DNA of 64,000 bases from Microthrixaceae bacterium (GTDB lineage: Bacteria > Actinomycetota > Acidimicrobiia > Acidimicrobiales > Microtrichaceae), in the NCBI GenBank assembly GCA_019694615.1, contig JAIBBP010000016.1, forward strand, positions 1-64,000, in the 5' to 3' direction. Made by a program: the position numbers and the translations under genes. Below are positions 1-64,000 of the stretch, piece after piece (positions within the stretch are counted from its first letter, which is position 1; each line of letters starts with the position of its first letter). The notes under the pieces are model-generated. The model searched no databases, had not been told where the DNA came from, and saw only the letters and a program-made list of their open reading frames with translations.

Positions 1-42
1 GTATGAAGCGCGCGGCCACGCGCGCGCTTCATACAACAGAAC
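1..42. repeat. Family A palindrome, copy A1 (left end cut by window)
   Basis: Inverted repeat with arms at 1-14 and 21-34 around a 6-base spacer (15-20), followed by AACAGAAC at 35-42. It matches the right half of copies at 23160 and 24233, so the outer left part (expected GTTCTGTT) lies before the window. It sits 33 bases beyond the 3' end of the glycerol kinase gene, and could act as a terminator or be a dispersed palindromic repeat. Confidence 0.8.
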
Positions 43-74
43 GGGTGCGCTGGGGAGGTTGGGGGAACTGCGGG

Positions 75-1601
75 TCAGGGCTCGCCGGTGACGGCCCACC
101 CCCGCGACCGTTCGACGGCGCGCTGCCACATGTCGTACGCCGCCTCGACCCGGGTTCGGTCCTCAGACGGCTCGACGCGCTCGTCTACGGCCCACCTTGC
201 TGCGACGTCGGACACCGTCGACCAGACCCCCTCGGCCAGGCCGGCCAGGTAGGCGGCACCCAGGGCGGTGGTCTCCTGCAACCGGGGCCGCACGACGGGC
301 ACGTCCAACTGGTCGGCAACCAGACGCAGAAGGAGCCCCATCACCGAGGCGCCCCCGTCGACACGAAGCTCGCGAACCGGTGTGCCGCTCGCCGCTGTCA
401 TCGCATCGATCACGTCGCGGGTCTGATAGGCCATTGACTCGACCGTTGCCCGGGCGAGTTCCGCCCGGCCCGAGCCCCGGGTGAGGCCGACGATCGTGCC
501 GCGGGCGTAAGGATCCCAGTACGGCGAGCCGAGTCCGGCGAACGCCGGCACCATGAACACGCCGCTGCTGTCGGGAGTCGACTCGGCGAGCGGTCCGACC
601 TCGGCGGCGGTCGAGATGATGCCGAGCCCGTCGCGCAACCACTGGATCGCAGCGCCGGTGGCGAAGATCGAGCCCTCGAGCGCGTAGTGAGTGACGGTCC
701 CCCCCGTGCCGTCCCCGAGAACCGACGATGGCAAGGTCCATGCCACAGTGGTGAGGAGCCCTTCCGCCGGCGTGGGCACGACGTCACCGACGTTCATCAG
801 GACGAATGACCCGGTGCCGTAGGTGTTCTTGGTCATGCCGACCTCGAAGCACGCTTGGCCGAACAGCGCCGATTGCTGATCGCCGGCGATTCCGGATACC
901 GGAACGCCGGCTCCTCCCACGAAGTCGGAGGAGGTGACACCGAAGCGGCCGGCTGATGCCCGGACCTCGGGAAGAGCCGTCATCGGGACGCCGAAAAGGG
1001 CGCACAGCTCGCTGGACCATTGGCCGTCACCGATGTCGAACAACATGGTGCGGCTGGCGTTCGACGGGTCGGTCGCGTGGACGGCTCCGGCGGTGGCCGT
1101 TCCACCGGTGAGGTTCCAGAGGATCCACGAGTCGATCGTTCCAACCGCAGTGTCCGGGCCGAACTCGACGCCGCCATGAACTCGGAGCCATTCGATCTTC
1201 GAACCGGAGAAGTAGGGGTCGAGGACGAGCCCGGTGGTCGATCGCACGAGGTCGAGGTGCCCCGCCGCTGCGAGCTCATCGCACCGGGCAGAAGTTCGGC
1301 GGTCCTGCCAGACGATCGCCCGGTGCAGCGGGCGGCCCGTTGATCGACTCCACGCGACGATGGTCTCGCGTTGGTCGGTGATTCCGATCGCCGCAATCGG
1401 CTCATCGAGCGTCGCCACGAGTTCGGCGACTGTTGTCTGCACGGCCTGCCAGATCTCGTCGGCGTCGTGCTCGACCCAACCGGGGCGCGGGAAGTGCTGG
1501 GTGAACTCGCGGTACGACCAGCCCCGAGTTGCACCCGACTCGTCGACGGCGAAGGCTCGAACGCCGGTGGTTCCGGCATCGATGGACAGCACGATGGACA
1601 T
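75..1601 (-). CDS. glpK: Glycerol kinase (FGGY family)
   Basis: Predicted to phosphorylate glycerol with ATP to sn-glycerol 3-phosphate in the cytoplasm. The 508-residue length fits the family. Visible are the N-terminal phosphate-binding motif IDAGTTGVRAF, the substrate-loop segment GITDQRETIVAW, the catalytic region GIAGDQQSALFGQ, the KNTYGTGSF segment, and the C-terminal ATPase signature DGGASVMGLLLR. I chose the ATG at 1601 because homology begins there (MSIVLSIDAG); the reading frame stays open upstream but that part is low-complexity and overlaps the neighbouring lipoprotein gene. No glpF or glpD lies next to it, so the glycerol regulon is split. Another FGGY sugar kinase is possible but less likely given the KNTYGTG segment. 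Confidence 0.9.
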   Translation of the reverse strand: MSIVLSIDAGTTGVRAFAVDESGATRGWSYREFTQHFPRPGWVEHDADEIWQAVQTTVAELVATLDEPIAAIGITDQRETIVAWSRSTGRPLHRAIVWQDRRTSARCDELAAAGHLDLVRSTTGLVLDPYFSGSKIEWLRVHGGVEFGPDTAVGTIDSWILWNLTGGTATAGAVHATDPSNASRTMLFDIGDGQWSSELCALFGVPMTALPEVRASAGRFGVTSSDFVGGAGVPVSGIAGDQQSALFGQACFEVGMTKNTYGTGSFVLMNVGDVVPTPAEGLLTTVAWTLPSSVLGDGTGGTVTHYALEGSIFATGAAIQWLRDGLGIISTAAEVGPLAESTPDSSGVFMVPAFAGLGSPYWDPYARGTIVGLTRGSGRAELARATVESMAYQTRDVIDAMTAASGTPVRELRVDGGASVMGLLLRLVADQLDVPVVRPRLQETTALGAAYLAGLAEGVWSTVSDVAARWAVDERVEPSEDRTRVEAAYDMWQRAVERSRGWAVTGEP

Positions 1602-1635
1602 GGCCGGTGAATCTACCGGCGGATTGCGAAGGCGG

Positions 1636-2292
1636 TCAGCTGCCGGTGCCGGAGGGGCACTGTGCGACGAGCATGTTGCGTCGCGTGGTGAGGTGCCGCT
1701 GAGATCGCTGGTCGAGCGACCACGAACCGATGAGGTCGATGGTGGGGAGCAGGCCGACGTAGTCACACGCACCGACCTCGTCCACGTCGCCTCGCGACGG
1801 GGAGAAGACCTGCGTCGGCTCACCCTCGATCCGCAAGGTGACAACGTCGACCCCGCTGAGCTCGGTCGCGGTCAGCACGATCTGGGCGGTCGCCTGGAAT
1901 CGCGCCGGTCCGACGAGGTTGTCGAACTCCTCGGAGACATTGACGACGAGCGTTTCACCGCTCTGGTCGGCGCTGAGGAGCCGAGTGCCGGTTGGGATCT
2001 GGCTGGTGACTTCGTCGTTGCTGTCCGTCGGATCGACACGGAAGAGCGTCGACAGCACGTCGGCGGTGGAGCGGCGGGACACGTCCTCCTCGAGGTTGAT
2101 CAGCCGCTCGTTGGCGATGAAGAAGAGGAACGCTGTCGTGCCGCCGTCCTCGTCGGTGTTGGTCTGCTCCTGCGGGGATGTCGTGCTGGTGGGCGCGGCG
2201 ATGGGTCGGGGCGTGTCGTCGAGCGGCACTCCGCAGGCCGACACCGTCAGAGCGACGAGACACGCCGCTATGGTCCGCAGTCTTCCGGTCAC
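1636..2292 (-). CDS. LpqB-like lipoprotein with GerMN domain only
   Basis: 218 residues. A signal peptide ends in a lipobox (LTVSAC, Cys at about residue 20), so it should be a lipid-anchored extracytoplasmic protein. After a Ser/Thr/Pro linker comes a single GerMN-like domain (about residues 50-165). It is the third gene after a response regulator and a sensor kinase, with its start overlapping the kinase stop by 4 bases. This matches the actinobacterial mtrA-mtrB-lpqB operon, where LpqB modulates MtrB. Classical LpqB is much longer, with a C-terminal beta-propeller region that is absent here. Assignment rests on context plus the GerMN-type sequence. Confidence 0.7.
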   Translation of the reverse strand: MTGRLRTIAACLVALTVSACGVPLDDTPRPIAAPTSTTSPQEQTNTDEDGGTTAFLFFIANERLINLEEDVSRRSTADVLSTLFRVDPTDSNDEVTSQIPTGTRLLSADQSGETLVVNVSEEFDNLVGPARFQATAQIVLTATELSGVDVVTLRIEGEPTQVFSPSRGDVDEVGACDYVGLLPTIDLIGSWSLDQRSQRHLTTRRNMLVAQCPSGTGS

Positions 2293-3806
2293 GACGCAGT
2301 CTCCGAGGCTGCGACGGTCTCGCTTTCGGTGGCTGGCTCGTCGTGGGGTTCGATCAACGGAAGCTCGACCACGAAGCGGGAACCGGGCATCCCGTCGGGC
2401 CGTGGCTCGACCCAGACGGAGCCGCCATGGAGGCGGGCGTGTTCGGCGGCGAGCGCAAGGCCGAGTCCGACGCCGAGGTCGGTGCCTCGGCTTCCGCCTT
2501 GGCCGCCGCGGTTGAACCGGTCGAACACCTTCGCCCGTTCGGCCTCGGGGACTCCGGGACCGGCGTCCTCCACCGAGATTCGAACGGTGTCGAGCGGCGG
2601 CTCGTCGTCGCTGTCGTCTTGCACCGCGTCGACTCGCTCGACGGTGATTCGTGTTGCCCCATTTGCGTACTTCTTGGCGTTGTCGAGGTAGTTGGCGAGA
2701 ATGCGCATGAGGCGGCGCTTGTCGCAGGAGATGATGAGGTCGTCGAGACCAACTGCCTCGACAGGAACGGGTTCGCGCGAGAGCGTCCGCACGGCCTGTT
2801 TGATCGTCTCGACGAGGAGCACCTCGTCGATCTCGAGGCGGACTGCCCCGGCGTCGAACCGACTGATCTCGAGGAGGTCCTCCACGAGCTGGGTGAATCG
2901 GTCCATGTCGCTCGACAGCAGGTCGAGTGCGATCTGGGCGCGATCTGGCATCTCGTCGCGAGCGTTCCGGAGCACTTCGAGCGACGCGTTGAAGGTGGTG
3001 AGTGGCGAGCGCAGCTCGTGGGACACGTCGGACGCGAACTGGGCGTCGCGATCGATCCGGGTTTGCATCGCCGACACCATCTCGTTGAACGACGACACCA
3101 GCTGGACGAGGTCGGGATCATCGGCCCACTCCGTATCGACGAGGCGTGCGTCCAGCTTGCCGAGCGAGATCGCCTCGGCCACGTGGGACACGTCGGCGAG
3201 GGGGCGAAGCACTCGACGGCTGGCCCACGAGCCGAGTACAGCGCCGAAGACCGCCGCAGCGACGCACGCGCCGACGAGCCGGTAGCCGAGGTTGTCGATC
3301 GACCGGTCGATGTCGTCGATCTGGTTGATCTCGAAGTAGCCACCATCGCCGAGGGGCACGCCGACCGCTAGCAGCACCTCGCCCTCGCGCTCGTAGCGCA
3401 TGATGCCGGCCTCGTGGTCGACAGTCACGAGCTCGCGGAGCGATACCGGGATCGTGCTGGTTCCGTATCGGGCGTCGAGGCTGATCGATCGCAGCTCTGT
3501 CGACGACCCTTCGGCAGGGATGAGTGCGGATGGCTTGCCGGCGGTCGGCAGAGAACCGAACAACGACTGGGCATCGACGTCGGGAGAGGTGATCTTGTCG
3601 GCAAGCGTCGCCGCGTTGACGACCGTTCGCTCCCGAACGATCCGCTCGCGCTGGTCGAGGAGGTTCGTCCGGCTGAGCGTGACCGACGTGATCGAGAGCA
3701 GCGCGGCGATGAGCGTCGCCCCGAGCGTGAACGTCGTGACGATTCGGGCGCGCAGACCGAGCTGGCCGAACGGTCGAAACCGAGTTTCCGCAGCCGAGGT
3801 GGTCAC
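2289..3806 (-). CDS. mtrB: MtrB-like sensor histidine kinase
   Basis: 505 residues. Layout: a membrane segment at about 22-43, an extracytoplasmic sensor region to about 173, a second membrane segment at about 175-195, a HAMP-like linker, a HisKA domain with phospho-acceptor His263 in SDVSHELRSPLTT, then an ATPase domain with N-box NYLDNAKKYA and G-box region GPGVPEAERAKVFDRF. It should autophosphorylate and pass phosphate to the regulator encoded 12 bases upstream. The downstream lipoprotein gene overlaps its stop. By analogy with MtrB of mycobacteria it would respond to envelope or division state; that role is inferred from operon order, not shown by the sequence. Confidence 0.85.
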   Translation of the reverse strand: MTTSAAETRFRPFGQLGLRARIVTTFTLGATLIAALLSITSVTLSRTNLLDQRERIVRERTVVNAATLADKITSPDVDAQSLFGSLPTAGKPSALIPAEGSSTELRSISLDARYGTSTIPVSLRELVTVDHEAGIMRYEREGEVLLAVGVPLGDGGYFEINQIDDIDRSIDNLGYRLVGACVAAAVFGAVLGSWASRRVLRPLADVSHVAEAISLGKLDARLVDTEWADDPDLVQLVSSFNEMVSAMQTRIDRDAQFASDVSHELRSPLTTFNASLEVLRNARDEMPDRAQIALDLLSSDMDRFTQLVEDLLEISRFDAGAVRLEIDEVLLVETIKQAVRTLSREPVPVEAVGLDDLIISCDKRRLMRILANYLDNAKKYANGATRITVERVDAVQDDSDDEPPLDTVRISVEDAGPGVPEAERAKVFDRFNRGGQGGSRGTDLGVGLGLALAAEHARLHGGSVWVEPRPDGMPGSRFVVELPLIEPHDEPATESETVAASETAS

Positions 3807-3818
3807 AGTTGGCGTGCC

Positions 3819-4499
3819 CTACGGCTGCAGCTTGTAGCCGAGACCTCGGACGGTGACGACGTAGCGCGGTTCGGCGGGGTCGGCTTCGACCTTGGTTCGA
3901 AGGCGGCGAATGTGCACGTCGACGAGGCGGCCGTCGCCGAAGTAGTCGTGGCCCCACACCTTCTCCAGAAGCGCTTCGCGGCTGAACACCCGACCGGCGT
4001 TCGCCGCGAGTTCGACCAACAACCGGAACTCGGTCTTCGTGAGGTGAATCGGCTCGCCACCTCGCGTGACCGTGCCCTCCTGCGGGACGATCTCCAGATC
4101 GGCGAACCGCATCCGAGTCACGCCGGTGTCCGCCGACCGGGCCCGTCGCAGCATTGCGCGGATGCGTGCGGAGAGTTCCTTGGGGACGAACGGTTTGGTG
4201 AGGTAGTCGTCGGCACCTGCCTCGAGGCCGGCAACCACGTCGTGGGTGTCGGCGCGGGCGGTGACCATGATGATCGGCACGTCGCTCAGTCGGCGGATGG
4301 CGCGGCAGACATCGAACCCGTCGATGCCGGGGAGCATGATGTCGATGAGCACGACGTCGCTGGGCTGGCGGGCGAACGACGCGATCGCGTCCTCGCCGTT
4401 GGTGGCCTCAGAGACCTCCCAGCCCTCGTCCTCCAGCGCCAGCTTCACCGACGTGCGGATTCGTTCGTCGTCCTCGACGGTCAGGATTCTTGTACCCAC
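3819..4499 (-). CDS. mtrA: MtrA-like OmpR/PhoB-family response regulator
   Basis: 226 residues. The receiver domain has the acidic pair (VEDDE), phospho-acceptor Asp53 (LIDIMLPG), the conserved Thr (MVTARA) and Lys (TKPF). A winged-helix DNA-binding domain follows, with the recognition region GDGRLVDVHIRRLRTKVE and the terminal VRGLGYKL typical of MtrA. First gene of the regulator-kinase-lipoprotein operon. In relatives MtrA controls cell-wall hydrolase, DNA replication and osmotic genes. The next gene upstream (inositol phosphatase) ends 57 bases away with a hairpin between, so the operon probably starts here. Confidence 0.88.
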   Translation of the reverse strand: MGTRILTVEDDERIRTSVKLALEDEGWEVSEATNGEDAIASFARQPSDVVLIDIMLPGIDGFDVCRAIRRLSDVPIIMVTARADTHDVVAGLEAGADDYLTKPFVPKELSARIRAMLRRARSADTGVTRMRFADLEIVPQEGTVTRGGEPIHLTKTEFRLLVELAANAGRVFSREALLEKVWGHDYFGDGRLVDVHIRRLRTKVEADPAEPRYVVTVRGLGYKLQP

Positions 4500-4524
4500 A
4501 CGGGCCAGTCTTTCAGATCGACCC

Positions 4525-4555
4525 CGCCGCGCCGGGACTCTCGGCCCGGGCGGCG
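4525..4555. terminator. GC-rich hairpin between the IMPase and mtrA-like genes
   Basis: Arms at 4525-4536 and 4545-4555 pair almost perfectly (one bulged base) around an 8-base loop. It begins just after the stop of the minus-strand inositol phosphatase gene and upstream of the mtrA-like start, fitting a terminator that separates the two units. No T tract is present, so it could instead be a leader structure. Confidence 0.4.
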
Positions 4556-4556
4556 A

Positions 4557-5381
4557 TCACAGCTCATCGGCCCCATGGGTGAGGAGGAGGTCTCGGAGCG
4601 GCCCTACGAGGTCGGGGTGTGCAGCGATGATGCAGCCGGGTGGCGCGGGGACACCACCGGTGAGGTGCTCGACGACGGCGCCCGCCTCCGCCGCGATGAT
4701 CTGGCCCGCCGCCAGATCCCAGTCGTTGAGTCCGTGCTCGTAGTAGCCGTCGATTCGGCCTGCGGCGATCGAGCAGAGGTCGAATGCCGCAGCGCCGAGG
4801 CGCCGCACGTCTCGAACCTGGTCGATGATTCGCCCGAGAAGTGCGGCCTGGTCGCGGCGTCGATCCGGGTCGTATCCGAACCCCGTGGAGATGAGTGCTC
4901 GAGAGAGCTCTGGTGGTTCGTTGAGCCGGAGCCGCGACCCGTTGCGGTAGGAGCCGCCGCCGATCGAGGCGACATAGCGGTCGTCGGCGCTGATCTCGAC
5001 GATGGCTCCGGCGATCGGTCGGCCGCCGACACAGGCTCCGATGGACACGGCGTAGGGCGGGTGGCCGTACACGAAGTTCGTCGTGCCGTCGATCGGATCG
5101 ACCACCCAGACCACTCCGGTCGTGCCCGGTTGGTCCGCGTCCTCCTCTGTGACGAGTCCGTCGTCGGGTCGGGAGTCGAGGAGCAGACCACGAATGAGGA
5201 CGTCGGAGGCCTTGTCGACGTCGGTCACCATGTCGGTTGCCGTCGACTTGGTGGCTATTCCGAAGCCAGCGGATCGGCGCTCGCGGACCATGTCGGCGGC
5301 GGCGACGGCGGTGCGGAGCGCCAGGTCGGCAAGCTCCGACGGTGACGCAGGGAGGTCGTTAGGGCTCGGAAGCGGCGGCAT
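4557..5381 (-). CDS. Inositol monophosphatase family protein
   Basis: 274 residues, cytoplasmic. Metal-dependent phosphatase fold: VTEEDA supplies the first metal ligands, WVVDPIDGTTNF is the signature with Asp ligands, and WDLAAGQIIAAEAGA supplies the C-terminal Asp. Likely substrates are myo-inositol phosphate, histidinol phosphate or related sugar phosphates; the sequence does not decide which. It ends just before the mtrA-like regulator. The next gene upstream, a small membrane protein, ends 12 bases before its start, so the two may be cotranscribed. Confidence 0.87.
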   Translation of the reverse strand: MPPLPSPNDLPASPSELADLALRTAVAAADMVRERRSAGFGIATKSTATDMVTDVDKASDVLIRGLLLDSRPDDGLVTEEDADQPGTTGVVWVVDPIDGTTNFVYGHPPYAVSIGACVGGRPIAGAIVEISADDRYVASIGGGSYRNGSRLRLNEPPELSRALISTGFGYDPDRRRDQAALLGRIIDQVRDVRRLGAAAFDLCSIAAGRIDGYYEHGLNDWDLAAGQIIAAEAGAVVEHLTGGVPAPPGCIIAAHPDLVGPLRDLLLTHGADEL

Positions 5382-5393
5382 CGACGCCGAACG

Positions 5394-5660
5394 CTACCGG
5401 GCGAGGGGGGAGGGTCCGTCGTCGCCGTTCCACTCGGCGAGGGCTCGCAGGCTGATCACGGCGACCGCAGCGCTGCCGAGAGCGAAGATCAGGGTGCCTG
5501 CGAGCATGAGCAGTCCCGGGACCGCCAGCGCGTCGCCTTCGGTCTGCAACTGACCGAACCAGTAGCCGATCGCCCCGCCGAGCCCGCCGAGCGCCATGAT
5601 CGACACGAACGCGATGACGCGAGCCCGTACGGACGGGAGGGCGCTGAGCGGATCCGACAT
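5394..5660 (-). CDS. Small two-helix membrane protein, function unknown
   Basis: 88 residues. Two hydrophobic segments (about 14-36 and 46-68) separated by a short polar stretch, with a charged C-terminus. I used the ATG at 5660 (MSDPLSALPSV); the frame is open further upstream but that part is not protein-like and would run into the divergent gene at 5793. Lies 12 bases before the inositol phosphatase gene. No family recognised. Confidence 0.55.
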   Translation of the reverse strand: MSDPLSALPSVRARVIAFVSIMALGGLGGAIGYWFGQLQTEGDALAVPGLLMLAGTLIFALGSAAVAVISLRALAEWNGDDGPSPLAR

Positions 5661-5792
5661 CCACGCCAGCGTACGGCACGAGCGAATGGGCCGAATGGCC
5701 CCTGGCAACCGAGGCCTCGGTCCGTACTCTACGTAGTGGGGCTGCCACGCAAGGTGGCTTTGAAGCACAGCGAAGTTGAGTTCGGAGTCGAC

Positions 5793-6638
5793 ATGCCGCA
5801 AACCGCCGGTGAACACGACGTGGACTGGGAGCGCGCCAGTCTCATCCCGCCCCGACGTCTTGGCGCACTCCTGAGCGATGCTCGGGTGCGTGACGGTTCA
5901 ACGCTGGAGGAACTCGCGGCGAGGTCGAACGGAGCGTTCTCGCTCTCGGCGTTGAGTTCGATCGAACGCGGCAGCCGCGGCGTCTCCGACGACGAGGCTC
6001 GTCGGCTGGCTGCGATCTACCGCCTCGAATCATCATCGATGGTGCCCGAGCGCTCGAAGCTCGTCGTGGACCTCGACGAGGGTCTGATCAGCATCGACGA
6101 TCACCGGCAGCGGATAGGTCGGACCACACTTGCGCGCGACGAGGTCCTGGCCCGCTATCTGACGATGGTGTATTCGATGCGCCACCTCGAGCCCGGCGCT
6201 CCGTTGACCTTCCGTGTCGACGACCTCGACGTTCTCGGGAGGGCACTCCGCGTCGGCAGTCGGACGCTCGAAGCCGACCTCGAGGCGCTGATCGCCCACC
6301 CCGACCAGATCCTCGCGTGGCGTTCCCGGGTCCTCAAGCGCCGCGTGCTGATCCCCGCTGCCGGGGTGATGGTGGCGCTGCTCGGCGTCGGAGCATTGGT
6401 GCTGGTGCAGGCCCCAGAGCCGGCCGACGCTGCGCCCAAGGCGCCAGCTGGGTTGGTCGTGCCGTCGAGCGCTGTGCCGGTCGATATCGGCTCTGCTGTC
6501 GTCCAGGAACGCCTCCCCGACGGCACCCCGGGACCCGTCGTCGTCCGCAACGGGGCGTCCGCCACGACAGCCACGCCTGAAGTCGGCCTCATCGACGCTG
6601 CGACCACCGTTCCGTCCACCGAAGCCGACCAGGGCTGA
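5793..6638 (+). CDS. XRE-type helix-turn-helix protein with one membrane segment (RodZ-like layout)
   Basis: 281 residues. An N-terminal XRE-like HTH covers about 20-78 (LGALLSDARVRDG, then SALSSIERGSRGVSDDEARRLA). A middle cytoplasmic region to about 180 leads to one membrane helix (about 185-206) and a Pro/Ala/Thr-rich outer tail of about 75 residues. ATG at 5793 is preceded by GGAG with 5-base spacing; an in-frame GTG at 5736 is possible but has no better site. An HTH plus single-helix anchor resembles RodZ, yet the RodZ C-terminal domain is not apparent, so it may be a membrane-tethered regulator. Divergent from the small membrane protein gene. Confidence 0.65.
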   Translation: MPQTAGEHDVDWERASLIPPRRLGALLSDARVRDGSTLEELAARSNGAFSLSALSSIERGSRGVSDDEARRLAAIYRLESSSMVPERSKLVVDLDEGLISIDDHRQRIGRTTLARDEVLARYLTMVYSMRHLEPGAPLTFRVDDLDVLGRALRVGSRTLEADLEALIAHPDQILAWRSRVLKRRVLIPAAGVMVALLGVGALVLVQAPEPADAAPKAPAGLVVPSSAVPVDIGSAVVQERLPDGTPGPVVVRNGASATTATPEVGLIDAATTVPSTEADQG

Positions 6639-6743
6639 CGTCGGCGCTCGGCGGGGCGGAGGACGAGACGAAGTCCAGCGTCGACCGCACGCATCGTCAC
6701 GCGATCGAGCGCGCCCGGGGACTCGGACAGCATCTAGCGGCCG

Positions 6744-6789
6744 AACTTCAGGCTCAGCGGTGACGATGATCACCGGTGAGCCTGAAGTT
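6744..6789. repeat. Family B palindrome, copy B1
   Basis: 46 bases: arms of 20 (6744-6763 and 6770-6789) around a 6-base spacer, with one mismatch. Outer sequence AACTTCAGGC pairs with GCCTGAAGTT. A sister copy lies at 53162-53207. Placed between two convergent genes, consistent with a bidirectional terminator or a REP-like element. Confidence 0.75.
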
Positions 6790-7009
6790 GGCGGGTCGGC
6801 GCCCGTCGGTTGTGAGTGGTGAGCGCGACGGGAGCAGCCCAGTGGGGCTCAAGGGTCCGAACACCCGCTGGCTCGCCGGGGTCCTGATAATGGTCATGGG
6901 CGCGGCCGGGATCGTGAGCACAGCACTATCGGTGCTCTCGACCAGGGTCTGTCCGACGTGCTCACCGCAGCGATTGGCCGGTTTGGTGACAGCCTGAGAA
7001 CCTGACGCT

Positions 7010-7078
7010 GCGGCGCTCGCCGGGTCCTGCTCGAAACTGTTCTACGACCCGTTCGGGAACCCGCTCCTGCACGGCTGA
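7010..7078 (+). pseudogene. Possible 3' remnant of a VOC (glyoxalase) family gene
   Basis: Read in one frame up to the TGA at 7076, this gives a tail ending FYDPFGNPLLHG, which resembles the usual C-terminus of VOC-fold proteins (DPDGNPL). No start codon or upstream VOC body is visible in that frame, so if real it is a truncated relic. The call rests on about 12 residues and may be coincidence. Confidence 0.25.
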
Positions 7079-7112
7079 TAGCCAAGCCCCGGCATCCCTG
7101 AGGGGTCTGCTT

Positions 7113-10100
7113 TCAGGCGTCGATCGCGTTGGCCAGACGGTCGAGGCGTGCGAGTTCGTCCTCGAAACCGAACTCCACCGCTGTGGAGCGCGCACGCTCG
7201 ATGATGCCGGCGACCTCGTCAGCGCTGGCACCTGAGCCGAGCCTGGCAGCCACCAACGCACGCCGCGCCTTGGTGGCTTCATACGGAGCGCCCATACGAT
7301 CCGCCACAGCGATGGCATCCTCCAGCAGGTCAATCGCCGACGCGTGATCGCCCAAGAGGTGCGCCAACTGCCCGAGCGACGTGCGAACTAGCCCTAGACA
7401 CAGCGACCCTGAGGCAGAGATGCCGAGATGATCGCGGAACGGATCGAGTGACGCCCTGAGTGACGCCGCAAGATCGGTACGGCCGAGTTCGACGACCAAC
7501 TCGGCGATGCACTGGGTGGTCACGAGCCAGAAGTAGTCGAGCGGCGGCGGGTCCAGCCGGTCGAGCACCGCCATTGCTCCGTCGCGGTCGCCGGCGAGTG
7601 CCAAGGCCAGACCATAGGCACCGGTCCAGTTGGCGCCGACCGAGGACTCCTCGGTCATCGCGGCGAGCGCTGGAGCGAGCGCTCCCAACCGACCCGCCTG
7701 GATCGCGATCCCGCCGGTTTGAATCGACCAGGTTCCGGCCGTGTCGGCATGGGTGTCCCCGTACTCGGCGGCGAGGGCGTCGACTCCGGCCTGTGCGTCG
7801 CCGCGACCGGCGAGGATGTCGAGCGACAGCAGGAAACGCTCGACCAGGAACCGGAAGTAGAAGTTGTGGGTGGCGTCGGCTGCCGCACTGAGGTGTTCGA
7901 GAACGTTCCGGGCCGACGCGACGTCACAACGCTCGGCAAGGCCGATCGCCTCGAAGAACCCACCGAAGAAGGTCAGATCGGCGTCGCCTGTTGCGCGGGC
8001 GGCTCGGGCGACCTCCACCGCAATACGCGCCCGCCGATCCGACGTCGTCGGGTCCCACAACGACAGGTACTCGGCGACGAGGACGTTTCCGACGAGGTCG
8101 GGGCGACCGTCGGCCCGGGCGAGTGTGTGGGCCTCGTCGAGGATTGCGGATCGACGGGATCGGTCACTCTCGAACGTGAGGTGTGACGCCAATGTGGACA
8201 GAATGCGAACGCGTCGCGGGTCGTCGCCCGCGATGAGGTCCAAGGCGTCCTCGCACAGCTCGACCATGCCGGTGTCGGTTGCCCCGGCAACGGGGAACAT
8301 GGTCCCTGGCCAGATGCTGGCGATCGCAGTATCGGCCAGAAGGTCAGGGTCGCGCTGGCGGCGCGCCAGTCGTCCCGCTTCGTCGATGGCTTCGCGGTAC
8401 ACGACCAGCCCCATCCCGCGCTGGGCGAGACCGAGACCGAGCCACGCTCGTGCTGCGGGGGCGAGGTCGTCATGCCCGCGGTGGTAGTTGATCAGCGCCC
8501 GGTAACGGTCGGCAGCCGATTCGTAGGCGAGGGCTTCCAGATCCCGTCGTGCCGCCAGTTCCAGGTGTTCATTGCCCTTGTCGTCGACGCCGGCGCCGAA
8601 CCAGTGGCGGGCAAGCTCGTCGTGTTCATCGGGGAGGAGACGGTCGATCGCCTCGGCGATGCGGCGGTGCAGGAGTCGCGCTCGCGTCGCGCTCGACGTC
8701 TCGAGCAGTGTCGTCCGGACGATCGCGTGTGCGAATCCGAACCGTCCGGCGGCCGACTCCGAGACCAACGCAATTCGCTCCGCCGCTTCGAGCAGGTCCA
8801 ACACGTCCTCGGCCTCCTGGTCGACGACGGCTGCGAGGACTTCGACGTCGAAGGTCTGTCCGATGATCGCCGCGACCTGGAGCAGTTCGGCCGACGTGGT
8901 TCCCAGGCGGCCGATCCGCTGGCCGACGATGTCGCGGACCGAGTCGGGGATTGCGAACCGACCCGAGGGGTCGCCCTGAACCAACCGTTCGAGTTCACCG
9001 GTGGTGGCGAGATGGTGCAGGAGCTCGCAGACGAAGAACGGGTTCCCGGCGCCTTCGTCGCAGACCCGGGCGGCGAACGCGGAGACGTGGTCGCCGAGCG
9101 AGTCGTCGACCCGCTCGCGGACGAGGTCCGCGACGTCGTCCGGATCGAGCGGCCGAAGGTCGATTCGCGATACTGCCGTGCCCGGCCGGATCTCGGCGAG
9201 GAGTTCGTTCAGCGGGTGCCCGGGGCCGATCTCCTCGGCGCGGTAGCTCGCCAGCACGAGGACGCGGGCACCGGTCGCGTAGCGAACGACATGTCGCAGG
9301 AGCTGGACGGTCGGGGGAGTGGCCCAATGGAGATCCTCGAGTACGACGACCACCGGCTGGTCCTGTGTCAAACGCTCGAGCAGTTTGACCACCGCGTCGA
9401 ACAGATCGAATCGCGCGGACGGGCCCGATCCTCCCCGCTGCTGCCGGCGGCTGGGAAAGAGAGGACCGAGCGGTCCGGCCCCATCCGCGATCGCCAAGGC
9501 GAGATCGTCGTCGACGGAGCGGACCTCGTCGAACGCCATCGCGAACGGTTGGTACGGCACGTCGAGGTCGCTGTCACAGACGCCAGCGAGGACCATTGCG
9601 CCGGCGGCGTGAGCATGGTCGGCGAGGTGCGCGATGAGACGGGACTTGCCGAGACCAGCCTGACCGGTCACCAGGACGACACGGGTGAGCCCCGCCGACA
9701 CGTCCTCCCAACTCGCCAGCGCGGACAAAACGTCCTCGTCCCGCCCCACCATCGGGAACCGGCGGTCACCCAACACGGCGCGCGCCATCGGTCGAGCGTT
9801 CGCTGCGGTCCGTGTGTCGACGATCCGGACGACGGACACCGGGTCGTCCAACCCCTTCAGGATCCGTTCGCCGACCGACTCGAACTCGGCATCGACGCGG
9901 CGGGCGCCGAGGCGTCCGACCAGGTCGGTGCACCACACCTCTCCCGGTCTCGCGAGTCGCTCGAGACGTGCCGCCTCGATGACTGCGACGCCGTGGATGT
10001 CGTCGTCGTCGAAGCTGACCTCGCCAACGGCCAGCCCGATCCGGAGGGCGAAGTCGGCGACGGCACGGGCCGACCGCGCGTAACGCGCCACGGCGCGCTG

Positions 10101-10325
10101 GATGTCGAGCGCAGCGGACACCGCTGCCGACGCCGTCGCGAAATCTGCCTTCACGCCGTCGCCGGTCCAGCGGAGAATCCGTCCCTCGTGCGTAGCGATG
10201 CACCGGGCGAGGAGGTCGTCGTGGTCGCGGCGAAGCTCATCGGCACGGTCCTCGCCGAGGCGCGCCCTCTGCTCGGTCGAGCCCACCATGTCGGTGAACA
10301 GAATCGACCGAAGTGAGGTCGTCAC
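7113..10325 (-). CDS. Class III cyclase-like domain fused to AAA ATPase and helical-repeat region
   Basis: 1070 residues. Residues 1-170 form a class III nucleotide cyclase homology domain: metal Asp12 (LFTDMVGST) and Asp56 (TGDG) are present and Arg120 (AARLERLA) is kept. The usual transition-state Asn is Ile116, and the base-selecting Lys position is Arg52, so activity or specificity is doubtful. A STAND/AAA_16-type ATPase follows, with Walker A GQAGLGKS (221-228) and Walker B-like VVVVLEDLHWA. The remaining C-terminal part, about 550 residues, looks like TPR-type helical repeats. The GTG start at 10325 overlaps the stop of the upstream transporter gene (GTGA), implying translational coupling. 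It probably acts as a signal-sensing ATPase that may make, or only bind, a cyclic nucleotide. Confidence 0.82.
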   Translation of the reverse strand: MTTSLRSILFTDMVGSTEQRARLGEDRADELRRDHDDLLARCIATHEGRILRWTGDGVKADFATASAAVSAALDIQRAVARYARSARAVADFALRIGLAVGEVSFDDDDIHGVAVIEAARLERLARPGEVWCTDLVGRLGARRVDAEFESVGERILKGLDDPVSVVRIVDTRTAANARPMARAVLGDRRFPMVGRDEDVLSALASWEDVSAGLTRVVLVTGQAGLGKSRLIAHLADHAHAAGAMVLAGVCDSDLDVPYQPFAMAFDEVRSVDDDLALAIADGAGPLGPLFPSRRQQRGGSGPSARFDLFDAVVKLLERLTQDQPVVVVLEDLHWATPPTVQLLRHVVRYATGARVLVLASYRAEEIGPGHPLNELLAEIRPGTAVSRIDLRPLDPDDVADLVRERVDDSLGDHVSAFAARVCDEGAGNPFFVCELLHHLATTGELERLVQGDPSGRFAIPDSVRDIVGQRIGRLGTTSAELLQVAAIIGQTFDVEVLAAVVDQEAEDVLDLLEAAERIALVSESAAGRFGFAHAIVRTTLLETSSATRARLLHRRIAEAIDRLLPDEHDELARHWFGAGVDDKGNEHLELAARRDLEALAYESAADRYRALINYHRGHDDLAPAARAWLGLGLAQRGMGLVVYREAIDEAGRLARRQRDPDLLADTAIASIWPGTMFPVAGATDTGMVELCEDALDLIAGDDPRRVRILSTLASHLTFESDRSRRSAILDEAHTLARADGRPDLVGNVLVAEYLSLWDPTTSDRRARIAVEVARAARATGDADLTFFGGFFEAIGLAERCDVASARNVLEHLSAAADATHNFYFRFLVERFLLSLDILAGRGDAQAGVDALAAEYGDTHADTAGTWSIQTGGIAIQAGRLGALAPALAAMTEESSVGANWTGAYGLALALAGDRDGAMAVLDRLDPPPLDYFWLVTTQCIAELVVELGRTDLAASLRASLDPFRDHLGISASGSLCLGLVRTSLGQLAHLLGDHASAIDLLEDAIAVADRMGAPYEATKARRALVAARLGSGASADEVAGIIERARSTAVEFGFEDELARLDRLANAIDA

Positions 10326-12022
10326 GACTCGGCGGCGCGGTCGGCGGTCAACGACGACAGGTCGGGGCGGCGAGCCGGGAGCATGTCGGGTTCGAGATCC
10401 ATCGCATCGACGATGCTCCACGCCATTAGCCGTGAGGAGTCGGTTCCGGTCAGCGCGGTGAGAAAGTCGACGCGGTCGATGGCCAGCAGCGTTCCTTCGG
10501 TCTCAGCGGTCACCGTGGCGGTGCGGGGAACGTCGGCGAGAAGCGCGACCTCACCGAAAAACTCGCCTCTCCGAGCGGTTCGGACGTGGTTCCCGCTCAT
10601 GCAGACGTCGAACGCTCCGTCGGCCACGACGTAGAAGCGGTCGCCGACGTCACCCTGGCGAACGACGATGTCGCCACTGGGGACGCTCGCGGTCGAGGCC
10701 GCCCGCGCCACGGCCTCGAGGGCGAGCGTCGGGAGCGGACTGAACATCGGCACTCGGCGGAGCAGACTCATCTCGACCACCGGGACGTCCGCGCTGTCAT
10801 CGGCGACGGAGAGGCCCCTCGCCGACGCCGCCAGTACGAGCATCAGCAGCAGGCCCAGAGAGACGAGGGCACCTGCCGACCCGCCGAGTTGCAGGGCGAC
10901 CAGAGAGAACGCGCCGCCGGAGATCATGCCCGCTCCGGCGAGCAGTTCGCGGATCGTGAACACCGACCGGAGCGCCGAGGGCCCGATCGAGCGTTGCAAC
11001 ATCATGCGGCCCGCTCCGTCGAGCAGCGACCGGCACGCACCGATCACGGGGAGGGCGACGAATGCTGCTGCAACCGTGAGGAGCGCGCCGAACGCCACCA
11101 GCGCGGCCGCGGCGACCGCCAACGCGATGCCGAGTACAACCGCCAGTCGGGCGCGGCCCAGCACGCGAGAAGCTCCGAACAGCGCGATGACAGCCCCGAC
11201 CCCGAAGGCTGCTCCAAGGATCGCCGGGCCGGCGTCACCCAACTGGAGGTCGTCACGGGCGACGACGACGAGGACGAAGTCGAACGATCCGATGATGGCG
11301 TACTGCGCCCAGATGACCACCAACACGCTCCGCAGCCCGGGTCGTCCCCCGAGGCCGTGCCATGTCGCTGCGACGCCGCGAGTCTCATCCGCCCCATGTC
11401 GCGGTGGCCATTCGGTCCCCAGATCGACCGCGGTGATCGCTGCGCCGACGAGGCAGACCACGGCGCAGACGGCAAGAGTCGCCGGCGGCCCGCTGGACCA
11501 GAGCAGGAGCGCCGCGAGGAGTGGACCGATCAGAACCCCCGAGCCCTCGACCGACCAGATCCAGACATTGGCCGTGACGAGGTCGGTTGAGGTCTTCGCG
11601 TAGACCGGCATGAGCATGGCGCCGGTCGGTCGAAGTGTGGTGGCACCTCCGAGGGCCGTAACCGCCCCGGCGAGCATCACCCCGAGCGGAAGGTCAGCGG
11701 CTCCGGCGACTGCTGCGAGACCGCACCCGAACGACTGCGCCAACAGGCCAGCGAGGCGGGCCCGGTGAGCACCCGCGCGGTCGACCGCCGCCCCCGAGAG
11801 TGGCGCGGCGGCGAACGCGACAGCCAGGAGTCCGAGCGATGCCGCCCCGGTGGCCACCGAGCCGCCCGCGTCGTACACCGACACCAGCACAGCGATGATC
11901 GAAGCCCACTCGACCATCACCGCGGCGCCGTGGGAAGCGATCAGCCGACCGGTTGACGCATCGGGTAGCCGCGCTCGGACAGTTTGCCCGTCGCCCTCGC
12001 TCGTCGCCCCCCGAACGTCCAC
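10322..12022 (-). CDS. MFS transporter fused to a cyclic-nucleotide-binding domain
   Basis: 566 residues. Roughly 1-410 is a multi-helix MFS-type transporter with alternating hydrophobic segments. About 425-530 is a CNBD with the phosphate-binding cassette GEFFGEVALLADVPRTATV, where the Glu and Arg that contact the cyclic nucleotide are both kept. This suggests a transporter gated or regulated by cAMP or cGMP; the transported compound cannot be read from sequence. The start is a GTG at 12022, and the true start could be slightly downstream. Its stop overlaps the start of the cyclase-domain gene, so the two products are likely made in linked amounts. Divergent from the carboxylesterase gene. 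Confidence 0.83.
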   Translation of the reverse strand: MDVRGATSEGDGQTVRARLPDASTGRLIASHGAAVMVEWASIIAVLVSVYDAGGSVATGAASLGLLAVAFAAAPLSGAAVDRAGAHRARLAGLLAQSFGCGLAAVAGAADLPLGVMLAGAVTALGGATTLRPTGAMLMPVYAKTSTDLVTANVWIWSVEGSGVLIGPLLAALLLWSSGPPATLAVCAVVCLVGAAITAVDLGTEWPPRHGADETRGVAATWHGLGGRPGLRSVLVVIWAQYAIIGSFDFVLVVVARDDLQLGDAGPAILGAAFGVGAVIALFGASRVLGRARLAVVLGIALAVAAAALVAFGALLTVAAAFVALPVIGACRSLLDGAGRMMLQRSIGPSALRSVFTIRELLAGAGMISGGAFSLVALQLGGSAGALVSLGLLLMLVLAASARGLSVADDSADVPVVEMSLLRRVPMFSPLPTLALEAVARAASTASVPSGDIVVRQGDVGDRFYVVADGAFDVCMSGNHVRTARRGEFFGEVALLADVPRTATVTAETEGTLLAIDRVDFLTALTGTDSSRLMAWSIVDAMDLEPDMLPARRPDLSSLTADRAAES

Positions 12023-12177
12023 CGCATTGTCCTGTCCTGCCCCGACCCTCTCGGCCGCTGGCCGACGATACCGCAGCGTCGTCGGTCGAGATCGTGGGCC
12101 GGCGACACCTACGATCTCCCCATGTCGTCATCGGGGGCCGCGATCTCGAACTCCGCGTACGCGACGGAGGCGTGTCC

Positions 12178-13719
12178 GTGATCGTCGTCGACACGCCGTC
12201 GGGTGCGATCGAGGGCAGGACCTTCGAGTGCCATCACGAGTTCCTCGGTATCAGGTACGCGCAGCCTCCGGTCGGAGCTCTGCGGTTTCGTCCGCCCGTG
12301 CCGGCCCGCCGGTGGACCGGAACGTACGACGCGACGACGTTCGGAGCCCGCTGTGTGCAGCCACCGTCGATGCTGGCACCGCCAGGTGAGGCCCAGAGCG
12401 AGGATTGCCTCTACCTCAACGTCTTCGCTCCCATCGACCGCTCCTCCCCGGTGCCGGTCATGGTGTGGATTCACGGTGGGAGCTTCGTCACCGGGTCAGG
12501 CTCGATCGCCTGGTACCACGGAGCCCGCCTCGCTCGTCGCGGGGTCGTGGTCGTCACGATGAACTATCGCCTCGGGGCACTGGGCTTTCTCGACCTCGCC
12601 GGAATCGGCGGCGACGAGTGGGCGGGTAGCGTCAACCTCGGGCTCCAGGATCAGGCGCTCGCCTTTCGGTGGGTGCGCGATCACATTTCGGCCTTCGGCG
12701 GCGACCCGGATCGGGTCACGGTGTTCGGCGAGAGCGCGGGAGCGATGAGCACCTCCGCTCACCTCGCTCGTCCGGGGTCGGCCGGGCTCTTCCGGCGGGC
12801 GATCGCACAGTCGGGCGCTGCAGGTCACGTTCAGTCGGCCGAGTCGGCTCAACGGGTCGCGCGACGGGCGCTCGAACTGCTGGGCACCCGGCTCTGCGAG
12901 TTGACGGACCTGCCGGTCGAGGCTTTCGCCGGACTACCAGCGCTGCTCGACGCCGAGGACTCCGACCGCGACCTCCCGTTGCCGTTCCGTCCGACCGTCG
13001 ACGGAGTCGACCTCCCGATTGCTCCAATCGACGCTCTTGGGTCGGGTGCCGCGAGGACTGTTGACCTGCTCGCGGGAACCACGCTCGACGAGATGAACCT
13101 CTTTCGGCTGCTCGCCGTGCTCGGCGGTGCACCGGCTGACCTCGACGACGAGCGCTTGCTCCGGCGCATCGGCTACAAGCTCGCGGCCCGGAGATCCGGC
13201 AGTCCCGGCACCGGTGTCGAGCCGGCCGACGTTGCTGCGCTGTATCGCGAGGTCGTCGGGCCCGCGGCTTCAAACGCCGACGTCTGGTCGGCGATAACCT
13301 CCGACCTCACGTTTCGGATCCCAGCTCTGGAGATGCTCGACGCGCACGTGGCCGGCGGTGGGCGAGCATGGTCCTATCTCTTCGCCCACCCGTCCACGGC
13401 CTTCGGTGGGGCGCTCGGAGCGGCCCACGCGGTCGAGATCCCGTTCGTTTTCGACAACGTCCACCTGCCCGGAGCGGACATGCTGCTCGGCGACATCACG
13501 CCGGAGCGTTCGGTCTTTTCCGGCGACGTGTCGGATCGCTGGGCGACGTTCGCCTCGGCCGACGATCCGGCGATCTCTCTGACGGTTCCGGGCACGACGG
13601 AGGCGTGGCCGCAGTATCGGGCTGCGGAGCGAGCCCAGGTTGTGCTCGACTTGCGAAGTGGTGTCGTCGAACGCCATTGGGATGATTGTCGGACGATGTG
13701 GTCGACGATGACCGCGTGA
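12178..13719 (+). CDS. Type B carboxylesterase
   Basis: 513 residues, alpha/beta hydrolase of the cholinesterase/carboxylesterase type. Motifs in order: EDCLYLNVFAP (family signature), oxyanion-hole WIHGGSF, nucleophile elbow GESAGA, and late acid and His regions (an AAHAVEIPFVF segment carries the likely His). No signal peptide, so probably cytoplasmic. GTG at 12178 has GGAGG 7 bases upstream; another GTG at 12172 is too close to that site. Substrate unknown; likely short-chain esters. A NUDIX gene follows after 10 bases. Confidence 0.87.
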   Translation: MIVVDTPSGAIEGRTFECHHEFLGIRYAQPPVGALRFRPPVPARRWTGTYDATTFGARCVQPPSMLAPPGEAQSEDCLYLNVFAPIDRSSPVPVMVWIHGGSFVTGSGSIAWYHGARLARRGVVVVTMNYRLGALGFLDLAGIGGDEWAGSVNLGLQDQALAFRWVRDHISAFGGDPDRVTVFGESAGAMSTSAHLARPGSAGLFRRAIAQSGAAGHVQSAESAQRVARRALELLGTRLCELTDLPVEAFAGLPALLDAEDSDRDLPLPFRPTVDGVDLPIAPIDALGSGAARTVDLLAGTTLDEMNLFRLLAVLGGAPADLDDERLLRRIGYKLAARRSGSPGTGVEPADVAALYREVVGPAASNADVWSAITSDLTFRIPALEMLDAHVAGGGRAWSYLFAHPSTAFGGALGAAHAVEIPFVFDNVHLPGADMLLGDITPERSVFSGDVSDRWATFASADDPAISLTVPGTTEAWPQYRAAERAQVVLDLRSGVVERHWDDCRTMWSTMTA

Positions 13720-13729
13720 TGGAGCGCCG

Positions 13730-14257
13730 ATGGGCGACACTGGACAGGTGGACACGACGACGGTGAAGGAGTGGCTCGTGGCGGGGGCGGTTATCGAGGG
13801 CCCCCAGGGGCTCCTGCTCGTCCGCAACCGCCGCCGCAACGGCAAGTCCGACTGGACGCCTCCGGGGGGCGTGATCGAGGCGTCGGAGCGCGGTGATGTC
13901 CGTGAGGGTCTGGCCCGCGAGGTGATCGAGGAGACCGGGCTCCGGGTGACGGCGTGGGGGCCGATGCTGTACGAGGTCGAAGCCGAAGCTCCGGGGCTCG
14001 GATGGATAATGCGGGCACAGGTGTGGCTGGCCGAAACGTGTGAGGGGGACCTCTCTGTCGGAAACGACCCTGATGGAATCGTCACCGATGCCGAGTACGT
14101 GCCGCTTCACCGGTGCGGAGAACATCTCTCCACGACGCACGACTGGGTTCGCGAGCCCTTGGTCGAGTGGTTGGACGGACGGTTCGCTCACCAGCCGATC
14201 TACCGGTACCGCCTTGAGGACACTCCGCCCGGACGTGGCCGGATCGTCCGCCTGTAA
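13730..14257 (+). CDS. NUDIX hydrolase with slightly lengthened Nudix box
   Basis: 175 residues. The Nudix box begins GGVIEASERGD and ends REVIEETGL; the spacing between the first Glu and the RE pair is two residues longer than the canonical box. Expected to hydrolyse a nucleoside diphosphate linked to another group, substrate unknown. The ATG at 13730 is 10 bases past the esterase stop, and an in-frame GTG lies at 13748. Followed by dinB after 36 bases, so it may share a transcript with the polymerase, where a nucleotide-pool cleaning role would fit. Confidence 0.8.
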   Translation: MGDTGQVDTTTVKEWLVAGAVIEGPQGLLLVRNRRRNGKSDWTPPGGVIEASERGDVREGLAREVIEETGLRVTAWGPMLYEVEAEAPGLGWIMRAQVWLAETCEGDLSVGNDPDGIVTDAEYVPLHRCGEHLSTTHDWVREPLVEWLDGRFAHQPIYRYRLEDTPPGRGRIVRL

Positions 14258-14293
14258 GCCTCGTCGGCGGCCCCTGACACGGAGGCGGTAACT

Positions 14294-15577
14294 GTGGGAA
14301 TGAACGCGAGCCGCCGCATCCTGCACGTCGACATGGATGCCTTCTTCGTCTCCGTCGAGCTCCTCGACCATCCCGAACTGCGTGGGCGGCCCGTCGTCGT
14401 GGGCGGAAGCGGGCCCCGAGGCGTTGTCGCCGCAGCGTCCTATGAGGCCAGGGCCTTCGGCGTGCACTCGGCGATGGCGGGCGCGGTCGCTCGGCGTAAG
14501 TGCCCCCAAGCGGTCTTCCTCGACGGACGACACGCCCGCTACCGCGAGGTGAGCGCGGTGGTAATGGACATATTCGGGTCGATCACACCGTTGGTGGAAC
14601 CCCTCTCACTCGACGAGGCGTTTCTCGACGTGTCCGGCCGGGTGCGTGCGCTCGGTCCGGCCCCCGAGATCGCCGCGACGATTCGAGCGCGGGTGTTCGA
14701 CGAGGTCGGGCTCACGTGCTCCGTGGGCGTCGCTCACAACAAGTTCCTCGCGAAGCTTGCTACCGAAACCGCGAAACCCCGAGCCACCCCAACGGGGCCG
14801 GTCTTCGGATCGGGAGTTGCCGTCGTGGACGAGGATCGGGTCGAGCCATTCCTGTGGCCCCTGCCGGCGCGTGCGCTCTGGGGAGTGGGCCCATCAACGT
14901 GGGCGAAGCTCGAGCGGTTGGGCGTCGCCACCGTCGGTGACATCGCCCGACTACCCGTCGACGCACTCACGCGAGCGATTGGACCCGCCGCCGGAACACA
15001 GTTGCACCGGCTCGCCCGCGGCCTCGACGATCGCCCGGTCGAGCCGAACGTGGCACCGAAGTCGATCAGCCACGAGGAGACGTTCGCCGTTGACATCACC
15101 GACCGTGGGCGGCTCGAACGTGAGATCGTTCGCCTTTCCGACGCGGTTGCCGATCGCCTGCGCCGGGCGGGTACGACGGGGCGAACCGTTCACCTGAAGG
15201 TCCGCCACTCGACGTTTCAAACTGTCACTCGCTCGATCACCCCGCCCCATCCGACCGATGACGGGCTCGACATCGCCGTACACGCCCGAACGATGCTCTC
15301 AGGGATCGAGGTTGCCGATGGGATCCGGCTCATCGGTGTCGGAGTAAGCGGGCTGGAGGAGGCCGGTGCTCGGGTCGAACAGATGTCCCTCCTCGACATG
15401 GAAGCCGCCGGTCGCCCGGACCACGATCGCGACCGACGCGACCTGAACCGGGCCGTCGACGAGATTCGTGACCGGTTCGGGCGATCCGCAATCGGCCCGG
15501 CGGTCCTGGCGGAGAGCGGCCGAATCGATGCCTTCGAGGACGGGGCACAACAGTGGGGGCCGAACGCCCAACGGTGA
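14294..15577 (+). CDS. dinB: DNA polymerase IV (Y family)
   Basis: 427 residues. Translesion polymerase. N-terminal DMDAFFVSVE carries the first metal Asp, YEARAFGV the Tyr and Arg that contact the incoming nucleotide, and SLDEAFLDV the catalytic Asp-Glu. A helix-hairpin-helix thumb and a little-finger domain follow. VEQMSLLDM at about 365 looks like a sliding-clamp binding motif. GTG at 14294 has GGAGG 8 bases upstream; an ATG two codons later is less well placed. I saw no actinobacterial SOS box in the short upstream gap. Confidence 0.93.
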   Translation: MGMNASRRILHVDMDAFFVSVELLDHPELRGRPVVVGGSGPRGVVAAASYEARAFGVHSAMAGAVARRKCPQAVFLDGRHARYREVSAVVMDIFGSITPLVEPLSLDEAFLDVSGRVRALGPAPEIAATIRARVFDEVGLTCSVGVAHNKFLAKLATETAKPRATPTGPVFGSGVAVVDEDRVEPFLWPLPARALWGVGPSTWAKLERLGVATVGDIARLPVDALTRAIGPAAGTQLHRLARGLDDRPVEPNVAPKSISHEETFAVDITDRGRLEREIVRLSDAVADRLRRAGTTGRTVHLKVRHSTFQTVTRSITPPHPTDDGLDIAVHARTMLSGIEVADGIRLIGVGVSGLEEAGARVEQMSLLDMEAAGRPDHDRDRRDLNRAVDEIRDRFGRSAIGPAVLAESGRIDAFEDGAQQWGPNAQR

Positions 15578-15689
15578 GCTCGACGGCGCGCGTTGTCGTT
15601 CGAAAGTCCCTGTGCGATCATGAGGACCAGCAGCCGACGCCGCGTCGGCGACATCGATCACACCAAGCTCGAACAGCCGGGGGACCACG

Positions 15690-16088
15690 GTGCCGCTGTC
15701 AGAGGACGAACAACGGATCCTGACCGAGATCGAGCACCAGCTGCGCGCCTCCGACCCTGACCTCGCTCGGCAGGTCGGCGAGACCACCGTCTATTCCGCG
15801 CCGCTCAAGCGAACCCGCCTTGCCGTCGCTGGGTTGGCGGTCGGTCTGGCGGCCACCATCACGCTGCTCTACTGGGTGAACGCCATCGCAGCGTTCGTTG
15901 TCGGCTTCGGCATGATGCTTAGTTCGGCGATCTACCTGGAGCGCAACATCCGCCACCTCGGGCGCGTCGGTCTCGGGCAACTGGCTGCCACGGTACGCAG
16001 CGCAGGTGGCCGCGACATGTTCGGGATGTCGGCCGACCGCGACGACCGTGGTGGTCGTGAGGCGGCGGAACCCGACGACAACCGCTGA
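15690..16088 (+). CDS. DUF3040 family membrane protein
   Basis: 132 residues. Begins PLSEDEQRILTEIEHQL, the typical DUF3040 N-terminus, followed by two membrane helices (about 45-66 and 69-88) and a charged, Asp/Arg-rich tail. GTG start with an upstream GGGGG stretch. A small GC-rich hairpin lies between dinB and this gene. Such proteins often sit near dinB in Actinobacteria; function unknown. Confidence 0.75.
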   Translation: MPLSEDEQRILTEIEHQLRASDPDLARQVGETTVYSAPLKRTRLAVAGLAVGLAATITLLYWVNAIAAFVVGFGMMLSSAIYLERNIRHLGRVGLGQLAATVRSAGGRDMFGMSADRDDRGGREAAEPDDNR

Positions 16089-16129
16089 CAGCAGAGATCT
16101 ACTGACACCAGAGATCTTCCGGGCTCGCC

Positions 16130-18430
16130 TCACCCGTCGGTCATCACGCCCCGCGGCCCGATGTCCATCTCGGCGGCGAGCCGCTCGCGGCGTTCGAGCC
16201 GCGACCACACGACCTCCCGTAGGTCCTCGGTGATCGCCTCGGCGTTCTCGGCTTCGGCGTCGTCGAGCGGTCGTCCCCGGAAACGGCGGTCCGACTCGTA
16301 GCGCCCGAGACGACGAACCCCCTCGACCTCGACGAGCTTCGCGGCGCGGCGGGCGAACTCGATCGGTGTTTCCGACGGGCGGGAGCGGATGTCTACGCGG
16401 GCGAGGTCACGACAGGCTCGTCGCCAGCTCGCCTCGACCCGCGCCGACGGGTCGGCGCCGCCGGCGGAACCGAGACGGCGTCTTCGGCGCACCGAAACGA
16501 TGCGAAGTCGAACGAGTGCAACGACCAACAGCACCGAACCGACGATGCCGAGGAGCACGATCGTGGGGGTGTTCGACGTCTCGACTGCGGGCCCGGTCGG
16601 CTGCGCTGGCTCGGGCAGGGGCGGTAACTCGTCGGGAAGGGTCGTGGGCACCGGCTGCCCGGGTACCGCTGCGATCGTGGTCGTCGTGGTCGTGGTGGCG
16701 CCCAGCTCCTCGAAGGTGTTGGGCTCGACGCCACCCTGGGACGGGGCGATGTCGGAGTAGGAGGTGGAGTCGGGGTTGCCGCGGCCGGGGGTCGGTTCGA
16801 ACGCCACCCACCCGACTCCTTGGATGTGCACCTCGGGCCAGGCGTGGGCGAAGCGTCCGCGCACGGTCCACGTCGTGGTCGATGACTCGCCGGAGCTGTC
16901 GAGGGTTTCCTCGGCATCTCCGTAGGTGAACCCGACGGCGACGCGGGAAGGGAGCCCCGCGGCCCGAGCCATGACTGCGAACGCCGTCGCGAACTGCTGA
17001 CAGAACCCCCGCCGAAGCTGTAGGAACTCGAGCAGCGCCTCGTCGGAGTCGCGATAGTTGACCTCGCGGTCGTAGACGAAGCCGCCGTTTCGTCGGAAAT
17101 ACGCTTCGAGCGCCGTCGCCGCGTCGAACGGCGCGAGGCCTGCGGTGATCTCGTTGGCTTGGCGCCGGATCTCGGCCGGCAGGTCGTTCGGGAGGCGACG
17201 TGCGTCGGCGAAGCGCTCGTCCGGCGTCGACGGCGCCTGCTGGAGGGTTGCCCGGTCGACCTCGGCGACTGCGGCAGTGACCTCGTAGGACATGTTGCTC
17301 GGTGCGTCGTCCTCCGCGACGATCACCGATCCCGACTGCTGGTCGAAACGCAACGAGACCGGCGCCCTCACCGTCGCCGGAGCGAATGCGGTCGGCAGCC
17401 AGGCGCTGCTCAGGCGTTGCAACTCGAAAGCCAACTCCTCCTGCTGCGGCGCGACCAGGTCTCCCCAAGCCTCGGGAAGCGCATCTCCGTCGTCGATGTC
17501 GCGGTACTTCGAACTTGCCGACCAACTCCGTCCGTTGAACTCATCGAGCGACGTGAGACGCCAGTAGTGGGGACGTTCCGATTCGACCGTGAAGAGCACC
17601 TCGTTGCTCTGCTCGCCGAGCAGCGAGTCGAGCGAGACGAGGGGGCTGTCGACCTCACGAGCGTCGGGGCCGCGCCCGATGGCGCGAAGGTCGACAACAC
17701 CGCCGCGACCAGTCGGGGCGGCGCTGGAGAACGCGAGAGCAGAGAGAAGGACGAGGACTAGGACCGGGAGCCCGACAGTCCACACGGCGGAGCCGGCCAC
17801 CTGGCCCGGCGCTGACTGGTGAACCCGCCAGTTGCGAACGGCGAGTCGATAGAGCGCGAGTGCCGAGACGAAGAGGATCGTCGCCAGGGCGGCGTGGCGC
17901 CCGAGGAGGAGCACCGAGGAGAAGATGAACGCGGCGAGCTGGGGGAGGACGGCCTGGAAGGGGGCATCGGACCGTGCGGCGGCGAGGTCGGAGAACATGA
18001 CCATGAGCCACAGGCCTACGGCGAAGACCACACTGAAGCCGCGCAGGTCCTCGACCGGAGCGACGAGACTCTGGAACGGGCCGAACGCTGCACCGGCGTC
18101 GTCGACAGCCTGAGACACCACTTCGGGTGTAGGCAGTCCGAACACACTGATATCTCGGTAATAGACGGCGGTGATGATCACCGACCCGATGGCGAGCATT
18201 GCGGTAGAGAACGCGAGCGCCCCGAGCCGAAGCCGTCGACCGGCCCAGCACAAGCCGTGAGCGAGAACCACGATCGCCAGCAACGGCCACAACGGGTCCC
18301 ACGAGCGGAACGCCCGAACCAACGCGACTGCCGCGGACGCGGTTACGAGCGTGAGGGCGGCGTCGACGACGGGGCCCATGTCGGGAATCGGCAAACGGTT
18401 GTCCCGTGTACGGCTTCGCGTCGAACTCAT
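16130..18430 (-). CDS. Transglutaminase-like membrane protein (TgpA type)
   Basis: 766 residues. Several N-terminal membrane helices (first about 200 residues), then an extracytoplasmic transglutaminase-like domain with Cys in RRGFCQQFA, His in RFAHAWPEVH and the acidic position in WVAFEPTPG (Glu rather than Asp). A Thr-rich linker leads to one C-terminal helix (TIVLLGIVGSVLLVVALV) and a cytoplasmic DUF4129-like tail. Last gene of the moxR-DUF58-transglutaminase operon; its start overlaps the DUF58 stop by 4 bases. Proposed role is protein modification or proteolysis at the membrane; the substrate is not known. Confidence 0.85.
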   Translation of the reverse strand: MSSTRSRTRDNRLPIPDMGPVVDAALTLVTASAAVALVRAFRSWDPLWPLLAIVVLAHGLCWAGRRLRLGALAFSTAMLAIGSVIITAVYYRDISVFGLPTPEVVSQAVDDAGAAFGPFQSLVAPVEDLRGFSVVFAVGLWLMVMFSDLAAARSDAPFQAVLPQLAAFIFSSVLLLGRHAALATILFVSALALYRLAVRNWRVHQSAPGQVAGSAVWTVGLPVLVLVLLSALAFSSAAPTGRGGVVDLRAIGRGPDAREVDSPLVSLDSLLGEQSNEVLFTVESERPHYWRLTSLDEFNGRSWSASSKYRDIDDGDALPEAWGDLVAPQQEELAFELQRLSSAWLPTAFAPATVRAPVSLRFDQQSGSVIVAEDDAPSNMSYEVTAAVAEVDRATLQQAPSTPDERFADARRLPNDLPAEIRRQANEITAGLAPFDAATALEAYFRRNGGFVYDREVNYRDSDEALLEFLQLRRGFCQQFATAFAVMARAAGLPSRVAVGFTYGDAEETLDSSGESSTTTWTVRGRFAHAWPEVHIQGVGWVAFEPTPGRGNPDSTSYSDIAPSQGGVEPNTFEELGATTTTTTTIAAVPGQPVPTTLPDELPPLPEPAQPTGPAVETSNTPTIVLLGIVGSVLLVVALVRLRIVSVRRRRRLGSAGGADPSARVEASWRRACRDLARVDIRSRPSETPIEFARRAAKLVEVEGVRRLGRYESDRRFRGRPLDDAEAENAEAITEDLREVVWSRLERRERLAAEMDIGPRGVMTDG

Positions 18431-19680
18431 CGATATGCCGCCGTCGGCGTCCTGGTGCCGCGAGCGGCGTCACGCCAGGCGTGATCGAGGGAGACGTCAG
18501 CGGAGAAATCCACATGCTGCACGTGTCCGGCGGCGTCGACGCCATCGTCGAGCGGAGTTCCGGTGATGACGACGACGTGCTCACCACCCCGCGACGCCGA
18601 ACGGGCGACCACAGCGAGGTCCTCGTCGTGAAGCCGTCCGCTACAGACGATCACGCGCTCGCCTCCGCCGCCCGCCGCAGCCGTCGAGAGAGCGCCCTGC
18701 AGACTGCCGACGGCGTGGGTCGATGCGGCAGCGAGTTGATCGAGCACCGAATCGAGACGCTGACGGTCGTCGAAGAGGCCCGTGTCGCTCCCGCTGGCGC
18801 AGAGCAGGCGCACGAGCTCACCTGACTCCCGGCAAGCGACGACGGCCGACGCCGCGGCGCTGACCGCGCGTTCGAAGGGATCGTCGCCGCGAAGCGGTGG
18901 GTAAGCAGACGCACGGTCGTCGAGCACCACGGTCGTCCGATGCTGGGAGGGCTGTTGATGCATCCGCACCATCGGCCGCCCCATCCGGGCTGTCGACGCC
19001 CAGTGGACTCGTCGCACGTCGTCGCCTGCCGCGTACTCCCGGAGCGCATCGAACTCGTCGCTGACCGTGTTGAGGCGGCGTCGGTGACGAAGGCCGCCAG
19101 TGGGATCGGCTGCGGCCGGGGAACGCTGGAGTGACAGCCGGTGGATTCGGGGCAGCACGATCACGTCGACGAGGTCGGAAACCACCGTGTCGCACCGGGC
19201 GAACGCGAACGGATCGAGCACCGACACCGAGATCGGGCCGAAGGTCGTGAGGCCTCGGCGGGTTGCCGTCTGGGTGTAGTCGGCGTCCACCGCAGGGTCG
19301 GGGCGACGCTGGGGAAGTGTCAACGAGGCAGTGGGCCTCCCGTCGAGGCGGTCGCACACCAGCAAGGGAAGTCGGAGGATCGACCGACCGTTGTGGACCT
19401 GAATCGACACGTTGAACGATTCCCCGACTTCGATGCGGTGAGGTCGGACGGTGCGTCGCACCGCGAGGTCGCTTCCGGCGATCCGCGCCGTGAGCCACGA
19501 CGTCGCGACCAGGAGCAGCAGACACGACCCCAGGATCGAGAGCTCGGAGATGCCGGCAGCGCGCCCCGCCCCCATCGTGACGACCCCGGCGACCCCGGCG
19601 AGTCGGCCCGAACGTGTGAGTCTCAGGACCGTGGGCCGATCGGTCCCGAGACGCCGCGGCCGTCCGCGGTCAGCGCGCAT
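18427..19680 (-). CDS. DUF58 domain protein
   Basis: 417 residues. Two hydrophobic segments near the N-terminus (about 25-65), a beta-rich middle, then the DUF58 signature with FDALREYAAGDDVRRVHW (about 225) and a vWA-like C-terminal domain. The start overlaps the end of moxR by 11 bases and the stop overlaps the transglutaminase gene. These proteins are partners of MoxR ATPases; by family analogy this one may be a chaperone substrate or adaptor at the membrane. Confidence 0.85.
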   Translation of the reverse strand: MRADRGRPRRLGTDRPTVLRLTRSGRLAGVAGVVTMGAGRAAGISELSILGSCLLLLVATSWLTARIAGSDLAVRRTVRPHRIEVGESFNVSIQVHNGRSILRLPLLVCDRLDGRPTASLTLPQRRPDPAVDADYTQTATRRGLTTFGPISVSVLDPFAFARCDTVVSDLVDVIVLPRIHRLSLQRSPAAADPTGGLRHRRRLNTVSDEFDALREYAAGDDVRRVHWASTARMGRPMVRMHQQPSQHRTTVVLDDRASAYPPLRGDDPFERAVSAAASAVVACRESGELVRLLCASGSDTGLFDDRQRLDSVLDQLAAASTHAVGSLQGALSTAAAGGGGERVIVCSGRLHDEDLAVVARSASRGGEHVVVITGTPLDDGVDAAGHVQHVDFSADVSLDHAWRDAARGTRTPTAAYR

Positions 19681-20683
19681 CCCGCGGTACCGCGACGGAG
19701 TCGAGTATCTCGATCAGCACTTCTGCGGGGCCGACCCCCTGGATCTGCGCCTCGGGAGTGACGACGAGGCGGTGGGCGAGCGTCGGGACGGCGAGGGCTT
19801 TGACATCGTCGGGCGTGCCGTGGTCGCGGCCCTGGGCCGCAGCGCGGACCTGCACGGCGCGTTGGAGGCCGAGCGTCGCACGGGGCGACATGCCCAGCGA
19901 GAGCGAGCGATGGGTTCGAGTGGCGGTCGCGACATCGAGCAGGTAGCTCGTGAGCGTCGGCGAGATGTGAACGCGACGGCAGTGGGCGCTCATCGCCATG
20001 ATGTGGTCCACCCCGACGACAGGCCGCAGGGTGGCGAGCCCGGGATGGGCACCCTCAGATCCGAGAATGAGGCCCTCGTCGGCCCGGCTCGGATATCCGA
20101 CCGACAGTTTCAGAAGGAACCGGTCGAGCTGGCTCTCGGGGAGGGGATAGGTGCCGTGGTACTCCAGTGGGTTCTGCGTGGCGATCACCATGAACGGCCG
20201 GCTGAGCGATCGAGTGACACCGTCGGTCGTGACCTGGGACTCGGCCATCGCCTCGAGGAGTGCGGACTGGGTTTTCGGAGACGAGCGGTTGACCTCGTCC
20301 GCGAGGACGATGTTGTTGAACACCGGGCCGGGACGGAACTCGAACACGCCCTGCTGCTGGTTCCACACCGAGGTGCCGAGCACATCGGCCGGAAGGAGGT
20401 CGGGCGTGAACTGCACGCGCCCGAACGTCCCGCCGACGGTGCGAGCCAAGGCCTTCGCCAGTGACGTCTTGCCGACCCCCGGCACATCCTCGATGAGGAG
20501 GTGGCCCTCGGCGACGAGGCAAAGCACGGCGAGCTCGACAACGGAGTCCTTGCCTCGGATCACCGAGCCGATGTTGTCGCAGATCAACCCGAAAATGTCG
20601 GGGAAGGTCGGCTGCCGGTTCGTCGTCGGCGCATTCACTGCGGTGGGCTCGACGGTCTGCTCGGCGGTGGGATTCGCGCTCAT
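19670..20683 (-). CDS. MoxR family AAA+ ATPase
   Basis: 337 residues. Walker A in VPGVGKTSLAKA, Walker B NNIVLADEVNR, sensor 1 MVIATQNPLE, and the arginine-finger region PLPESQLDRF. It heads the operon with the DUF58 and transglutaminase genes, a layout conserved across Actinobacteria and thought to provide chaperone-like assembly of membrane or metal-containing complexes. ATG at 20683; 60 bases separate it from the divergent ROK kinase, so both promoters lie in that gap. Confidence 0.92.
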   Translation of the reverse strand: MSANPTAEQTVEPTAVNAPTTNRQPTFPDIFGLICDNIGSVIRGKDSVVELAVLCLVAEGHLLIEDVPGVGKTSLAKALARTVGGTFGRVQFTPDLLPADVLGTSVWNQQQGVFEFRPGPVFNNIVLADEVNRSSPKTQSALLEAMAESQVTTDGVTRSLSRPFMVIATQNPLEYHGTYPLPESQLDRFLLKLSVGYPSRADEGLILGSEGAHPGLATLRPVVGVDHIMAMSAHCRRVHISPTLTSYLLDVATATRTHRSLSLGMSPRATLGLQRAVQVRAAAQGRDHGTPDDVKALAVPTLAHRLVVTPEAQIQGVGPAEVLIEILDSVAVPRDAR

Positions 20684-20743
20684 TGGAGCGAAAGCTTGTC
20701 ACGCCGACGTGACCCGTTGGAGCGCGACCTAACGTTCCAGTCG

Positions 20744-21616
20744 ATGGTTGGACAGATCACCGGCGCGGTGTTGGCGCTCGACATCGGCGGCACCAAGGTC
20801 GCTGCGGGTGTCGGGACGGCGGATGGCACCCTCCACAGCGTCGTCTCCGTGCCGACGCCGCGCCGTACCGGCGATGACGATCTCTGGGAAGCCGTGTGCG
20901 ATCTGCTCGAACCGCGGGTCGCCGGCTGCATGGCCGTTGGGGTCGGGTGTGGTGGCCCGATGGCACTCGGAGGGGAGACCGTTTCCCCGCTGAACATTCC
21001 GGCCTGGCGCGGGTTCCCGCTCCGCCGACGCCTCATCGAGAGGTTCGAGCTTCCCGTCGCGATCGACAACGACGCGAAGGCGCTGGCGATTGCCGAGGGG
21101 TGGTGGGGCGCCGCTGTGGGCGAGGCGAACTACCTCGCGATGGTCGTCTCCACCGGCGTGGGCGGTGGGATCGTCTCCGACGGTCGACTGCTCGACGGTG
21201 CCGGGGGAAACGCCGGTCACATAGGACATGTCATCGTCGAACCGGGTGGCAGGCTGTGCGTCTGCGGTGCACGTGGGTGCCTGGAGGCCGAAGCGTCAGG
21301 TCCGTCGATCGAGGCGATGACCGGTCGCCCACCGTCGGAGGCCACCACGGAGGTCCGACGGCGCACCGGCCGACTCGTCGGTCGTGCCGTCGGCTCAGTG
21401 GCGAACCTCCTCGATCTTCGCCTCGCGGTCGTGGCCGGGTCGGTCGCCCTCGGGTTCGGCGACGACTTCTTCGACGCCGCTCAAGGTGAGCTCGACCGGA
21501 CCGCCTGTATCGAGTTCGCCCGCGGCGCGATGATCGTTCCCTGCGGCCTGGGCGCCGACGGCCCGCTCCTCGGAGCCGCCGCGGTGGGCTTCCGATCGTT
21601 GGTTACCCACGAGTAA
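20744..21616 (+). CDS. ROK family sugar kinase (glucokinase-like)
   Basis: 290 residues. N-terminal ATP phosphate loop LDIGGTKVAAG, substrate segment VAIDNDAKALAIAE with the catalytic Asp, STGVGGGIVSDG, and the Zn-binding CVCGARGCLEAEASG. Best fit is glucokinase, though N-acetyl-hexosamine kinase cannot be excluded. No HTH domain, so not a ROK repressor. ATG at 20744 chosen because homology begins there. The acyl-CoA dehydrogenase gene follows after 10 bases. Confidence 0.85.
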   Translation: MVGQITGAVLALDIGGTKVAAGVGTADGTLHSVVSVPTPRRTGDDDLWEAVCDLLEPRVAGCMAVGVGCGGPMALGGETVSPLNIPAWRGFPLRRRLIERFELPVAIDNDAKALAIAEGWWGAAVGEANYLAMVVSTGVGGGIVSDGRLLDGAGGNAGHIGHVIVEPGGRLCVCGARGCLEAEASGPSIEAMTGRPPSEATTEVRRRTGRLVGRAVGSVANLLDLRLAVVAGSVALGFGDDFFDAAQGELDRTACIEFARGAMIVPCGLGADGPLLGAAAVGFRSLVTHE

Positions 21617-21626
21617 CATCGCCGTC

Positions 21627-22850
21627 GTGACACCGGAGTATCCCGCCGAAACCGAAGCGTTCCGACAGAGCATCAGGGACTTCCTGGCGGCGAACCTTCC
21701 CGAGGGCTGGGCCGGACTCGGCGGTCTGCCGGTCGACGACGTGCTGCCGTTCCTCGAGCAGTGGCGCAAGGTCCTGCACGAGGCCCGACTGCTGGCCCCT
21801 CAGTGGCCGGCGGAGTATGGCGGCGGCGGCCTGTCGAACCTCGAGACGGTCATCCAATGCGAGGAGTTCGCGAAGGTGGGTGCCCCGACCGGCGGTCCCA
21901 ACGACGTCTTCAACATCGGGATGATCGGCAACACGATCCTGCACTGGGGGACGCCGGAGCAGAAGGCGCACTACATCCCCAAGCTGCTCAGCAACGAGCA
22001 CATCTGGTGTCAGGGGTACAGCGAGCCCAACGCCGGGTCCGACCTCGCCGGCGTGGCCACCAAGGTGGTGCTCGACGGCGACGAGTACATCATCAACGGT
22101 CAGAAGATCTGGACGACCTACGGCCACCTCGCCAACCACATCTTCGTCGTCGGTCGTACCGACAACACCGGTTCTCGTCCCCACGACGGCATCACGTTCC
22201 TGCTCGTCGACATGGATCAGCCCGGTGTCGAGGTTCGGCCCATCAAGATGCTGTCCGGCGACAGCGAGTTCAACGAGGTGTTCTTCACCGACGTTCGCTG
22301 CCCCAAGGAGAACGTGCTCGGTGAACCGAACAAGGGTTGGGCCGTCGCCATGACTCTGCTCGGGTTCGAGCGCGGTGAGGCAGCAGCGGTCCTGCCGATT
22401 CGCTATCGCGAGAGCCTCGACCGTCTCGTTGCGCTCGCCAAGGAGCGGGGCCGCGATCAGGACCCGTTGATCCGTCAGCGTCTGGCGTACTGCTACAGCA
22501 AGGTCGAGATGATGCGGTACCTCGGCATGCGAACACTCACGCTGTTCCTCGCCGGCAAGGAGCCCGGGCCCGACGCAGCGATCACCAAGCTGTACTGGTC
22601 GGAGTACCACAAAGTCGAGACGGCCCTGGCGGTCGACATTCTCGGGGCGGAGGCGATGGTTCCGTCCGGCCGCTGGCCGTCGAACTCGTTGCAGACCGAC
22701 GATCCCGGCGCCCCGAACGACAGCGCCTCGTGGGTTGGTTCGATGTTCGTGTCGATGGGCGGCACGATCTACGCCGGTACGTCGCAGATCCAACGCAACA
22801 TCATCGGCGAGCGCATCCTGGGGCTTCCCAAAGAGCCGTCGGGTCGCTGA
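21627..22850 (+). CDS. Acyl-CoA dehydrogenase
   Basis: 407 residues. The flavoprotein fold is shown by GYSEPNAGSDLAGVATK (FAD and substrate contacts), the DGDEYIINGQKIWTTYG segment, and the C-terminal YAGTSQIQRNIIGERILGL. Oxidises an acyl-CoA to the enoyl-CoA in beta-oxidation or a related pathway. GTG start at 21627. Followed after 26 bases by a small conserved-looking gene, likely cotranscribed. Specificity not evident. Confidence 0.9.
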   Translation: MTPEYPAETEAFRQSIRDFLAANLPEGWAGLGGLPVDDVLPFLEQWRKVLHEARLLAPQWPAEYGGGGLSNLETVIQCEEFAKVGAPTGGPNDVFNIGMIGNTILHWGTPEQKAHYIPKLLSNEHIWCQGYSEPNAGSDLAGVATKVVLDGDEYIINGQKIWTTYGHLANHIFVVGRTDNTGSRPHDGITFLLVDMDQPGVEVRPIKMLSGDSEFNEVFFTDVRCPKENVLGEPNKGWAVAMTLLGFERGEAAAVLPIRYRESLDRLVALAKERGRDQDPLIRQRLAYCYSKVEMMRYLGMRTLTLFLAGKEPGPDAAITKLYWSEYHKVETALAVDILGAEAMVPSGRWPSNSLQTDDPGAPNDSASWVGSMFVSMGGTIYAGTSQIQRNIIGERILGLPKEPSGR

Positions 22851-22876
22851 TCGTGGGGCGGGATGCGAGGACCCCG

Positions 22877-23140
22877 ATGTCGACTGTGGTTGGCCTCGGT
22901 CGGGTCGTCGCTCGACACCCGTCGTTGTGGTCCACGGCGGTGCGGCAGGCACGGCTTCTGGCTCGTCCCCGATGGTGGCGGAAGGCCCCGTTTCTCCCGC
23001 TGCCGGACCCGGCATACCTGAAGTTCCGGATGGTGACCGCATACGGCGGCGACGGCACCGCTACTCCAGAGCCCGGCGACGTCGTCGCCTACCTCCAGTG
23101 GTGCAGGGCCTATCCCGAGGTCACCGCACACGCTCCGTAG
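22877..23140 (+). CDS. Small 87-residue protein downstream of acyl-CoA dehydrogenase
   Basis: Starts MSTVVGLGRVVARHP, is Arg/Trp-rich in the middle (RPRWWRKAPFLPLPD), then has PAYLKFRMVTAYGG and DVVAYLQWCRAYP. It looks like a compact soluble or peripheral membrane protein. Similar short proteins occur beside lipid-metabolism genes in high-GC actinobacteria, as far as I recall; no function is known to me. Ends 19 bases before palindrome A2. Confidence 0.65.
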   Translation: MSTVVGLGRVVARHPSLWSTAVRQARLLARPRWWRKAPFLPLPDPAYLKFRMVTAYGGDGTATPEPGDVVAYLQWCRAYPEVTAHAP

Positions 23141-23159
23141 CCGCCCAGCCCGCCCCGAA

Positions 23160-23215
23160 CCGGTTCTGTTGTACAAGGCGCGCGCCTAGGCGCGCGCCTT
23201 GTACAACAGAACCGG
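23160..23215. repeat. Family A palindrome, copy A2 (perfect 56-base palindrome)
   Basis: Every base from 23160 to 23187 pairs with 23188 to 23215, with no unpaired spacer. The core has the family layout of 22-base arms starting GTTCTGTTGT and ending ACAACAGAAC around a 6-base centre (CCTAGG). It lies between the 87-residue gene and the DUF559 gene and pairs as a flank with copy A3. Confidence 0.93.
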
Positions 23216-23279
23216 CGGGGGAAAGCAAGGGGGGATGTCCCCCATATCGAATCCTGTGCCGACCGTTCAGGCTGGCGCG

Positions 23280-24218
23280 ATGTCTCCGTTCGATCGTCAG
23301 CTCCTCCGAAACCTCGCCGAGCGCCAGCACGGTGCGCTGGCGCTCGATCAGGCCAAGGAGCTGGGAATGAGTCGGTCGGCGCGGTACCGACTCGGCACGT
23401 CGTCGGACTTCACGTCGGTGTCCAACCGGGTGGTCCGGCTGATCGGCGCGCCACGCACCGTTGAACAGCGCCTGATGGTCGCTGTGCTCGATGTTGGAGG
23501 AGACGCCGCGTTGTCCCATCTGACCGGCGCCAAGCGCTGGGGACTGGACGGCTGCTCACTGACGCCGATCTCGCTCGTGACGACGAAAGGAGGACCGCGC
23601 CGGACGGACCTCGCCGAGACCCATGTGGTGCGGTCGCTTCCGCCGAACTGGCGATGCGTGCTCGACGGGATCCCCATCGTCAGGCCGGAACTCCTGGCTC
23701 TGCAACTGTTCGCCGTCTGTCGGTTCGAGCGTGCCGAGACGCTCGTGGACCGGTTGTGGTCTCGTCGGCTGTTGTCCGGACCGTCGATCGTCGCGTTCCT
23801 CGCACAGATGGGGGAGCGTGGGCGCAACGGAACCGCCGGGTTGCGTCGCTACATCGACGATCGTGGCGACGACTACGTTCCGCCGGCTTCCGGTCTGGAG
23901 GGCCGGGTGCGCCGACTGCTCGACGATGCAGGTGTGGAGATGGACCGCCAGGTCGACAGCGGTGGCAGCGACTGGACCGGCCGCGTCGACTTCCGTGCCC
24001 CTGACCTCCCGCTGGTGTTGGAGGTCCAGAGTGAGGCGCATCACGAGGCGCTGGTGGACAAGCGGCGCGATGACGCTCGACGACGCCAGCTCCTCGTCGA
24101 TGGCTTCGTGGTGTGTGAGGTCACCGACGAACAGGTGTGGGAACGGCCGTGGGAGGTGGTCGCCGAGGTGCGGCGGGGCCTGGCGGAGGCTCGGGCACTC
24201 CGGAACCCGTCAACCTGA
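23280..24218 (+). CDS. AbiEi-like winged helix plus DUF559 (Vsr-like) nuclease domain protein
   Basis: 312 residues. The N-terminal part (about 1-75) looks like the AbiEi antitoxin-type winged helix (LLRNLAERQHGALALDQA, then SRYRL-like SRSARYRLG). The C-terminal 100 residues match a DUF559/PD-(D/E)XK fold: Glu in GLEGRVRRLL, Asp in GRVDFRAP, Glu in LVLEVQSEAHH and a following His. Start uncertain: ATG at 23280 fits the domain start, and an ATG at 23235 is also in frame. It stands alone, with no toxin partner beside it, and is bracketed by palindromes A2 and A3. Such genes are often multicopy in actinobacteria; their role is unknown. Confidence 0.72.
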   Translation: MSPFDRQLLRNLAERQHGALALDQAKELGMSRSARYRLGTSSDFTSVSNRVVRLIGAPRTVEQRLMVAVLDVGGDAALSHLTGAKRWGLDGCSLTPISLVTTKGGPRRTDLAETHVVRSLPPNWRCVLDGIPIVRPELLALQLFAVCRFERAETLVDRLWSRRLLSGPSIVAFLAQMGERGRNGTAGLRRYIDDRGDDYVPPASGLEGRVRRLLDDAGVEMDRQVDSGGSDWTGRVDFRAPDLPLVLEVQSEAHHEALVDKRRDDARRRQLLVDGFVVCEVTDEQVWERPWEVVAEVRRGLAEARALRNPST

Positions 24219-24232
24219 CCGTCGCCCAACCG

Positions 24233-24282
24233 GTTCTGTTGTACAAAGCGCGCGCCCAGCCGCGCGCTTTGTACAACAGAAC
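24233..24282. repeat. Family A palindrome, copy A3
   Basis: Perfect 22-base arms (24233-24254 and 24261-24282) around a 6-base spacer. Identical to A2 over the outer GTTCTGTTGTACAA, but the next stem pair differs and its partner base differs to match. It begins 14 bases after the DUF559 gene stop and ends 9 bases before the end of the convergent NUDIX gene, so it could terminate both. Confidence 0.92.
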
Positions 24283-24291
24283 GGGCTGGGG

Positions 24292-24783
24292 TCAGGTGTC
24301 GGGGGTGATGTCGATCGGGGGGAACGGGCGTTCGCCGTCCACGATCGCCGGGAGGAACTCTCGCAAACGCGGTGGAACGGTGGGTGAGTCCGTGGCGAGG
24401 AAGTCAGTGGGGTCCCACCAACGGGACTCCTCGAACGCCATCGCCTCGAACGCTTCGAGGTGAAGCGCGCCAGTGGTGTCGCCGTCGCACGTGGCGACGT
24501 GAATGCGTTCGTGCTGGTCGAAGTCCCAGCCGGCGAAGGTGAACTGTGCGTGCTGGGTCCAGATGCACGGCCCGATCTCCGCATTCGTGATGCCCGCCTC
24601 CTCGGAGAGTTCACGGGCGATCGCCTGCTCCGCGGTTTCGCCGGCATCGATCCCGCCGCCCGGAAGCTCCCACCAGTGCGGCTTGGCGCGGTCGGCTGGA
24701 TCGCTCGATCGGATCAGCAGGATCCGGCCGTCGAGGTCGAAGCAAACCACCCGCGCCGCCACCCGCCGGATCACGTAGCCCAT
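24292..24783 (-). CDS. NUDIX hydrolase
   Basis: 163 residues with a canonical Nudix box GGGIDAGETAEQAIAREL then SEEAGI, preceded by KPHWWELPG. Metal-dependent hydrolysis of a nucleoside diphosphate derivative is expected, substrate unknown. I used the ATG at 24783 (MGYVIRRVAARVV); an upstream TTG at 24816 would place the start close against palindrome A4 and is less likely. Convergent with the DUF559 gene. Confidence 0.85.
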   Translation of the reverse strand: MGYVIRRVAARVVCFDLDGRILLIRSSDPADRAKPHWWELPGGGIDAGETAEQAIARELSEEAGITNAEIGPCIWTQHAQFTFAGWDFDQHERIHVATCDGDTTGALHLEAFEAMAFEESRWWDPTDFLATDSPTVPPRLREFLPAIVDGERPFPPIDITPDT

Positions 24784-24818
24784 GGCGGCGGACACTACGC
24801 GCGTCGGCCCCGACAACT

Positions 24819-24874
24819 CTCGTTCTGTCCTGCGAGAGCACCACCCGGGTGGTGCTCTCGCAGGACAGAACGAG
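24819..24874. repeat. Family A palindrome, copy A4 (perfect 56-base palindrome)
   Basis: 24819-24846 pairs perfectly with 24847-24874. It keeps the family ends GTTCTGT and ACAGAAC and the 22-6-22 core size, while the inner arm sequence is unrelated to A1-A3. Located downstream of the lipoate-ligase family gene and upstream of the NUDIX start. Confidence 0.9.
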
Positions 24875-24898
24875 CCTTCGGGCGTGTTGGTGGCTGGG

Positions 24899-25573
24899 TC
24901 ATGGGAGTGCGGAGAGGAACCGCTCGAGCAGGGCGGGCAGGTCTTCGACGGTGCCTACCCCCCGGTCGAGCCGCTCGCTGAGCCGCTCCCCGAACGGGCC
25001 GGTGCGGAGGTGCGGGGCAAGGAGTCGAACGGTTTCGTCGGCATCGAAGCGGGCGTGAACCAGGCATTGGAAGCGGGCGTAGGTGCGAGTCCTCCGTTGG
25101 GACATTCCGACCACCTTGCGGTTTGCGACCATGACCTCGCCGCTCCCGACCCCGGCGAAGCACACGACCCGGCCGAGGTCGGCGTGGACCGACGCACCGC
25201 GGTGAACCGTCGCTTTGTCCCGAGCCGGCGGTCGGCCCTCGTCAATGGCAGTGCCCCACGCCCGTCCGAGCCAGACGAAAGCCTCGCCAACGTCGACGCG
25301 CCAGAGCGGGTCGCCGATCGGAACGACGACGTCAACCCACAGCATCTCCCGGGGGGTGAGCGCGACCAGGCCGCCGCCGGAGTGCCGACGGGTGACCTCT
25401 CGACACCCAGCGGTCACCGCGGTGGGCGAGAGCACCGCGTCCGACTGGGTGCTCCCCAACGCGACGGCCGGCCCGTCGATTGACATGAGGTGAACCGACC
25501 GCCGGTCGCCGGCCAAGTCGAGGTGATGGAGATGGTCCGCGGATCCACGATGCGACACAACCTCCCAGGCCAT
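24899..25573 (-). CDS. Lipoate-protein ligase A family protein
   Basis: 224 residues. Biotin/lipoate ligase fold: TRRHSGGGLVAL (substrate-binding strand), MLWVDVVVPIGDP, and VANRKVVGMSQRR, the Lys-containing segment that contacts the lipoyl group in this family. Likely attaches lipoate or octanoate to dehydrogenase E2 or GcvH subunits. ATG at 25573 chosen; the frame is open upstream to 25645 but without homology. Divergent from mraZ, with about 300 bases between. Confidence 0.82.
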   Translation of the reverse strand: MAWEVVSHRGSADHLHHLDLAGDRRSVHLMSIDGPAVALGSTQSDAVLSPTAVTAGCREVTRRHSGGGLVALTPREMLWVDVVVPIGDPLWRVDVGEAFVWLGRAWGTAIDEGRPPARDKATVHRGASVHADLGRVVCFAGVGSGEVMVANRKVVGMSQRRTRTYARFQCLVHARFDADETVRLLAPHLRTGPFGERLSERLDRGVGTVEDLPALLERFLSALP

Positions 25574-25878
25574 CGCTCGATCGTAGAGCGGGCGGGGCGC
25601 GGCGAGTGGGTGACGTGCGCGTCGCGTGACGGTCTTGATACGCACGGTGGTGGCGAACGGGCGTTCGAAATTACAAAACCGGGAGTGACATTCGTCTCAT
25701 TTCGGTCCATTTGGCGACAGCGAAAGTTCGGAAAAACCTCAGAAATCCGGCGTGGAAGCCGCAGTCGGAGCTGGGTCGGTGGTTTATGGTGGAACGCCGT
25801 GGAGCGAAGTGGTTGGAAGTGGGGAAGTGGTTCGATCCACACCATGAGCGCGGACACCACCACTGACCGGGGTCAACG
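25574..25878. promoter_or_regulatory. Control region between the lipoate-ligase gene and mraZ
   Basis: 305-base divergent intergenic region that should carry the promoters for the dcw cluster and for the minus-strand gene. Its first part (about 25665-25760) is markedly more A/T-rich than the surroundings, as expected for a promoter. The GTGG array lies in the second half. A TATGGT at 25785 is a possible -10 element inside the array, which would make repression by MraZ direct, but I see no convincing -35. Confidence 0.45.
25779..25832 (+). promoter_or_regulatory. Putative MraZ operator: phased GTGG repeats
   Basis: GTGG occurs at 25779, 25789, 25799, 25809 and 25819, exactly 10 bases apart, with a sixth at 25827 (8 bases on). 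Ten-base phasing puts each on the same face of the helix. MraZ is a known dcw autoregulator that binds short G-rich direct repeats spaced by about 5 bases (10-base period) upstream of its own gene. The array ends about 50 bases before the mraZ start. Confidence 0.8.
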
Positions 25879-26304
25879 ATGAGCTACACCGGACGTTACG
25901 AGCTTTCGGTCGATCCGAAAGGTCGCGTCGTGGTGCCAGCGGCGTTCCGCGACGACTTCGGCGATGGCTCGCAGATATCCCTGCGCCGCGATCACATCAC
26001 GCTCTACGGGAAGGACGGCTGGGACGCCTTCATCACGAGGTTTCGTGAGCTGCGCTCCATCGGCACCGTCAGCAGCCGGGGGTTTATGACGATCATGGCC
26101 TCGTCAGCGCCCGTTCACCCCGACACGCAGGGTCGATTCGGGTTGCCGCAACGATTCCGCGACGCCCACGGAATCGGTGGCCAGGTGGTTGTCATCGGCC
26201 ACGACGACCACCTGGCGATCTACCACCCCGACCGGGCTCCGGACCTCGCTGTCGGAGACGAGCTCGCAGCCTTCTGGGACGAGTTCGAAAGCCTGCCCCT
26301 GTGA
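25879..26304 (+). CDS. mraZ: Transcriptional regulator MraZ
   Basis: 141 residues. Two tandem AbrB-like swapped-hairpin domains, each with its signature: DPKGRVVVPAAFR near residue 12 and DTQGRFGLPQRFR near residue 78. The protein forms rings that bind repeated DNA boxes and autoregulate the dcw cluster; a matching GTGG array sits just upstream. ATG at 25879. The rsmH start overlaps its stop (GTGA). Confidence 0.94.
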   Translation: MSYTGRYELSVDPKGRVVVPAAFRDDFGDGSQISLRRDHITLYGKDGWDAFITRFRELRSIGTVSSRGFMTIMASSAPVHPDTQGRFGLPQRFRDAHGIGGQVVVIGHDDHLAIYHPDRAPDLAVGDELAAFWDEFESLPL

Positions 26305-27305
26305 CGGATGGAGACGAACCCGATGCCTTCCTTCACCTCCCCGTCATGCTGGGCGATGTCGTCGAGCTCCTCGCTCCGATCCCGACCGGCCTGGTCATCG
26401 ACGCCACGCTCGGGGGAGCGGGCCATGCGGTCGCCATTCTGGAGTCGCGACCGGATGTGCGCCTCCTCGGCATCGACCGTGACGCCGACGCCCTCGCTGC
26501 CGCCGGCCGTCGGCTGGCGCTGTTCGGCGACCGGGTTCGGCTCCATCACGGGAGGTTCGACGAGATGACCGACGTGGTCCGTTCGCTTCACGACGACGGA
26601 ATGACAGAGGGGGTGACCGGCGTGCTCTTCGATCTCGGAGTCAGCTCTCCGCAACTCGACCGGGGCGAGCGTGGGTTCTCCTACCGCGCCGACCATGCCG
26701 ACGCGCCGCTCGACATGCGGATGGACCGACGTCAGGAGCGTTCGGCGCACAACGTCGTCAACGAGTACTCCGCCGCGGACCTGGCCGACGTGCTGGACCG
26801 CTACGGCGACGAACGGTTCGCCCGACGCATCGCCACTGCCATCGTTGCCCAACGCCCGATCAACACAACTGGCGAACTCGCCGACATCGTCCGTGACGCA
26901 ATCCCCGCTCCGGCGCGACGAACTGGTGGCAATCCCGCGAAACGGACGTTCCAGGCGCTGCGGATCGAAGTCAACGACGAACTCGAGGCGCTCACGGGCG
27001 CACTCGACCAGGCGATCGACCTCCTCTTGCCAGGCGGCCGATGTGTGGTGCTCAGCTACCACTCTGGCGAGGACCGCATCGTGAAGGATCGGTTCCGGCG
27101 AGCCGAGACCGGTGGTTGCGTCTGCCCGCCGGGACTCGATTGTGTGTGCGGAGCGGAGCCGAAGGTTCGACTCCTGAAACGGGGCGCGCAGAAGGCTACC
27201 GCTGCGGAGATCGAGGCGAACCCACGGGCCGCCTCGGTGCGCCGGCGTGCCGTCGAATCGGTGACGTTCCGTCCCCGCACCACCGAGGCCGTCGAGGTCG
27301 CCTGA
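26301..27305 (+). CDS. rsmH: 16S rRNA (cytosine-1402 N4) methyltransferase
   Basis: 334 residues. SAM-dependent methyltransferase: HLPVMLGDVVELL at the N-terminus, SAM-binding DATLGGAGHA, LLGIDRDADAL, FDLGVSSPQLD, and the late VVLSYHSGEDRIVK. Methylates the 16S rRNA decoding centre. GTG start overlaps the mraZ stop; its own stop overlaps the ftsL start (TGATG). The conserved mraZ-rsmH-ftsL order supports the call. Confidence 0.95.
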   Translation: MTDGDEPDAFLHLPVMLGDVVELLAPIPTGLVIDATLGGAGHAVAILESRPDVRLLGIDRDADALAAAGRRLALFGDRVRLHHGRFDEMTDVVRSLHDDGMTEGVTGVLFDLGVSSPQLDRGERGFSYRADHADAPLDMRMDRRQERSAHNVVNEYSAADLADVLDRYGDERFARRIATAIVAQRPINTTGELADIVRDAIPAPARRTGGNPAKRTFQALRIEVNDELEALTGALDQAIDLLLPGGRCVVLSYHSGEDRIVKDRFRRAETGGCVCPPGLDCVCGAEPKVRLLKRGAQKATAAEIEANPRAASVRRRAVESVTFRPRTTEAVEVA

Positions 27306-27727
27306 TGGCTCGATCGACCGCCACCGCGACGGCTGCTCGCCGGCCGACGCGAGTCGAGGACGCGCGGCGCCGCGCCGCAGCGCGGCGTCGTGCCGAGCTC
27401 GAGGTGGTCGCGCGCCCCAGTCGACGGATCACCCCGACAGCGGTGCTCGTCGCGCTCTTCGCTGCAGGCGTCGCGTTCACGGCACTCTCGGTGCAGATAT
27501 CGCTGATCCACCGTCAGCAGCAACTCGACGCCGTGCGGAGTGAGATCACTGACCTTCAGCTGGCGAACAAGGAGCTGCGTCAGAAGGAGAGCCGCCTGCA
27601 GGCTCCCGCCGAGGTGCTTCGGATCGCCCGCGACGAACTCGGCATGGTCGAGGCCAAGCCCGCCGAGCTCGTGACTCCAGCAACCGAAGTGGTCGGTATT
27701 GCTCCCACTACGGGGCCGCAGAGCTGA
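27305..27727 (+). CDS. ftsL: FtsL-like septum component
   Basis: 140 residues. A basic N-terminal cytoplasmic part (about 1-40, Arg/Ala-rich), one membrane helix (about 43-62) and an outer coiled coil (about 63-100, IHRQQQLDAVRSEITDLQLA). This layout and its position between rsmH and ftsI are diagnostic of FtsL, which joins DivIC and FtsQ to activate septal peptidoglycan synthesis. Sequence conservation in this family is low, so the name rests on topology and context. ftsI starts 8 bases downstream. Confidence 0.85.
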   Translation: MARSTATATAARRPTRVEDARRRAAARRRAELEVVARPSRRITPTAVLVALFAAGVAFTALSVQISLIHRQQQLDAVRSEITDLQLANKELRQKESRLQAPAEVLRIARDELGMVEAKPAELVTPATEVVGIAPTTGPQS

Positions 27728-27735
27728 TCCGAACG

Positions 27736-30003
27736 ATGCCGACCACGACGACCCGCCGACCCGCGCAGCGGGTGACTCCCCCCAAGTCCGGCACATCGCG
27801 TTCCAAGATCCCCGGCGCCGGTGCGCGCGGGGCCGGTGGTGCGGGCTCCGCCCGCACCACCGGCCCTCGTTCGTCCCGCGTTGCCCAGCCCGCGTCGAGG
27901 CGGGCCACATCAGCTCGTGGCACCTCCGAGCGGACCACCTCAACTCGATCAGCGCGAGCGAATCGATCCGCACGGCCCGGTAGGTCACCGTTGTCCCTTG
28001 TTCATCGACTCGCACCAGGCGAGCGAACCCGCCGTCGCCCGCAGCGCCGCGGTCCTCAGCTAGCGCTTCGCGCCCGTCTGGCCATCCCCTACGTGATCGT
28101 CGTCATGCTGGCCCTGCTCCTGGCGGCCCGCGTGCTCTGGGTCGGGGTCTTCGACTCCGACACATACGAAGCGCTCGGGCTCAGCAAACGCCAACGTTCG
28201 ATTCCACTGCACGAGCTCCGCGGCGCCATCTATGACCGCAACGGCGAGGCGCTGGTGATGTCGGTTCCGAGCAAGCTCGTGGCTGTTGATCCGACGCTGA
28301 TCTCTGATCCGGAGGAGACGGCGACGCAGATCGCCGGCATTCTCGGCCTCGATCGGATCGCGGTGCTGGACGCACTCGAGAAGCCGGACACGAGGTACTC
28401 CGTCGTTGCCCATCAGGTGGACGCCACGGTGGCGGAGCAGCTGCAGGCCGAGCGCATTCCCGGCCTGACGTTCAGTGAGGATCCGCAGCGGCTGGCGGTG
28501 CAGGGTGACCTCGCTCGATCGGTGATCGGCTCGATGGACCGATACTCGACCGATGCAATCTCTGGTATCGAGAAGCTCTACGACGAGGAGCTTCGGCCGA
28601 CGCAGGGTCGCGAGGAGGTGCAGCAGGGGATTCGCGGCTCGACGATTCCGGGCTCCGAGCGCGTCGTCCAGGCGGCCCGTGCCGGCGCCAACGTGACCCT
28701 CACTCTCGACCGGGCTCTCCAGTTCATGGCGGAGCACGAGCTCGCTCGGCAGGTCGCGGCGGTCAACGCCAAGGGTGGGACGGTGGTGCTCGGTCGACCG
28801 AGTACGGGCGAGGTGCTCGCCATGGCCTCAGTGGCTCGGAACCCTGAGGGATCTGTTGTCCAGGGTTCGCTCAACCAGGCGATCCGCCTGTACGAGCCGG
28901 GCTCCGTCATGAAGGTCGTGACTGTGACGACGGCCTACGACATGGGGCTCCTGACACCTGATTCGACGCTCACCGTTCCGTACTCCATCACGTTGTACGA
29001 CAAGACCATTCGCGACTCGCACAAGCACCCGACAGAGGTGATGACGATCAACCAGATCCTGTCGGAGTCTTCGAACGTCGGCACGATCATGATCGCCCAG
29101 ATGATCGAGCGTGCCGGAGGGCGCGAGAAGCTCGTCGATGCGTTCAAGGCGTTCGGGTTCGGCAAGTACACAGCACTCGGTCTGCCGAAGGAACAGAGCG
29201 GCGTGCTCAAGGAACATGACGATTGGAACGGAACCGACATCGGGTCGATCCCGATCGGGCAATCGGTGACCGTGTCGCCGCTGCAGATGTGGACGGCGTA
29301 CAACACCATCGCCAACGGCGGCTCCTACGTGCCCCCGGTGTTGGTGCGTGACATCGTCGATGCTTCGGGCGATCGGCTGACGCCGAAGGTGCCGAGCGAG
29401 GCGCCACGAGCGCACCGGGCCGTGTCGGAGAAGGCGGCGCAGATGGTGACCCGGTCCCTCGAGGACGTCGTCGACGCCGAGCACGGCACCGGCCGTGAGT
29501 TCAAGATCGACGGGTTCAAGATCGCCGCCAAGACGGGGACGGCGTACAAGGTCCTCGACAACGGAACGTACGGCACCGCGGCGACCCGCAAGTACGCCGC
29601 GAGCTTCGTGGGGTTCTTCCCGGCATCGGATCCGCAGATCTCGATCATGGTGATGATCGACGAGCCAGGCTATGGACAGCATTTCGGCGCGACCGCTGCC
29701 GGCCCCGTGTTCGACACGCTGGCCAGGGAGTCGATGCGGCGATTCAGCATCGCCGGCGACACCGCCGTGAAGCCGACGCCCGGCAAGCTCATCCGCTCGC
29801 AGCGTGCCACCGCTCCGACGACGACCACCACGACCACGACCACAGTTCCTGCGGACCCGAACGCGCCGGTGGACCCGAACGCAGCCGCGGCAGCGACCGC
29901 CGGTGCTGCCCCAGTAGTTCCCGCCGCGACCCCAACGGCTCCGAGCCCGGCGGCGGCGCCGCTGGCCCCCCCATCGATCGACGCGATCGCTCCCGATGGC
30001 TGA
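27736..30003 (+). CDS. ftsI: Septal peptidoglycan transpeptidase FtsI (PBP3)
   Basis: 755 residues. An unusually long basic, Arg/Ser/Thr/Ala-rich cytoplasmic N-terminus (about 1-115), a membrane helix (about 119-139), a PBP dimerisation domain, then the transpeptidase with active Ser390 in SVMK (390-393), SSN (445-447) and KTG (599-601). The C-terminal 70 residues are a Thr run followed by Ala/Pro-rich low complexity. Cross-links septal peptidoglycan as partner of FtsW. A perfect hairpin lies within codons 32-44. No good alternative start is seen after the basic region. Overlaps murE by 8 bases. Confidence 0.94.
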   Translation: MPTTTTRRPAQRVTPPKSGTSRSKIPGAGARGAGGAGSARTTGPRSSRVAQPASRRATSARGTSERTTSTRSARANRSARPGRSPLSLVHRLAPGERTRRRPQRRGPQLALRARLAIPYVIVVMLALLLAARVLWVGVFDSDTYEALGLSKRQRSIPLHELRGAIYDRNGEALVMSVPSKLVAVDPTLISDPEETATQIAGILGLDRIAVLDALEKPDTRYSVVAHQVDATVAEQLQAERIPGLTFSEDPQRLAVQGDLARSVIGSMDRYSTDAISGIEKLYDEELRPTQGREEVQQGIRGSTIPGSERVVQAARAGANVTLTLDRALQFMAEHELARQVAAVNAKGGTVVLGRPSTGEVLAMASVARNPEGSVVQGSLNQAIRLYEPGSVMKVVTVTTAYDMGLLTPDSTLTVPYSITLYDKTIRDSHKHPTEVMTINQILSESSNVGTIMIAQMIERAGGREKLVDAFKAFGFGKYTALGLPKEQSGVLKEHDDWNGTDIGSIPIGQSVTVSPLQMWTAYNTIANGGSYVPPVLVRDIVDASGDRLTPKVPSEAPRAHRAVSEKAAQMVTRSLEDVVDAEHGTGREFKIDGFKIAAKTGTAYKVLDNGTYGTAATRKYAASFVGFFPASDPQISIMVMIDEPGYGQHFGATAAGPVFDTLARESMRRFSIAGDTAVKPTPGKLIRSQRATAPTTTTTTTTTVPADPNAPVDPNAAAAATAGAAPVVPAATPTAPSPAAAPLAPPSIDAIAPDG
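27830..27866. other. Perfect 17-bp inverted repeat inside the 5' part of ftsI
   Basis: 27830-27846 pairs base for base with 27850-27866 around a 3-base loop (TCC), almost all G and C. It encodes an ordinary Gly/Ala/Ser/Arg stretch, so protein sequence alone does not demand it. In mRNA it would be a very stable stem about 95 bases after the ftsI start. Confidence 0.8.
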
Positions 30004-31450
30004 TCCGCCGACACTTCCGTTTCCGGCGGTGGGCGCCGCCGACGCCTCGACGACCGCCGCGGATCTCGCTGCGGTCGTCGGCGCGCACGTCGTCGGCGAC
30101 TCCGGAGTCGTGATCGCCGGCCTCACTCACGACTCGGCGCGGGTCCTCGACGGTTCGCTGTTCTGCTGTGTCGTGGGCGAGCGATTCGACGGCCACAACT
30201 TCGCCGCAGCCGCGGTGTCGGCAGGAGCCTCCGCGCTCCTCGTCGAGCGGCAACTCCCTCTCGACGCGACACAGATCGTCGTCGCCGACAGCCGGATCGC
30301 AATGGGCCCGATCGCCGATGCCTTCTGGGGTCATCCGTCGGGCGACGTCGCAGTGGTCGGGGTCACGGGCACGAACGGGAAGACCACCACGGTCACGTTG
30401 GTGCAGCATCTGCTGTCCGAGCTCGGTGTTCGATGCGGTGTCATCGGAACGCTGACGGGTTCCCGCACGACCCCCGAAGCCCCCGACCTCCAGGCGCAGC
30501 TCCGGTCGTTCGGCAACGCCGGCGCGTCGGTCGTCGCGATGGAGGTTTCGTCGCACGCTCTGGCGCTGCACCGCGTGGACGGCACGCGGTTCGCTGTCGC
30601 GGTCTTCACCAACATCGGTGTCGACCACCTGGACTTCCACGAGACCCAGGAGCGCTACTTCGAGGCCAAGGCGCGATTGTTCGACTCCCGCTTCACGGAC
30701 CTCGGGCTGGTGAACATCGACGACGTGCACGGCCGCCTGTTGCGTGATGCCGCCACGATTCGGATCGACGGTTTCGGCCTGAGCGACGTGTCGGACCTTC
30801 GTCTGGCCCCGACCGGCTCCTCCTTCCGGTGGCGGGGCCATCAGGTCCGCTTGCCGCTGGCCGGCCGGTTCAACGTTTCGAACGCCCTCGCAGCTGCGGA
30901 GGCGGTTGTTTCCCTCGGTCACGATGCCGCGGATGTCGCCGAGGCCCTGGGGACCGTCTATGCACCTCCCGGGCGCTTCGAGATCATCGACCGCGGCCAA
31001 CCGTTCACCGTCGTCGTGGACTACGCGCACACTCCCGATGCGCTGGCCAACCTGTTGTCGGCGGCGGGGGAGTTGGTCGAAGGTGGGCGTCTCCGAGTGG
31101 TGTTCGGCTGCGGAGGGGATCGAGACCGCGGGAAGCGGCCACAGATGGGTGCGGTCGCCTGCGAGGTGGCGGACGACGTGACGTTGACCTCGGATAACCC
31201 CCGTTCGGAGGACCCAGCGGCCATCATTGCTGCCGTGAAATCAGGATGCACCAAACCGGTCGACATCGAGATCGACCGTCTGACGGCGATCGAGACGGTG
31301 CTCGCCGCTGCCGGCGACGGCGACGTTGTCGTCATCGCGGGAAAGGGCCACGAGACGACGCAGACGACCGGATCGGTGGTTGCGGCGTTCGACGATCGTG
31401 AGGTGGCGGACTTCTGGCTGCGCCGCCAGGGCTGGAGCACCCCGGCGTGA
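29996..31450 (+). CDS. murE: UDP-MurNAc-tripeptide synthetase (meso-DAP type)
   Basis: 484 residues. Mur ligase: ATP loop GVTGTNGKTTTV, VVAMEVSSHALALHR, the NIGVDHLDFH segment, VVDYAHTPDALANLL, and DNPRSEDP near 400. The DNPR motif marks meso-diaminopimelate rather than lysine as the amino acid added, implying direct meso-DAP cross-linked peptidoglycan. It overlaps ftsI by 8 bases, and its stop overlaps the mraY start (GTGA), leaving no room for murF, which normally follows. Confidence 0.94.
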   Translation: MADPPTLPFPAVGAADASTTAADLAAVVGAHVVGDSGVVIAGLTHDSARVLDGSLFCCVVGERFDGHNFAAAAVSAGASALLVERQLPLDATQIVVADSRIAMGPIADAFWGHPSGDVAVVGVTGTNGKTTTVTLVQHLLSELGVRCGVIGTLTGSRTTPEAPDLQAQLRSFGNAGASVVAMEVSSHALALHRVDGTRFAVAVFTNIGVDHLDFHETQERYFEAKARLFDSRFTDLGLVNIDDVHGRLLRDAATIRIDGFGLSDVSDLRLAPTGSSFRWRGHQVRLPLAGRFNVSNALAAAEAVVSLGHDAADVAEALGTVYAPPGRFEIIDRGQPFTVVVDYAHTPDALANLLSAAGELVEGGRLRVVFGCGGDRDRGKRPQMGAVACEVADDVTLTSDNPRSEDPAAIIAAVKSGCTKPVDIEIDRLTAIETVLAAAGDGDVVVIAGKGHETTQTTGSVVAAFDDREVADFWLRRQGWSTPA

Positions 31451-32505
31451 TTCGGATCTTCCTCGCCGGTGGGGTCGCTGCCCTCTTCTCGATCGTCGGC
31501 ACGAAGTACCTGATCGTCCTGCTCCGCCGCCTCGGTATCGGCCAGCCCATCCACGAGGATGCCCCGGAGGGCCACAGCGTCAAGGCGGGCACGCCTCCGA
31601 TGGGGGGGATCGCCATCGTCGTATCGGCGGTGCTGAGCTACGCGATCTCGGGCTTCTACCGCGGCATCTACACCCAACGCGGTCTCTTCGTCGTCCTCGC
31701 GATCGCCGGCGCCGGGCTGGTCGGATTCCTCGACGACTACATCAAGGCGCGCAACGAGCGGAACCTCGGACTCAGCAAGCGGGCCAAGATGCTCGGCCTG
31801 CTGTCGGTTGCCGTGGCGTTTCCCGTGCTGGTGATCACGCAGACCAAACAGCACACCGAGCTGAGCTTCACCCGATTCAACAACTTCGGATCCTGGGCCG
31901 AGCTCGGCAAGGTCGGTTGGGTCGTTTGGGCAGTGCTCCTGATCCTGGCGACGTCGAACGCGGTCAACCTGACCGACGGACTCGACGGGCTGGCTGCGGG
32001 GAGCTCGATGTTCGCGTTCAGCGCGTTCGTGATGATCGGTTTCTGGACCTTCCGACACCCCGAGGTCTACAACCTCGCGTCGCAGGCGGAGCTGACGTTC
32101 GGCCTCGACCTAGCCGTGATCGCCGCGTCGATGATGGGGGCCTGCGCCGGATTTCTGTGGTGGAACGCGGCGCCTGCCCAGATCTTCATGGGTGACACCG
32201 GCTCGCTCGCGATCGGCGTGGCACTGGCATGTCTCGCCCTCACCACGAACACCGCACTGTTGTTGCCGATCATCGGTGCGTTGTTCGTGGTCGAGACCAT
32301 GTCGGTGATCATCCAGGTGATCAGCTTCCGCGGTTTCGGCAAGCGGGTCTTTCTCATGGCCCCGATCCACCATCACTTCGAGAAGAAGGGGTGGCCCGAG
32401 ACCACCGTCATCATCCGCTTCTGGATGCTGTCCGCTGCGTGCACAGCGGCGGGGATCGGCCTCTTCTACCGGGACTTCCTCGTTCTCACGGGGACACTGA
32501 CGTGA
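31447..32505 (+). CDS. mraY: Phospho-MurNAc-pentapeptide transferase
   Basis: 352 residues, about ten membrane helices. Catalytic motifs: FLDDYIKARNERNLGLS (Asp pair), NAVNLTDGLDGLA, MGDTGSLAIG and APIHHHFEKKGWPE. Transfers phospho-MurNAc-pentapeptide to undecaprenyl phosphate, making lipid I. GTG start overlaps murE; the stop overlaps murD. Confidence 0.96.
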   Translation: MIRIFLAGGVAALFSIVGTKYLIVLLRRLGIGQPIHEDAPEGHSVKAGTPPMGGIAIVVSAVLSYAISGFYRGIYTQRGLFVVLAIAGAGLVGFLDDYIKARNERNLGLSKRAKMLGLLSVAVAFPVLVITQTKQHTELSFTRFNNFGSWAELGKVGWVVWAVLLILATSNAVNLTDGLDGLAAGSSMFAFSAFVMIGFWTFRHPEVYNLASQAELTFGLDLAVIAASMMGACAGFLWWNAAPAQIFMGDTGSLAIGVALACLALTTNTALLLPIIGALFVVETMSVIIQVISFRGFGKRVFLMAPIHHHFEKKGWPETTVIIRFWMLSAACTAAGIGLFYRDFLVLTGTLT

Positions 32506-33872
32506 CCTACGGCGGTAGCGACCGCCTGGACGGCGAACACTTCCTGCTCTACGGCTGGGGTATCACCAACGCTGCGGTGGCGACGGCGCTGGTCGACCGG
32601 GGACGGACCGTCGTCGTCGCAGACGATCGTCCGGGTCCCACCACCGCGGCGGCGGTGGTCGCCGCCGGTGCGTCGCTCATCGTGTCGCCGGGTAGCGATG
32701 AGATCGCAATGGCCGTTGCCGAGGCCGATGCCGTGATTCCCGCCCCCGGACTCCCCGAATCCCATCGAGTGTTCGCAGCGGCAGAGGGAGCGTCGGTCCC
32801 TGTGCTCAGCGAGTTCGACCTCGCGGCGGCGTTCGACGACCGACCCCTGTTGTCAATCACAGGCACAAACGGCAAGACGACGGTGACCACGCTCGTAACG
32901 CTCATGCTCGAGCGCTCCGGCCTGCGGGCGGAGGCGGTGGGCAACACCGATGTGCCGCTCGTCTCGGCGATCGCGGATCCCGACACCGATGTCTTCGTTG
33001 TCGAGTCGAGCTCGTTTCGGCTGGCTCGGACGCACCGATTCCGTCCGAAGGTAGCGACGTGGCTCAACTTCGCCGAGGATCACCTCGACGTCCACTCCGA
33101 CGTCACCGCGTACGAGGCGGCGAAGGCCCGCCAGTGGCGCGACCTCGACGCCGCGTCCACAGCGGTGGCGAGCGCTGACGACGAGACCGTCGTCCGCCAC
33201 ATCGGAGAGGGGAGTGGCCGGTTCGTGACGTTCGGTCTCGACCCCTCAACAGCACATCCGGGCCTCGATCACTTCACCTACCGCGACGGATCGCTGCGGA
33301 CCCCCGACGGCACGGTGATCGTCGAAGCCGACGAGATGTTCCGCTCGTTGCCACACGACGTGTCCAACGCCCTGGCAGCATCAGCCACTGCGCTCGCCGG
33401 AGGTGCGAGCCTGTCCGGCGTGCGTGCGGCGTTGCGTGAGTTCCAGGGACTGTCTCATCGGGTTGAGTTGGTCGCGTCCGCCAACGGCGTCGACTGGTTC
33501 GACGACTCCAAGGCGACCGCGCCACACGCAGTGATCGCCGCGGTCGAGGGATTCGAATCGGTCGTACTCATCGCCGGCGGTCGCAACAAGGGCCTCGACC
33601 TCGGAGCGTTGGCGCGGCTCCGGCCGCGGCTCCGAGGGGTCGTCGGCATCGGAGAGTCCGGGGCCGAGGTGCTTGCGGTGTTCGATGGACTACCTGCCAT
33701 GTTGGCGACGTCCATGCGAGAGGCCGTGGCCGCAGCCGCGGAGATGGCGGGCGATGGAGATGCCGTGGTGCTGTCGCCGGGCTGTGCCTCGTTCGACTGG
33801 TACGACAACTACGGTCAGCGCGGCGATGATTTCGCGGCGGAGGTGCGTGGGCACCTCGAGGTCGGATCGTGA
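32502..33872 (+). CDS. murD: UDP-MurNAc-L-alanine:D-glutamate ligase
   Basis: 456 residues. N-terminal Rossmann-like domain (HFLLYGWGITNAAVA), ATP loop SITGTNGKTTVTT, VVESSSFRLA, LNFAEDHLDVH, and C-terminal DDSKATAPHAV (the typical DSKATN appears as DSKATA). Cytoplasmic peptidoglycan precursor synthesis. GTG at 32502 overlaps the mraY stop; its stop overlaps the ftsW start. Confidence 0.94.
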   Translation: MTYGGSDRLDGEHFLLYGWGITNAAVATALVDRGRTVVVADDRPGPTTAAAVVAAGASLIVSPGSDEIAMAVAEADAVIPAPGLPESHRVFAAAEGASVPVLSEFDLAAAFDDRPLLSITGTNGKTTVTTLVTLMLERSGLRAEAVGNTDVPLVSAIADPDTDVFVVESSSFRLARTHRFRPKVATWLNFAEDHLDVHSDVTAYEAAKARQWRDLDAASTAVASADDETVVRHIGEGSGRFVTFGLDPSTAHPGLDHFTYRDGSLRTPDGTVIVEADEMFRSLPHDVSNALAASATALAGGASLSGVRAALREFQGLSHRVELVASANGVDWFDDSKATAPHAVIAAVEGFESVVLIAGGRNKGLDLGALARLRPRLRGVVGIGESGAEVLAVFDGLPAMLATSMREAVAAAAEMAGDGDAVVLSPGCASFDWYDNYGQRGDDFAAEVRGHLEVGS

Positions 33873-35347
33873 CTGCGACCACCACCCGCCGTTCCGCAGA
33901 CAAGCGGCAACCGAAAGGCCGTGAACCGAAGGGCCGTGACCCGAAGGGCCGTGACCCGAAGCGACCGTCTCTTCGCTCCAAGCGAAGCACGATGCGCCGC
34001 AACCGCAAACAGGCAGCGCGGGCAGAGATCCCGATGGCGTTCTGGGTGATCCTTTCGTGCGTCGGGATGCTGTGCCTGCTCGGCCTGATCATGGTGCTGT
34101 CGGTGACGACGGTGAAGTCCACCTACGAGCACGACAGCGCCAGCTACTACTTCCGCAAGCAGGCAGTGTTCCTCGGGGCCGGCGGAGTGTTGATGTGGAT
34201 AGGCCTCAAGTTCGGTTACCGACGCATCGCGATGTTCGCCAAGCCGACGATGGGTGTGGCGCTCGCACTCCTCATTGCGGTGCTCTTCGTGGGCGACAAG
34301 GTGAACGGTTCGCGCCGGTGGTTCGACTTCGGGTTCATCAACGTGCAGCCGTCGGAGATCGCCAAGCTTGCGGTGATCCTGTGGTCGGCGCGGCTGCTCG
34401 CAAGCCGCAGTCGCGAGATGCACGACTGGGTTCGGACCATCCTCCCGGTGGGCGTTGGAGTCGCGGCGACAGTGGCGTTGATCGTCCTCGAACCAGACCT
34501 GGGTACCGCGGCGGTGCTGTGCTTCGTCACGGCGGTGATCCTGGTGGTCGCAGGAGCCCGGCTCGACGTTCTCGCAGCGTGCGCGGTCCCGGTGCTGGGC
34601 CTGCTCGGATTGATCTCCTCGACGGGCTATCACGCGGCACGGTGGGGTTTCCTGAACCCGCTCGAGAACGGTGACACCACCAACTACCAGCTGATTGGCT
34701 CGCTCTCCAGCGTGTCCAACGGCGGGTGGCTGGGAGTCGGACCGGGAGCGTCGATGGCGAAATGGGGCTTTCTGCCCGAGGCGCACACCGACGCGATCTT
34801 CGCTGTCATCACCGAGGAGATGGGCGTTATCGGCGGCCTCTGTGTCATCGGCTTGTACGTAGTGCTCCTCGGTGCCGGCCTGCGTGTCGCACGCGAAGCC
34901 ATCGACACGTTCGGACGGCTCCTGGCGATCGGAATCTCGACGCTGATCGCAGTGCAGGCGTTCGTCAATATCGGCGTCGTGTTGGGAGTGCTGCCGAACA
35001 AGGGATTCACGCTGCCGTTCGTGAGCTACGGCGGTTCGTCGCTTCTGGTCATGATGTTCGCCTCCGGGCTGCTTCTGAGCGTCGCCCGCGAGGGCTCGGC
35101 GGAGAAAGCTCGCATTCGCCGCCGCGAGGCGATCGACCGTCGACAGGCCAGGCGCAGGCCGTCCCGGGGCCGGCTGGCGCTGGTGCCGTCGCCTCGGAGC
35201 GCGGGCCCGGTTCGGAAGGCGGCTCCCGCTCGGAAGGCGGCTCCGGCTCGGAAGGCGGCTCCGGCTCGGAAGGCGGCTCCGGCTCGGAAGTCCGCTCCGG
35301 TTGGGAGGGCCACCCCCGCCCGCGCCCGTTCACGTTCCGGGCGATGA
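33869..35347 (+). CDS. ftsW: SEDS peptidoglycan glycosyltransferase FtsW
   Basis: 492 residues, about ten membrane helices between 55 and 405. Family motifs: GSRRWFDFGFINVQPSE, the long loop with GLGVGPG-like LGVGPGASMAKWGFLPEAHTD, and LPNKGFTLPFVSYGGSS. Polymerises glycan strands at the septum with FtsI. Both ends carry basic repeats: PKGRE/D units near residues 14-30 and five ARKAAP-type units in the C-terminal tail. GTG start overlaps murD; its stop overlaps murG (ATGA). Confidence 0.94.
   Translation: MTATTTRRSADKRQPKGREPKGRDPKGRDPKRPSLRSKRSTMRRNRKQAARAEIPMAFWVILSCVGMLCLLGLIMVLSVTTVKSTYEHDSASYYFRKQAVFLGAGGVLMWIGLKFGYRRIAMFAKPTMGVALALLIAVLFVGDKVNGSRRWFDFGFINVQPSEIAKLAVILWSARLLASRSREMHDWVRTILPVGVGVAATVALIVLEPDLGTAAVLCFVTAVILVVAGARLDVLAACAVPVLGLLGLISSTGYHAARWGFLNPLENGDTTNYQLIGSLSSVSNGGWLGVGPGASMAKWGFLPEAHTDAIFAVITEEMGVIGGLCVIGLYVVLLGAGLRVAREAIDTFGRLLAIGISTLIAVQAFVNIGVVLGVLPNKGFTLPFVSYGGSSLLVMMFASGLLLSVAREGSAEKARIRRREAIDRRQARRRPSRGRLALVPSPRSAGPVRKAAPARKAAPARKAAPARKAAPARKSAPVGRATPARARSRSGR
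35213..35302 (+). repeat. Tandem 18-bp repeat in the 3' end of ftsW
   Basis: Five successive units begin at 35213, 35231, 35249, 35267 and 35285, each starting CGGAAG, nearly identical at DNA level. Each codes for a six-residue ARKAAP-type unit in the FtsW tail. DNA-level identity points to recent slippage expansion. Confidence 0.85.
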
Positions 35348-36531
35348 GGTCGTCCGGACCCGTGCTCATCGCAGGAGGCGGCACTGCTGGCCACATCCTG
35401 CCTGGCCTGTCGATCGCCGCGGCCCTCGTCGATGCCGGCCTGCCACGGGAGCGTCTCCGATGGATCGGGTCGGAGCGCGGCCAGGAGTCCTCACTCGTTC
35501 CACCATCGGGCATCGACCTCGTCCTGCTTCCGGGGCGCGGTATCCAACGTCGCCTCGCCGTCGAGAACGTCGGAGCAGTCGTCGGCTTGCTGATCGCCGC
35601 GGTCCGGGCTTTCTGGATCTTCGGTCGCCGCCGCCCAGCTGTTGTAGTCAGCCTGGGCGGCTACGCGAGCGTCGCCGCCTCGATCGCCGCGGTGATCTGG
35701 CGCGTTCCGCTGGTGCTCGCCGAGCAGAACGCGGTTGCCGGCGCGGCCAACCGGATGCTCGGGCGTTTTGCCCGGGCAGCCGCCGTTCCGTTCGACGACA
35801 CCGGACTGCCCCGTGCAACGGTCACGGGTAATCCGGTCCGCGACGAGATCCTCGCGCTGCGCGCCGCAGATCCTGAGTCGCTCGGTCGCTCCAGGGCTGC
35901 GGCCCGTCGACAGCTCGGAATGCCCCCGGACCGGACGGTGATCGCGGTGTTTGCCGGGTCGCTCGGATCGCGTCGGATCAACGAGGCGATCGCAGGTGTC
36001 GTCGACCGGTGGGATGGGCGATCCGATCTCCACGTCCACCACGTCGTCGGGCGTCGCGACTGGGCGACCTTCGTTCGGCCGCGCGCTGCGGACGCCGGCG
36101 ACGCCGCTGAGGGCAGCTCGATCTCCTATGTCGACATCGAGTACGAGGAGCGGATGGACCTCCTGCTCGCTGCGGCTGACGTTGCGGTGTGTCGCTCGGG
36201 TGGCACGACGGTCGCCGAACTCGCCGTTGTCGGCCTTCCGGCGGTCCTCGTGCCGCTTCCCATCGCTCCCAACGACCATCAGCGTGCCAACGCTGCCGCT
36301 CTGTTGGCCGCTGACGCTGCGGTACTGCTCGACGACGCGGCGTGTACTCCCGACGGCCTTGCCTCAGCGCTCGGACCGCTGGTGGATGACGACGGTCGTC
36401 TCGCTGCCATGGCGGTGGCGGCTTGGACGGTCGGCCGTCCGGACGCGGCGCGCGACGCTGCGGCGTTGGTGGCAGCGGCGGCGGGGCTCGACCTGCGGTT
36501 CGGGCCCGAGGTTCACGGAGACGGGCGCTGA
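35344..36531 (+). CDS. murG: UDP-GlcNAc:lipid I GlcNAc transferase
   Basis: 395 residues, GT-B glycosyltransferase. GGGTAGHILPGLSIA at the N-terminus, VVSLGGYASVAA, LAEQNAVAGAANR, FAGSLGSRRINEA, and the UDP-GlcNAc pocket CRSGGTTVAELAVVGLPAVL. Makes lipid II on the inner membrane face. ATG at 35344 overlaps the ftsW stop; its stop overlaps murC (TGATG). Confidence 0.95.
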   Translation: MRSSGPVLIAGGGTAGHILPGLSIAAALVDAGLPRERLRWIGSERGQESSLVPPSGIDLVLLPGRGIQRRLAVENVGAVVGLLIAAVRAFWIFGRRRPAVVVSLGGYASVAASIAAVIWRVPLVLAEQNAVAGAANRMLGRFARAAAVPFDDTGLPRATVTGNPVRDEILALRAADPESLGRSRAAARRQLGMPPDRTVIAVFAGSLGSRRINEAIAGVVDRWDGRSDLHVHHVVGRRDWATFVRPRAADAGDAAEGSSISYVDIEYEERMDLLLAAADVAVCRSGGTTVAELAVVGLPAVLVPLPIAPNDHQRANAAALLAADAAVLLDDAACTPDGLASALGPLVDDDGRLAAMAVAAWTVGRPDAARDAAALVAAAAGLDLRFGPEVHGDGR

Positions 36532-37961
36532 TGGCCGGCGTGGTTCCGTTCGACCGTGTGAGTCTCGACCTGTCGGGCCCGCCGCTGACGGTGCATCTCG
36601 TCGGCATCGGCGGGACCGGCATGTCGGCGATCGCAACGGTTCTGACCGCACTCGGTCACCGCGTCACCGGCAGCGACGGCGCCGCTTCGGCAGCGTTGGC
36701 GTCCCTGGTGGGCGCTGGGCTCGATGCCCGTGTCGGCAACGCCCCTGACCTCGCAGCGCAGGCCGATGTCGTCGGGGTGTCGACGGCGATCAGCGCCGAC
36801 GATCCCGATGTCGTGTCCGCTCGGGCTGCCGGGGTGCCCGTGGCACATCGCTACGACCTGCTCGCCGCGATCGGCGCGTGTCGCCGCACACTCTCGGTGT
36901 CGGGCACTCACGGGAAGACCACGACCTCAGCGCTGCTCGCGCTGACGCTGGAGGGAGCGGGGCTCGATCCGTCGTTCATCATCGGCGGGCTCGTGGCCGG
37001 GTTCGATTCCGGATCGCGCTGGACCGGCGGCGAGTGGTTCGTGCTCGAGGCCGACGAGAGCGACTCCACCTTCCTGGCTCCGCCTCGAGCCGGCGCGATC
37101 GTCACGAACATCGAACCCGATCACCTCGACCATCACGGGACTTTCGAGGATCTCATCGCGGCGTTCGAACGGTTCTGCATCGAGACCGACGGCCCCGCTG
37201 TGATCTGCGCCGACGACGTCGGCGCCGCTCCGCTGATCGACGTCACGCCCAACGCCGTGTCGTACGGCACGTCGGGGCTTGCGGACTACGTGATCTCGTC
37301 GATCGAGCCTTCTCCGACAGGTGGATCGGACTGGACGGTCACCGACCCTGCGGGCGGGGAACACCGCCTGCACGTCGCGCTACCGGGCCACCACCTCGTG
37401 CTCAATGCGACAGCTGCGTTCACGCTCGCCGTCTCCGTCGGTGCCGACGCCGACGGGGCTATCTCCGGACTCTCCCGCTACCGCGGCGTGGGTCGCCGTT
37501 TCGAACGACGTGGCTCGGCCGGCGGCGTGACGTTCATCGACGACTACGCCCACCTGCCGACCGAGGTGCGTGCCGTGCTCGACGCCGCTCGCTCCGGAGC
37601 CGTCGTCGGCGGATGGAGCCGCGTCGTGGCTGTGTTCCAACCCCATCGGTTCAGCCGCACCCGAGACGTGTGGCGGGAGTACGCCGACGCGTTCGAACTG
37701 GCCGACGTGGTGGTGGTGACCGACATCTACCCGGCCGGTGAAGCGCCCATCGACGGCATCACCGGTCGACTCGTGGCCGACGCGGTCGCCGACGCTCACC
37801 ACAGCGCAGACGTGCGGTACCTCGCGACACGTGCGGATCTGGTGGCGGCACTTCCGTCGCTGCTCCGCCCGGACGATCTCTGCCTCACGATGGGCGCGGG
37901 CGATCTAACGACGCTGCCCGATGACCTCATCTCGCACCTCGACGCGGGGCGGACATCGTGA
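36531..37961 (+). CDS. murC: UDP-MurNAc:L-alanine ligase
   Basis: 476 residues. Dinucleotide-like N-terminal motif HLVGIGGTGMSAIA, ATP loop VSGTHGKTTTSA, EADESDSTFL, NIEPDHLDHHG, and IDDYAHLPTEV. First amino-acid addition in peptidoglycan precursor synthesis. The start overlaps the murG stop by one base and the stop overlaps murB by four. Confidence 0.95.
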   Translation: MAGVVPFDRVSLDLSGPPLTVHLVGIGGTGMSAIATVLTALGHRVTGSDGAASAALASLVGAGLDARVGNAPDLAAQADVVGVSTAISADDPDVVSARAAGVPVAHRYDLLAAIGACRRTLSVSGTHGKTTTSALLALTLEGAGLDPSFIIGGLVAGFDSGSRWTGGEWFVLEADESDSTFLAPPRAGAIVTNIEPDHLDHHGTFEDLIAAFERFCIETDGPAVICADDVGAAPLIDVTPNAVSYGTSGLADYVISSIEPSPTGGSDWTVTDPAGGEHRLHVALPGHHLVLNATAAFTLAVSVGADADGAISGLSRYRGVGRRFERRGSAGGVTFIDDYAHLPTEVRAVLDAARSGAVVGGWSRVVAVFQPHRFSRTRDVWREYADAFELADVVVVTDIYPAGEAPIDGITGRLVADAVADAHHSADVRYLATRADLVAALPSLLRPDDLCLTMGAGDLTTLPDDLISHLDAGRTS

Positions 37962-38923
37962 GCGGTGCCGATGCCGGAGCTGTTGCGGCGGCGCTGTCCG
38001 ACGCCGGTCTCGACGTCACCGAGGACCGGCCGCTCGGTCTGCTGACGACCTACCGCGTCGGCGGCAACGCCTCGTGGTTCGTCAACGTGGGTTCGGTCGA
38101 CGAGTTGGATCGCCTCGCAGCGGCAACTGCAACGACCGGGGTTGCGACACTGGTGATCGGCCGCGGCTCCAATCTGCTCGTGGCCGACGCCGGGTTCGAC
38201 GGTGTCGCGATCCAGCTGGGCGAATCCTTCGCCGAGGTCGTGGTCGAAGGCGCGGTTGTCCGAGCCGGTGGAGCGGCCAGTCTGCCCGTCGTCGCTCGAC
38301 GCAGTGTGGCCGCGGGGCTTCGCGGATTCGAATGGGCGGTCGGCGTCCCTGGGAGCATCGGCGGGGCTGTCCGCATGAACGCGGGCGGGCACGGATCGGA
38401 CATGGCGACATCGGTTCGAGAGGTCCGCGTCGTGGATCTCGGCCGCGGCCAAGATGTGGTGATGTCCGCGGCGCACTGCGAGTTCGGCTATCGGCGCTCC
38501 TCGATCGCTGACAGTCAGATCGTGGTAGAGGCGGTGCTCGACCTTGAGCCGGGTGGTTCAGTGGCCGGCGAGGCCGAGTTGGCGGAGATCGTCCGGTGGA
38601 GGCGCCAGCACCAACCGGGTGGACAGAACGCCGGGTCGGTGTTCATGAACCCGACGGGAGACTCCGCCGGTCGGCTCATCGACATCGCCGGATGCAAGGG
38701 CCACCGCATCGGCTCTGCTGAGGTGTCCACGAAGCACGCCAACTTCATCCAGGTCGACCCTGGTGGTTCCGCCGACGATGTCGTCGCACTCATGGCCCAC
38801 GTCCGGGCGGCCGTCCGCGATCGCATCGGCATAGACCTGCACGCCGAGACGGCCCTCGTCGGCTTCGCCCCCGACATCGTGACAGCCGCGGGCGGGGCCA
38901 CGACCGCGAGGGGGGGAGCGTGA
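37958..38923 (+). CDS. murB: UDP-N-acetylenolpyruvoylglucosamine reductase
   Basis: 321 residues. FAD-binding fold: TTYRVGGNASWF, VIGRGSNLLVAD, GFEWAVGVPGSIGGAV, YRRSSI, and the catalytic Ser region NAGSVFMNP. Reduces the enolpyruvyl ether to UDP-MurNAc using NADPH. GTG start overlaps murC; the stop overlaps ftsQ. ddl, sometimes found next to murB, is not here. Confidence 0.94.
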   Translation: MSGADAGAVAAALSDAGLDVTEDRPLGLLTTYRVGGNASWFVNVGSVDELDRLAAATATTGVATLVIGRGSNLLVADAGFDGVAIQLGESFAEVVVEGAVVRAGGAASLPVVARRSVAAGLRGFEWAVGVPGSIGGAVRMNAGGHGSDMATSVREVRVVDLGRGQDVVMSAAHCEFGYRRSSIADSQIVVEAVLDLEPGGSVAGEAELAEIVRWRRQHQPGGQNAGSVFMNPTGDSAGRLIDIAGCKGHRIGSAEVSTKHANFIQVDPGGSADDVVALMAHVRAAVRDRIGIDLHAETALVGFAPDIVTAAGGATTARGGA

Positions 38924-40233
38924 CAGACACGACCGTCGCTTCCGGACACGATCCCGACACCGGCGCGGTCGACGCGATCACCGATGATCGCCCCGTGGTG
39001 CTGAGTCGCGACGGCTACGAGATTGATGCCGACGGCTACCTCATCGATCCCACACTCGTTCAGACGAGGGCCATGGACATCGTGGAGATGGCCGTCGAGG
39101 TCACGGCACCGCCCAACGCCGACCCGGTGCTCCGCCCTCGGCGCCGGAACATCGACATCGCCCTCGACGGACCCGCACACTGGGCGCCCGATCCCGACGA
39201 TGTAGGGGTCGACATCGAACTCGAGCCAGGCCTCCCGACGTGGTCCGATGTCGACGACGGCCCCCACGAGAGCACGGCTTCCCCTGCCGACGCCACGGCG
39301 CCCTCGGTCGCGGAGGAGGCTGTTGTCGATGCTCGGATCGCGAAGCGGCGGGCCGGGGTGGCCGGCGATCGTCGGCGCCGCCTGCGGCGGCGACTCGGAC
39401 TGCTGCTGTTGCTCCTCGTCGGGGCCGGCGCAGCGGTCGGGGCGGTTCGCTCGCCGCTCCTCGATGTGGAGCGAATCGAGATCGTCGGGTCGACGCTCTT
39501 GACCGAGGCTGACGTGGCGTCGGTCGGCCACGTGCGACGTGGGGATCCGATCCTGCTGCTCGACGTCGCTGACGCGGAGCGACGTCTGCGCCGTGACCCG
39601 CGCTTCGTTCGTGTCGTCGTTCAGCGACGCTTTCCCGCCACCGTGTCGATACGTGTCACCGATCGTCGACCGATCGCCGTCGTGATCGGCCCGAGCCGGG
39701 GTGTGGTGGTCGGCGAGGGTGGCACCATCATCGGTGTGGCCGCCGGTGACGAGCTCCTCCGCCACGTCGAGGTTTCCGACGATCCGCCGATCACCCCGGG
39801 CCGGCGTCTGAATCCTCCGCTGGCTGCCGCCGTCGATGTGATGGGCTCGATGGGCTTCGAGATCGCGGTGCAGATCCAGAAGATGAGGATCACCCCCGAG
39901 GGTGAGCTGATCTTCGATCTGGGTGAAGGCCGGACGGTGTTGTTCGGCGGCGTCGATGACGCCGAACGCAAGCTCCTGTCGATCCGCACGATGCTCGGAC
40001 CACAGGTAGACCACTCCGGATTGTGCGAGCTCGACGTGCGGGTGGCGACTGCCCCCACGATTCGCCGAGACCCCGATTGCGACCCCCCGCCACCTCCACC
40101 CGACCCAGCAACGACACCGGCTGTGGAGCCGGCGGCCGATCCCGCGGCGACGACGCCTGGCGACGTGGAACCATCTGCGGAGCAGGCGCCGCCTGCGGTT
40201 CCCGCTGACGCTTCACCGCCCGTCGCAGGCTGA
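38920..40233 (+). CDS. ftsQ: FtsQ/DivIB-like division protein
   Basis: 437 residues. A long acidic then Arg-rich cytoplasmic N-terminus (about 1-160), one membrane helix (about 163-180), a POTRA domain (SPLLDVERIEIVGSTLLTEA, then RDPRFVRVVVQRRFP), an FtsQ beta domain, and a Pro/Ala/Thr-rich tail. Bridges FtsL/DivIC to the septal machinery. GTG at 38920 overlaps murB by four bases; an internal start would shorten only the disordered head. A 190-base gap then precedes ftsZ. Confidence 0.88.
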   Translation: MTDTTVASGHDPDTGAVDAITDDRPVVLSRDGYEIDADGYLIDPTLVQTRAMDIVEMAVEVTAPPNADPVLRPRRRNIDIALDGPAHWAPDPDDVGVDIELEPGLPTWSDVDDGPHESTASPADATAPSVAEEAVVDARIAKRRAGVAGDRRRRLRRRLGLLLLLLVGAGAAVGAVRSPLLDVERIEIVGSTLLTEADVASVGHVRRGDPILLLDVADAERRLRRDPRFVRVVVQRRFPATVSIRVTDRRPIAVVIGPSRGVVVGEGGTIIGVAAGDELLRHVEVSDDPPITPGRRLNPPLAAAVDVMGSMGFEIAVQIQKMRITPEGELIFDLGEGRTVLFGGVDDAERKLLSIRTMLGPQVDHSGLCELDVRVATAPTIRRDPDCDPPPPPPDPATTPAVEPAADPAATTPGDVEPSAEQAPPAVPADASPPVAG

Positions 40234-40273
40234 ACCTCACGCTCGACCTGAGGTGTGAGGCCGGGTGTGACAC

Positions 40274-40303
40274 TCGACCTTTGCCTGAGAGTTCACGTAC
40301 AGT
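40274..40303 (+). promoter_or_regulatory. ftsZ: Possible ftsZ promoter
   Basis: TCGACC (40274-40279) and TACAGT (40298-40303) are spaced by 18 bases, about 120 bases before the ftsZ start. This is the first sizeable non-coding gap after mraZ, where extra ftsZ promoters are usual. The match to consensus is weak, so this is only a candidate. Confidence 0.3.
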
Positions 40304-40423
40304 TGGACGTTCCGTCCTGACACGCCTTGATTGGTCAGACGGCGGTCCGCTCGATCAGTATCTCTCGCCCCCACGTCACGCTCGAAGCGGCCGCCCCGGC
40401 ACGCATCGGAGGTCCCCCGTCCC

Positions 40424-41554
40424 ATGGCTCACAATCCGCAGAACTACCTCGCAGTCATCAAGGTCGTCGGAATCGGTGGGGGGGGCTGCAACGCCGTGAA
40501 CCGAATGATCGACGCCGGACTGAAGGGCGTGGAGTTCATCGCCATCAACACCGACGCCCAGGCGCTGTTGATGAGCGACGCCGACGTGAAGCTGGACATC
40601 GGCCGGGAGGTGACCCGCGGACTCGGTGCCGGCTCCGACCCCGAGGTCGGGCGCCAGGCGGCCGAGGATCACCGTTCGGAGATCGAGGAGGTCCTCCGGG
40701 GGGCGGACATGGTGTTCATCACCGCCGGCGAGGGGGGCGGAACCGGTACCGGTGGAGCGCCCGTCGTCGCCGAGATCGCCAAGTCACTCGGAGCGTTGAC
40801 CATCGCCGTCGTGACGCGCCCGTTCCTGTTCGAAGGCCGTCGCCGTTCGGTTCAAGCCGAGCAGGGCATCGGCAAGCTCAAGGAGAAGGTCGACACCCAG
40901 ATCGTCATCCCGAACGATCGGCTGCTGTCGGTGGCCAACGACAAGACGTCGGTGCTCAACGCGTTCAAGATGGCTGACGAGGTGCTGCTGCAGGGCGTCC
41001 AGGGCATCACCGACCTGATCACGACACCGGGCCTGATCAACACCGACTTCGCCGACGTCAAGATGATCATGCACGACGCCGGTACCGCCCTCCTCGGAGT
41101 CGGCTACGCGTCGGGCGAAGGTCGCGCTGCGTCGGCTGCTCGCCAGGCGATCAGCTCGCCGCTACTCGAGTCCGCCATAGACGGTGCCCGCGGCATCCTT
41201 CTCAACATCAGCGGTGGATCCGACCTCACCCTGTTCGAGGTCAACGAGGCGGCAACCGTCGTGCATGAGGTCGCGCACGCCGAGGCCAACATCATCTTCG
41301 GCACGACCATCGACGACGAGATGGGAGACGAGGTCCGGGTCACCGTCATCGCCGCCGGTTTCGAACGGTGGGAGGACGCGAAGCCGACCACGTCGGGCTC
41401 GACCCGCCGGGCATCCGGCTCTCGCGACGAGCGCCCCTCTCGCGCCGTCGAGGAGGACGTCCCGTTCGCCAACGTGTTCGGCGACGACGATGACGACGAC
41501 ACCGACGGTGGCACCGACTCCGACGATTTCGACGTCCCCTCGTTCCTGAAGTAG
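40424..41554 (+). CDS. ftsZ: Cell division GTPase FtsZ
   Basis: 376 residues. Tubulin fold with [16 protein letters not shown], the GTP signature loop in [18 protein letters not shown], and the synergy loop [13 protein letters not shown]. After an acidic Asp-rich linker the protein ends [10 protein letters not shown], the conserved C-terminal peptide that binds SepF. ATG at 40424 with GGAGG 11 bases upstream; the frame is open further upstream but homology starts here. No ftsA in the cluster, as in other Actinobacteria. Confidence 0.96.
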
Positions 41555-41559
41555 AGCCG

Positions 41560-42252
41560 TTGGCCGGTCGCGTTCAGACGGCGTTCGCCGAGCGACGCGA
41601 CGGCGATTTCGCCATCACGTCGGAGACCAGGGCGCTGGAGGCCGCGCGCGCCGCGATCGCGCCGTACCCCTGGACGTGGCTCGAGCAGGTCCACGGCGCC
41701 GGCGTAGTCGTGGTGTCTGTGCCCGGCCAGTGGGCTGGTGCCCGTGCCGACGGGTCGGTGACCACCGTTCCCGGCGCAGTTCTGTCGGTGCAGACCGCCG
41801 ACTGCGCCCCGGTGTTGCTCTGGGGCACCGGCCCGGGCTCCGGTGCCGGTCCGGTTGTCGGCGCCGCGCACGCTGGATGGCGGGGGCTGTACGAAGGAGT
41901 GGTGGAAGCTGTGGTCGCCGCCATGCGCGACCTGGGTGCGCACGACATCGGGGCGGCGCTCGGCCCGTGCATCTCGCCGGCGGCCTACGAGTTCTCCGAG
42001 CGTGACCTCACGACCATGGCCCTGCGGTTTGGCCCCGAGGTCGTCGCTGCCACATCCGGTGGGCTCCCTGCTCTCGATGTTCCCGCAGCGGTGCGATCAG
42101 CTCTCCGCACCACCGGGGTCGACGACCTCGACGTGTCGCGGTGGGAATGCACGGCGACAGCACTCGATGCCGGAGGTGCGCCCCGGTACTCCTCGCATCG
42201 GGCGCGCCAGGACGTGACGCGCCAGGCGTCGGCGATCTGGATCGAGCCGTAG
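41560..42252 (+). CDS. pgeF: Laccase-domain protein (PgeF/YfiH family)
   Basis: 230 residues. Metal-site residues visible in LEQVHGAGVV, QTADCAPVLLW and GAAHAGWRGLYEG, plus ALGPCISPAAYEF. The E. coli relative hydrolyses misincorporated L-Ser from UDP-MurNAc peptides, which suits a place beside ftsZ; other members act on purine nucleosides. The start appears to be TTG at 41560, five bases after the ftsZ stop, with no better codon nearby. Confidence 0.87.
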   Translation: MAGRVQTAFAERRDGDFAITSETRALEAARAAIAPYPWTWLEQVHGAGVVVVSVPGQWAGARADGSVTTVPGAVLSVQTADCAPVLLWGTGPGSGAGPVVGAAHAGWRGLYEGVVEAVVAAMRDLGAHDIGAALGPCISPAAYEFSERDLTTMALRFGPEVVAATSGGLPALDVPAAVRSALRTTGVDDLDVSRWECTATALDAGGAPRYSSHRARQDVTRQASAIWIEP

Positions 42253-42429
42253 TGCCGGGGCGGAGAATGCCGGCATCGAGGGTTCGCCCATGCTCTGAGT
42301 GGGTACTTTCATCCCGGGACTCGCCCGCGAGTCGTCGCGGACTGTCCTGTGGTGGCGATTCATGGCACTCTGGTCCGCGTCGGGCAGTTCCTCGTGCGCG
42401 ACACTTGACGGAGCCATGAGGAGGAGTTG
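42253..42429. other. Gap between pgeF and sepF
   Basis: 177 bases with no gene. In most Actinobacteria yggS (PLP-binding protein) lies here; no trace of it is visible. The gap ends in a strong AGGAGG ribosome-binding site for sepF and may hold a promoter. Confidence 0.6.
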
Positions 42430-43053
42430 ATGGCTGGGATGTTGCGCAAAGGGATGTCGTGGTTGGGTCTCGGTCCCGATGACGAGTACAACGAGTACGA
42501 CGACTACGACGACGAGCCGATCGTCGACCTGACGGGCCAGCACGCGGCGGTTCGTCCGGCTCCGGTCGTTCGGTCCGTGCCCGCGCCCGCTCGGCCACCG
42601 GTTTCGCGGGTCGAGTCGCCGGAGAGCTGGGACGAGCCCATCGAGTCGTCCGCGGTGCGCGTCCTTCCGTCGGCTGCCGGTTCGACGTCGGTACGGTCAC
42701 GTGGCGGGGTCGCCGCGGCCGAGCCGATTCGTCCCCGGGGCGTGGTCCGTCCGGTTCCGGCGTCGCCCCAGCCGACGTCAGCGCGTCCCCACGTCGTGAA
42801 CCCGAAGACGTTCAATGACGCGCAGGAGGTCGGCGACTGGTTCCGCAAGCGCCAGCCGGTGATCGTCAACCTCCAGGATCTCGATCGGGATCTCGCTCGG
42901 CGTCTCCTCGACTTCTCCAGCGGTGTTGCCTACGGCCTGGGCGGCAGCGTCGAGCGCGTGGCATCACACGTGTACCTCCTGTCTCCGCTCGACGTGGAGA
43001 TCTCCCAGGACGATCGGCGACGCCTTCGCGAAAGCGGCCTGGTCGAGGAGTAG
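42430..43053 (+). CDS. sepF: Cell division protein SepF
   Basis: 207 residues. The N-terminal amphipathic helix MAGMLRKGMSWLGLG should bind membrane, followed by an acidic stretch (EYNEYDDYDDE), a disordered Pro/Arg-rich linker, and the SepF domain (NPKTFNDAQEVGDWF, RRLLDFSSGVAYGLGGSVERV). It anchors FtsZ to the membrane in place of FtsA. AGGAGG lies 5 bases before the ATG. The linker is longer than in Bacillus SepF, as is common in actinobacteria. Confidence 0.93.
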   Translation: MAGMLRKGMSWLGLGPDDEYNEYDDYDDEPIVDLTGQHAAVRPAPVVRSVPAPARPPVSRVESPESWDEPIESSAVRVLPSAAGSTSVRSRGGVAAAEPIRPRGVVRPVPASPQPTSARPHVVNPKTFNDAQEVGDWFRKRQPVIVNLQDLDRDLARRLLDFSSGVAYGLGGSVERVASHVYLLSPLDVEISQDDRRRLRESGLVEE

Positions 43054-43164
43054 TCGGCGGGTCGCCGAAGCCGAGCCGGTTGCTGAGGTTGGGTCTTGCC
43101 CTTCGGCGGAGATTTTGGTAGCGGGTAGCGTCGCGTTCGAAAAAGTCGTCGCTAGCATGTCGAC

Positions 43165-44403
43165 ATGGACGTGACACCTCAGCTCATCGAGCAGATCGAC
43201 TTCGCCGAGAAGTTCCGCGGGTATGACCCCGATCAGGTCGACGACTTCCTCGAGCGGGTCGGCGCCGCGATAGCCGAGCTCACGAAGAACGTGCACGAGG
43301 CCACGCAGCGCGCGGAGCGCGCCGAGGCCGATCTGCGGAACCTCCCCGATGCCGGGCGCACCCCCGTGGCCGCCATGTCGGACGAGGAGGAGGCGATGCA
43401 GTCGACCCGCACCTTGATGATGGCCAAGCGCACCGCCGACGCCGCCATCGCCGACGCACGCGAGGAAGCACAGAAGCTCGTCGCCGATGCCCGCGGTACG
43501 GCCGACCAGCAGGTCCGCGACGCTCGCACCGAAGCCGACCGGATCGTTGGTGAGGCGCGGGTCGCTGCTGACCAGATGACCCAGAAGGCGACGGCCGAGG
43601 CCAACCGGGAATATGGCGCCCGCCGCGACCAGATCCTGGCGGAGATCGGCGACTTGGAGAACCGCAAGGTGGGCGTCGCAGGCCAGTTGGCGGCAATCGA
43701 GGCGCGGTTGAGCGAGTACCGCTCGGGTCTCTCCACCATCCACGGTGCCATCAGCGACATCCTCGAGAACCCCGAGGCCGCGCTGCGCAGCCCGATCCCG
43801 GGCGTCGATCTGGCCGCCGCGGCACGGCCGGCTGCGCCATCGTTCGAATCCACCCGGTCGATCGACCACGCGACCCCGGGCGTCGAGCACGGCTCAGCCG
43901 GCGTCGCCGAAGCCGATGCGGGCCACGACGCCCACGGCATCGCCCCGGCCTTCTCCGGTTCGACAGCCGACGAGTCGGGTGAGGTCCGGGACGCGTTCGG
44001 TGACGCGACGCTGCTGCACCCAGACGACCTCGCCGTTGCGTACTCCGAGTCGACGACCGAGATGCTCACCACCGCCGACCTGTCCTGGGGTGACGACTCG
44101 GCGCAGGACGCGTCCTCCGCGGACCCGTGGGGCCCCGGGAGTTGGGGTGAAGTGTCGGCGTTCGCAGATTCCGCCACTCCGGGTCCGGAGGGCGAGGCGT
44201 TCGACTACGCGGGTGCCACGACCACCGAGACCACGGCGTTCAGCGACTTCCCCTCCGAGGGGCTGCCCGTCATCGGCCAGGATCGCTACAACCGCGACCT
44301 CGACCAGGCGGTGAACGAACCCGCTGGTCACGACGACGCGATGACGGCGTTCTTCGAGGGTGACGACGAGCCGCAGACCCGTAGGTTCGGGCGGCGCCGC
44401 TAA
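43165..44403 (+). CDS. divIVA: DivIVA/Wag31-like polar growth protein
   Basis: 412 residues. The N-terminal DivIVA lipid-binding domain (IEQIDFAEKFRGYDPDQVDDFLERV) is followed by a long coiled coil (about 30-200, many heptads) and an acidic, low-complexity C-terminus ending RRFGRRR. Expected to mark negatively curved membrane and guide growth or division. The yggT gene usually found between sepF and divIVA is absent. A strong hairpin follows 52 bases after the stop. Confidence 0.9.
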   Translation: MDVTPQLIEQIDFAEKFRGYDPDQVDDFLERVGAAIAELTKNVHEATQRAERAEADLRNLPDAGRTPVAAMSDEEEAMQSTRTLMMAKRTADAAIADAREEAQKLVADARGTADQQVRDARTEADRIVGEARVAADQMTQKATAEANREYGARRDQILAEIGDLENRKVGVAGQLAAIEARLSEYRSGLSTIHGAISDILENPEAALRSPIPGVDLAAAARPAAPSFESTRSIDHATPGVEHGSAGVAEADAGHDAHGIAPAFSGSTADESGEVRDAFGDATLLHPDDLAVAYSESTTEMLTTADLSWGDDSAQDASSADPWGPGSWGEVSAFADSATPGPEGEAFDYAGATTTETTAFSDFPSEGLPVIGQDRYNRDLDQAVNEPAGHDDAMTAFFEGDDEPQTRRFGRRR

Positions 44404-44454
44404 CGAGCTCGGGGCCGCGGCTGCCGAGCCCCGGCAGAGTTTGTTGGGAGACCC

Positions 44455-44490
44455 CGATGTGGCCCCGGCCGTGTGGCCGGGGCCACATCG
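44455..44490. terminator. Strong hairpin closing the dcw cluster
   Basis: Perfect 16-bp stem (44455-44470 with 44475-44490) around GTGT, 52 bases after the divIVA stop. No T run follows, which is common for high-GC actinobacterial terminators. It likely ends the division-cluster transcript before the DksA-like gene. Confidence 0.75.
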
Positions 44491-44659
44491 CGTCGGTTCA
44501 GGTCCGTCTTCGGGCAGATCCCTCGCCGTGGGTCGGAACGGCGTCTAGGCTGCCTCGACTCACCGGACAGGTTCCATCGCCGGTGTGCACCACCACACGT
44601 CGCCGGTCGAGTCCGCGACGTCGATCTGCACGGTAGGTCCAGGCCGTGTGAGGGGGATC

Positions 44660-45670
44660 ATGGCAGCGTTGAAGAAGACGGCGTCGGCAGCGGCGAAGGC
44701 CATTGCCAAGGCTGTCGTCAAGGGCAGCGGCGCGCGAGGCGGCGAGAAGGCACCAGCTGGAAATCGCGCAACGAAGTCGGCGAGTGCGCCGGCTCGATCC
44801 GCCGCTGCTGCTAGAAAGACAACCCCCTCCCCGGCTGCAAAGCGCCCTGCAAAGGCGTCAGCTCCGGCCCCAGGGCCGGCGAAGTCACCACGTACCCGTC
44901 CCGCCAAGGAAACCGCAGTGCCGACGAAGAAGTCCACCTCCACCGCATCAACCACGGCAAAGAAGGCCCCGGCCAAGGCCCAGTCCAAGGCGACGGCCAA
45001 GGCCACGGCAGCAAAGGCCCCGTCCAAAGCGCCGTCCAAAGCTGCGGCGGCGAAGAAGGCAGCCCCAGCGAAGGCCGCAGCGAAAAAGGCAGCGTCCGCC
45101 GAGAAGCCATCGACGATCAAGAAGGCTCCGGTCAAGAAGGCTCCGGCGAAGAAGACTGCGGCGAAGACTCCGCCAGCTCCGGCGAAGAAGGCGGCGCCTG
45201 CCAAAGCCGCGCCCGTGTCCGTTGCGCCGGTCACCTCGGTGCTGGGCAGCCTGCCCCGTCCGGGAAAGGACGCTCCGGCACGACTGACGAAGTCGCCGTA
45301 CGACGCGAAGTTCCTCGAGTCACAGCGAGCGCTCCTCCTCAAGGAACGCGAGCAGTACTCCCGTCAGGCGGAAGCGCTCCTCGCAGAGGCGCAGGCCCTG
45401 ACGGCCAACCGTGAGCCGGGCGACGTGCAGTTCGACGAGGAATCCGGCGAAGGCGACACACTCGCTGTGGAGCGCGACCATGACCTCGAGCTCAGCGCGC
45501 GGGCTCGCGCCACCGTCGAGGACATCGACCTCGCACTTGAGCGAATCGACAACGGCGTGTACGGCATTTGTGCGGGCTCGGGACAGGCGATCCCGAAGGA
45601 GCGCCTGAAGGCGATCCCGTGGGCCACCGAGCGAGTCGAGTACAAGGTGGGTGGCTTCGGCCGCCTGTAG
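44660..45670 (+). CDS. DksA/TraR-like protein with histone-H1-like Lys/Ala/Pro N-terminus
   Basis: 336 residues. Residues 1-210 are nearly all Lys, Ala and Pro (KKAPAKK-type units), like histone H1 tails. The C-terminal 120 residues match DksA/TraR (FLESQRALLLKEREQYS coiled coil, then DLALERIDNGVYGICAGSGQ). The zinc finger is degenerate, with only one of four Cys kept. ATG at 44660 has AGGGGG just upstream. It could bind DNA through the basic tail and RNA polymerase through the DksA part; both are inferences. Upstream of lspA, an arrangement also seen in other Actinobacteria. Confidence 0.8.
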   Translation: MAALKKTASAAAKAIAKAVVKGSGARGGEKAPAGNRATKSASAPARSAAAARKTTPSPAAKRPAKASAPAPGPAKSPRTRPAKETAVPTKKSTSTASTTAKKAPAKAQSKATAKATAAKAPSKAPSKAAAAKKAAPAKAAAKKAASAEKPSTIKKAPVKKAPAKKTAAKTPPAPAKKAAPAKAAPVSVAPVTSVLGSLPRPGKDAPARLTKSPYDAKFLESQRALLLKEREQYSRQAEALLAEAQALTANREPGDVQFDEESGEGDTLAVERDHDLELSARARATVEDIDLALERIDNGVYGICAGSGQAIPKERLKAIPWATERVEYKVGGFGRL

Positions 45671-45701
45671 AGACGCGACTGCCAGCCAGTACGATTCACT
45701 C

Positions 45702-46292
45702 ATGCCGGACGAGCCAAACTCGATCATCCGCGTCTACACGCCGTTGGTCGCTGTGGCCGCCATCGTCCTTGTGGTGGATCAGGTCACCAAGGAGTGGGCA
45801 ACGGGCCTCGACAAATGCGTCGACCTTGTTGAGCGGCCTACCGTCGGCTTCTGCCTGGCCCACAACGAAGGTATGGCCTTCAGTTTCGGGTGGGGATCGG
45901 GTCCGATCATCGCCGGAGTCGCCGTGTTGATCGTCGGAGCGTTGCTGTTCTCCGCCCGGAAGGTTCCCTTGGGGAGCCGCCTTCTCATGGGCGCGATCGC
46001 CGGCGGGGCCCTCGGAAACGTTCTGGATCGGGGGTTCCGAGCGCCAGCACCGCGCTCGACGAACAGCGGTTTCATGAGCGGTGCAGTCGTCGACTTCCTC
46101 TACAGCAGCTTCTGGGCGACGTTCAACATCGCCGACACCGCCATCGTCGTCGGGGGCCTGCTCCTGGCGGTGGCCCTCTGGCGACTTCCGGACCCCGAGA
46201 CCGATCCCGACGTCGCCTCCCCGGACGGCGTCCTCAACACGGGGGCGTCCGCCCCCGACGCCGACACCGACACCTCGACGATCACCCCGTGA
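45702..46292 (+). CDS. lspA: Signal peptidase II
   Basis: 196 residues, four membrane helices. Catalytic Asp pair in GNVLDRGF and FNIADTAI, plus VVDQVTKEWA and the NEGMAFSF segment. Cleaves prolipoprotein signal peptides after lipidation; several lipoproteins occur in this window. A charged C-terminal extension of about 30 residues is added. ATG at 45702; the stop overlaps the rluD start. Confidence 0.93.
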   Translation: MPDEPNSIIRVYTPLVAVAAIVLVVDQVTKEWATGLDKCVDLVERPTVGFCLAHNEGMAFSFGWGSGPIIAGVAVLIVGALLFSARKVPLGSRLLMGAIAGGALGNVLDRGFRAPAPRSTNSGFMSGAVVDFLYSSFWATFNIADTAIVVGGLLLAVALWRLPDPETDPDVASPDGVLNTGASAPDADTDTSTITP

Positions 46293-47203
46293 TCTCTGAG
46301 GTCATCCCCGCTGCACTGGACGGTGAGCGGATCGATCGGGTCGTAGCGATGCTGAGTGACTGCACCCGAGCGGAAGCGGCGGCTGCGATCGCCTCGGGCA
46401 CGGTCAGCGTCGCCGGCAAAGTCGCGACCAAACCGTCGACCAAGGTGCGCACCGACCAGGTGGTCGACATCTCGGCGGACCCCCACGTGCCCGAACCGCT
46501 CCCCGTCGCCGACCCCTCCGTGGAGGTCCACGTCATCCATGAGGACGATGCGGTGCTTGTGGTGGACAAGCCCGCGGGCCTGGTGGTTCACCCCGGCGCG
46601 GGAACCCGCGACGGCACCCTCGTGAACGGCCTGTTGGCTCGGTATCCGGACCTGGCGGGGGTCGGCCAGCCCCACCGTCCCGGGATAGTCCACCGGCTCG
46701 ACAAGGGCACGTCGGGCCTGATGGTGGTCGCACGTACCGACGACGCCTACGACGACCTCGTCGACCAGCTCTCGACCCACGAGGTCGAGCGGGAGTACGA
46801 GTCGCTCGTGTGGGGCGAGATGGCGTCGACGACGGGCACGATCGATGCTCCCGTCGGGCGATCCCGCCGCAATCCGCTTCTAATGACGGTGAGCGCGGAT
46901 GGTCGCTTCGCCAGAACCCACTACGAGGTCATCGAGCGCTTCGTCGACCCACAGTCCATGACCCACGTTCTGTTGCGCCTCGAGACGGGCCGAACCCATC
47001 AGATCCGGGTGCACTTGCGCAGCATCGGCCACCCGGTGGCCGGCGATGACACCTACGGGGGGCGCCGTCCGTTGCTGGAGCTGAGTCGTCCGTTCCTGCA
47101 CGCCCGTCGCTTGCGCTTCGCTCATCCGGCAACCGGAGACGACGTCGAGTTCAACAGTCCGCTCGCCGACGACCTCGCCGGGCTGCTAGCGACCCTCGCG
47201 TAG
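46289..47203 (+). CDS. rluD: Pseudouridine synthase, RluD family
   Basis: 304 residues. N-terminal S4 RNA-binding domain (RIDRVVAMLSDCTRAEA), then the catalytic domain with Asp in VHRLDKGTSGLMVVA and the terminal RTHQIRVHLRSIGHPVAGD. Modifies uridines in 23S rRNA. GTG start overlaps lspA by four bases, so the two are coupled, an arrangement conserved widely. Confidence 0.93.
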   Translation: MISEVIPAALDGERIDRVVAMLSDCTRAEAAAAIASGTVSVAGKVATKPSTKVRTDQVVDISADPHVPEPLPVADPSVEVHVIHEDDAVLVVDKPAGLVVHPGAGTRDGTLVNGLLARYPDLAGVGQPHRPGIVHRLDKGTSGLMVVARTDDAYDDLVDQLSTHEVEREYESLVWGEMASTTGTIDAPVGRSRRNPLLMTVSADGRFARTHYEVIERFVDPQSMTHVLLRLETGRTHQIRVHLRSIGHPVAGDDTYGGRRPLLELSRPFLHARRLRFAHPATGDDVEFNSPLADDLAGLLATLA

Positions 47204-47220
47204 GTCGATTTGGACAGGGC

Positions 47221-47661
47221 TCAGTCGGTTGCCGGCCAGGCGCGGTCGCCGCTGGTGATGGACGACAGTTCCGCGAGCGTGTAGGCGCCGAGCGCCCGCT
47301 GCATCTGGTCGCCCACGTCAGCCCAGATGGCCAACAGCACACACTGACCCTCATGGTCGCAGGCACCGTTGGTGTGCGGCTTGCCGAAGTCGCCCGCCTG
47401 GATGGGGCCGTCGACAGCACTGACGATCTCGGCGAGGGTGATCTCCGCCGGCGGTCGGGCGAGAACGTAGCCGCCGCCGACACCCCGCTTGGATCGGACG
47501 AGGCCGGCGCCCTTGAGTGCCAGGAGGATCTGCTCCAGATACGGCTGGGGGAGTCCGGTTCGCTCTGCGATGTCGCGAACCGACGTCGGGCCGTCGCATT
47601 CGTGGAGCGCCAGCGAGAGCAGCGCCCGGCTCGCGTAGTCGCCGCGTGTCGAAACCTTCAC
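47221..47661 (-). CDS. Rrf2 family transcriptional regulator
   Basis: 146 residues. Winged helix VSTRGDYASRALLSLALH, TSVRDIAERTGLPQPYLEQIL and GGYVLARP are typical Rrf2. The possible cluster-binding loop has only two Cys (ACDHEGQC); the third Cys of IscR/NsrR is missing, so an Fe-S cluster of standard type is doubtful. GTG at 47661 chosen, because upstream codons are not homologous. Divergent from the phosphodiesterase-family gene, so both may be regulated from the 64-base gap. Confidence 0.85.
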   Translation of the reverse strand: MKVSTRGDYASRALLSLALHECDGPTSVRDIAERTGLPQPYLEQILLALKGAGLVRSKRGVGGGYVLARPPAEITLAEIVSAVDGPIQAGDFGKPHTNGACDHEGQCVLLAIWADVGDQMQRALGAYTLAELSSITSGDRAWPATD

Positions 47662-47725
47662 CGCTCCATCGTAGGTCGAGGCTCGAGCGCGCCATTGCCG
47701 CAGCGGCGCACTACCGTTGCGAGCA

Positions 47726-48835
47726 GTGACGGCCACTTCGAACCCCCAACCGGTCATCCCCGCGTACGGAGCGGCTTGCACGTCGAGCGTGATCCCGGCG
47801 CTGGTCGGCGATCCGGCCGACGCGCCCGACTGGCTGCAGGCCGGTGCGATCGGTGCCGACCAGACGATCGTGCTGGTGCTGGACGGGCTCGGATGGATGC
47901 AGCTCCAGGATCGCTTGTCGTTGATGCCCACGCTCGCTGCGATGGACGGGCAGGCCATCACCACTGTCTGCCCGTCGACCACGGCGACTGCGCTGACGTC
48001 CATCACCACGGGTCTCCCGCCGGGGGAACACGGCGTGATGGGCTACCGCATGGCCATCGGACGGGATGTGCTCAACGTGTTGCGATGGACGACGCACCGT
48101 GGCGACGCTCGACAGTCGATCCCTCCCCGTTCGATCAACGCTCACGATCCGTTCGGCTCGCAGCGTCCGCCGATCGTGGTTCGGGCCGAGTTCGAGCACT
48201 CGGGATTCACGGCCGCTCACCTCTACAACACGAGGTTGGTCGGCTACCGGATGCCGTCGACGATGGTGGTCGAGGTTGCGCGCCTGGCGCGATCCGGCGA
48301 GCCGTTCATCTACGTGTACTACGACGGAATCGACAAGGTCGCCCACGAGTACGGCCTCGGCGAGCACTACGAGGCCGAGCTGGTGGCAGTCGAGTGGATG
48401 ATCAAGTACCTGGTCGAGGTGTTGCCGCCGCGGTCGGCGTTGTTGATCACCGCGGATCATGGTCACATCGAGGTGCCGACGGTCGTTCGCCCGAGCCCCG
48501 AGGTGCTGAGCGGCGTCGACTTTCAGTCCGGCGAGGCGCGGTTCAGATGGCTGCACGCGCTTCCTGGGGCGGCCACCGACGTGCTGGAGGCGGCACGCGA
48601 GCAGCACAGCGACGTGTCGTGGGTTCGTTCCCGACAGGAGTGCATCGACGAGGGGTGGTTCGGTCCGGTCGTCACTCCTGCTGCTGCGAATCGTCTGGGC
48701 GACGTAGCGCTCGTTCCGTTCGAACCGATCGCGTTCGAGGAACCGACCGACACCGGGCCCTACGAGTTGGTCGGGCGCCACGGCTCGCTGACAGCGGCCG
48801 AGGTGCTGGTGCCTCTCCTGGTCGCACGGAAGTAG
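47726..48835 (+). CDS. Alkaline phosphatase superfamily protein (nucleotide pyrophosphatase/phosphodiesterase-like)
   Basis: 369 residues. Metal and nucleophile motifs: VLVLDGLGW (Asp), CPSTTATALTSITTG (Thr nucleophile), YYDGIDKVAHEYG and ITADHGHIEV (metal His/Asp). No clear signal peptide, so likely cytoplasmic. Substrate unknown; phosphodiesters or phosphonates are typical. GTG at 47726; an in-frame TTG at 47717 is also possible. Divergent from the Rrf2 gene. Confidence 0.85.
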   Translation: MTATSNPQPVIPAYGAACTSSVIPALVGDPADAPDWLQAGAIGADQTIVLVLDGLGWMQLQDRLSLMPTLAAMDGQAITTVCPSTTATALTSITTGLPPGEHGVMGYRMAIGRDVLNVLRWTTHRGDARQSIPPRSINAHDPFGSQRPPIVVRAEFEHSGFTAAHLYNTRLVGYRMPSTMVVEVARLARSGEPFIYVYYDGIDKVAHEYGLGEHYEAELVAVEWMIKYLVEVLPPRSALLITADHGHIEVPTVVRPSPEVLSGVDFQSGEARFRWLHALPGAATDVLEAAREQHSDVSWVRSRQECIDEGWFGPVVTPAAANRLGDVALVPFEPIAFEEPTDTGPYELVGRHGSLTAAEVLVPLLVARK

Positions 48836-48883
48836 CCCGCCCCCGACACACCCGCCACCCCGCCCCAATCCGCCGCACCCAGG

Positions 48884-48936
48884 CCAAATGTGCTGCGAGG
48901 TGTGCGGTTTCGCGATTGTGGCGCAACACATTTCGG
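48884..48936. terminator. Imperfect inverted repeat after the phosphodiesterase-family gene
   Basis: AAATGTGCTGCG on the left matches GCAACACATTT on the right (one mismatch that would be G-U in RNA), separated by about 26 bases. About 50 bases beyond the gene stop and 50 before the bpa start. Could be a terminator; its sequence is unlike palindrome families A and B. Confidence 0.4.
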
Positions 48937-48986
48937 GTTCGGTGACTCGATCTCGCTGTCACACCCCTTGGCTAGAGTCGGATCCC

Positions 48987-49529
48987 ATGTCAGACCCTTC
49001 CCAGCCGTCTCCCACTCCGGAACACGACCATGAGGTCGTGAGCCCCGATCTGGTCGCTCCGGAGGGTGCGGTTGAGAAGGCAGACGGCACGGGTGCAGCC
49101 AACGAGGTCGAGCCGGGCAAGATCATTCGCATCGGCGGCATGGTGAAGCAGCTCCTCGAGGAGGTGCGGAACATGCAGCTCGACGAGGCCGCCCGCGATC
49201 AGCTCCGTGACATCTACGAGAACTCGATTGCCGAGCTTCGCTCAGCGCTGTCGTCCGAACTCGACGAGGAGCTCGAACGCCTGGCATTCGACTTCGACGA
49301 CGACAGCATCCCCACCGAGGCGCAGCTTCGCATCGCCAAGGCGCAGCTGGTTGGTTGGCTCGAGGGCCTCTTTCACGGCATCCAGGCCACGCTGATGGCG
49401 CAGCAGATGGCGGCGCGAAGCCAGCTCGAGACCATGCGCGGCCAGCTCGGCCAGGGTGGACCGCACGCGATGGGCGGGTCCGGAGGGGGAGCTGACCTTC
49501 CCACCCCGGGCGGGCCGGGCTACATCTGA
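48987..49529 (+). CDS. bpa: Bacterial proteasome activator (Bpa, DUF2587)
   Basis: 180 residues. The core KIIRIGGMVKQLLEEVRNMQ, then RIAKAQLVGWLEGLFHGIQ and AQQMAARSQLE is the DUF2587 four-helix domain. In mycobacteria Bpa forms a dodecameric ring that opens the 20S proteasome without ATP, docking through a C-terminal GQYL-type tail. Here the tail ends GGPGYI, which keeps the penultimate Tyr. Implies that the genome also encodes a 20S proteasome, not seen in this window. ATG at 48987; dnaE follows after 46 bases. Confidence 0.88.
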   Translation: MSDPSQPSPTPEHDHEVVSPDLVAPEGAVEKADGTGAANEVEPGKIIRIGGMVKQLLEEVRNMQLDEAARDQLRDIYENSIAELRSALSSELDEELERLAFDFDDDSIPTEAQLRIAKAQLVGWLEGLFHGIQATLMAQQMAARSQLETMRGQLGQGGPHAMGGSGGGADLPTPGGPGYI

Positions 49530-49575
49530 AGGTGGCACCCGCACGACGATCCCCCGAGCCCGTTGGGGTTCGGTG

Positions 49576-52500
49576 ATGGGCGATTCGTTCGTCCATCTCC
49601 ACCAGCACACCGAATACTCAATGCTCGACGGAGCTGCGCGAGTGGGCGACGTGGTCGTCGCTGCGGCGCGCGACGGCCAGCCCGCGATCGGGATCACCGA
49701 TCACGGCAACATGTACGGCGTTCTGGACTTCTACAAGGCGTGCCGCGATCAGGACGTGAAGCCGATCATCGGCTTCGAGGCGTACATGGCCCACGACTCG
49801 CGTCACGAGCGGCCGTCACGTCGCGGCAAGCAGGACGACTCGGGTGGCGACACCGAGGGCGGTAAGAAGCTCTACTACCACTTGACCCTGCTCGCCGAGA
49901 ACAACGTCGGCTACAAGAACCTGATCCAACTGTCCAGCCGGGCATTCATGGAGGGCTACTACTACAAGCCGCGCCTCGACTGGGATCTGCTCGAGTCCCA
50001 CGCCGAAGGAGTCATCGCTACGACCGGGTGCCTCGGCGGGCACGTCCTCCAGTCATTGATGAACGAGGGCTACGACGCCGCGCTGGCGAAAGCCGGCCGG
50101 CTCCAGGACATCTTCGGCCGCGACAACCTCTTCGTCGAGATCCAGGACCACGGCATCCAGGAGCAGATCGACACCAACCCCGATCTGCTGCGCATTGCCA
50201 AGGCTCTCAAGGCGCCCCTGCTCGCCACCAACGACAGCCACTACGTCCATCGCGACGACGCGGTCGCTCACGACGCTCTTTTGTGTGTGCAGACGGGCTC
50301 GTTGATGAGCGACACCGACCGGTTCAAGTTCCACGGCGACGAGCACTACCTCAAGACCGCCGAGGAGATGCGATACCTGTTCCGTGAGGCCGAGGTGGCG
50401 TGCGACAACACGCTGTGGATCGCCGAACGTGCCAACGTGGATATCGCGTTCGGCGATGCGCTGCTGCCGAACTTCCCGCTGCCCGACGAGTTCGAGACCG
50501 ACTCGGACTACCTGAGGCACCTGACGTTCGAGGGCGCCCGACTTCGGTGGGGCGACCCGTTGCCCCGCGAGGTGGTCGAGCGTCTCCACTTCGAACTGGG
50601 GGTCATCGCCCACATGGGCTTCAGTTCGTACTTCCTCATCGTCTGGGATCTCATCAAGCACGCTCGGGACAACGGGATCCGCGTCGGGCCCGGCCGTGGG
50701 TCCGCCGCCGGTTGTGCCGTCGCCTACACGCTGTGGATCACCGACCTCGACCCGATCAAGTACGACCTCCTGTTCGAGCGGTTCCTCAACCCGTCGCGTA
50801 TCTCCATGCCCGACATCGACATGGACTTCGACACCCGTTTTCGCGACGAGATGATCGGGTACGCAGCTGAGCGCTACGGCCGCGACCACGTTGCCCAAAT
50901 CGTCACGTTCTCCCAGATCAAGGCCCGAGCCGCGGTGCGCGACGCAGCCCGGGTGCTCGGCTACCCCTACATCGTCGGCGACAAGGTCGCGAAGGCGATG
51001 CCCCCGTTGATCATGGGTCGGGACACGCCGCTCGGTGCGTGCCTCGAGAAGAAGCCCAAGTTCGAGGAGGGCTACGCGATGGCCGCCGACCTCCGTTCGA
51101 TGTACGAGGCCGATCCCGACGTCAAGAAGGTCATCGATGTCGCCCGTGGCCTCGAGGGCCTGCGCCGCCAGGACGGTATCCATGCTGCGGCGGTGGTGAT
51201 CACGAAGGAGCCGCTCACCGAGTACCTCCCCATTCAGCGCAAGCCCGAGGCCGGCAAGCCGATCGAGGAGGCACCGGTCGTCACGCAGTACGAGATGAAC
51301 GGGGTCGAATCGCTCGGCCTGCTGAAGATGGACTTCCTCGGGCTTCGCAACCTCGACGTCATCAGTGACACCCTCGACCTCATCAAGAAGCACCGCGACA
51401 TCGACCTCGACATCGACAACGTGTCGCTCGACGATGGCCCCACCTATGACCTGCTCGGCCGTGGCGACACCATCGGGGTGTTCCAGTTGGAGGGGACTGC
51501 GATGCGGGCGCTCGTTCGCTCACTCGCTCCCGACAAGTTCGAGGACGTCGCCGCCCTCGTGGCCCTGTACCGCCCGGGCCCCATGTCGGTGAACATGCAC
51601 AACGACTACGCCGACATCAAGAACGGTCGCAAGCCGATCCAGTACTTCCACCCCGACGCGGAGGAGATCCTCGCCGACACCTATGGCCTGATGATCTACC
51701 AGGAGTCGGTGATGCGGGTCGCGCAGAAGTTCGCCGGCTATTCGCTCGCCGAGGCTGACAACCTGCGCAAGGCATGCGGCAAGAAGATCCGCGAGATGAT
51801 GGCCAAGGAGCGGGCCGGCTTCGTCGAGGGAGTCGAGAAGACAGGTTTCGGGGAGAAGCTCGGCACCGAACTGTTCGACATCATCGAGAAGTTCGCAGAC
51901 TACGCCTTCAACAAGAGCCACTCCTACGGCTACGGGCTCATCGCCTATCAAACGGCGTACCTCAAGGCGAACTTCCCCGCGGAGTACTTCGCCGCCCTGC
52001 TCACCAGCGTGAAGAGTTCGTTGGAGAAGGCCGCCATCTATCTCGCGGAGTGCCGGGTGATGGGCATCGACGTCACGGTGCCCGACGTGAACCGGTCCGA
52101 ATCGGACTTCACTCCGGTCTTCGTGGCCGATGAGGAGAGCGGACGCCGGGTCCAACAGATCAGCTTTGGCCTCTCGGCCGTTCGCAACGTCGGTGAGGGC
52201 TTGGTGGACCTCATCGTGAAAGCCCGCGACGAGGGCGGTGCGTTCGCCGACTTCTACGACTTCTGCGAACGGGTCGACACCACCGTCCTCAACAAGCGGA
52301 CGATCGAGTCGCTGATCAAAGCCGGCGGGTTCGACTCGTGTGGTCATCCTCGACAAGGGCTGCTCACGGTCTTCGAGCAGATCGTCGACTCGACCGTCGC
52401 CCGCCGACGTGAACGCGACATGGGGGTGATGTCACTGTTCGGTGACGTCGAGGACACCAGCACCGGCTTCAACGAGAAGGCGCGGATCCCCGACCTCGAG

Positions 52501-53121
52501 TTCGAGAAGAAGCAGCGGCTGGCCTTCGAGAAGGAGATGCTCGGTCTCTACGTCTCCGACCACCCACTCCTCGGCGCCGAGCGGTCGCTTCAGAAGAAGG
52601 TCGACTGCTCCCTGATGGACCTCGCTGATGTCGAGGACGGCGCAATGCGCACAGTGGGAGGGGTGATCACCAACCTCCAGCGCAAATGGACCAAGAAGGG
52701 CGACCTGATGGCCGTCTTCGTGCTGGAAGACCTCCAGTCCTCCGTCGAGGTCATGGTTTTCCCCAAATCCATGGCGGATCACGGACACAAGCTCGTCGAC
52801 GACGCCGTCGTGATCGTGACCGGCCGCGTCGACCGCCGCGATGACACTCCCAAGCTGATCCCCAAGGACATCGATCTGTTCGAGCCGATCGGAGACGGGC
52901 CCCCTCCGCTTCGCATTCGCGTCACCGCGAACCAGCTGTCCGACGAGCTGATCGGAGAACTGAAGCGGCTGCTGAGCGAGTTCCCCGGTGAGAGCGACGT
53001 CTACCTGGTGATCGGGGAGCGCCAGATCGTGCGTCTGCCCGACCCCTTCACCGTCGATGTCGAATCCGGCCTCGTTGGCGAGCTACGGGTCCTGCTCGGC
53101 CCCGAAGCCATCGACATCTGA
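49576..53121 (+). CDS. dnaE: DNA polymerase III alpha subunit
   Basis: 1181 residues. N-terminal PHP domain (VHLHQHTEYSMLDGAA, GITDHGNMYG), the polymerase core with catalytic Asps in MPDIDMDFDTRF and a later Asp, the GPGRGSAAG segment, FNKSHSYGYG, a helix-hairpin-helix region and a C-terminal OB domain (RTVGGVITNLQRKWTKKG). PHP metal residues look intact, suggesting proofreading ability as in actinobacterial DnaE1. ATG at 49576; a GTG one codon earlier is equally possible. Palindrome B2 follows 41 bases after the stop. Confidence 0.95.
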   Translation: MGDSFVHLHQHTEYSMLDGAARVGDVVVAAARDGQPAIGITDHGNMYGVLDFYKACRDQDVKPIIGFEAYMAHDSRHERPSRRGKQDDSGGDTEGGKKLYYHLTLLAENNVGYKNLIQLSSRAFMEGYYYKPRLDWDLLESHAEGVIATTGCLGGHVLQSLMNEGYDAALAKAGRLQDIFGRDNLFVEIQDHGIQEQIDTNPDLLRIAKALKAPLLATNDSHYVHRDDAVAHDALLCVQTGSLMSDTDRFKFHGDEHYLKTAEEMRYLFREAEVACDNTLWIAERANVDIAFGDALLPNFPLPDEFETDSDYLRHLTFEGARLRWGDPLPREVVERLHFELGVIAHMGFSSYFLIVWDLIKHARDNGIRVGPGRGSAAGCAVAYTLWITDLDPIKYDLLFERFLNPSRISMPDIDMDFDTRFRDEMIGYAAERYGRDHVAQIVTFSQIKARAAVRDAARVLGYPYIVGDKVAKAMPPLIMGRDTPLGACLEKKPKFEEGYAMAADLRSMYEADPDVKKVIDVARGLEGLRRQDGIHAAAVVITKEPLTEYLPIQRKPEAGKPIEEAPVVTQYEMNGVESLGLLKMDFLGLRNLDVISDTLDLIKKHRDIDLDIDNVSLDDGPTYDLLGRGDTIGVFQLEGTAMRALVRSLAPDKFEDVAALVALYRPGPMSVNMHNDYADIKNGRKPIQYFHPDAEEILADTYGLMIYQESVMRVAQKFAGYSLAEADNLRKACGKKIREMMAKERAGFVEGVEKTGFGEKLGTELFDIIEKFADYAFNKSHSYGYGLIAYQTAYLKANFPAEYFAALLTSVKSSLEKAAIYLAECRVMGIDVTVPDVNRSESDFTPVFVADEESGRRVQQISFGLSAVRNVGEGLVDLIVKARDEGGAFADFYDFCERVDTTVLNKRTIESLIKAGGFDSCGHPRQGLLTVFEQIVDSTVARRRERDMGVMSLFGDVEDTSTGFNEKARIPDLEFEKKQRLAFEKEMLGLYVSDHPLLGAERSLQKKVDCSLMDLADVEDGAMRTVGGVITNLQRKWTKKGDLMAVFVLEDLQSSVEVMVFPKSMADHGHKLVDDAVVIVTGRVDRRDDTPKLIPKDIDLFEPIGDGPPPLRIRVTANQLSDELIGELKRLLSEFPGESDVYLVIGERQIVRLPDPFTVDVESGLVGELRVLLGPEAIDI

Positions 53122-53161
53122 CCGGGCGCGTACGCTGACCCCAAACCGAGGCCCGTGGGCG

Positions 53162-53207
53162 TACTTCAGGCCCAGCCGTGCGCATGTTCACCGGTGGGCC
53201 TGAAGTT
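53162..53207. repeat. Family B palindrome, copy B2
   Basis: 46 bases with the same 20-6-20 layout as the copy at 6744. Outer ACTTCAGGCC pairs with GGCCTGAAGT, and the right arm shares CACCGGTG with B1. A few mismatches near the loop and one at the outer end. Located downstream of dnaE. Confidence 0.7.
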
Positions 53208-53319
53208 CGAGCCGGTACACGGGGTCGGGCACCCGGTTTGCATTGCCCCGTCCCGGGGCGCTGAACTACTAGGGCCACTTTTGTGGATTCCAGGTAGTTC
53301 CAGCGTAGGTAGGAGTGCA

Positions 53320-53988
53320 ATGCCGTTCGATGTCAGCACGAAGGACTGCGCCCAGCTCAACGACTCGGAGCTGGCCGAGATGGCCGACCTGTGCGCCGAG
53401 ACGCCGAGCCGCTACGAGATCGGCGACCTCTCCAAGCAGGCCGAGGCGTGGGTGCTGGTGACGCAGGTCCGTGAGGGCGCCCACCTCCGTGGGTTCTCGT
53501 TCTCCACGTTGGAGCGCATCGGCGGGACGCCTGCGATCATCCTCGGTCTGGCCCACGTCCGACGGACCTCCAAGCGCGACCAGGTCCTCAAGGGGATCAT
53601 GAACGACAACTACCGTCGGGCGCTCATGGCGTTCCCCGACGAGGACGTGCTCGTCGGCACCCGGCTCGCCGCCGTCGACGGCTTCGAAGCGTTCAAGGTG
53701 CTTGTCGACATCAACCCTCGGCCCGATCACAAGTCATCGGGCGAGGAGCGAGCCTGGGGTCGACGCCTCGCCAAGCGCTTCGGGATGGAAGCCGACTACG
53801 ACGACAAGATGTTCGTTGCCAAGGGCAACGGCTCCTATCCACTCGTGTTCGACCACGAGTCGCTCAAACCCGAGCGCCTCGACCCCGAGATCGCCCCGTT
53901 CTTCAAGCCGCTCAACGCCAAGCGGGGCGACTGCCTCGTAGCGTTCGGCTGGATCATGGCCGAGGAGCTCCTCAAGTACAACGGGTAG
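53320..53988 (+). CDS. Unrecognised 222-residue soluble protein
   Basis: No family recognised. It has alternating helices and strands, no signal peptide and no membrane segment. Notable stretches are YEIGDLSKQAEAWVLVTQ, RTSKRDQVLKGIMNDNYRRAL and GWIMAEELLKY. The mixed alpha/beta pattern and Arg-rich middle might suggest an acetyltransferase-like (GNAT) fold, but the acetyl-CoA motif is not evident. AGGAG lies 4 bases before the ATG. Stands alone between dnaE and a repeated intergenic segment. Confidence 0.6.
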   Translation: MPFDVSTKDCAQLNDSELAEMADLCAETPSRYEIGDLSKQAEAWVLVTQVREGAHLRGFSFSTLERIGGTPAIILGLAHVRRTSKRDQVLKGIMNDNYRRALMAFPDEDVLVGTRLAAVDGFEAFKVLVDINPRPDHKSSGEERAWGRRLAKRFGMEADYDDKMFVAKGNGSYPLVFDHESLKPERLDPEIAPFFKPLNAKRGDCLVAFGWIMAEELLKYNG

Positions 53989-53990
53989 CG

Positions 53991-54149
53991 GCGTTCTGAT
54001 GGCCTCGGCCACCTTCGCTCAGGTTCGCTCGCTGCGCTCCTTCTTTCGCTGCGGTACCTCGGCGTTCTAATGGCCTCGGCGTTCTGATGGCCTCGGCCAC
54101 CTTCGCTCAGGTTCGTCGCTTCGCTCCTTCTTTCGCTGCGGTACCTCGG
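53991..54149. repeat. Duplicated intergenic sequence (two about 71-base units plus a partial)
   Basis: A 72-base unit (53991-54062) recurs at 54079-54149 with few changes, and a 17-base partial copy (GCGTTCTAATGGCCTCG) lies between them. Offset is 88 bases. Units share GGCCACCTTCGCTCAGG and TTTCGCTGCGGTACCTC. No coding meaning is apparent. Confidence 0.9.
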
Positions 54150-54168
54150 CGGGTAGACCTTGGGGTCG

Positions 54169-54783
54169 ATGGCGACTGACATGAGCTTCGACGACGCCCT
54201 CGCCGGGCGGCGGTCGTGTCGGTCGTACTCGGTGGACCCGGTCGAGTCGGAGGTGCTGGAATCGGTGCTGGCGGCGGCGTCGCGGGGCCCGTCGGCGGGC
54301 AACACCTGGGCGCTCGACCTCGTCGTCCTAGAAGGGCCGACCCAGACCGCCCGGTACTGGGACACGACGTTGCCGTCCGTCAAGCGGGATCAGTTCCCCT
54401 GGCCGGGGCTCCTGCGTGCGCCGGTGCTCGTGGTTCCGGTCGTCGATCCGACCGCGTATGTGCGGCGCTACGCGGAGCCCGACAAGGCCCACGCCGGGCT
54501 CGGAAATCACGAGTCGGATTGGACGGTGCCCTACTGGTGGGTCGACGGCGGGGCGGCGGTCATGGCGATCCTCCTCGCTGCGAGTGCTGCCGGGCTCGGC
54601 AGCCTGTTGTTCGGCGTGTTCGACCACGAAGTGGCCGTTGCCGAGGTGCTGGGCATCCCGCCAGACCGCCGCCTCCTGGGCACGGTTGCGCTCGGCTACC
54701 CCGACGGAGCCGACCGTCGATCCAGCTCCGGCCGGCGCCGCCGCCCCGATCCCGGTGAGTTCATCCACCACGACGGCTGGTGA
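54169..54783 (+). CDS. Nitroreductase family protein
   Basis: 204 residues. FMN-binding segments RRSCRSYSVDPV and SRGPSAGNTWALDL, a central DGGAAVMAILLAASAAGLGS helix and a C-terminal GIPPDRRLLGTVALGYPD are typical. Likely a flavin-dependent oxidoreductase using NAD(P)H; substrate unknown. ATG at 54169 used; another ATG at 54181 is possible. Confidence 0.85.
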   Translation: MATDMSFDDALAGRRSCRSYSVDPVESEVLESVLAAASRGPSAGNTWALDLVVLEGPTQTARYWDTTLPSVKRDQFPWPGLLRAPVLVVPVVDPTAYVRRYAEPDKAHAGLGNHESDWTVPYWWVDGGAAVMAILLAASAAGLGSLLFGVFDHEVAVAEVLGIPPDRRLLGTVALGYPDGADRRSSSGRRRRPDPGEFIHHDGW

Positions 54784-54843
54784 GCGACTACAGTTCCCTC
54801 GCCGTTCGCCGGGCCGTGGCCCAGCCGTCACCGGGGGAGAACA

Positions 54844-57453
54844 ATGCAGAGATTCTGGTCACGCCTCGCTGTTGAGCTCGGAAAACGAGCAGGCTTGGTC
54901 GCGCTGGTTGGCCTCATCGTCACATTGATCCTGGGGTACGGGATCACCCGCCTCTCGTTCGCGACGGGCACCGACAGCTATCTCAACGCCGACGACGAGG
55001 CCTACAAGGCCAGCATCGACTACCAGGATCGCTTTGGGGGAGAGGCGAATCTAACGGTCATCACGATGGACGAGGGCCACACGGTCACGGAGCTCCTCAC
55101 GAACGAGAAGAACCGGGCCGCAATCGAGAAGGCGAGTGCCGAGCTTCGCAAGGTTCCGGGCATCCGTGGCGTCGTCGACCCGATCGTCGCCCTTCAGCTG
55201 TCCCACAACCTCATCACCATCTGTGTCGCCGACCGCCTCGCGCCCGACCCCGACGCCTCCCCCGGCGCTCCCGCCCCCTCCTGCGATGGAGATCCGGCAT
55301 CTCCATCGATCGCGAACGCGCTGAACTCCGTCGCAGCGACGTCGCTGGCGCGGGCGATCGAGTCGAGCGAAGGCGAGGACCACGCTCTCCGCGAGGAGGA
55401 CAACGCGATCACCTCTGGCAAGGTGCTGTCGATTCCGCCGACTGACTGGGTGATCGGCAATCCGGCGTGGACGGAGTTCCTGCTGTTCGACAACCAGGGC
55501 GAGGTGCGCCTCGCCCAGCGGCCGGTGTTCCCCGACAGTACCCACGCCATGATCCTCGCCCGGTTCGACGGCAACATGAAGGTCGACCCGGCAACGGAGG
55601 CGACGAACAAGGCGTACGACATCATCGAGGGACTCGAACTCGAGAACGCCGAGATCCGCACGACGGGCGCACCGAAGCTGCTCGTCGAGATCAACGACTA
55701 CCTCCGCGGTGGAATGCTGCAGCTCGGTGGCATCGCGTTGGCGATCATGGTGCTCATCCTCCTCCTGTTGTTCGACGTGCGCTGGCGGCTCCTTCCGCTG
55801 GCGGTCATCCTCGTCGGGGTCATCTGGGCGTTCGGTACCGCTGGGTTCCTCGGCATCCCGCTGACGCTCGTCACCGTTGCCGGGCTGCCCGTGATGTTGG
55901 GCATCGGTATCGACTACGCGATCCAGATGCACGCCCGGGTCGAGGAGGAAGCGGTAATCGGGCGCTCGGGCCACCCGATCCAGGAAACGGCGCGGAACCT
56001 GGGTCCGGCGCTCCTCGTCGTCACGTTCGATGCTGTGTTCGCGTTCGTTGCACTTCAGTGGGCGAAGGTGCCGATGCTCCGCGACTTCGGACTGCTCCTG
56101 GCCATCGGCGTCGCCGTCATCTGCATTGCCTCGATCATCGTGCCGCTCGCGACGCTCGGCATTCGCGAGTACCGGCGCCCCACGCCGAAGGGCGAGTACC
56201 GGGAAGGCTGGCTGGGTCGGCTGGTCGAGAAGCTTGGCGGGCTTCCCGCCGTTTCGGCGATCCCCCTCGCGATTGCGTCGATAGCGATCTTCTTCGGCGG
56301 AATCGTCGTCGAGGAGAAACTCCACATCCAGACCGACCCGGTGAAGTGGGTGAACCCCGAATCGGAGGTGATCAGGAACCTCCAGTACGCCGAGAAGGAA
56401 GTCGGCGGCTCGAGCGAGCTCGGCGTGTTCATCGAATCCGACGACGTGTTCACCCAGCCCGTGGTCGACCACGTCGACGAGTTTGCGACCCGCTACCTGG
56501 CGGAACATCCGAAAGATCTTGTGGTCGCCTCCAGCATCGTTACGATCATCGGCGACCTGCTCGCCGTTCCCGGCACCGAGCGGGTTCACCCCGAAGCCGA
56601 GTTGGTAAAGCTGGGGTGGGAGGTCGCACCGTGCGACATCAAGTCGTCGGTGGTCAGCACGACGGCAGAGGACCCGGCCTGCCCTCAGAACGAACCGGCA
56701 CCGTCGACGAGCGCAGCGGACCAGGCGTTCAACATCGCCTTCCTCACCGGCCCCGGTTCGCTGGAGCAGCGGAAGGTCATCGTCGAGGACATCCGCACGA
56801 ATCAGGACCCCGAGACGGGAGATGACAAACCTCCTGCGGGCACGACGGTTACACCGTCCGGCCTCGTGGTGGTCGGAGTCGGACTGCTCGACAATCTGGA
56901 GAAGAACCGGATCCTCCTCACCTACCTGTCGATCGCTTTCGTCGGAATCTTCCTCGCCATTCGAATGAAGAGCATCGTGCGCTCGTTGCTGTCACTCGTT
57001 CCCGTGCTGATCGCGGTCGGAGTTTCGTCGTTGGTGGCTTACTGGCTGGATCTCGAACTGTCACCCATGACGGCGGTAGGGGGCCCACTGGTCGTTGCGG
57101 CGTGCACCGAGTTCACATCGCTGATCCTGCTGCGATTCGTCGAAGAGCGCGGTCGAGGACTCGATCCCAAGGAGGCCGTCGACGTCACGGGAGCCCGAAC
57201 CGGAAGAGCGTTCATCGTGTCGGCGCTCACCGCCATCGCCGGTGTCGCCGTGATCTCCTTCTCCTCGATGCCGCTGCTGCGTGACTTCGGTCGTGTCGTC
57301 GGTATGAACGTCGCTGTCGCACTCCTCAGCGCGCTGGTCGTGCTCCCCCCGATGCTGGTGTGGGCCGACAAGTGGGGCCTGGTGTCGAAGGGCATGATCA
57401 AACCGCAGGAACCGATGATTCCCGTCGAGCCCGACGGGAAGGCGCACGGGTAG
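54844..57453 (+). CDS. MMPL-type RND transporter
   Basis: 869 residues with twelve predicted membrane helices in two halves: helix 1 at about 18-36, five clustered at about 285-445, one at about 465, and a second cluster near 690-850. Large extracytoplasmic domains follow helices 1 and 7. The repeated GxxxD-type regions (VTVAGLPVMLGIGIDYAIQMHAR, split across helix 4) suit proton-coupled export. Likely moves lipids or other hydrophobic compounds across the inner membrane. A TetR gene starts 7 bases downstream and may control it. ATG at 54844 with GGGGGAG upstream. Confidence 0.86.
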   Translation: MQRFWSRLAVELGKRAGLVALVGLIVTLILGYGITRLSFATGTDSYLNADDEAYKASIDYQDRFGGEANLTVITMDEGHTVTELLTNEKNRAAIEKASAELRKVPGIRGVVDPIVALQLSHNLITICVADRLAPDPDASPGAPAPSCDGDPASPSIANALNSVAATSLARAIESSEGEDHALREEDNAITSGKVLSIPPTDWVIGNPAWTEFLLFDNQGEVRLAQRPVFPDSTHAMILARFDGNMKVDPATEATNKAYDIIEGLELENAEIRTTGAPKLLVEINDYLRGGMLQLGGIALAIMVLILLLLFDVRWRLLPLAVILVGVIWAFGTAGFLGIPLTLVTVAGLPVMLGIGIDYAIQMHARVEEEAVIGRSGHPIQETARNLGPALLVVTFDAVFAFVALQWAKVPMLRDFGLLLAIGVAVICIASIIVPLATLGIREYRRPTPKGEYREGWLGRLVEKLGGLPAVSAIPLAIASIAIFFGGIVVEEKLHIQTDPVKWVNPESEVIRNLQYAEKEVGGSSELGVFIESDDVFTQPVVDHVDEFATRYLAEHPKDLVVASSIVTIIGDLLAVPGTERVHPEAELVKLGWEVAPCDIKSSVVSTTAEDPACPQNEPAPSTSAADQAFNIAFLTGPGSLEQRKVIVEDIRTNQDPETGDDKPPAGTTVTPSGLVVVGVGLLDNLEKNRILLTYLSIAFVGIFLAIRMKSIVRSLLSLVPVLIAVGVSSLVAYWLDLELSPMTAVGGPLVVAACTEFTSLILLRFVEERGRGLDPKEAVDVTGARTGRAFIVSALTAIAGVAVISFSSMPLLRDFGRVVGMNVAVALLSALVVLPPMLVWADKWGLVSKGMIKPQEPMIPVEPDGKAHG

Positions 57454-57460
57454 CAGCGGG

Positions 57461-58099
57461 GTGAACGTCGACGCTGAGTCCCCGACGAAGGCCGAGGCTG
57501 CGACGGACTCCACCCGTGCGCGGATTCTCGCGACGGTCATCGAAACCCTCGAGCAGGGCGGAGAGCAGGCGGTGAGGATTCGAGACGTCGCTGCGTCGGT
57601 CGGGATCGCTGTCGGGGCGGTGTACCACCACTTCGACGGCCGGGAAGGCCTCATCGCTGCTGCTCGGGTAGCGCAGTTCGAGCGAGTGCTCGGCGGTGAC
57701 GTCGAGGCAATCAGGGATCTGGTCCAACGCTCGGCGACTGTCGACGAACTCCGGGCAGGAATGCACTTCCTCACCCGTGCCGCCCACAGTGAGGCCCGCG
57801 CCCCGTTGCGCCGGCTCCGTGCCGAGGTCACCGGCGTCGCTCGCCACAGCCCCACGTTGGCGGCGGCGTTGTCGGAGACGCAGGATCGTCGCACCAGCGA
57901 GCTGGCTGACTCGGTGGCGGTCGCTCAATCGGCTGGGCTGGTTCGACCAGAGCTTGACCCTCGGTCAGTCGCGACGCTGCTGCAGGCCGTCACCCTCGGA
58001 CTGGTGCTGAACGACATCAACCTGGCGCAGCCAGTTGACGAGGAATCGTGGTTCGAGTTGATCGACTATCTGTATGAAGGCCTGTTGACCGTCTCGTAG
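57461..58099 (+). CDS. TetR family regulator
   Basis: 212 residues. N-terminal HTH (ILATVIETLEQGG, IRDVAASVGIAVGAVYHHFDGREGL) and a helical ligand domain. Seven bases after the MMPL gene, so probably cotranscribed and a likely repressor of it. GTG start at 57461. Confidence 0.87.
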   Translation: MNVDAESPTKAEAATDSTRARILATVIETLEQGGEQAVRIRDVAASVGIAVGAVYHHFDGREGLIAAARVAQFERVLGGDVEAIRDLVQRSATVDELRAGMHFLTRAAHSEARAPLRRLRAEVTGVARHSPTLAAALSETQDRRTSELADSVAVAQSAGLVRPELDPRSVATLLQAVTLGLVLNDINLAQPVDEESWFELIDYLYEGLLTVS

Positions 58100-58133
58100 C
58101 CGACGTGAAGACACGTCGGTGTCTGCAGGGTGG

Positions 58134-59471
58134 TCAGCGAGGTGACGGACTGTCGGGGGAGCCACAGCTGGTCGGTGCGGGGAGGCCGGCGAATCGATCC
58201 AACACCCACTGGCGGGTCGCGGGGTAGGTGTCGCCCACGACTCCGCTGTGCCCGCCTGATGCGTTCAGCCAACGCAGCGTCGGCTCGCCACGTCCGCACG
58301 TTCGACCCTTGACGACCGCTGACATCACCTCAGGCACGGTTCGGTCGTCCACGGAGTGAACGAGAAGGAGTGGTCCGGTGCCCGCAGTCATCCCCGGCTC
58401 CGAGCGGTCGAGGAGGGTCCGCCACGGCTCGACGGCGTTGGGGGGCGCGACGACGACGTTGGAGGCACCGAAGAGCATCAAAGCCTGATCGACGTGAAGT
58501 TTGCAGCCCTTCTCGATCGTCTGGTCGATGGCGCTGATCGCCTCCGGAACCAGGATGTCGGACAGTCGGGCGTCCGGATGCCGGGAGGCGATGCCGGCGA
58601 GGGTCAGGGCTGCGAAGCCCTTCGGTTGAAGTGTGAGAATCGCGGTGAGGGAGTCCCTCAGCAGCGCCGGCGGGGCGATGGCGACAGTACCGACCAGTCG
58701 CCGTTGGGGCGAGCGCGAAGCCGCCAGCTCCCGTGCGAACAAGGCGGCGTGCCCTCCCTGGGAGTGACCCCACACGGCGTAGTCGCCGGAGAGAAGGACG
58801 CCGGGGAGCTGCGCCGCCGCCTCGACGATGTCGACGACGGAGCTCCCCTCGGTCGCACCGTCGAGGTACGGGTGCAGTCCGGGAGTGCCGAGGCCGGGGT
58901 AGTCGGTGGACGCGACGACGAACCCGTCGGCGACCATCGGGTCCGGCACCGGGAGGTAGTCGAGGGCGCGTGAGGGAGCGCAGTGGTCGGCCGACCCCGT
59001 GGTGCCGTGGGCCCACGAGATGGTCGGCCACCCAGCAGCAGGCGGCGCTCCGGCCGGAACGCGAACCATACCCGTGACAACCTCGGAGACGTCCGCTGCT
59101 GCTCCGGACGTGTACATGACCCGCCACAGGGATCCTGGCGCACCGGGCAATGGATCAAGGCGCTGAAAGCGCAGCAGCGTTCCCGGCGTGGTGCCGGCCG
59201 CCGGAGGTGGGTCCGCGTAGAGGTCGGCCCCGCCGGGTATTTCGACAGCACTGGGGATCGCCGTAGCGGCCGGAGCGACCGTGGTTGTGGTCGAGTTCCC
59301 GGGTGTCGTCGAGGTTGAGGTTGAGGTTGAGGTCGACGTTGAGACCGGTGTCATGCTCGTAGCCGCATCGGCCGGACGAGCAGCCCGCACCGGTCCGTTG
59401 TCGCAGCCGGCGCTCATCACAACGATGACGGCGGCAGCCACTGCTCGGCCGCGGCGGAGCGGCGACCTCAC
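58134..59471 (-). CDS. Secreted lipase-like alpha/beta hydrolase lipoprotein
   Basis: 445 residues. The signal peptide ends in a lipobox-like MSAGC, so probably lipid-anchored outside. A long Ser/Thr linker (STSTSTST run) follows, then a secretory lipase-type domain with WAHGTTGSADHC, STDYPGLGTPG and nucleophile GHSQGG; late Asp and His lie in VHSVDDRTVP and SGGHSGV. Likely acts on lipid or ester substrates. GTG start overlaps the stop of the SCO6745-like gene, implying coupling. Confidence 0.83.
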   Translation of the reverse strand: MRSPLRRGRAVAAAVIVVMSAGCDNGPVRAARPADAATSMTPVSTSTSTSTSTSTTPGNSTTTTVAPAATAIPSAVEIPGGADLYADPPPAAGTTPGTLLRFQRLDPLPGAPGSLWRVMYTSGAAADVSEVVTGMVRVPAGAPPAAGWPTISWAHGTTGSADHCAPSRALDYLPVPDPMVADGFVVASTDYPGLGTPGLHPYLDGATEGSSVVDIVEAAAQLPGVLLSGDYAVWGHSQGGHAALFARELAASRSPQRRLVGTVAIAPPALLRDSLTAILTLQPKGFAALTLAGIASRHPDARLSDILVPEAISAIDQTIEKGCKLHVDQALMLFGASNVVVAPPNAVEPWRTLLDRSEPGMTAGTGPLLLVHSVDDRTVPEVMSAVVKGRTCGRGEPTLRWLNASGGHSGVVGDTYPATRQWVLDRFAGLPAPTSCGSPDSPSPR

Positions 59472-60355
59472 AGCGCAGGGAGTCCGATGGGGTTCGGGTA
59501 CGGGATCATTCCCGACCGGGCGGCGATCGTCGCTACCGGACGCAGCACGGTCCGCAGCAGGTCGAGGCCGGTCTCGGTGAGCCCTTCCTGATAGGGCTGC
59601 CATGCGATCTCGTCGGTGGCGGCCTCGACCTGAGCGTGAAGGATGTGGGCTGCTTCGGTCGGCGAGCCGTTGTCATCCAACAGGCCCCGTCCCCCGAGAC
59701 GGTCGACGGCCTCATCCCATTCGGCTTCGGTCCACCCGCGTGCCTGCCGAAGGTGCTCTGCGGTCGCGGCCGCGGGGTTGATGGCCGACGCCAGGATGAG
59801 GGACTCGATCCCGCGCAGGTCGAACGCGACGAGCGCGGCGACATGCCCGTCGCCGCGGTGCTCGCGCAGCGTGGTTGCCGCTTGCCAGAGTCGCTCGACG
59901 GGATCGGTGCGTGGCGGCAGAGACTGATTCGCCAAGGCGAGCACTCGACCATCGCAACGAGCGGCGGCCGCCGCGGACTCCAGCATCGGCACCGCTCGGC
60001 GCGCGTGTTCGTCCACCTCGGGGTCGATCTGGCGGAGCGCGATGGCCGCCGCAGCGGCGCGTGCGTCGATGATGGCGTCCGGTGTCGACCGCTCCCACGC
60101 GTTCGGCAACGCGCGCCGAACCAGGGAAGGGGCGAAGTTGTAGAAGGTCGCCTCGACGAGCGTTGCGGACGCTGTGCCCATCGGCGCGCTGCGGGCAGCG
60201 AAATAGCCCATCCAGAAGCCTTTCATGCCGGCCTCGGCCATGGCGTCACGACACGCGGGAGCGAAGTAGGTGATCGCGTGGACCGGCTCGATCAGCTGCC
60301 ACATGCGGCGGCTCGGTGCATGCGTTGGATCGACGGTCGTCGAATCGGCGGGCAT
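59468..60355 (-). CDS. SCO6745-like protein, function unknown
   Basis: 295 residues, mostly helical. Segments EPVHAITYFAPACRDAM, GFWMGYFAARSAPMG, FYNFAPSLVRRALP and GWTEAEWDEAVDRL match the SCO6745-type family common in Actinobacteria. The C-terminal part resembles a winged-helix domain. No signal peptide. Lies in a minus-strand run with the lipase and an exported protein. Confidence 0.7.
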   Translation of the reverse strand: MPADSTTVDPTHAPSRRMWQLIEPVHAITYFAPACRDAMAEAGMKGFWMGYFAARSAPMGTASATLVEATFYNFAPSLVRRALPNAWERSTPDAIIDARAAAAAIALRQIDPEVDEHARRAVPMLESAAAAARCDGRVLALANQSLPPRTDPVERLWQAATTLREHRGDGHVAALVAFDLRGIESLILASAINPAAATAEHLRQARGWTEAEWDEAVDRLGGRGLLDDNGSPTEAAHILHAQVEAATDEIAWQPYQEGLTETGLDLLRTVLRPVATIAARSGMIPYPNPIGLPAL

Positions 60356-60364
60356 GAGCGATGT

Positions 60365-61663
60365 CTAGCGCCGGAGACCGGGATTCGTCGGGTGGATCGA
60401 CGGAAACGGCTGCGACGGGTTCACGACGTAGATGCGGTCTTGGGTGAACAGCCCCCGCAACATGGAGCCTGCCTCGGGGGTGTCGACGACCCCGAGTGAC
60501 TCCCAGATCGCCTTGGCGTCGGGGTTCACCATCCCGTCGACCTCGATGGAGGTGCCGTAGCAACCGGTCTCAGCGATCACCCAGCCGTAGTCACGGAGCG
60601 CGACAGCGAACACCCGAGCCGTCGATCTCAGCGGCTCAGCGTAACCCCGTTCGGTGAGCCAGGCCTCGATCTCTTCGTCGCTCACGTCGAGAGCGAACCG
60701 CATGCCTTCGGGCACCGTCTTCTGCCGGTAGGCCGGCGTGCTCGGCTGGTTGTTGGCACCGCAGTCGGTCGGCGCCTTGTCGAACCACTCGATCCGTGTC
60801 GCCGGCGGGACATAGAACCCACACGTTGAACCGGCGGCGTCGGTGGCCATCTGGGCTGCATCACAGGGCGGCCCGAACATCGTGTTGAACACGGTCATCT
60901 CGAGCGCGTGTTCGATGACCCCGGCCCGAACCTCGTAGGGCGTCGTCACGAGGGCGAGTTTGGGGATGCCCATTCCCCGCCCGTTCTGGGTGCTGTTCCA
61001 CGTGCGGTAGTCCGCCACGGTGCCGTCCTCGTTCACGAGCTTCGATGCGCCGCCGACGCAGATGTCACTGAACGGCGTGAAGCCCGACGCCAAGTTGGCG
61101 AGACCGAGGCATGTCGAGGGGTTGTTGCGCTGATACGCCCACACGACCCAGTGCTCACCGGTGTCGGGATTCGCCATCAGGATCATGGCGTCGCTGCCAT
61201 TGGCCTCGCGCCAACTCTCGTTCCACGGGATCTCGATCGAGTACCCGGGCTCAGGTGGGTAGCCGAAGTCGGCGAAGTAGGCACGCTTGGTCCCCGTCGC
61301 GGTACGTGCGTCGTAGATCGGCGTCGAGTAGTCCCGGAACTGGATGTAGATGTCGTCGCGCTGGGTGGGGTCGTTCCACGCTCCGTAGTTGGAGTACTTC
61401 CAGAACCGCTCGGCGTACTCGGCGTACTCGGTGGATCGACCGAGCTCCGACACCGGCCGATTCCAGGCCACTTCCGGCGCGAAGGGACGACGGAGGTCGA
61501 AGGCGGACGCGCCCCCCGGAAGCGTCGGCGGAGGCCCTGTCGGTCCGGTCGTCGGTGGCGCCACGGACTGCTGGGCGTTGTTCCGCGTCACCACGGCGAC
61601 GGCGAGGACGAGCAGGAGCACAGCGGCTCCGACGGCGAGGACGATCCTGGTGCGAGAACGCAT
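60365..61663 (-). CDS. Exported or membrane-anchored protein of unknown function
   Basis: 432 residues. N-terminal membrane or signal segment (about 7-26, VLAVGAAVLLLVLAVAVV) without a lipobox, a short Pro/Thr linker, then a globular domain rich in aromatic residues (YAERFWKYSNYGAW, RDDIYIQFRDYS, PWNESWREANGSDA). Several Cys (about eight) could form disulfides outside the cell. I recognise no enzyme signature; the aromatic-rich beta pattern would suit a carbohydrate-active or binding fold, which is a guess. Confidence 0.65.
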   Translation of the reverse strand: MRSRTRIVLAVGAAVLLLVLAVAVVTRNNAQQSVAPPTTGPTGPPPTLPGGASAFDLRRPFAPEVAWNRPVSELGRSTEYAEYAERFWKYSNYGAWNDPTQRDDIYIQFRDYSTPIYDARTATGTKRAYFADFGYPPEPGYSIEIPWNESWREANGSDAMILMANPDTGEHWVVWAYQRNNPSTCLGLANLASGFTPFSDICVGGASKLVNEDGTVADYRTWNSTQNGRGMGIPKLALVTTPYEVRAGVIEHALEMTVFNTMFGPPCDAAQMATDAAGSTCGFYVPPATRIEWFDKAPTDCGANNQPSTPAYRQKTVPEGMRFALDVSDEEIEAWLTERGYAEPLRSTARVFAVALRDYGWVIAETGCYGTSIEVDGMVNPDAKAIWESLGVVDTPEAGSMLRGLFTQDRIYVVNPSQPFPSIHPTNPGLRR

Positions 61664-61673
61664 GGCCGAACCG

Positions 61674-63716
61674 TCAGGGACCCGCGAGCTGATCGGTCAG
61701 ATCAGCCGCGTTGTCGACCGGCAGGCGGCACTCCTGGCCTTCACACACGTAGGCGAATCCGTCGGCACGATCAGCCCACAACGACCCTTCGCCTCGCTCA
61801 CCCCACGCGAGCACCACCGACGGACGCCACGCCGATCGAACCACGCCGACGAGGTCGGGTCGATCACCGGGAACGACGACCTCGCGGATGCCTCCGGCGT
61901 CGAGCTCGACCGCCGCCAGAAGGTTGGCGAACGCGAGGGGCGAGTCAGCGGCGACGGTTCCGAGCAACGACAGCAGATCGTGCGCGGCGGAGGTGAACCG
62001 CTCGGTGGTCGGGTCATCCGCCGAGCCGAGAGCTGCGAGGCGAAGCAGCGCGACAGCGGCGGTTGACGCTGCCGACGGAGTCGCGTTGTCCATCAGGTCC
62101 TTCGGGCGGGCGACGAGCGCCTCGGCATCGTGTGCCGTGGTGTACAGCCCACCGTGGACGGTGTCCCAGTAGTGGTCGAGGAGGAGGACGGCAGTCGCTC
62201 GGGCCTCCTCCAGCCAACGCAGCCGGCCGGTCGCCTCGTAGAGGCGGGTGAACCCGTCGACGAGCGTCGCATGATCGTGGGCGTACGCGGCGTGGCGGGC
62301 ACCACCGTGGGTCTGCCAACTGCGCCTCCACCGGCCGTCGTCGCCTTTGAGCTCCCGGCACAGGAACTCGGCCAGATCGATCGCGGCGTTGAGCCACTCC
62401 GGTTCGTCGCAGGCCGAAGCCGCCTCGGCCAGCGACGCGAGGAGAAGCCCGTTCCATTCGGTGAGGATCTTGTCGTCGAGCCCCGGGCGCGAACGGCGCT
62501 CGCGGTGCTCGAACAGGACGCGTCGTGCGTCGGCCATCTCCGGGTCGTCGCTGTCGGCGCCGAACGCGCCGATCGGTAGGAAGAGGATGTTGGATCCGCC
62601 GGCCGCGCTCGGCTCGAAGTTGCCGCTTCGGGTGACGCCGTAGCGGGCGACGAACGCCGTGGCCGCCGGTTCACCGAGCGACTCGGTGAGCACGTCGGTC
62701 ACCTCATCGAGAGACCAGACGTAGAAGGTCCCTTCTTCGCTGTGGCCGGTCGCGTCGAGGGAATCGGCGTCCTCCGCCGAGAAGAAGCCGCCGGCCGGGT
62801 GGCGAAGATCCCGCAACAGGTAGGAGATCGTCTCCTCCACAACTCGCCGGTACGAGGCATTGCCGGTGAGCTGCCACGCGTGCAGATAGGGGCGGAGCAG
62901 GAGTGCGTTGTCGTACAGCATCTTCTCGAAGTGGGGAACGAGCCACGCCTCATCGACGGAGTAGCGGGCGAAACCTCCGCCGAGATGGTCGTAGATACCA
63001 CCGGCACACATGGCGTCGAGCGAGTGCAGCGCCGTGCCGAGTGCGTCGCTCGACCCGGTCCGGAGGTGCTGGCGGAGGAGGAAGTCGAGCGACATCGACT
63101 GGGGGAACTTCGGAGCGCCCCCGAAGCCACCCCACCGATGATCGTGTTGACCGATCAGTATCGCCTCGGCGCGAGCGAGTGCCTCGATTCGGGGGCGATT
63201 GCCGTCGACGGTCAGGTTGGGCCGACGACGGAGGTGCTCGGTGAGCTGGTCTGCCTGGTCCTCGACACCGTCGCGGCGGTGACGCCAGGCGTCGTCAATC
63301 GCCTCGCACAGTTGCATGAACGTGGGGCCGTTTCCACGACGGGTCTTCGGGAAGTACGTGCCGCAGAAGAACGGTCGGCCGTCATGATCCATGAACACCG
63401 TCATCGGCCAACCGCCGTGGCCGGTCATCGCCTGGGTGGCCTCCATGTACACGGCGTCGACATCGGGGCGTTCCTCGCGATCGACCTTGACGTTGACGAA
63501 GAGCCGGTTCACCAGCTCGGCGGTTTCGGTGTCCTCGAACGATTCGTGAGCCATCACGTGGCACCAGTGACACGCCGAGTAGCCGACGGACAACAGGATG
63601 GGTCGATCGGTGGTGCGGGCGACTTCGAACGCCTCGGGACCCCACGGATACCAGTCCACGGGGTTGTCGGCGTGCTGGCGGAGGTAGGGACTGGTTTCGT
63701 CCTGGAGCCGGTTCAC
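61674..63716 (-). CDS. Thioredoxin-fold YyaL/SSP411 family protein
   Basis: 680 residues. N-terminal DUF255 thioredoxin-like domain with [14 protein letters not shown] (CxxC), preceded by the signature [17 protein letters not shown]; then an alpha/alpha-barrel part ([37 protein letters not shown]). Cytoplasmic; enzymatic role in bacteria is not established. GTG at 63716 starts exactly at the homology; the frame stays open upstream to 63980 but is not protein-like and collides with the divergent gene. Confidence 0.9.
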
Positions 63717-63854
63717 GGCGAGGACGCTACCCGGGCCTGACCGGAGACCCGGTGGCGGGGCGCGCCCGGCGGTCTCAGGCGGGAGGCAAGATGAACACGA
63801 GGTGAACGACAGGTAGCCTTCCGCTCGGTCTAACGCGGTCGATGTGGGGGTGTG

Positions 63855-64000
63855 GTGGACAGACGGAGGTTCCTGGCTTCGATCGCGGCGGCGACCGTCG
63901 CTGTCGCGTGTACGTCTGACGACGAGTCTGCGGGCCCCGAAGGCGAGTCCGTCGGGGGGTCGACGACAGCGCCGGCTCAACGCGTCGAGCCGGCCACTCC
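63855..64000 (+). CDS. Tat-exported lipoprotein, 5' end only
   Basis: Reads [23 protein letters not shown], with a twin-arginine motif (RRRFL) and a lipobox Cys (VAVAC), followed by an acidic Gly/Ser/Thr linker up to the window edge. So a lipid-anchored protein exported folded. GTG at 63855 has GGGGG upstream. The mature domain lies outside the window. Divergent from the YyaL-type gene, with about 138 bases between. Confidence 0.7.

Follow-up and report, generated by a model that had tools for sequence, protein, structure and literature searches.

In a 64,000-nucleotide stretch of the genome of a Microthrixaceae bacterium (assembly GCA_019694615.1, contig JAIBBP010000016.1; hereafter the window), the gene of a major facilitator superfamily (MFS) transporter with a cyclic nucleotide-binding domain (CNBD) overlaps the gene of a STAND protein with a class III cyclase homology domain (CHD). 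Do the two form a circuit in which a sensed signal alters the level of a cyclic nucleotide that in turn gates transport, as a first-pass annotation of the sequence had proposed, or are they neighbours with separate tasks?

Architecture of the gene pair

Both open reading frames were found on the minus strand where the first-pass annotation had put them, and sequence inspection bore out the proposed start of the second gene within a GTGA overlap, in which the TGA stop of the MFS-CNBD gene (10324-10322) shares bases with the GTG start of the CHD-STAND gene (10325-10323). The features of the pair are as follows.

10322..12022 (-): MFS-CNBD transporter gene, 566 aa (ORF, Pfam, AlphaFold model, fold matches)
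10916..11905 (-): MFS_1 domain, residues 40-369 (Pfam PF07690, 2.5e-12)
10454..10687 (-): CNBD, residues 446-523 (Pfam cNMP_binding, 4.6e-18; phmmer matches in the PDB to PKG, PKA and MlotiK1)
10508..10561 (-): phosphate-binding cassette FFGEVALLADVPRTATVT, residues 488-505, with Gly490, Glu491, Arg500 and Ala502 (homologue alignment)
10322..10325 (-): GTGA stop/start overlap of the MFS-CNBD and CHD-STAND genes
7113..10325 (-): CHD-STAND-TPR protein gene, 1070 aa from the overlapping GTG (ORF, model, fold matches)
9822..10313 (-): class III CHD, residues 5-168 (phmmer 3mr7, Rv1900c and Ma1120; Foldseek Ma1120-Cat)
9978..9980 (-): codon of Ile116, at the transition-state Asn position (alignment)
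9255..9752 (-): STAND NTPase core (AAA_16), residues 192-357, Walker A Lys227 (Pfam, 5.4e-24; fold match 6mfv)
7119..8690 (-): C-terminal all-helical TPR-like superhelix, residues ~546-1069 (predicted helical hairpins; best fold match a TPR STAND protein)

The transporter is assigned to the MFS by its fold and by a PF07690 profile score above the cut-off. A profile of the MFS part gave no matches to solved structures by sequence, and only the fold search gave any: in Foldseek comparisons of the AlphaFold model (pLDDT 90.5), this part matched VMAT, LmrP and SPNS2 (TMt 0.70–0.80), so that the carrier as modelled folds like a drug/proton antiporter or an exporter. The tail of the same model matched the CNBDs of MlotiK1, PKG and PKA. 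The binding cassette is intact, as had been claimed: the residues that contact the cyclic nucleotide, Glu491 and Arg500, are present, and together with Gly490 and Ala502 they are unchanged in all 30 diverse MFS-CNBD homologues that were aligned, which argues from sequence for kept nucleotide binding. The threonine that follows Arg500 (Thr501) does not discriminate between cAMP and cGMP.

Divergent from the transporter gene lies a carboxylesterase gene (PF00135, window 11953-13719), whose first in-frame start codon falls inside the MFS gene and whose true start is probably further downstream. This arrangement could reflect shared regulation with the MFS-CNBD gene, or could hint at the carrier's substrate. 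Elsewhere in the window, ARAGORN calls a 97-nt tRNA-Ala(GGC) at 35710-35806; Rfam reports no tRNA in the window at its gathering threshold, and the call is probably false.

For the second protein, Pfam (AAA_16), phmmer and Foldseek agree with the earlier description of a class III CHD on a 1070-residue AAA/helical-repeat protein. Although PF00211 was not reported by Pfam for the CHD at E ≤ 0.001, phmmer aligned it with the solved class III cyclases 3mr7 (1.4e-19), Rv1900c (5.6e-15) and Ma1120 (5e-12), and the AlphaFold model (pLDDT 89 for the whole protein) showed the class III fold in Foldseek comparisons, with TMt 0.92–0.94 against Ma1120-Cat and 0.88–0.92 against Rv1900c at an rmsd of mostly 1.4–2.0 Å. 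There is a single CHD, and the protein is thus not of the tandem-CHD type of soluble adenylyl cyclase (sAC). The remainder has the make-up of a STAND NTPase, with an AAA_16/NACHT-like core, a Walker A motif and a repeat domain; its best fold match is 6mfv, with MalT and CED-4 also among the matches, and no DNA-binding domain was detected in the protein.

The cyclase active site

The alignment places D12, R52, D56, D109, I116 and R120 at the six catalytic positions of the window CHD. Both metal-binding aspartates (D12 and D56) are kept and the transition-state Asn is replaced by Ile, exactly as the first-pass annotation had read them; it had not mentioned that the Lys of the substrate-specifying pair is Arg52, nor that the specificity Asp (Asp109) and the transition-state Arg (Arg120) are retained. 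Asp109 was located through the Ma1120 numbering (D157/A164), in which the specificity Asp stands seven residues before the Asn position; the residue three before that position in the window CHD is Val, not the specificity Asp. The domain thus keeps four of the six catalytic residues, or five if Arg is tolerated in place of Lys, and lacks the combined Asn and Arg of a complete transition-state pair.

The exchange of Asn is shared widely. Across 22 homologous STAND proteins, this position is as a rule Val or Ile, and more than half of them also keep Lys and the specificity Asp. A sister subgroup is more degenerate at the active site, with Lys replaced by Asp or catalytic residues lost in several members, and the closest orthologue (G037) additionally has Glu in place of the specificity Asp. 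The nearest solved CHDs carry Ala (Ma1120) or His (Rv1900c) at the Asn position. Ma1120 is an active adenylyl cyclase in which Asn is dispensable, and restoring Asn (A164N) lowered its activity (PMC4215837). Since the substitution is family-wide and Ma1120 is active with Ala, Ile116 by itself is no argument for inactivity, and on the alignment it is a family trait and not evidence of decay. With the Lys-to-Arg exchange added to it, the window CHD is, as far as residues can tell, a possible and not a certain cyclase.

Cyclase genes recur beside MFS-CNBD genes

Conservation of the two-gene order in Acidimicrobiia, which the first-pass annotation had put forward as a check, did not emerge. A search for strict conservation of the window's gene order across the genomes searched found none; the orthologous pair occurs elsewhere only in G037 (42% and 54% identity), where the genes are convergent and 33 bp apart. 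G209 and L139 hold two of the MFS-CNBDs that come closest to that of the window, but neither is accompanied by a CHD; what follows them is a membrane protein of ~212 aa, not a cyclase. This protein (L069 7191-7832 and L139 9678-10310) is conserved between the two and has no Pfam match.

We therefore turned from gene order to gene content, and counted as a neighbour any CHD gene within 200 bp of a full-length MFS-CNBD gene, across 52 loci collected by whole-genome searches (one related-loci search was seeded with a close three-sequence alignment). An immediate CHD neighbour was present at nine loci (the window, G037, G036, G009, G047, G618, G634, G528 and G511) and absent from the other 43. From the CHD counts of each genome, the expected number of such neighbours is 0.3, or 0.65 with a floor of 20 CHDs set for each genome; if the loci are taken as independent, the probability of the excess is ~1e-9 to 5e-7. 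None of 40 control loci (20 MFS-only and 20 CNBD-only) had a CHD neighbour, and the census differs from these controls with the window left out (Fisher p=0.007). Since relatives are not independent, we collapsed kin before repeating the control comparison, which left ~5 independent lineages besides the window and a borderline difference (p=0.04).

The arrangement of the CHD gene differs by locus (downstream overlapping, upstream, convergent or divergent), and the arrangements are scattered over a tree of 67 MFS-CNBDs. The partner cyclases are not orthologous and fall into at least four architectures: CHD-AAA_16 STAND, CHD-NB-ARC STAND, twin-CHD sAC-like STAND and membrane-anchored CHD. The CHD-NB-ARC STAND partners carry canonical catalytic residues, and in partners other than the window's that occupy the equivalent place, the catalytic set is either complete or split. 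Twin CHDs were found in G047, G618, G622, G437 and G540. At one locus on a named contig (L146), two MFS-CNBD genes are followed by a REC-CHD gene. Adjacent duplicated MFS-CNBD genes were seen at L403 (6038-9284), L146 (7947-11286) and L128 (4038-9657); those of L146 overlap each other and lie upstream of the response-regulator-cyclase.

Outside the class, in other classes of the same phylum, two of 26 further MFS-CNBD loci have an immediate CHD, against ~0.4 expected on an estimate that counts CHD-rich genomes. In one (G804) the CHD is divergent; in the other (G1020) the MFS-CNBD gene overlaps by ATGA the sole CHD detected in that genome. These genomes are rich in CHD genes, which are common in the phylum (as many as 49 in one genome), so that the replication is weak when taken alone.

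A second family of CNBD-fused carriers

A search for relatives of the window STAND protein led to SulP-STAS-CNBD transporters. In G437, a STAND protein 37% identical to the window's is encoded by a gene that overlaps a SulP-STAS-CNBD carrier gene by GTGA, and in G540 a CHD-STAND gene and a SulP-STAS-CNBD gene are separated by 46 bp. In G511 and G528, the order is SulP-STAS-CNBD, CHD-STAND, MFS-CNBD. Beyond G437, three SulP-CNBD loci (G540, G511 and G528) thus have an immediate CHD, against ~0.08 expected if each genome is assumed to hold 8 CHDs. The pairs of G437 and G540 lie at L294 1161-6985 and L326 2180-8116, with STAND proteins 33–37% identical to the window's, and same-strand clusters of three genes, with one cyclase gene between two CNBD-fused carriers, lie at L127 5070-11859 and L341 1494-8227.

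Competing explanations of the pairing

That the genes adjoin by chance, in a genome with many signalling genes, is very improbable: CHD genes are common in the phylum, but the host genome has only six, and the explanation was rejected on the empty control loci and on nine neighbours where 0.3 to 0.65 were expected, with about five independent lineages left after kin are collapsed. The pairing of the window's MFS-CNBD and CHD-STAND genes is not a chance juxtaposition. A more substantial alternative is that the two are co-regulated neighbours only, the STAND protein regulating unrelated targets and the overlap serving co-expression with no cyclic-nucleotide circuit. The rarity and changing orientation of the orthologous pair fit this, as does a relative in G035 that has an MFS gene without a CNBD next to the STAND gene; beside most relatives of the window STAND protein no CNBD protein was seen, within flanks that for most of them spanned 1.5 kb. 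Co-expression would, however, leave unexplained why cyclases that are not orthologous recur beside MFS-CNBD genes, why the same STAND family recurs beside SulP-STAS-CNBD genes, and why the control loci lack CHDs, and we regard it as improbable.

A further alternative is a pseudo-cyclase. Here the CHD would bind a nucleotide-metal complex without cyclising it, the STAND protein would act on the transporter directly or via other proteins, and the CNBD would read global cAMP made by other cyclases. The host genome encodes 11 CNBDs, and three of its five other CHDs keep both Asn and Arg, so the CNBD could read a global cyclic-nucleotide pool too. (On contig C92 of the host genome, at L248 3720-9400, genes for a CRP-like CNBD-HTH protein and other CNBD proteins lie a few kb from a sAC-like twin-CHD STAND gene.) The Arg and Ile of the window CHD are in keeping with such a sensor, as is the erosion in sister STAND proteins, including those paired with SulP carriers in G437 and G540. 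Set against this, the window CHD keeps both metal aspartates, the specificity Asp and Arg; about half of its family is changed only at Asn, as is the active Ma1120; and the catalytic sets of partner CHDs at equivalent positions are complete or split. We consider a pseudo-cyclase unlikely, though less so than mere co-regulation.

The reading that we favour, at a probability of about 0.48 and from gene content and residues, is that the pair may be a dedicated cyclic-nucleotide-controlled transport module of a CNBD carrier and a cyclase-type STAND sensor. The STAND NTPase switch and the TPR-like sensor surface would detect a signal, upon which the protein would probably oligomerise and so let its N-terminal CHDs dimerise. 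This dimer would make a cyclic nucleotide, most likely cAMP, close to the transporter, and its binding to the C-terminal cytosolic CNBD might open, close or tune the MFS carrier. Such a local circuit, from STAND sensor through CHD dimer, cyclic nucleotide and CNBD to carrier, is the most economical reading. Carrier and STAND cyclase probably cooperate, because related bacteria have repeatedly set varied cyclases beside CNBD-bearing transporters. Conservation of the gene order in the class is not supported; that class III cyclases and transporters with a fused CNBD are functionally linked is supported at the level of genes, since non-orthologous cyclases recur, a second transporter family (SulP-STAS-CNBD) joins in and the CNBD binding residues are unchanged.

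Relation to known systems

The closest counterpart of the arrangement is in animal sperm, where a CNBD transporter, SLC9C1 (sNHE), is functionally tied to a soluble cyclase, sAC (ADCY10). Soluble adenylyl cyclase joins two CHDs to an NTPase in one protein. In SLC9C1, a CNBD-fused exchanger, cAMP shifts exchange directly, and there is evidence of a physical interaction with sAC (PMC6052114). The window transporter differs in having an MFS carrier and neither an NHE exchanger domain nor a voltage sensor, and is thus not of the SLC9C1 type. Its partner differs from sAC in having one CHD instead of two, with Lys and Asn changed; sAC-like twin CHDs are present in the bacterial partners of G047 and G618. 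The mycobacterial Ma1120 and Rv1900c (LipJ), the nearest solved CHDs by fold and, with 3mr7, by sequence, also lack Asn, but their solved chains have no STAND/TPR architecture, and Ma1120 keeps the Lys where the window CHD has Arg. The NTPase core and helical superhelix are shared with the TPR-bearing STAND NTPases 6mfv and MalT (8bob), which form one fold class with the window protein in Foldseek, while the N-terminal CHD is an addition. Bacterial channels gated by a CNBD, such as MlotiK1, give some of the nearest matches to the CNBD fold and likewise carry this domain C-terminal to the membrane part, which in MlotiK1 is a channel and in the window a secondary transporter.

Bacterial cAMP has been studied mostly as a transcription signal acting through CRP. 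We found no earlier description of a pairing of cyclases with CNBD-fused transporters in the literature searched, which leaves out most subscription journals. Tentatively, and with more doubt than for the window pair itself, Actinobacteria may hold a general class of local second-messenger modules, in which MFS or SulP carriers with CNBDs are gated by a dedicated adjoining cyclase, often a cyclase-STAND protein, as a counterpart of sperm SLC9C1-sAC whose cyclase has been swapped repeatedly in evolution. The recurrent pairing suggests that cyclic nucleotides gate transport directly and fast, and that the neighbouring gene supplies the sensor. It makes local bacterial cAMP signalling testable in two-gene systems, and the pair offers a simple model for CNBD-gated carriers, which have so far been best documented for SLC9C1.
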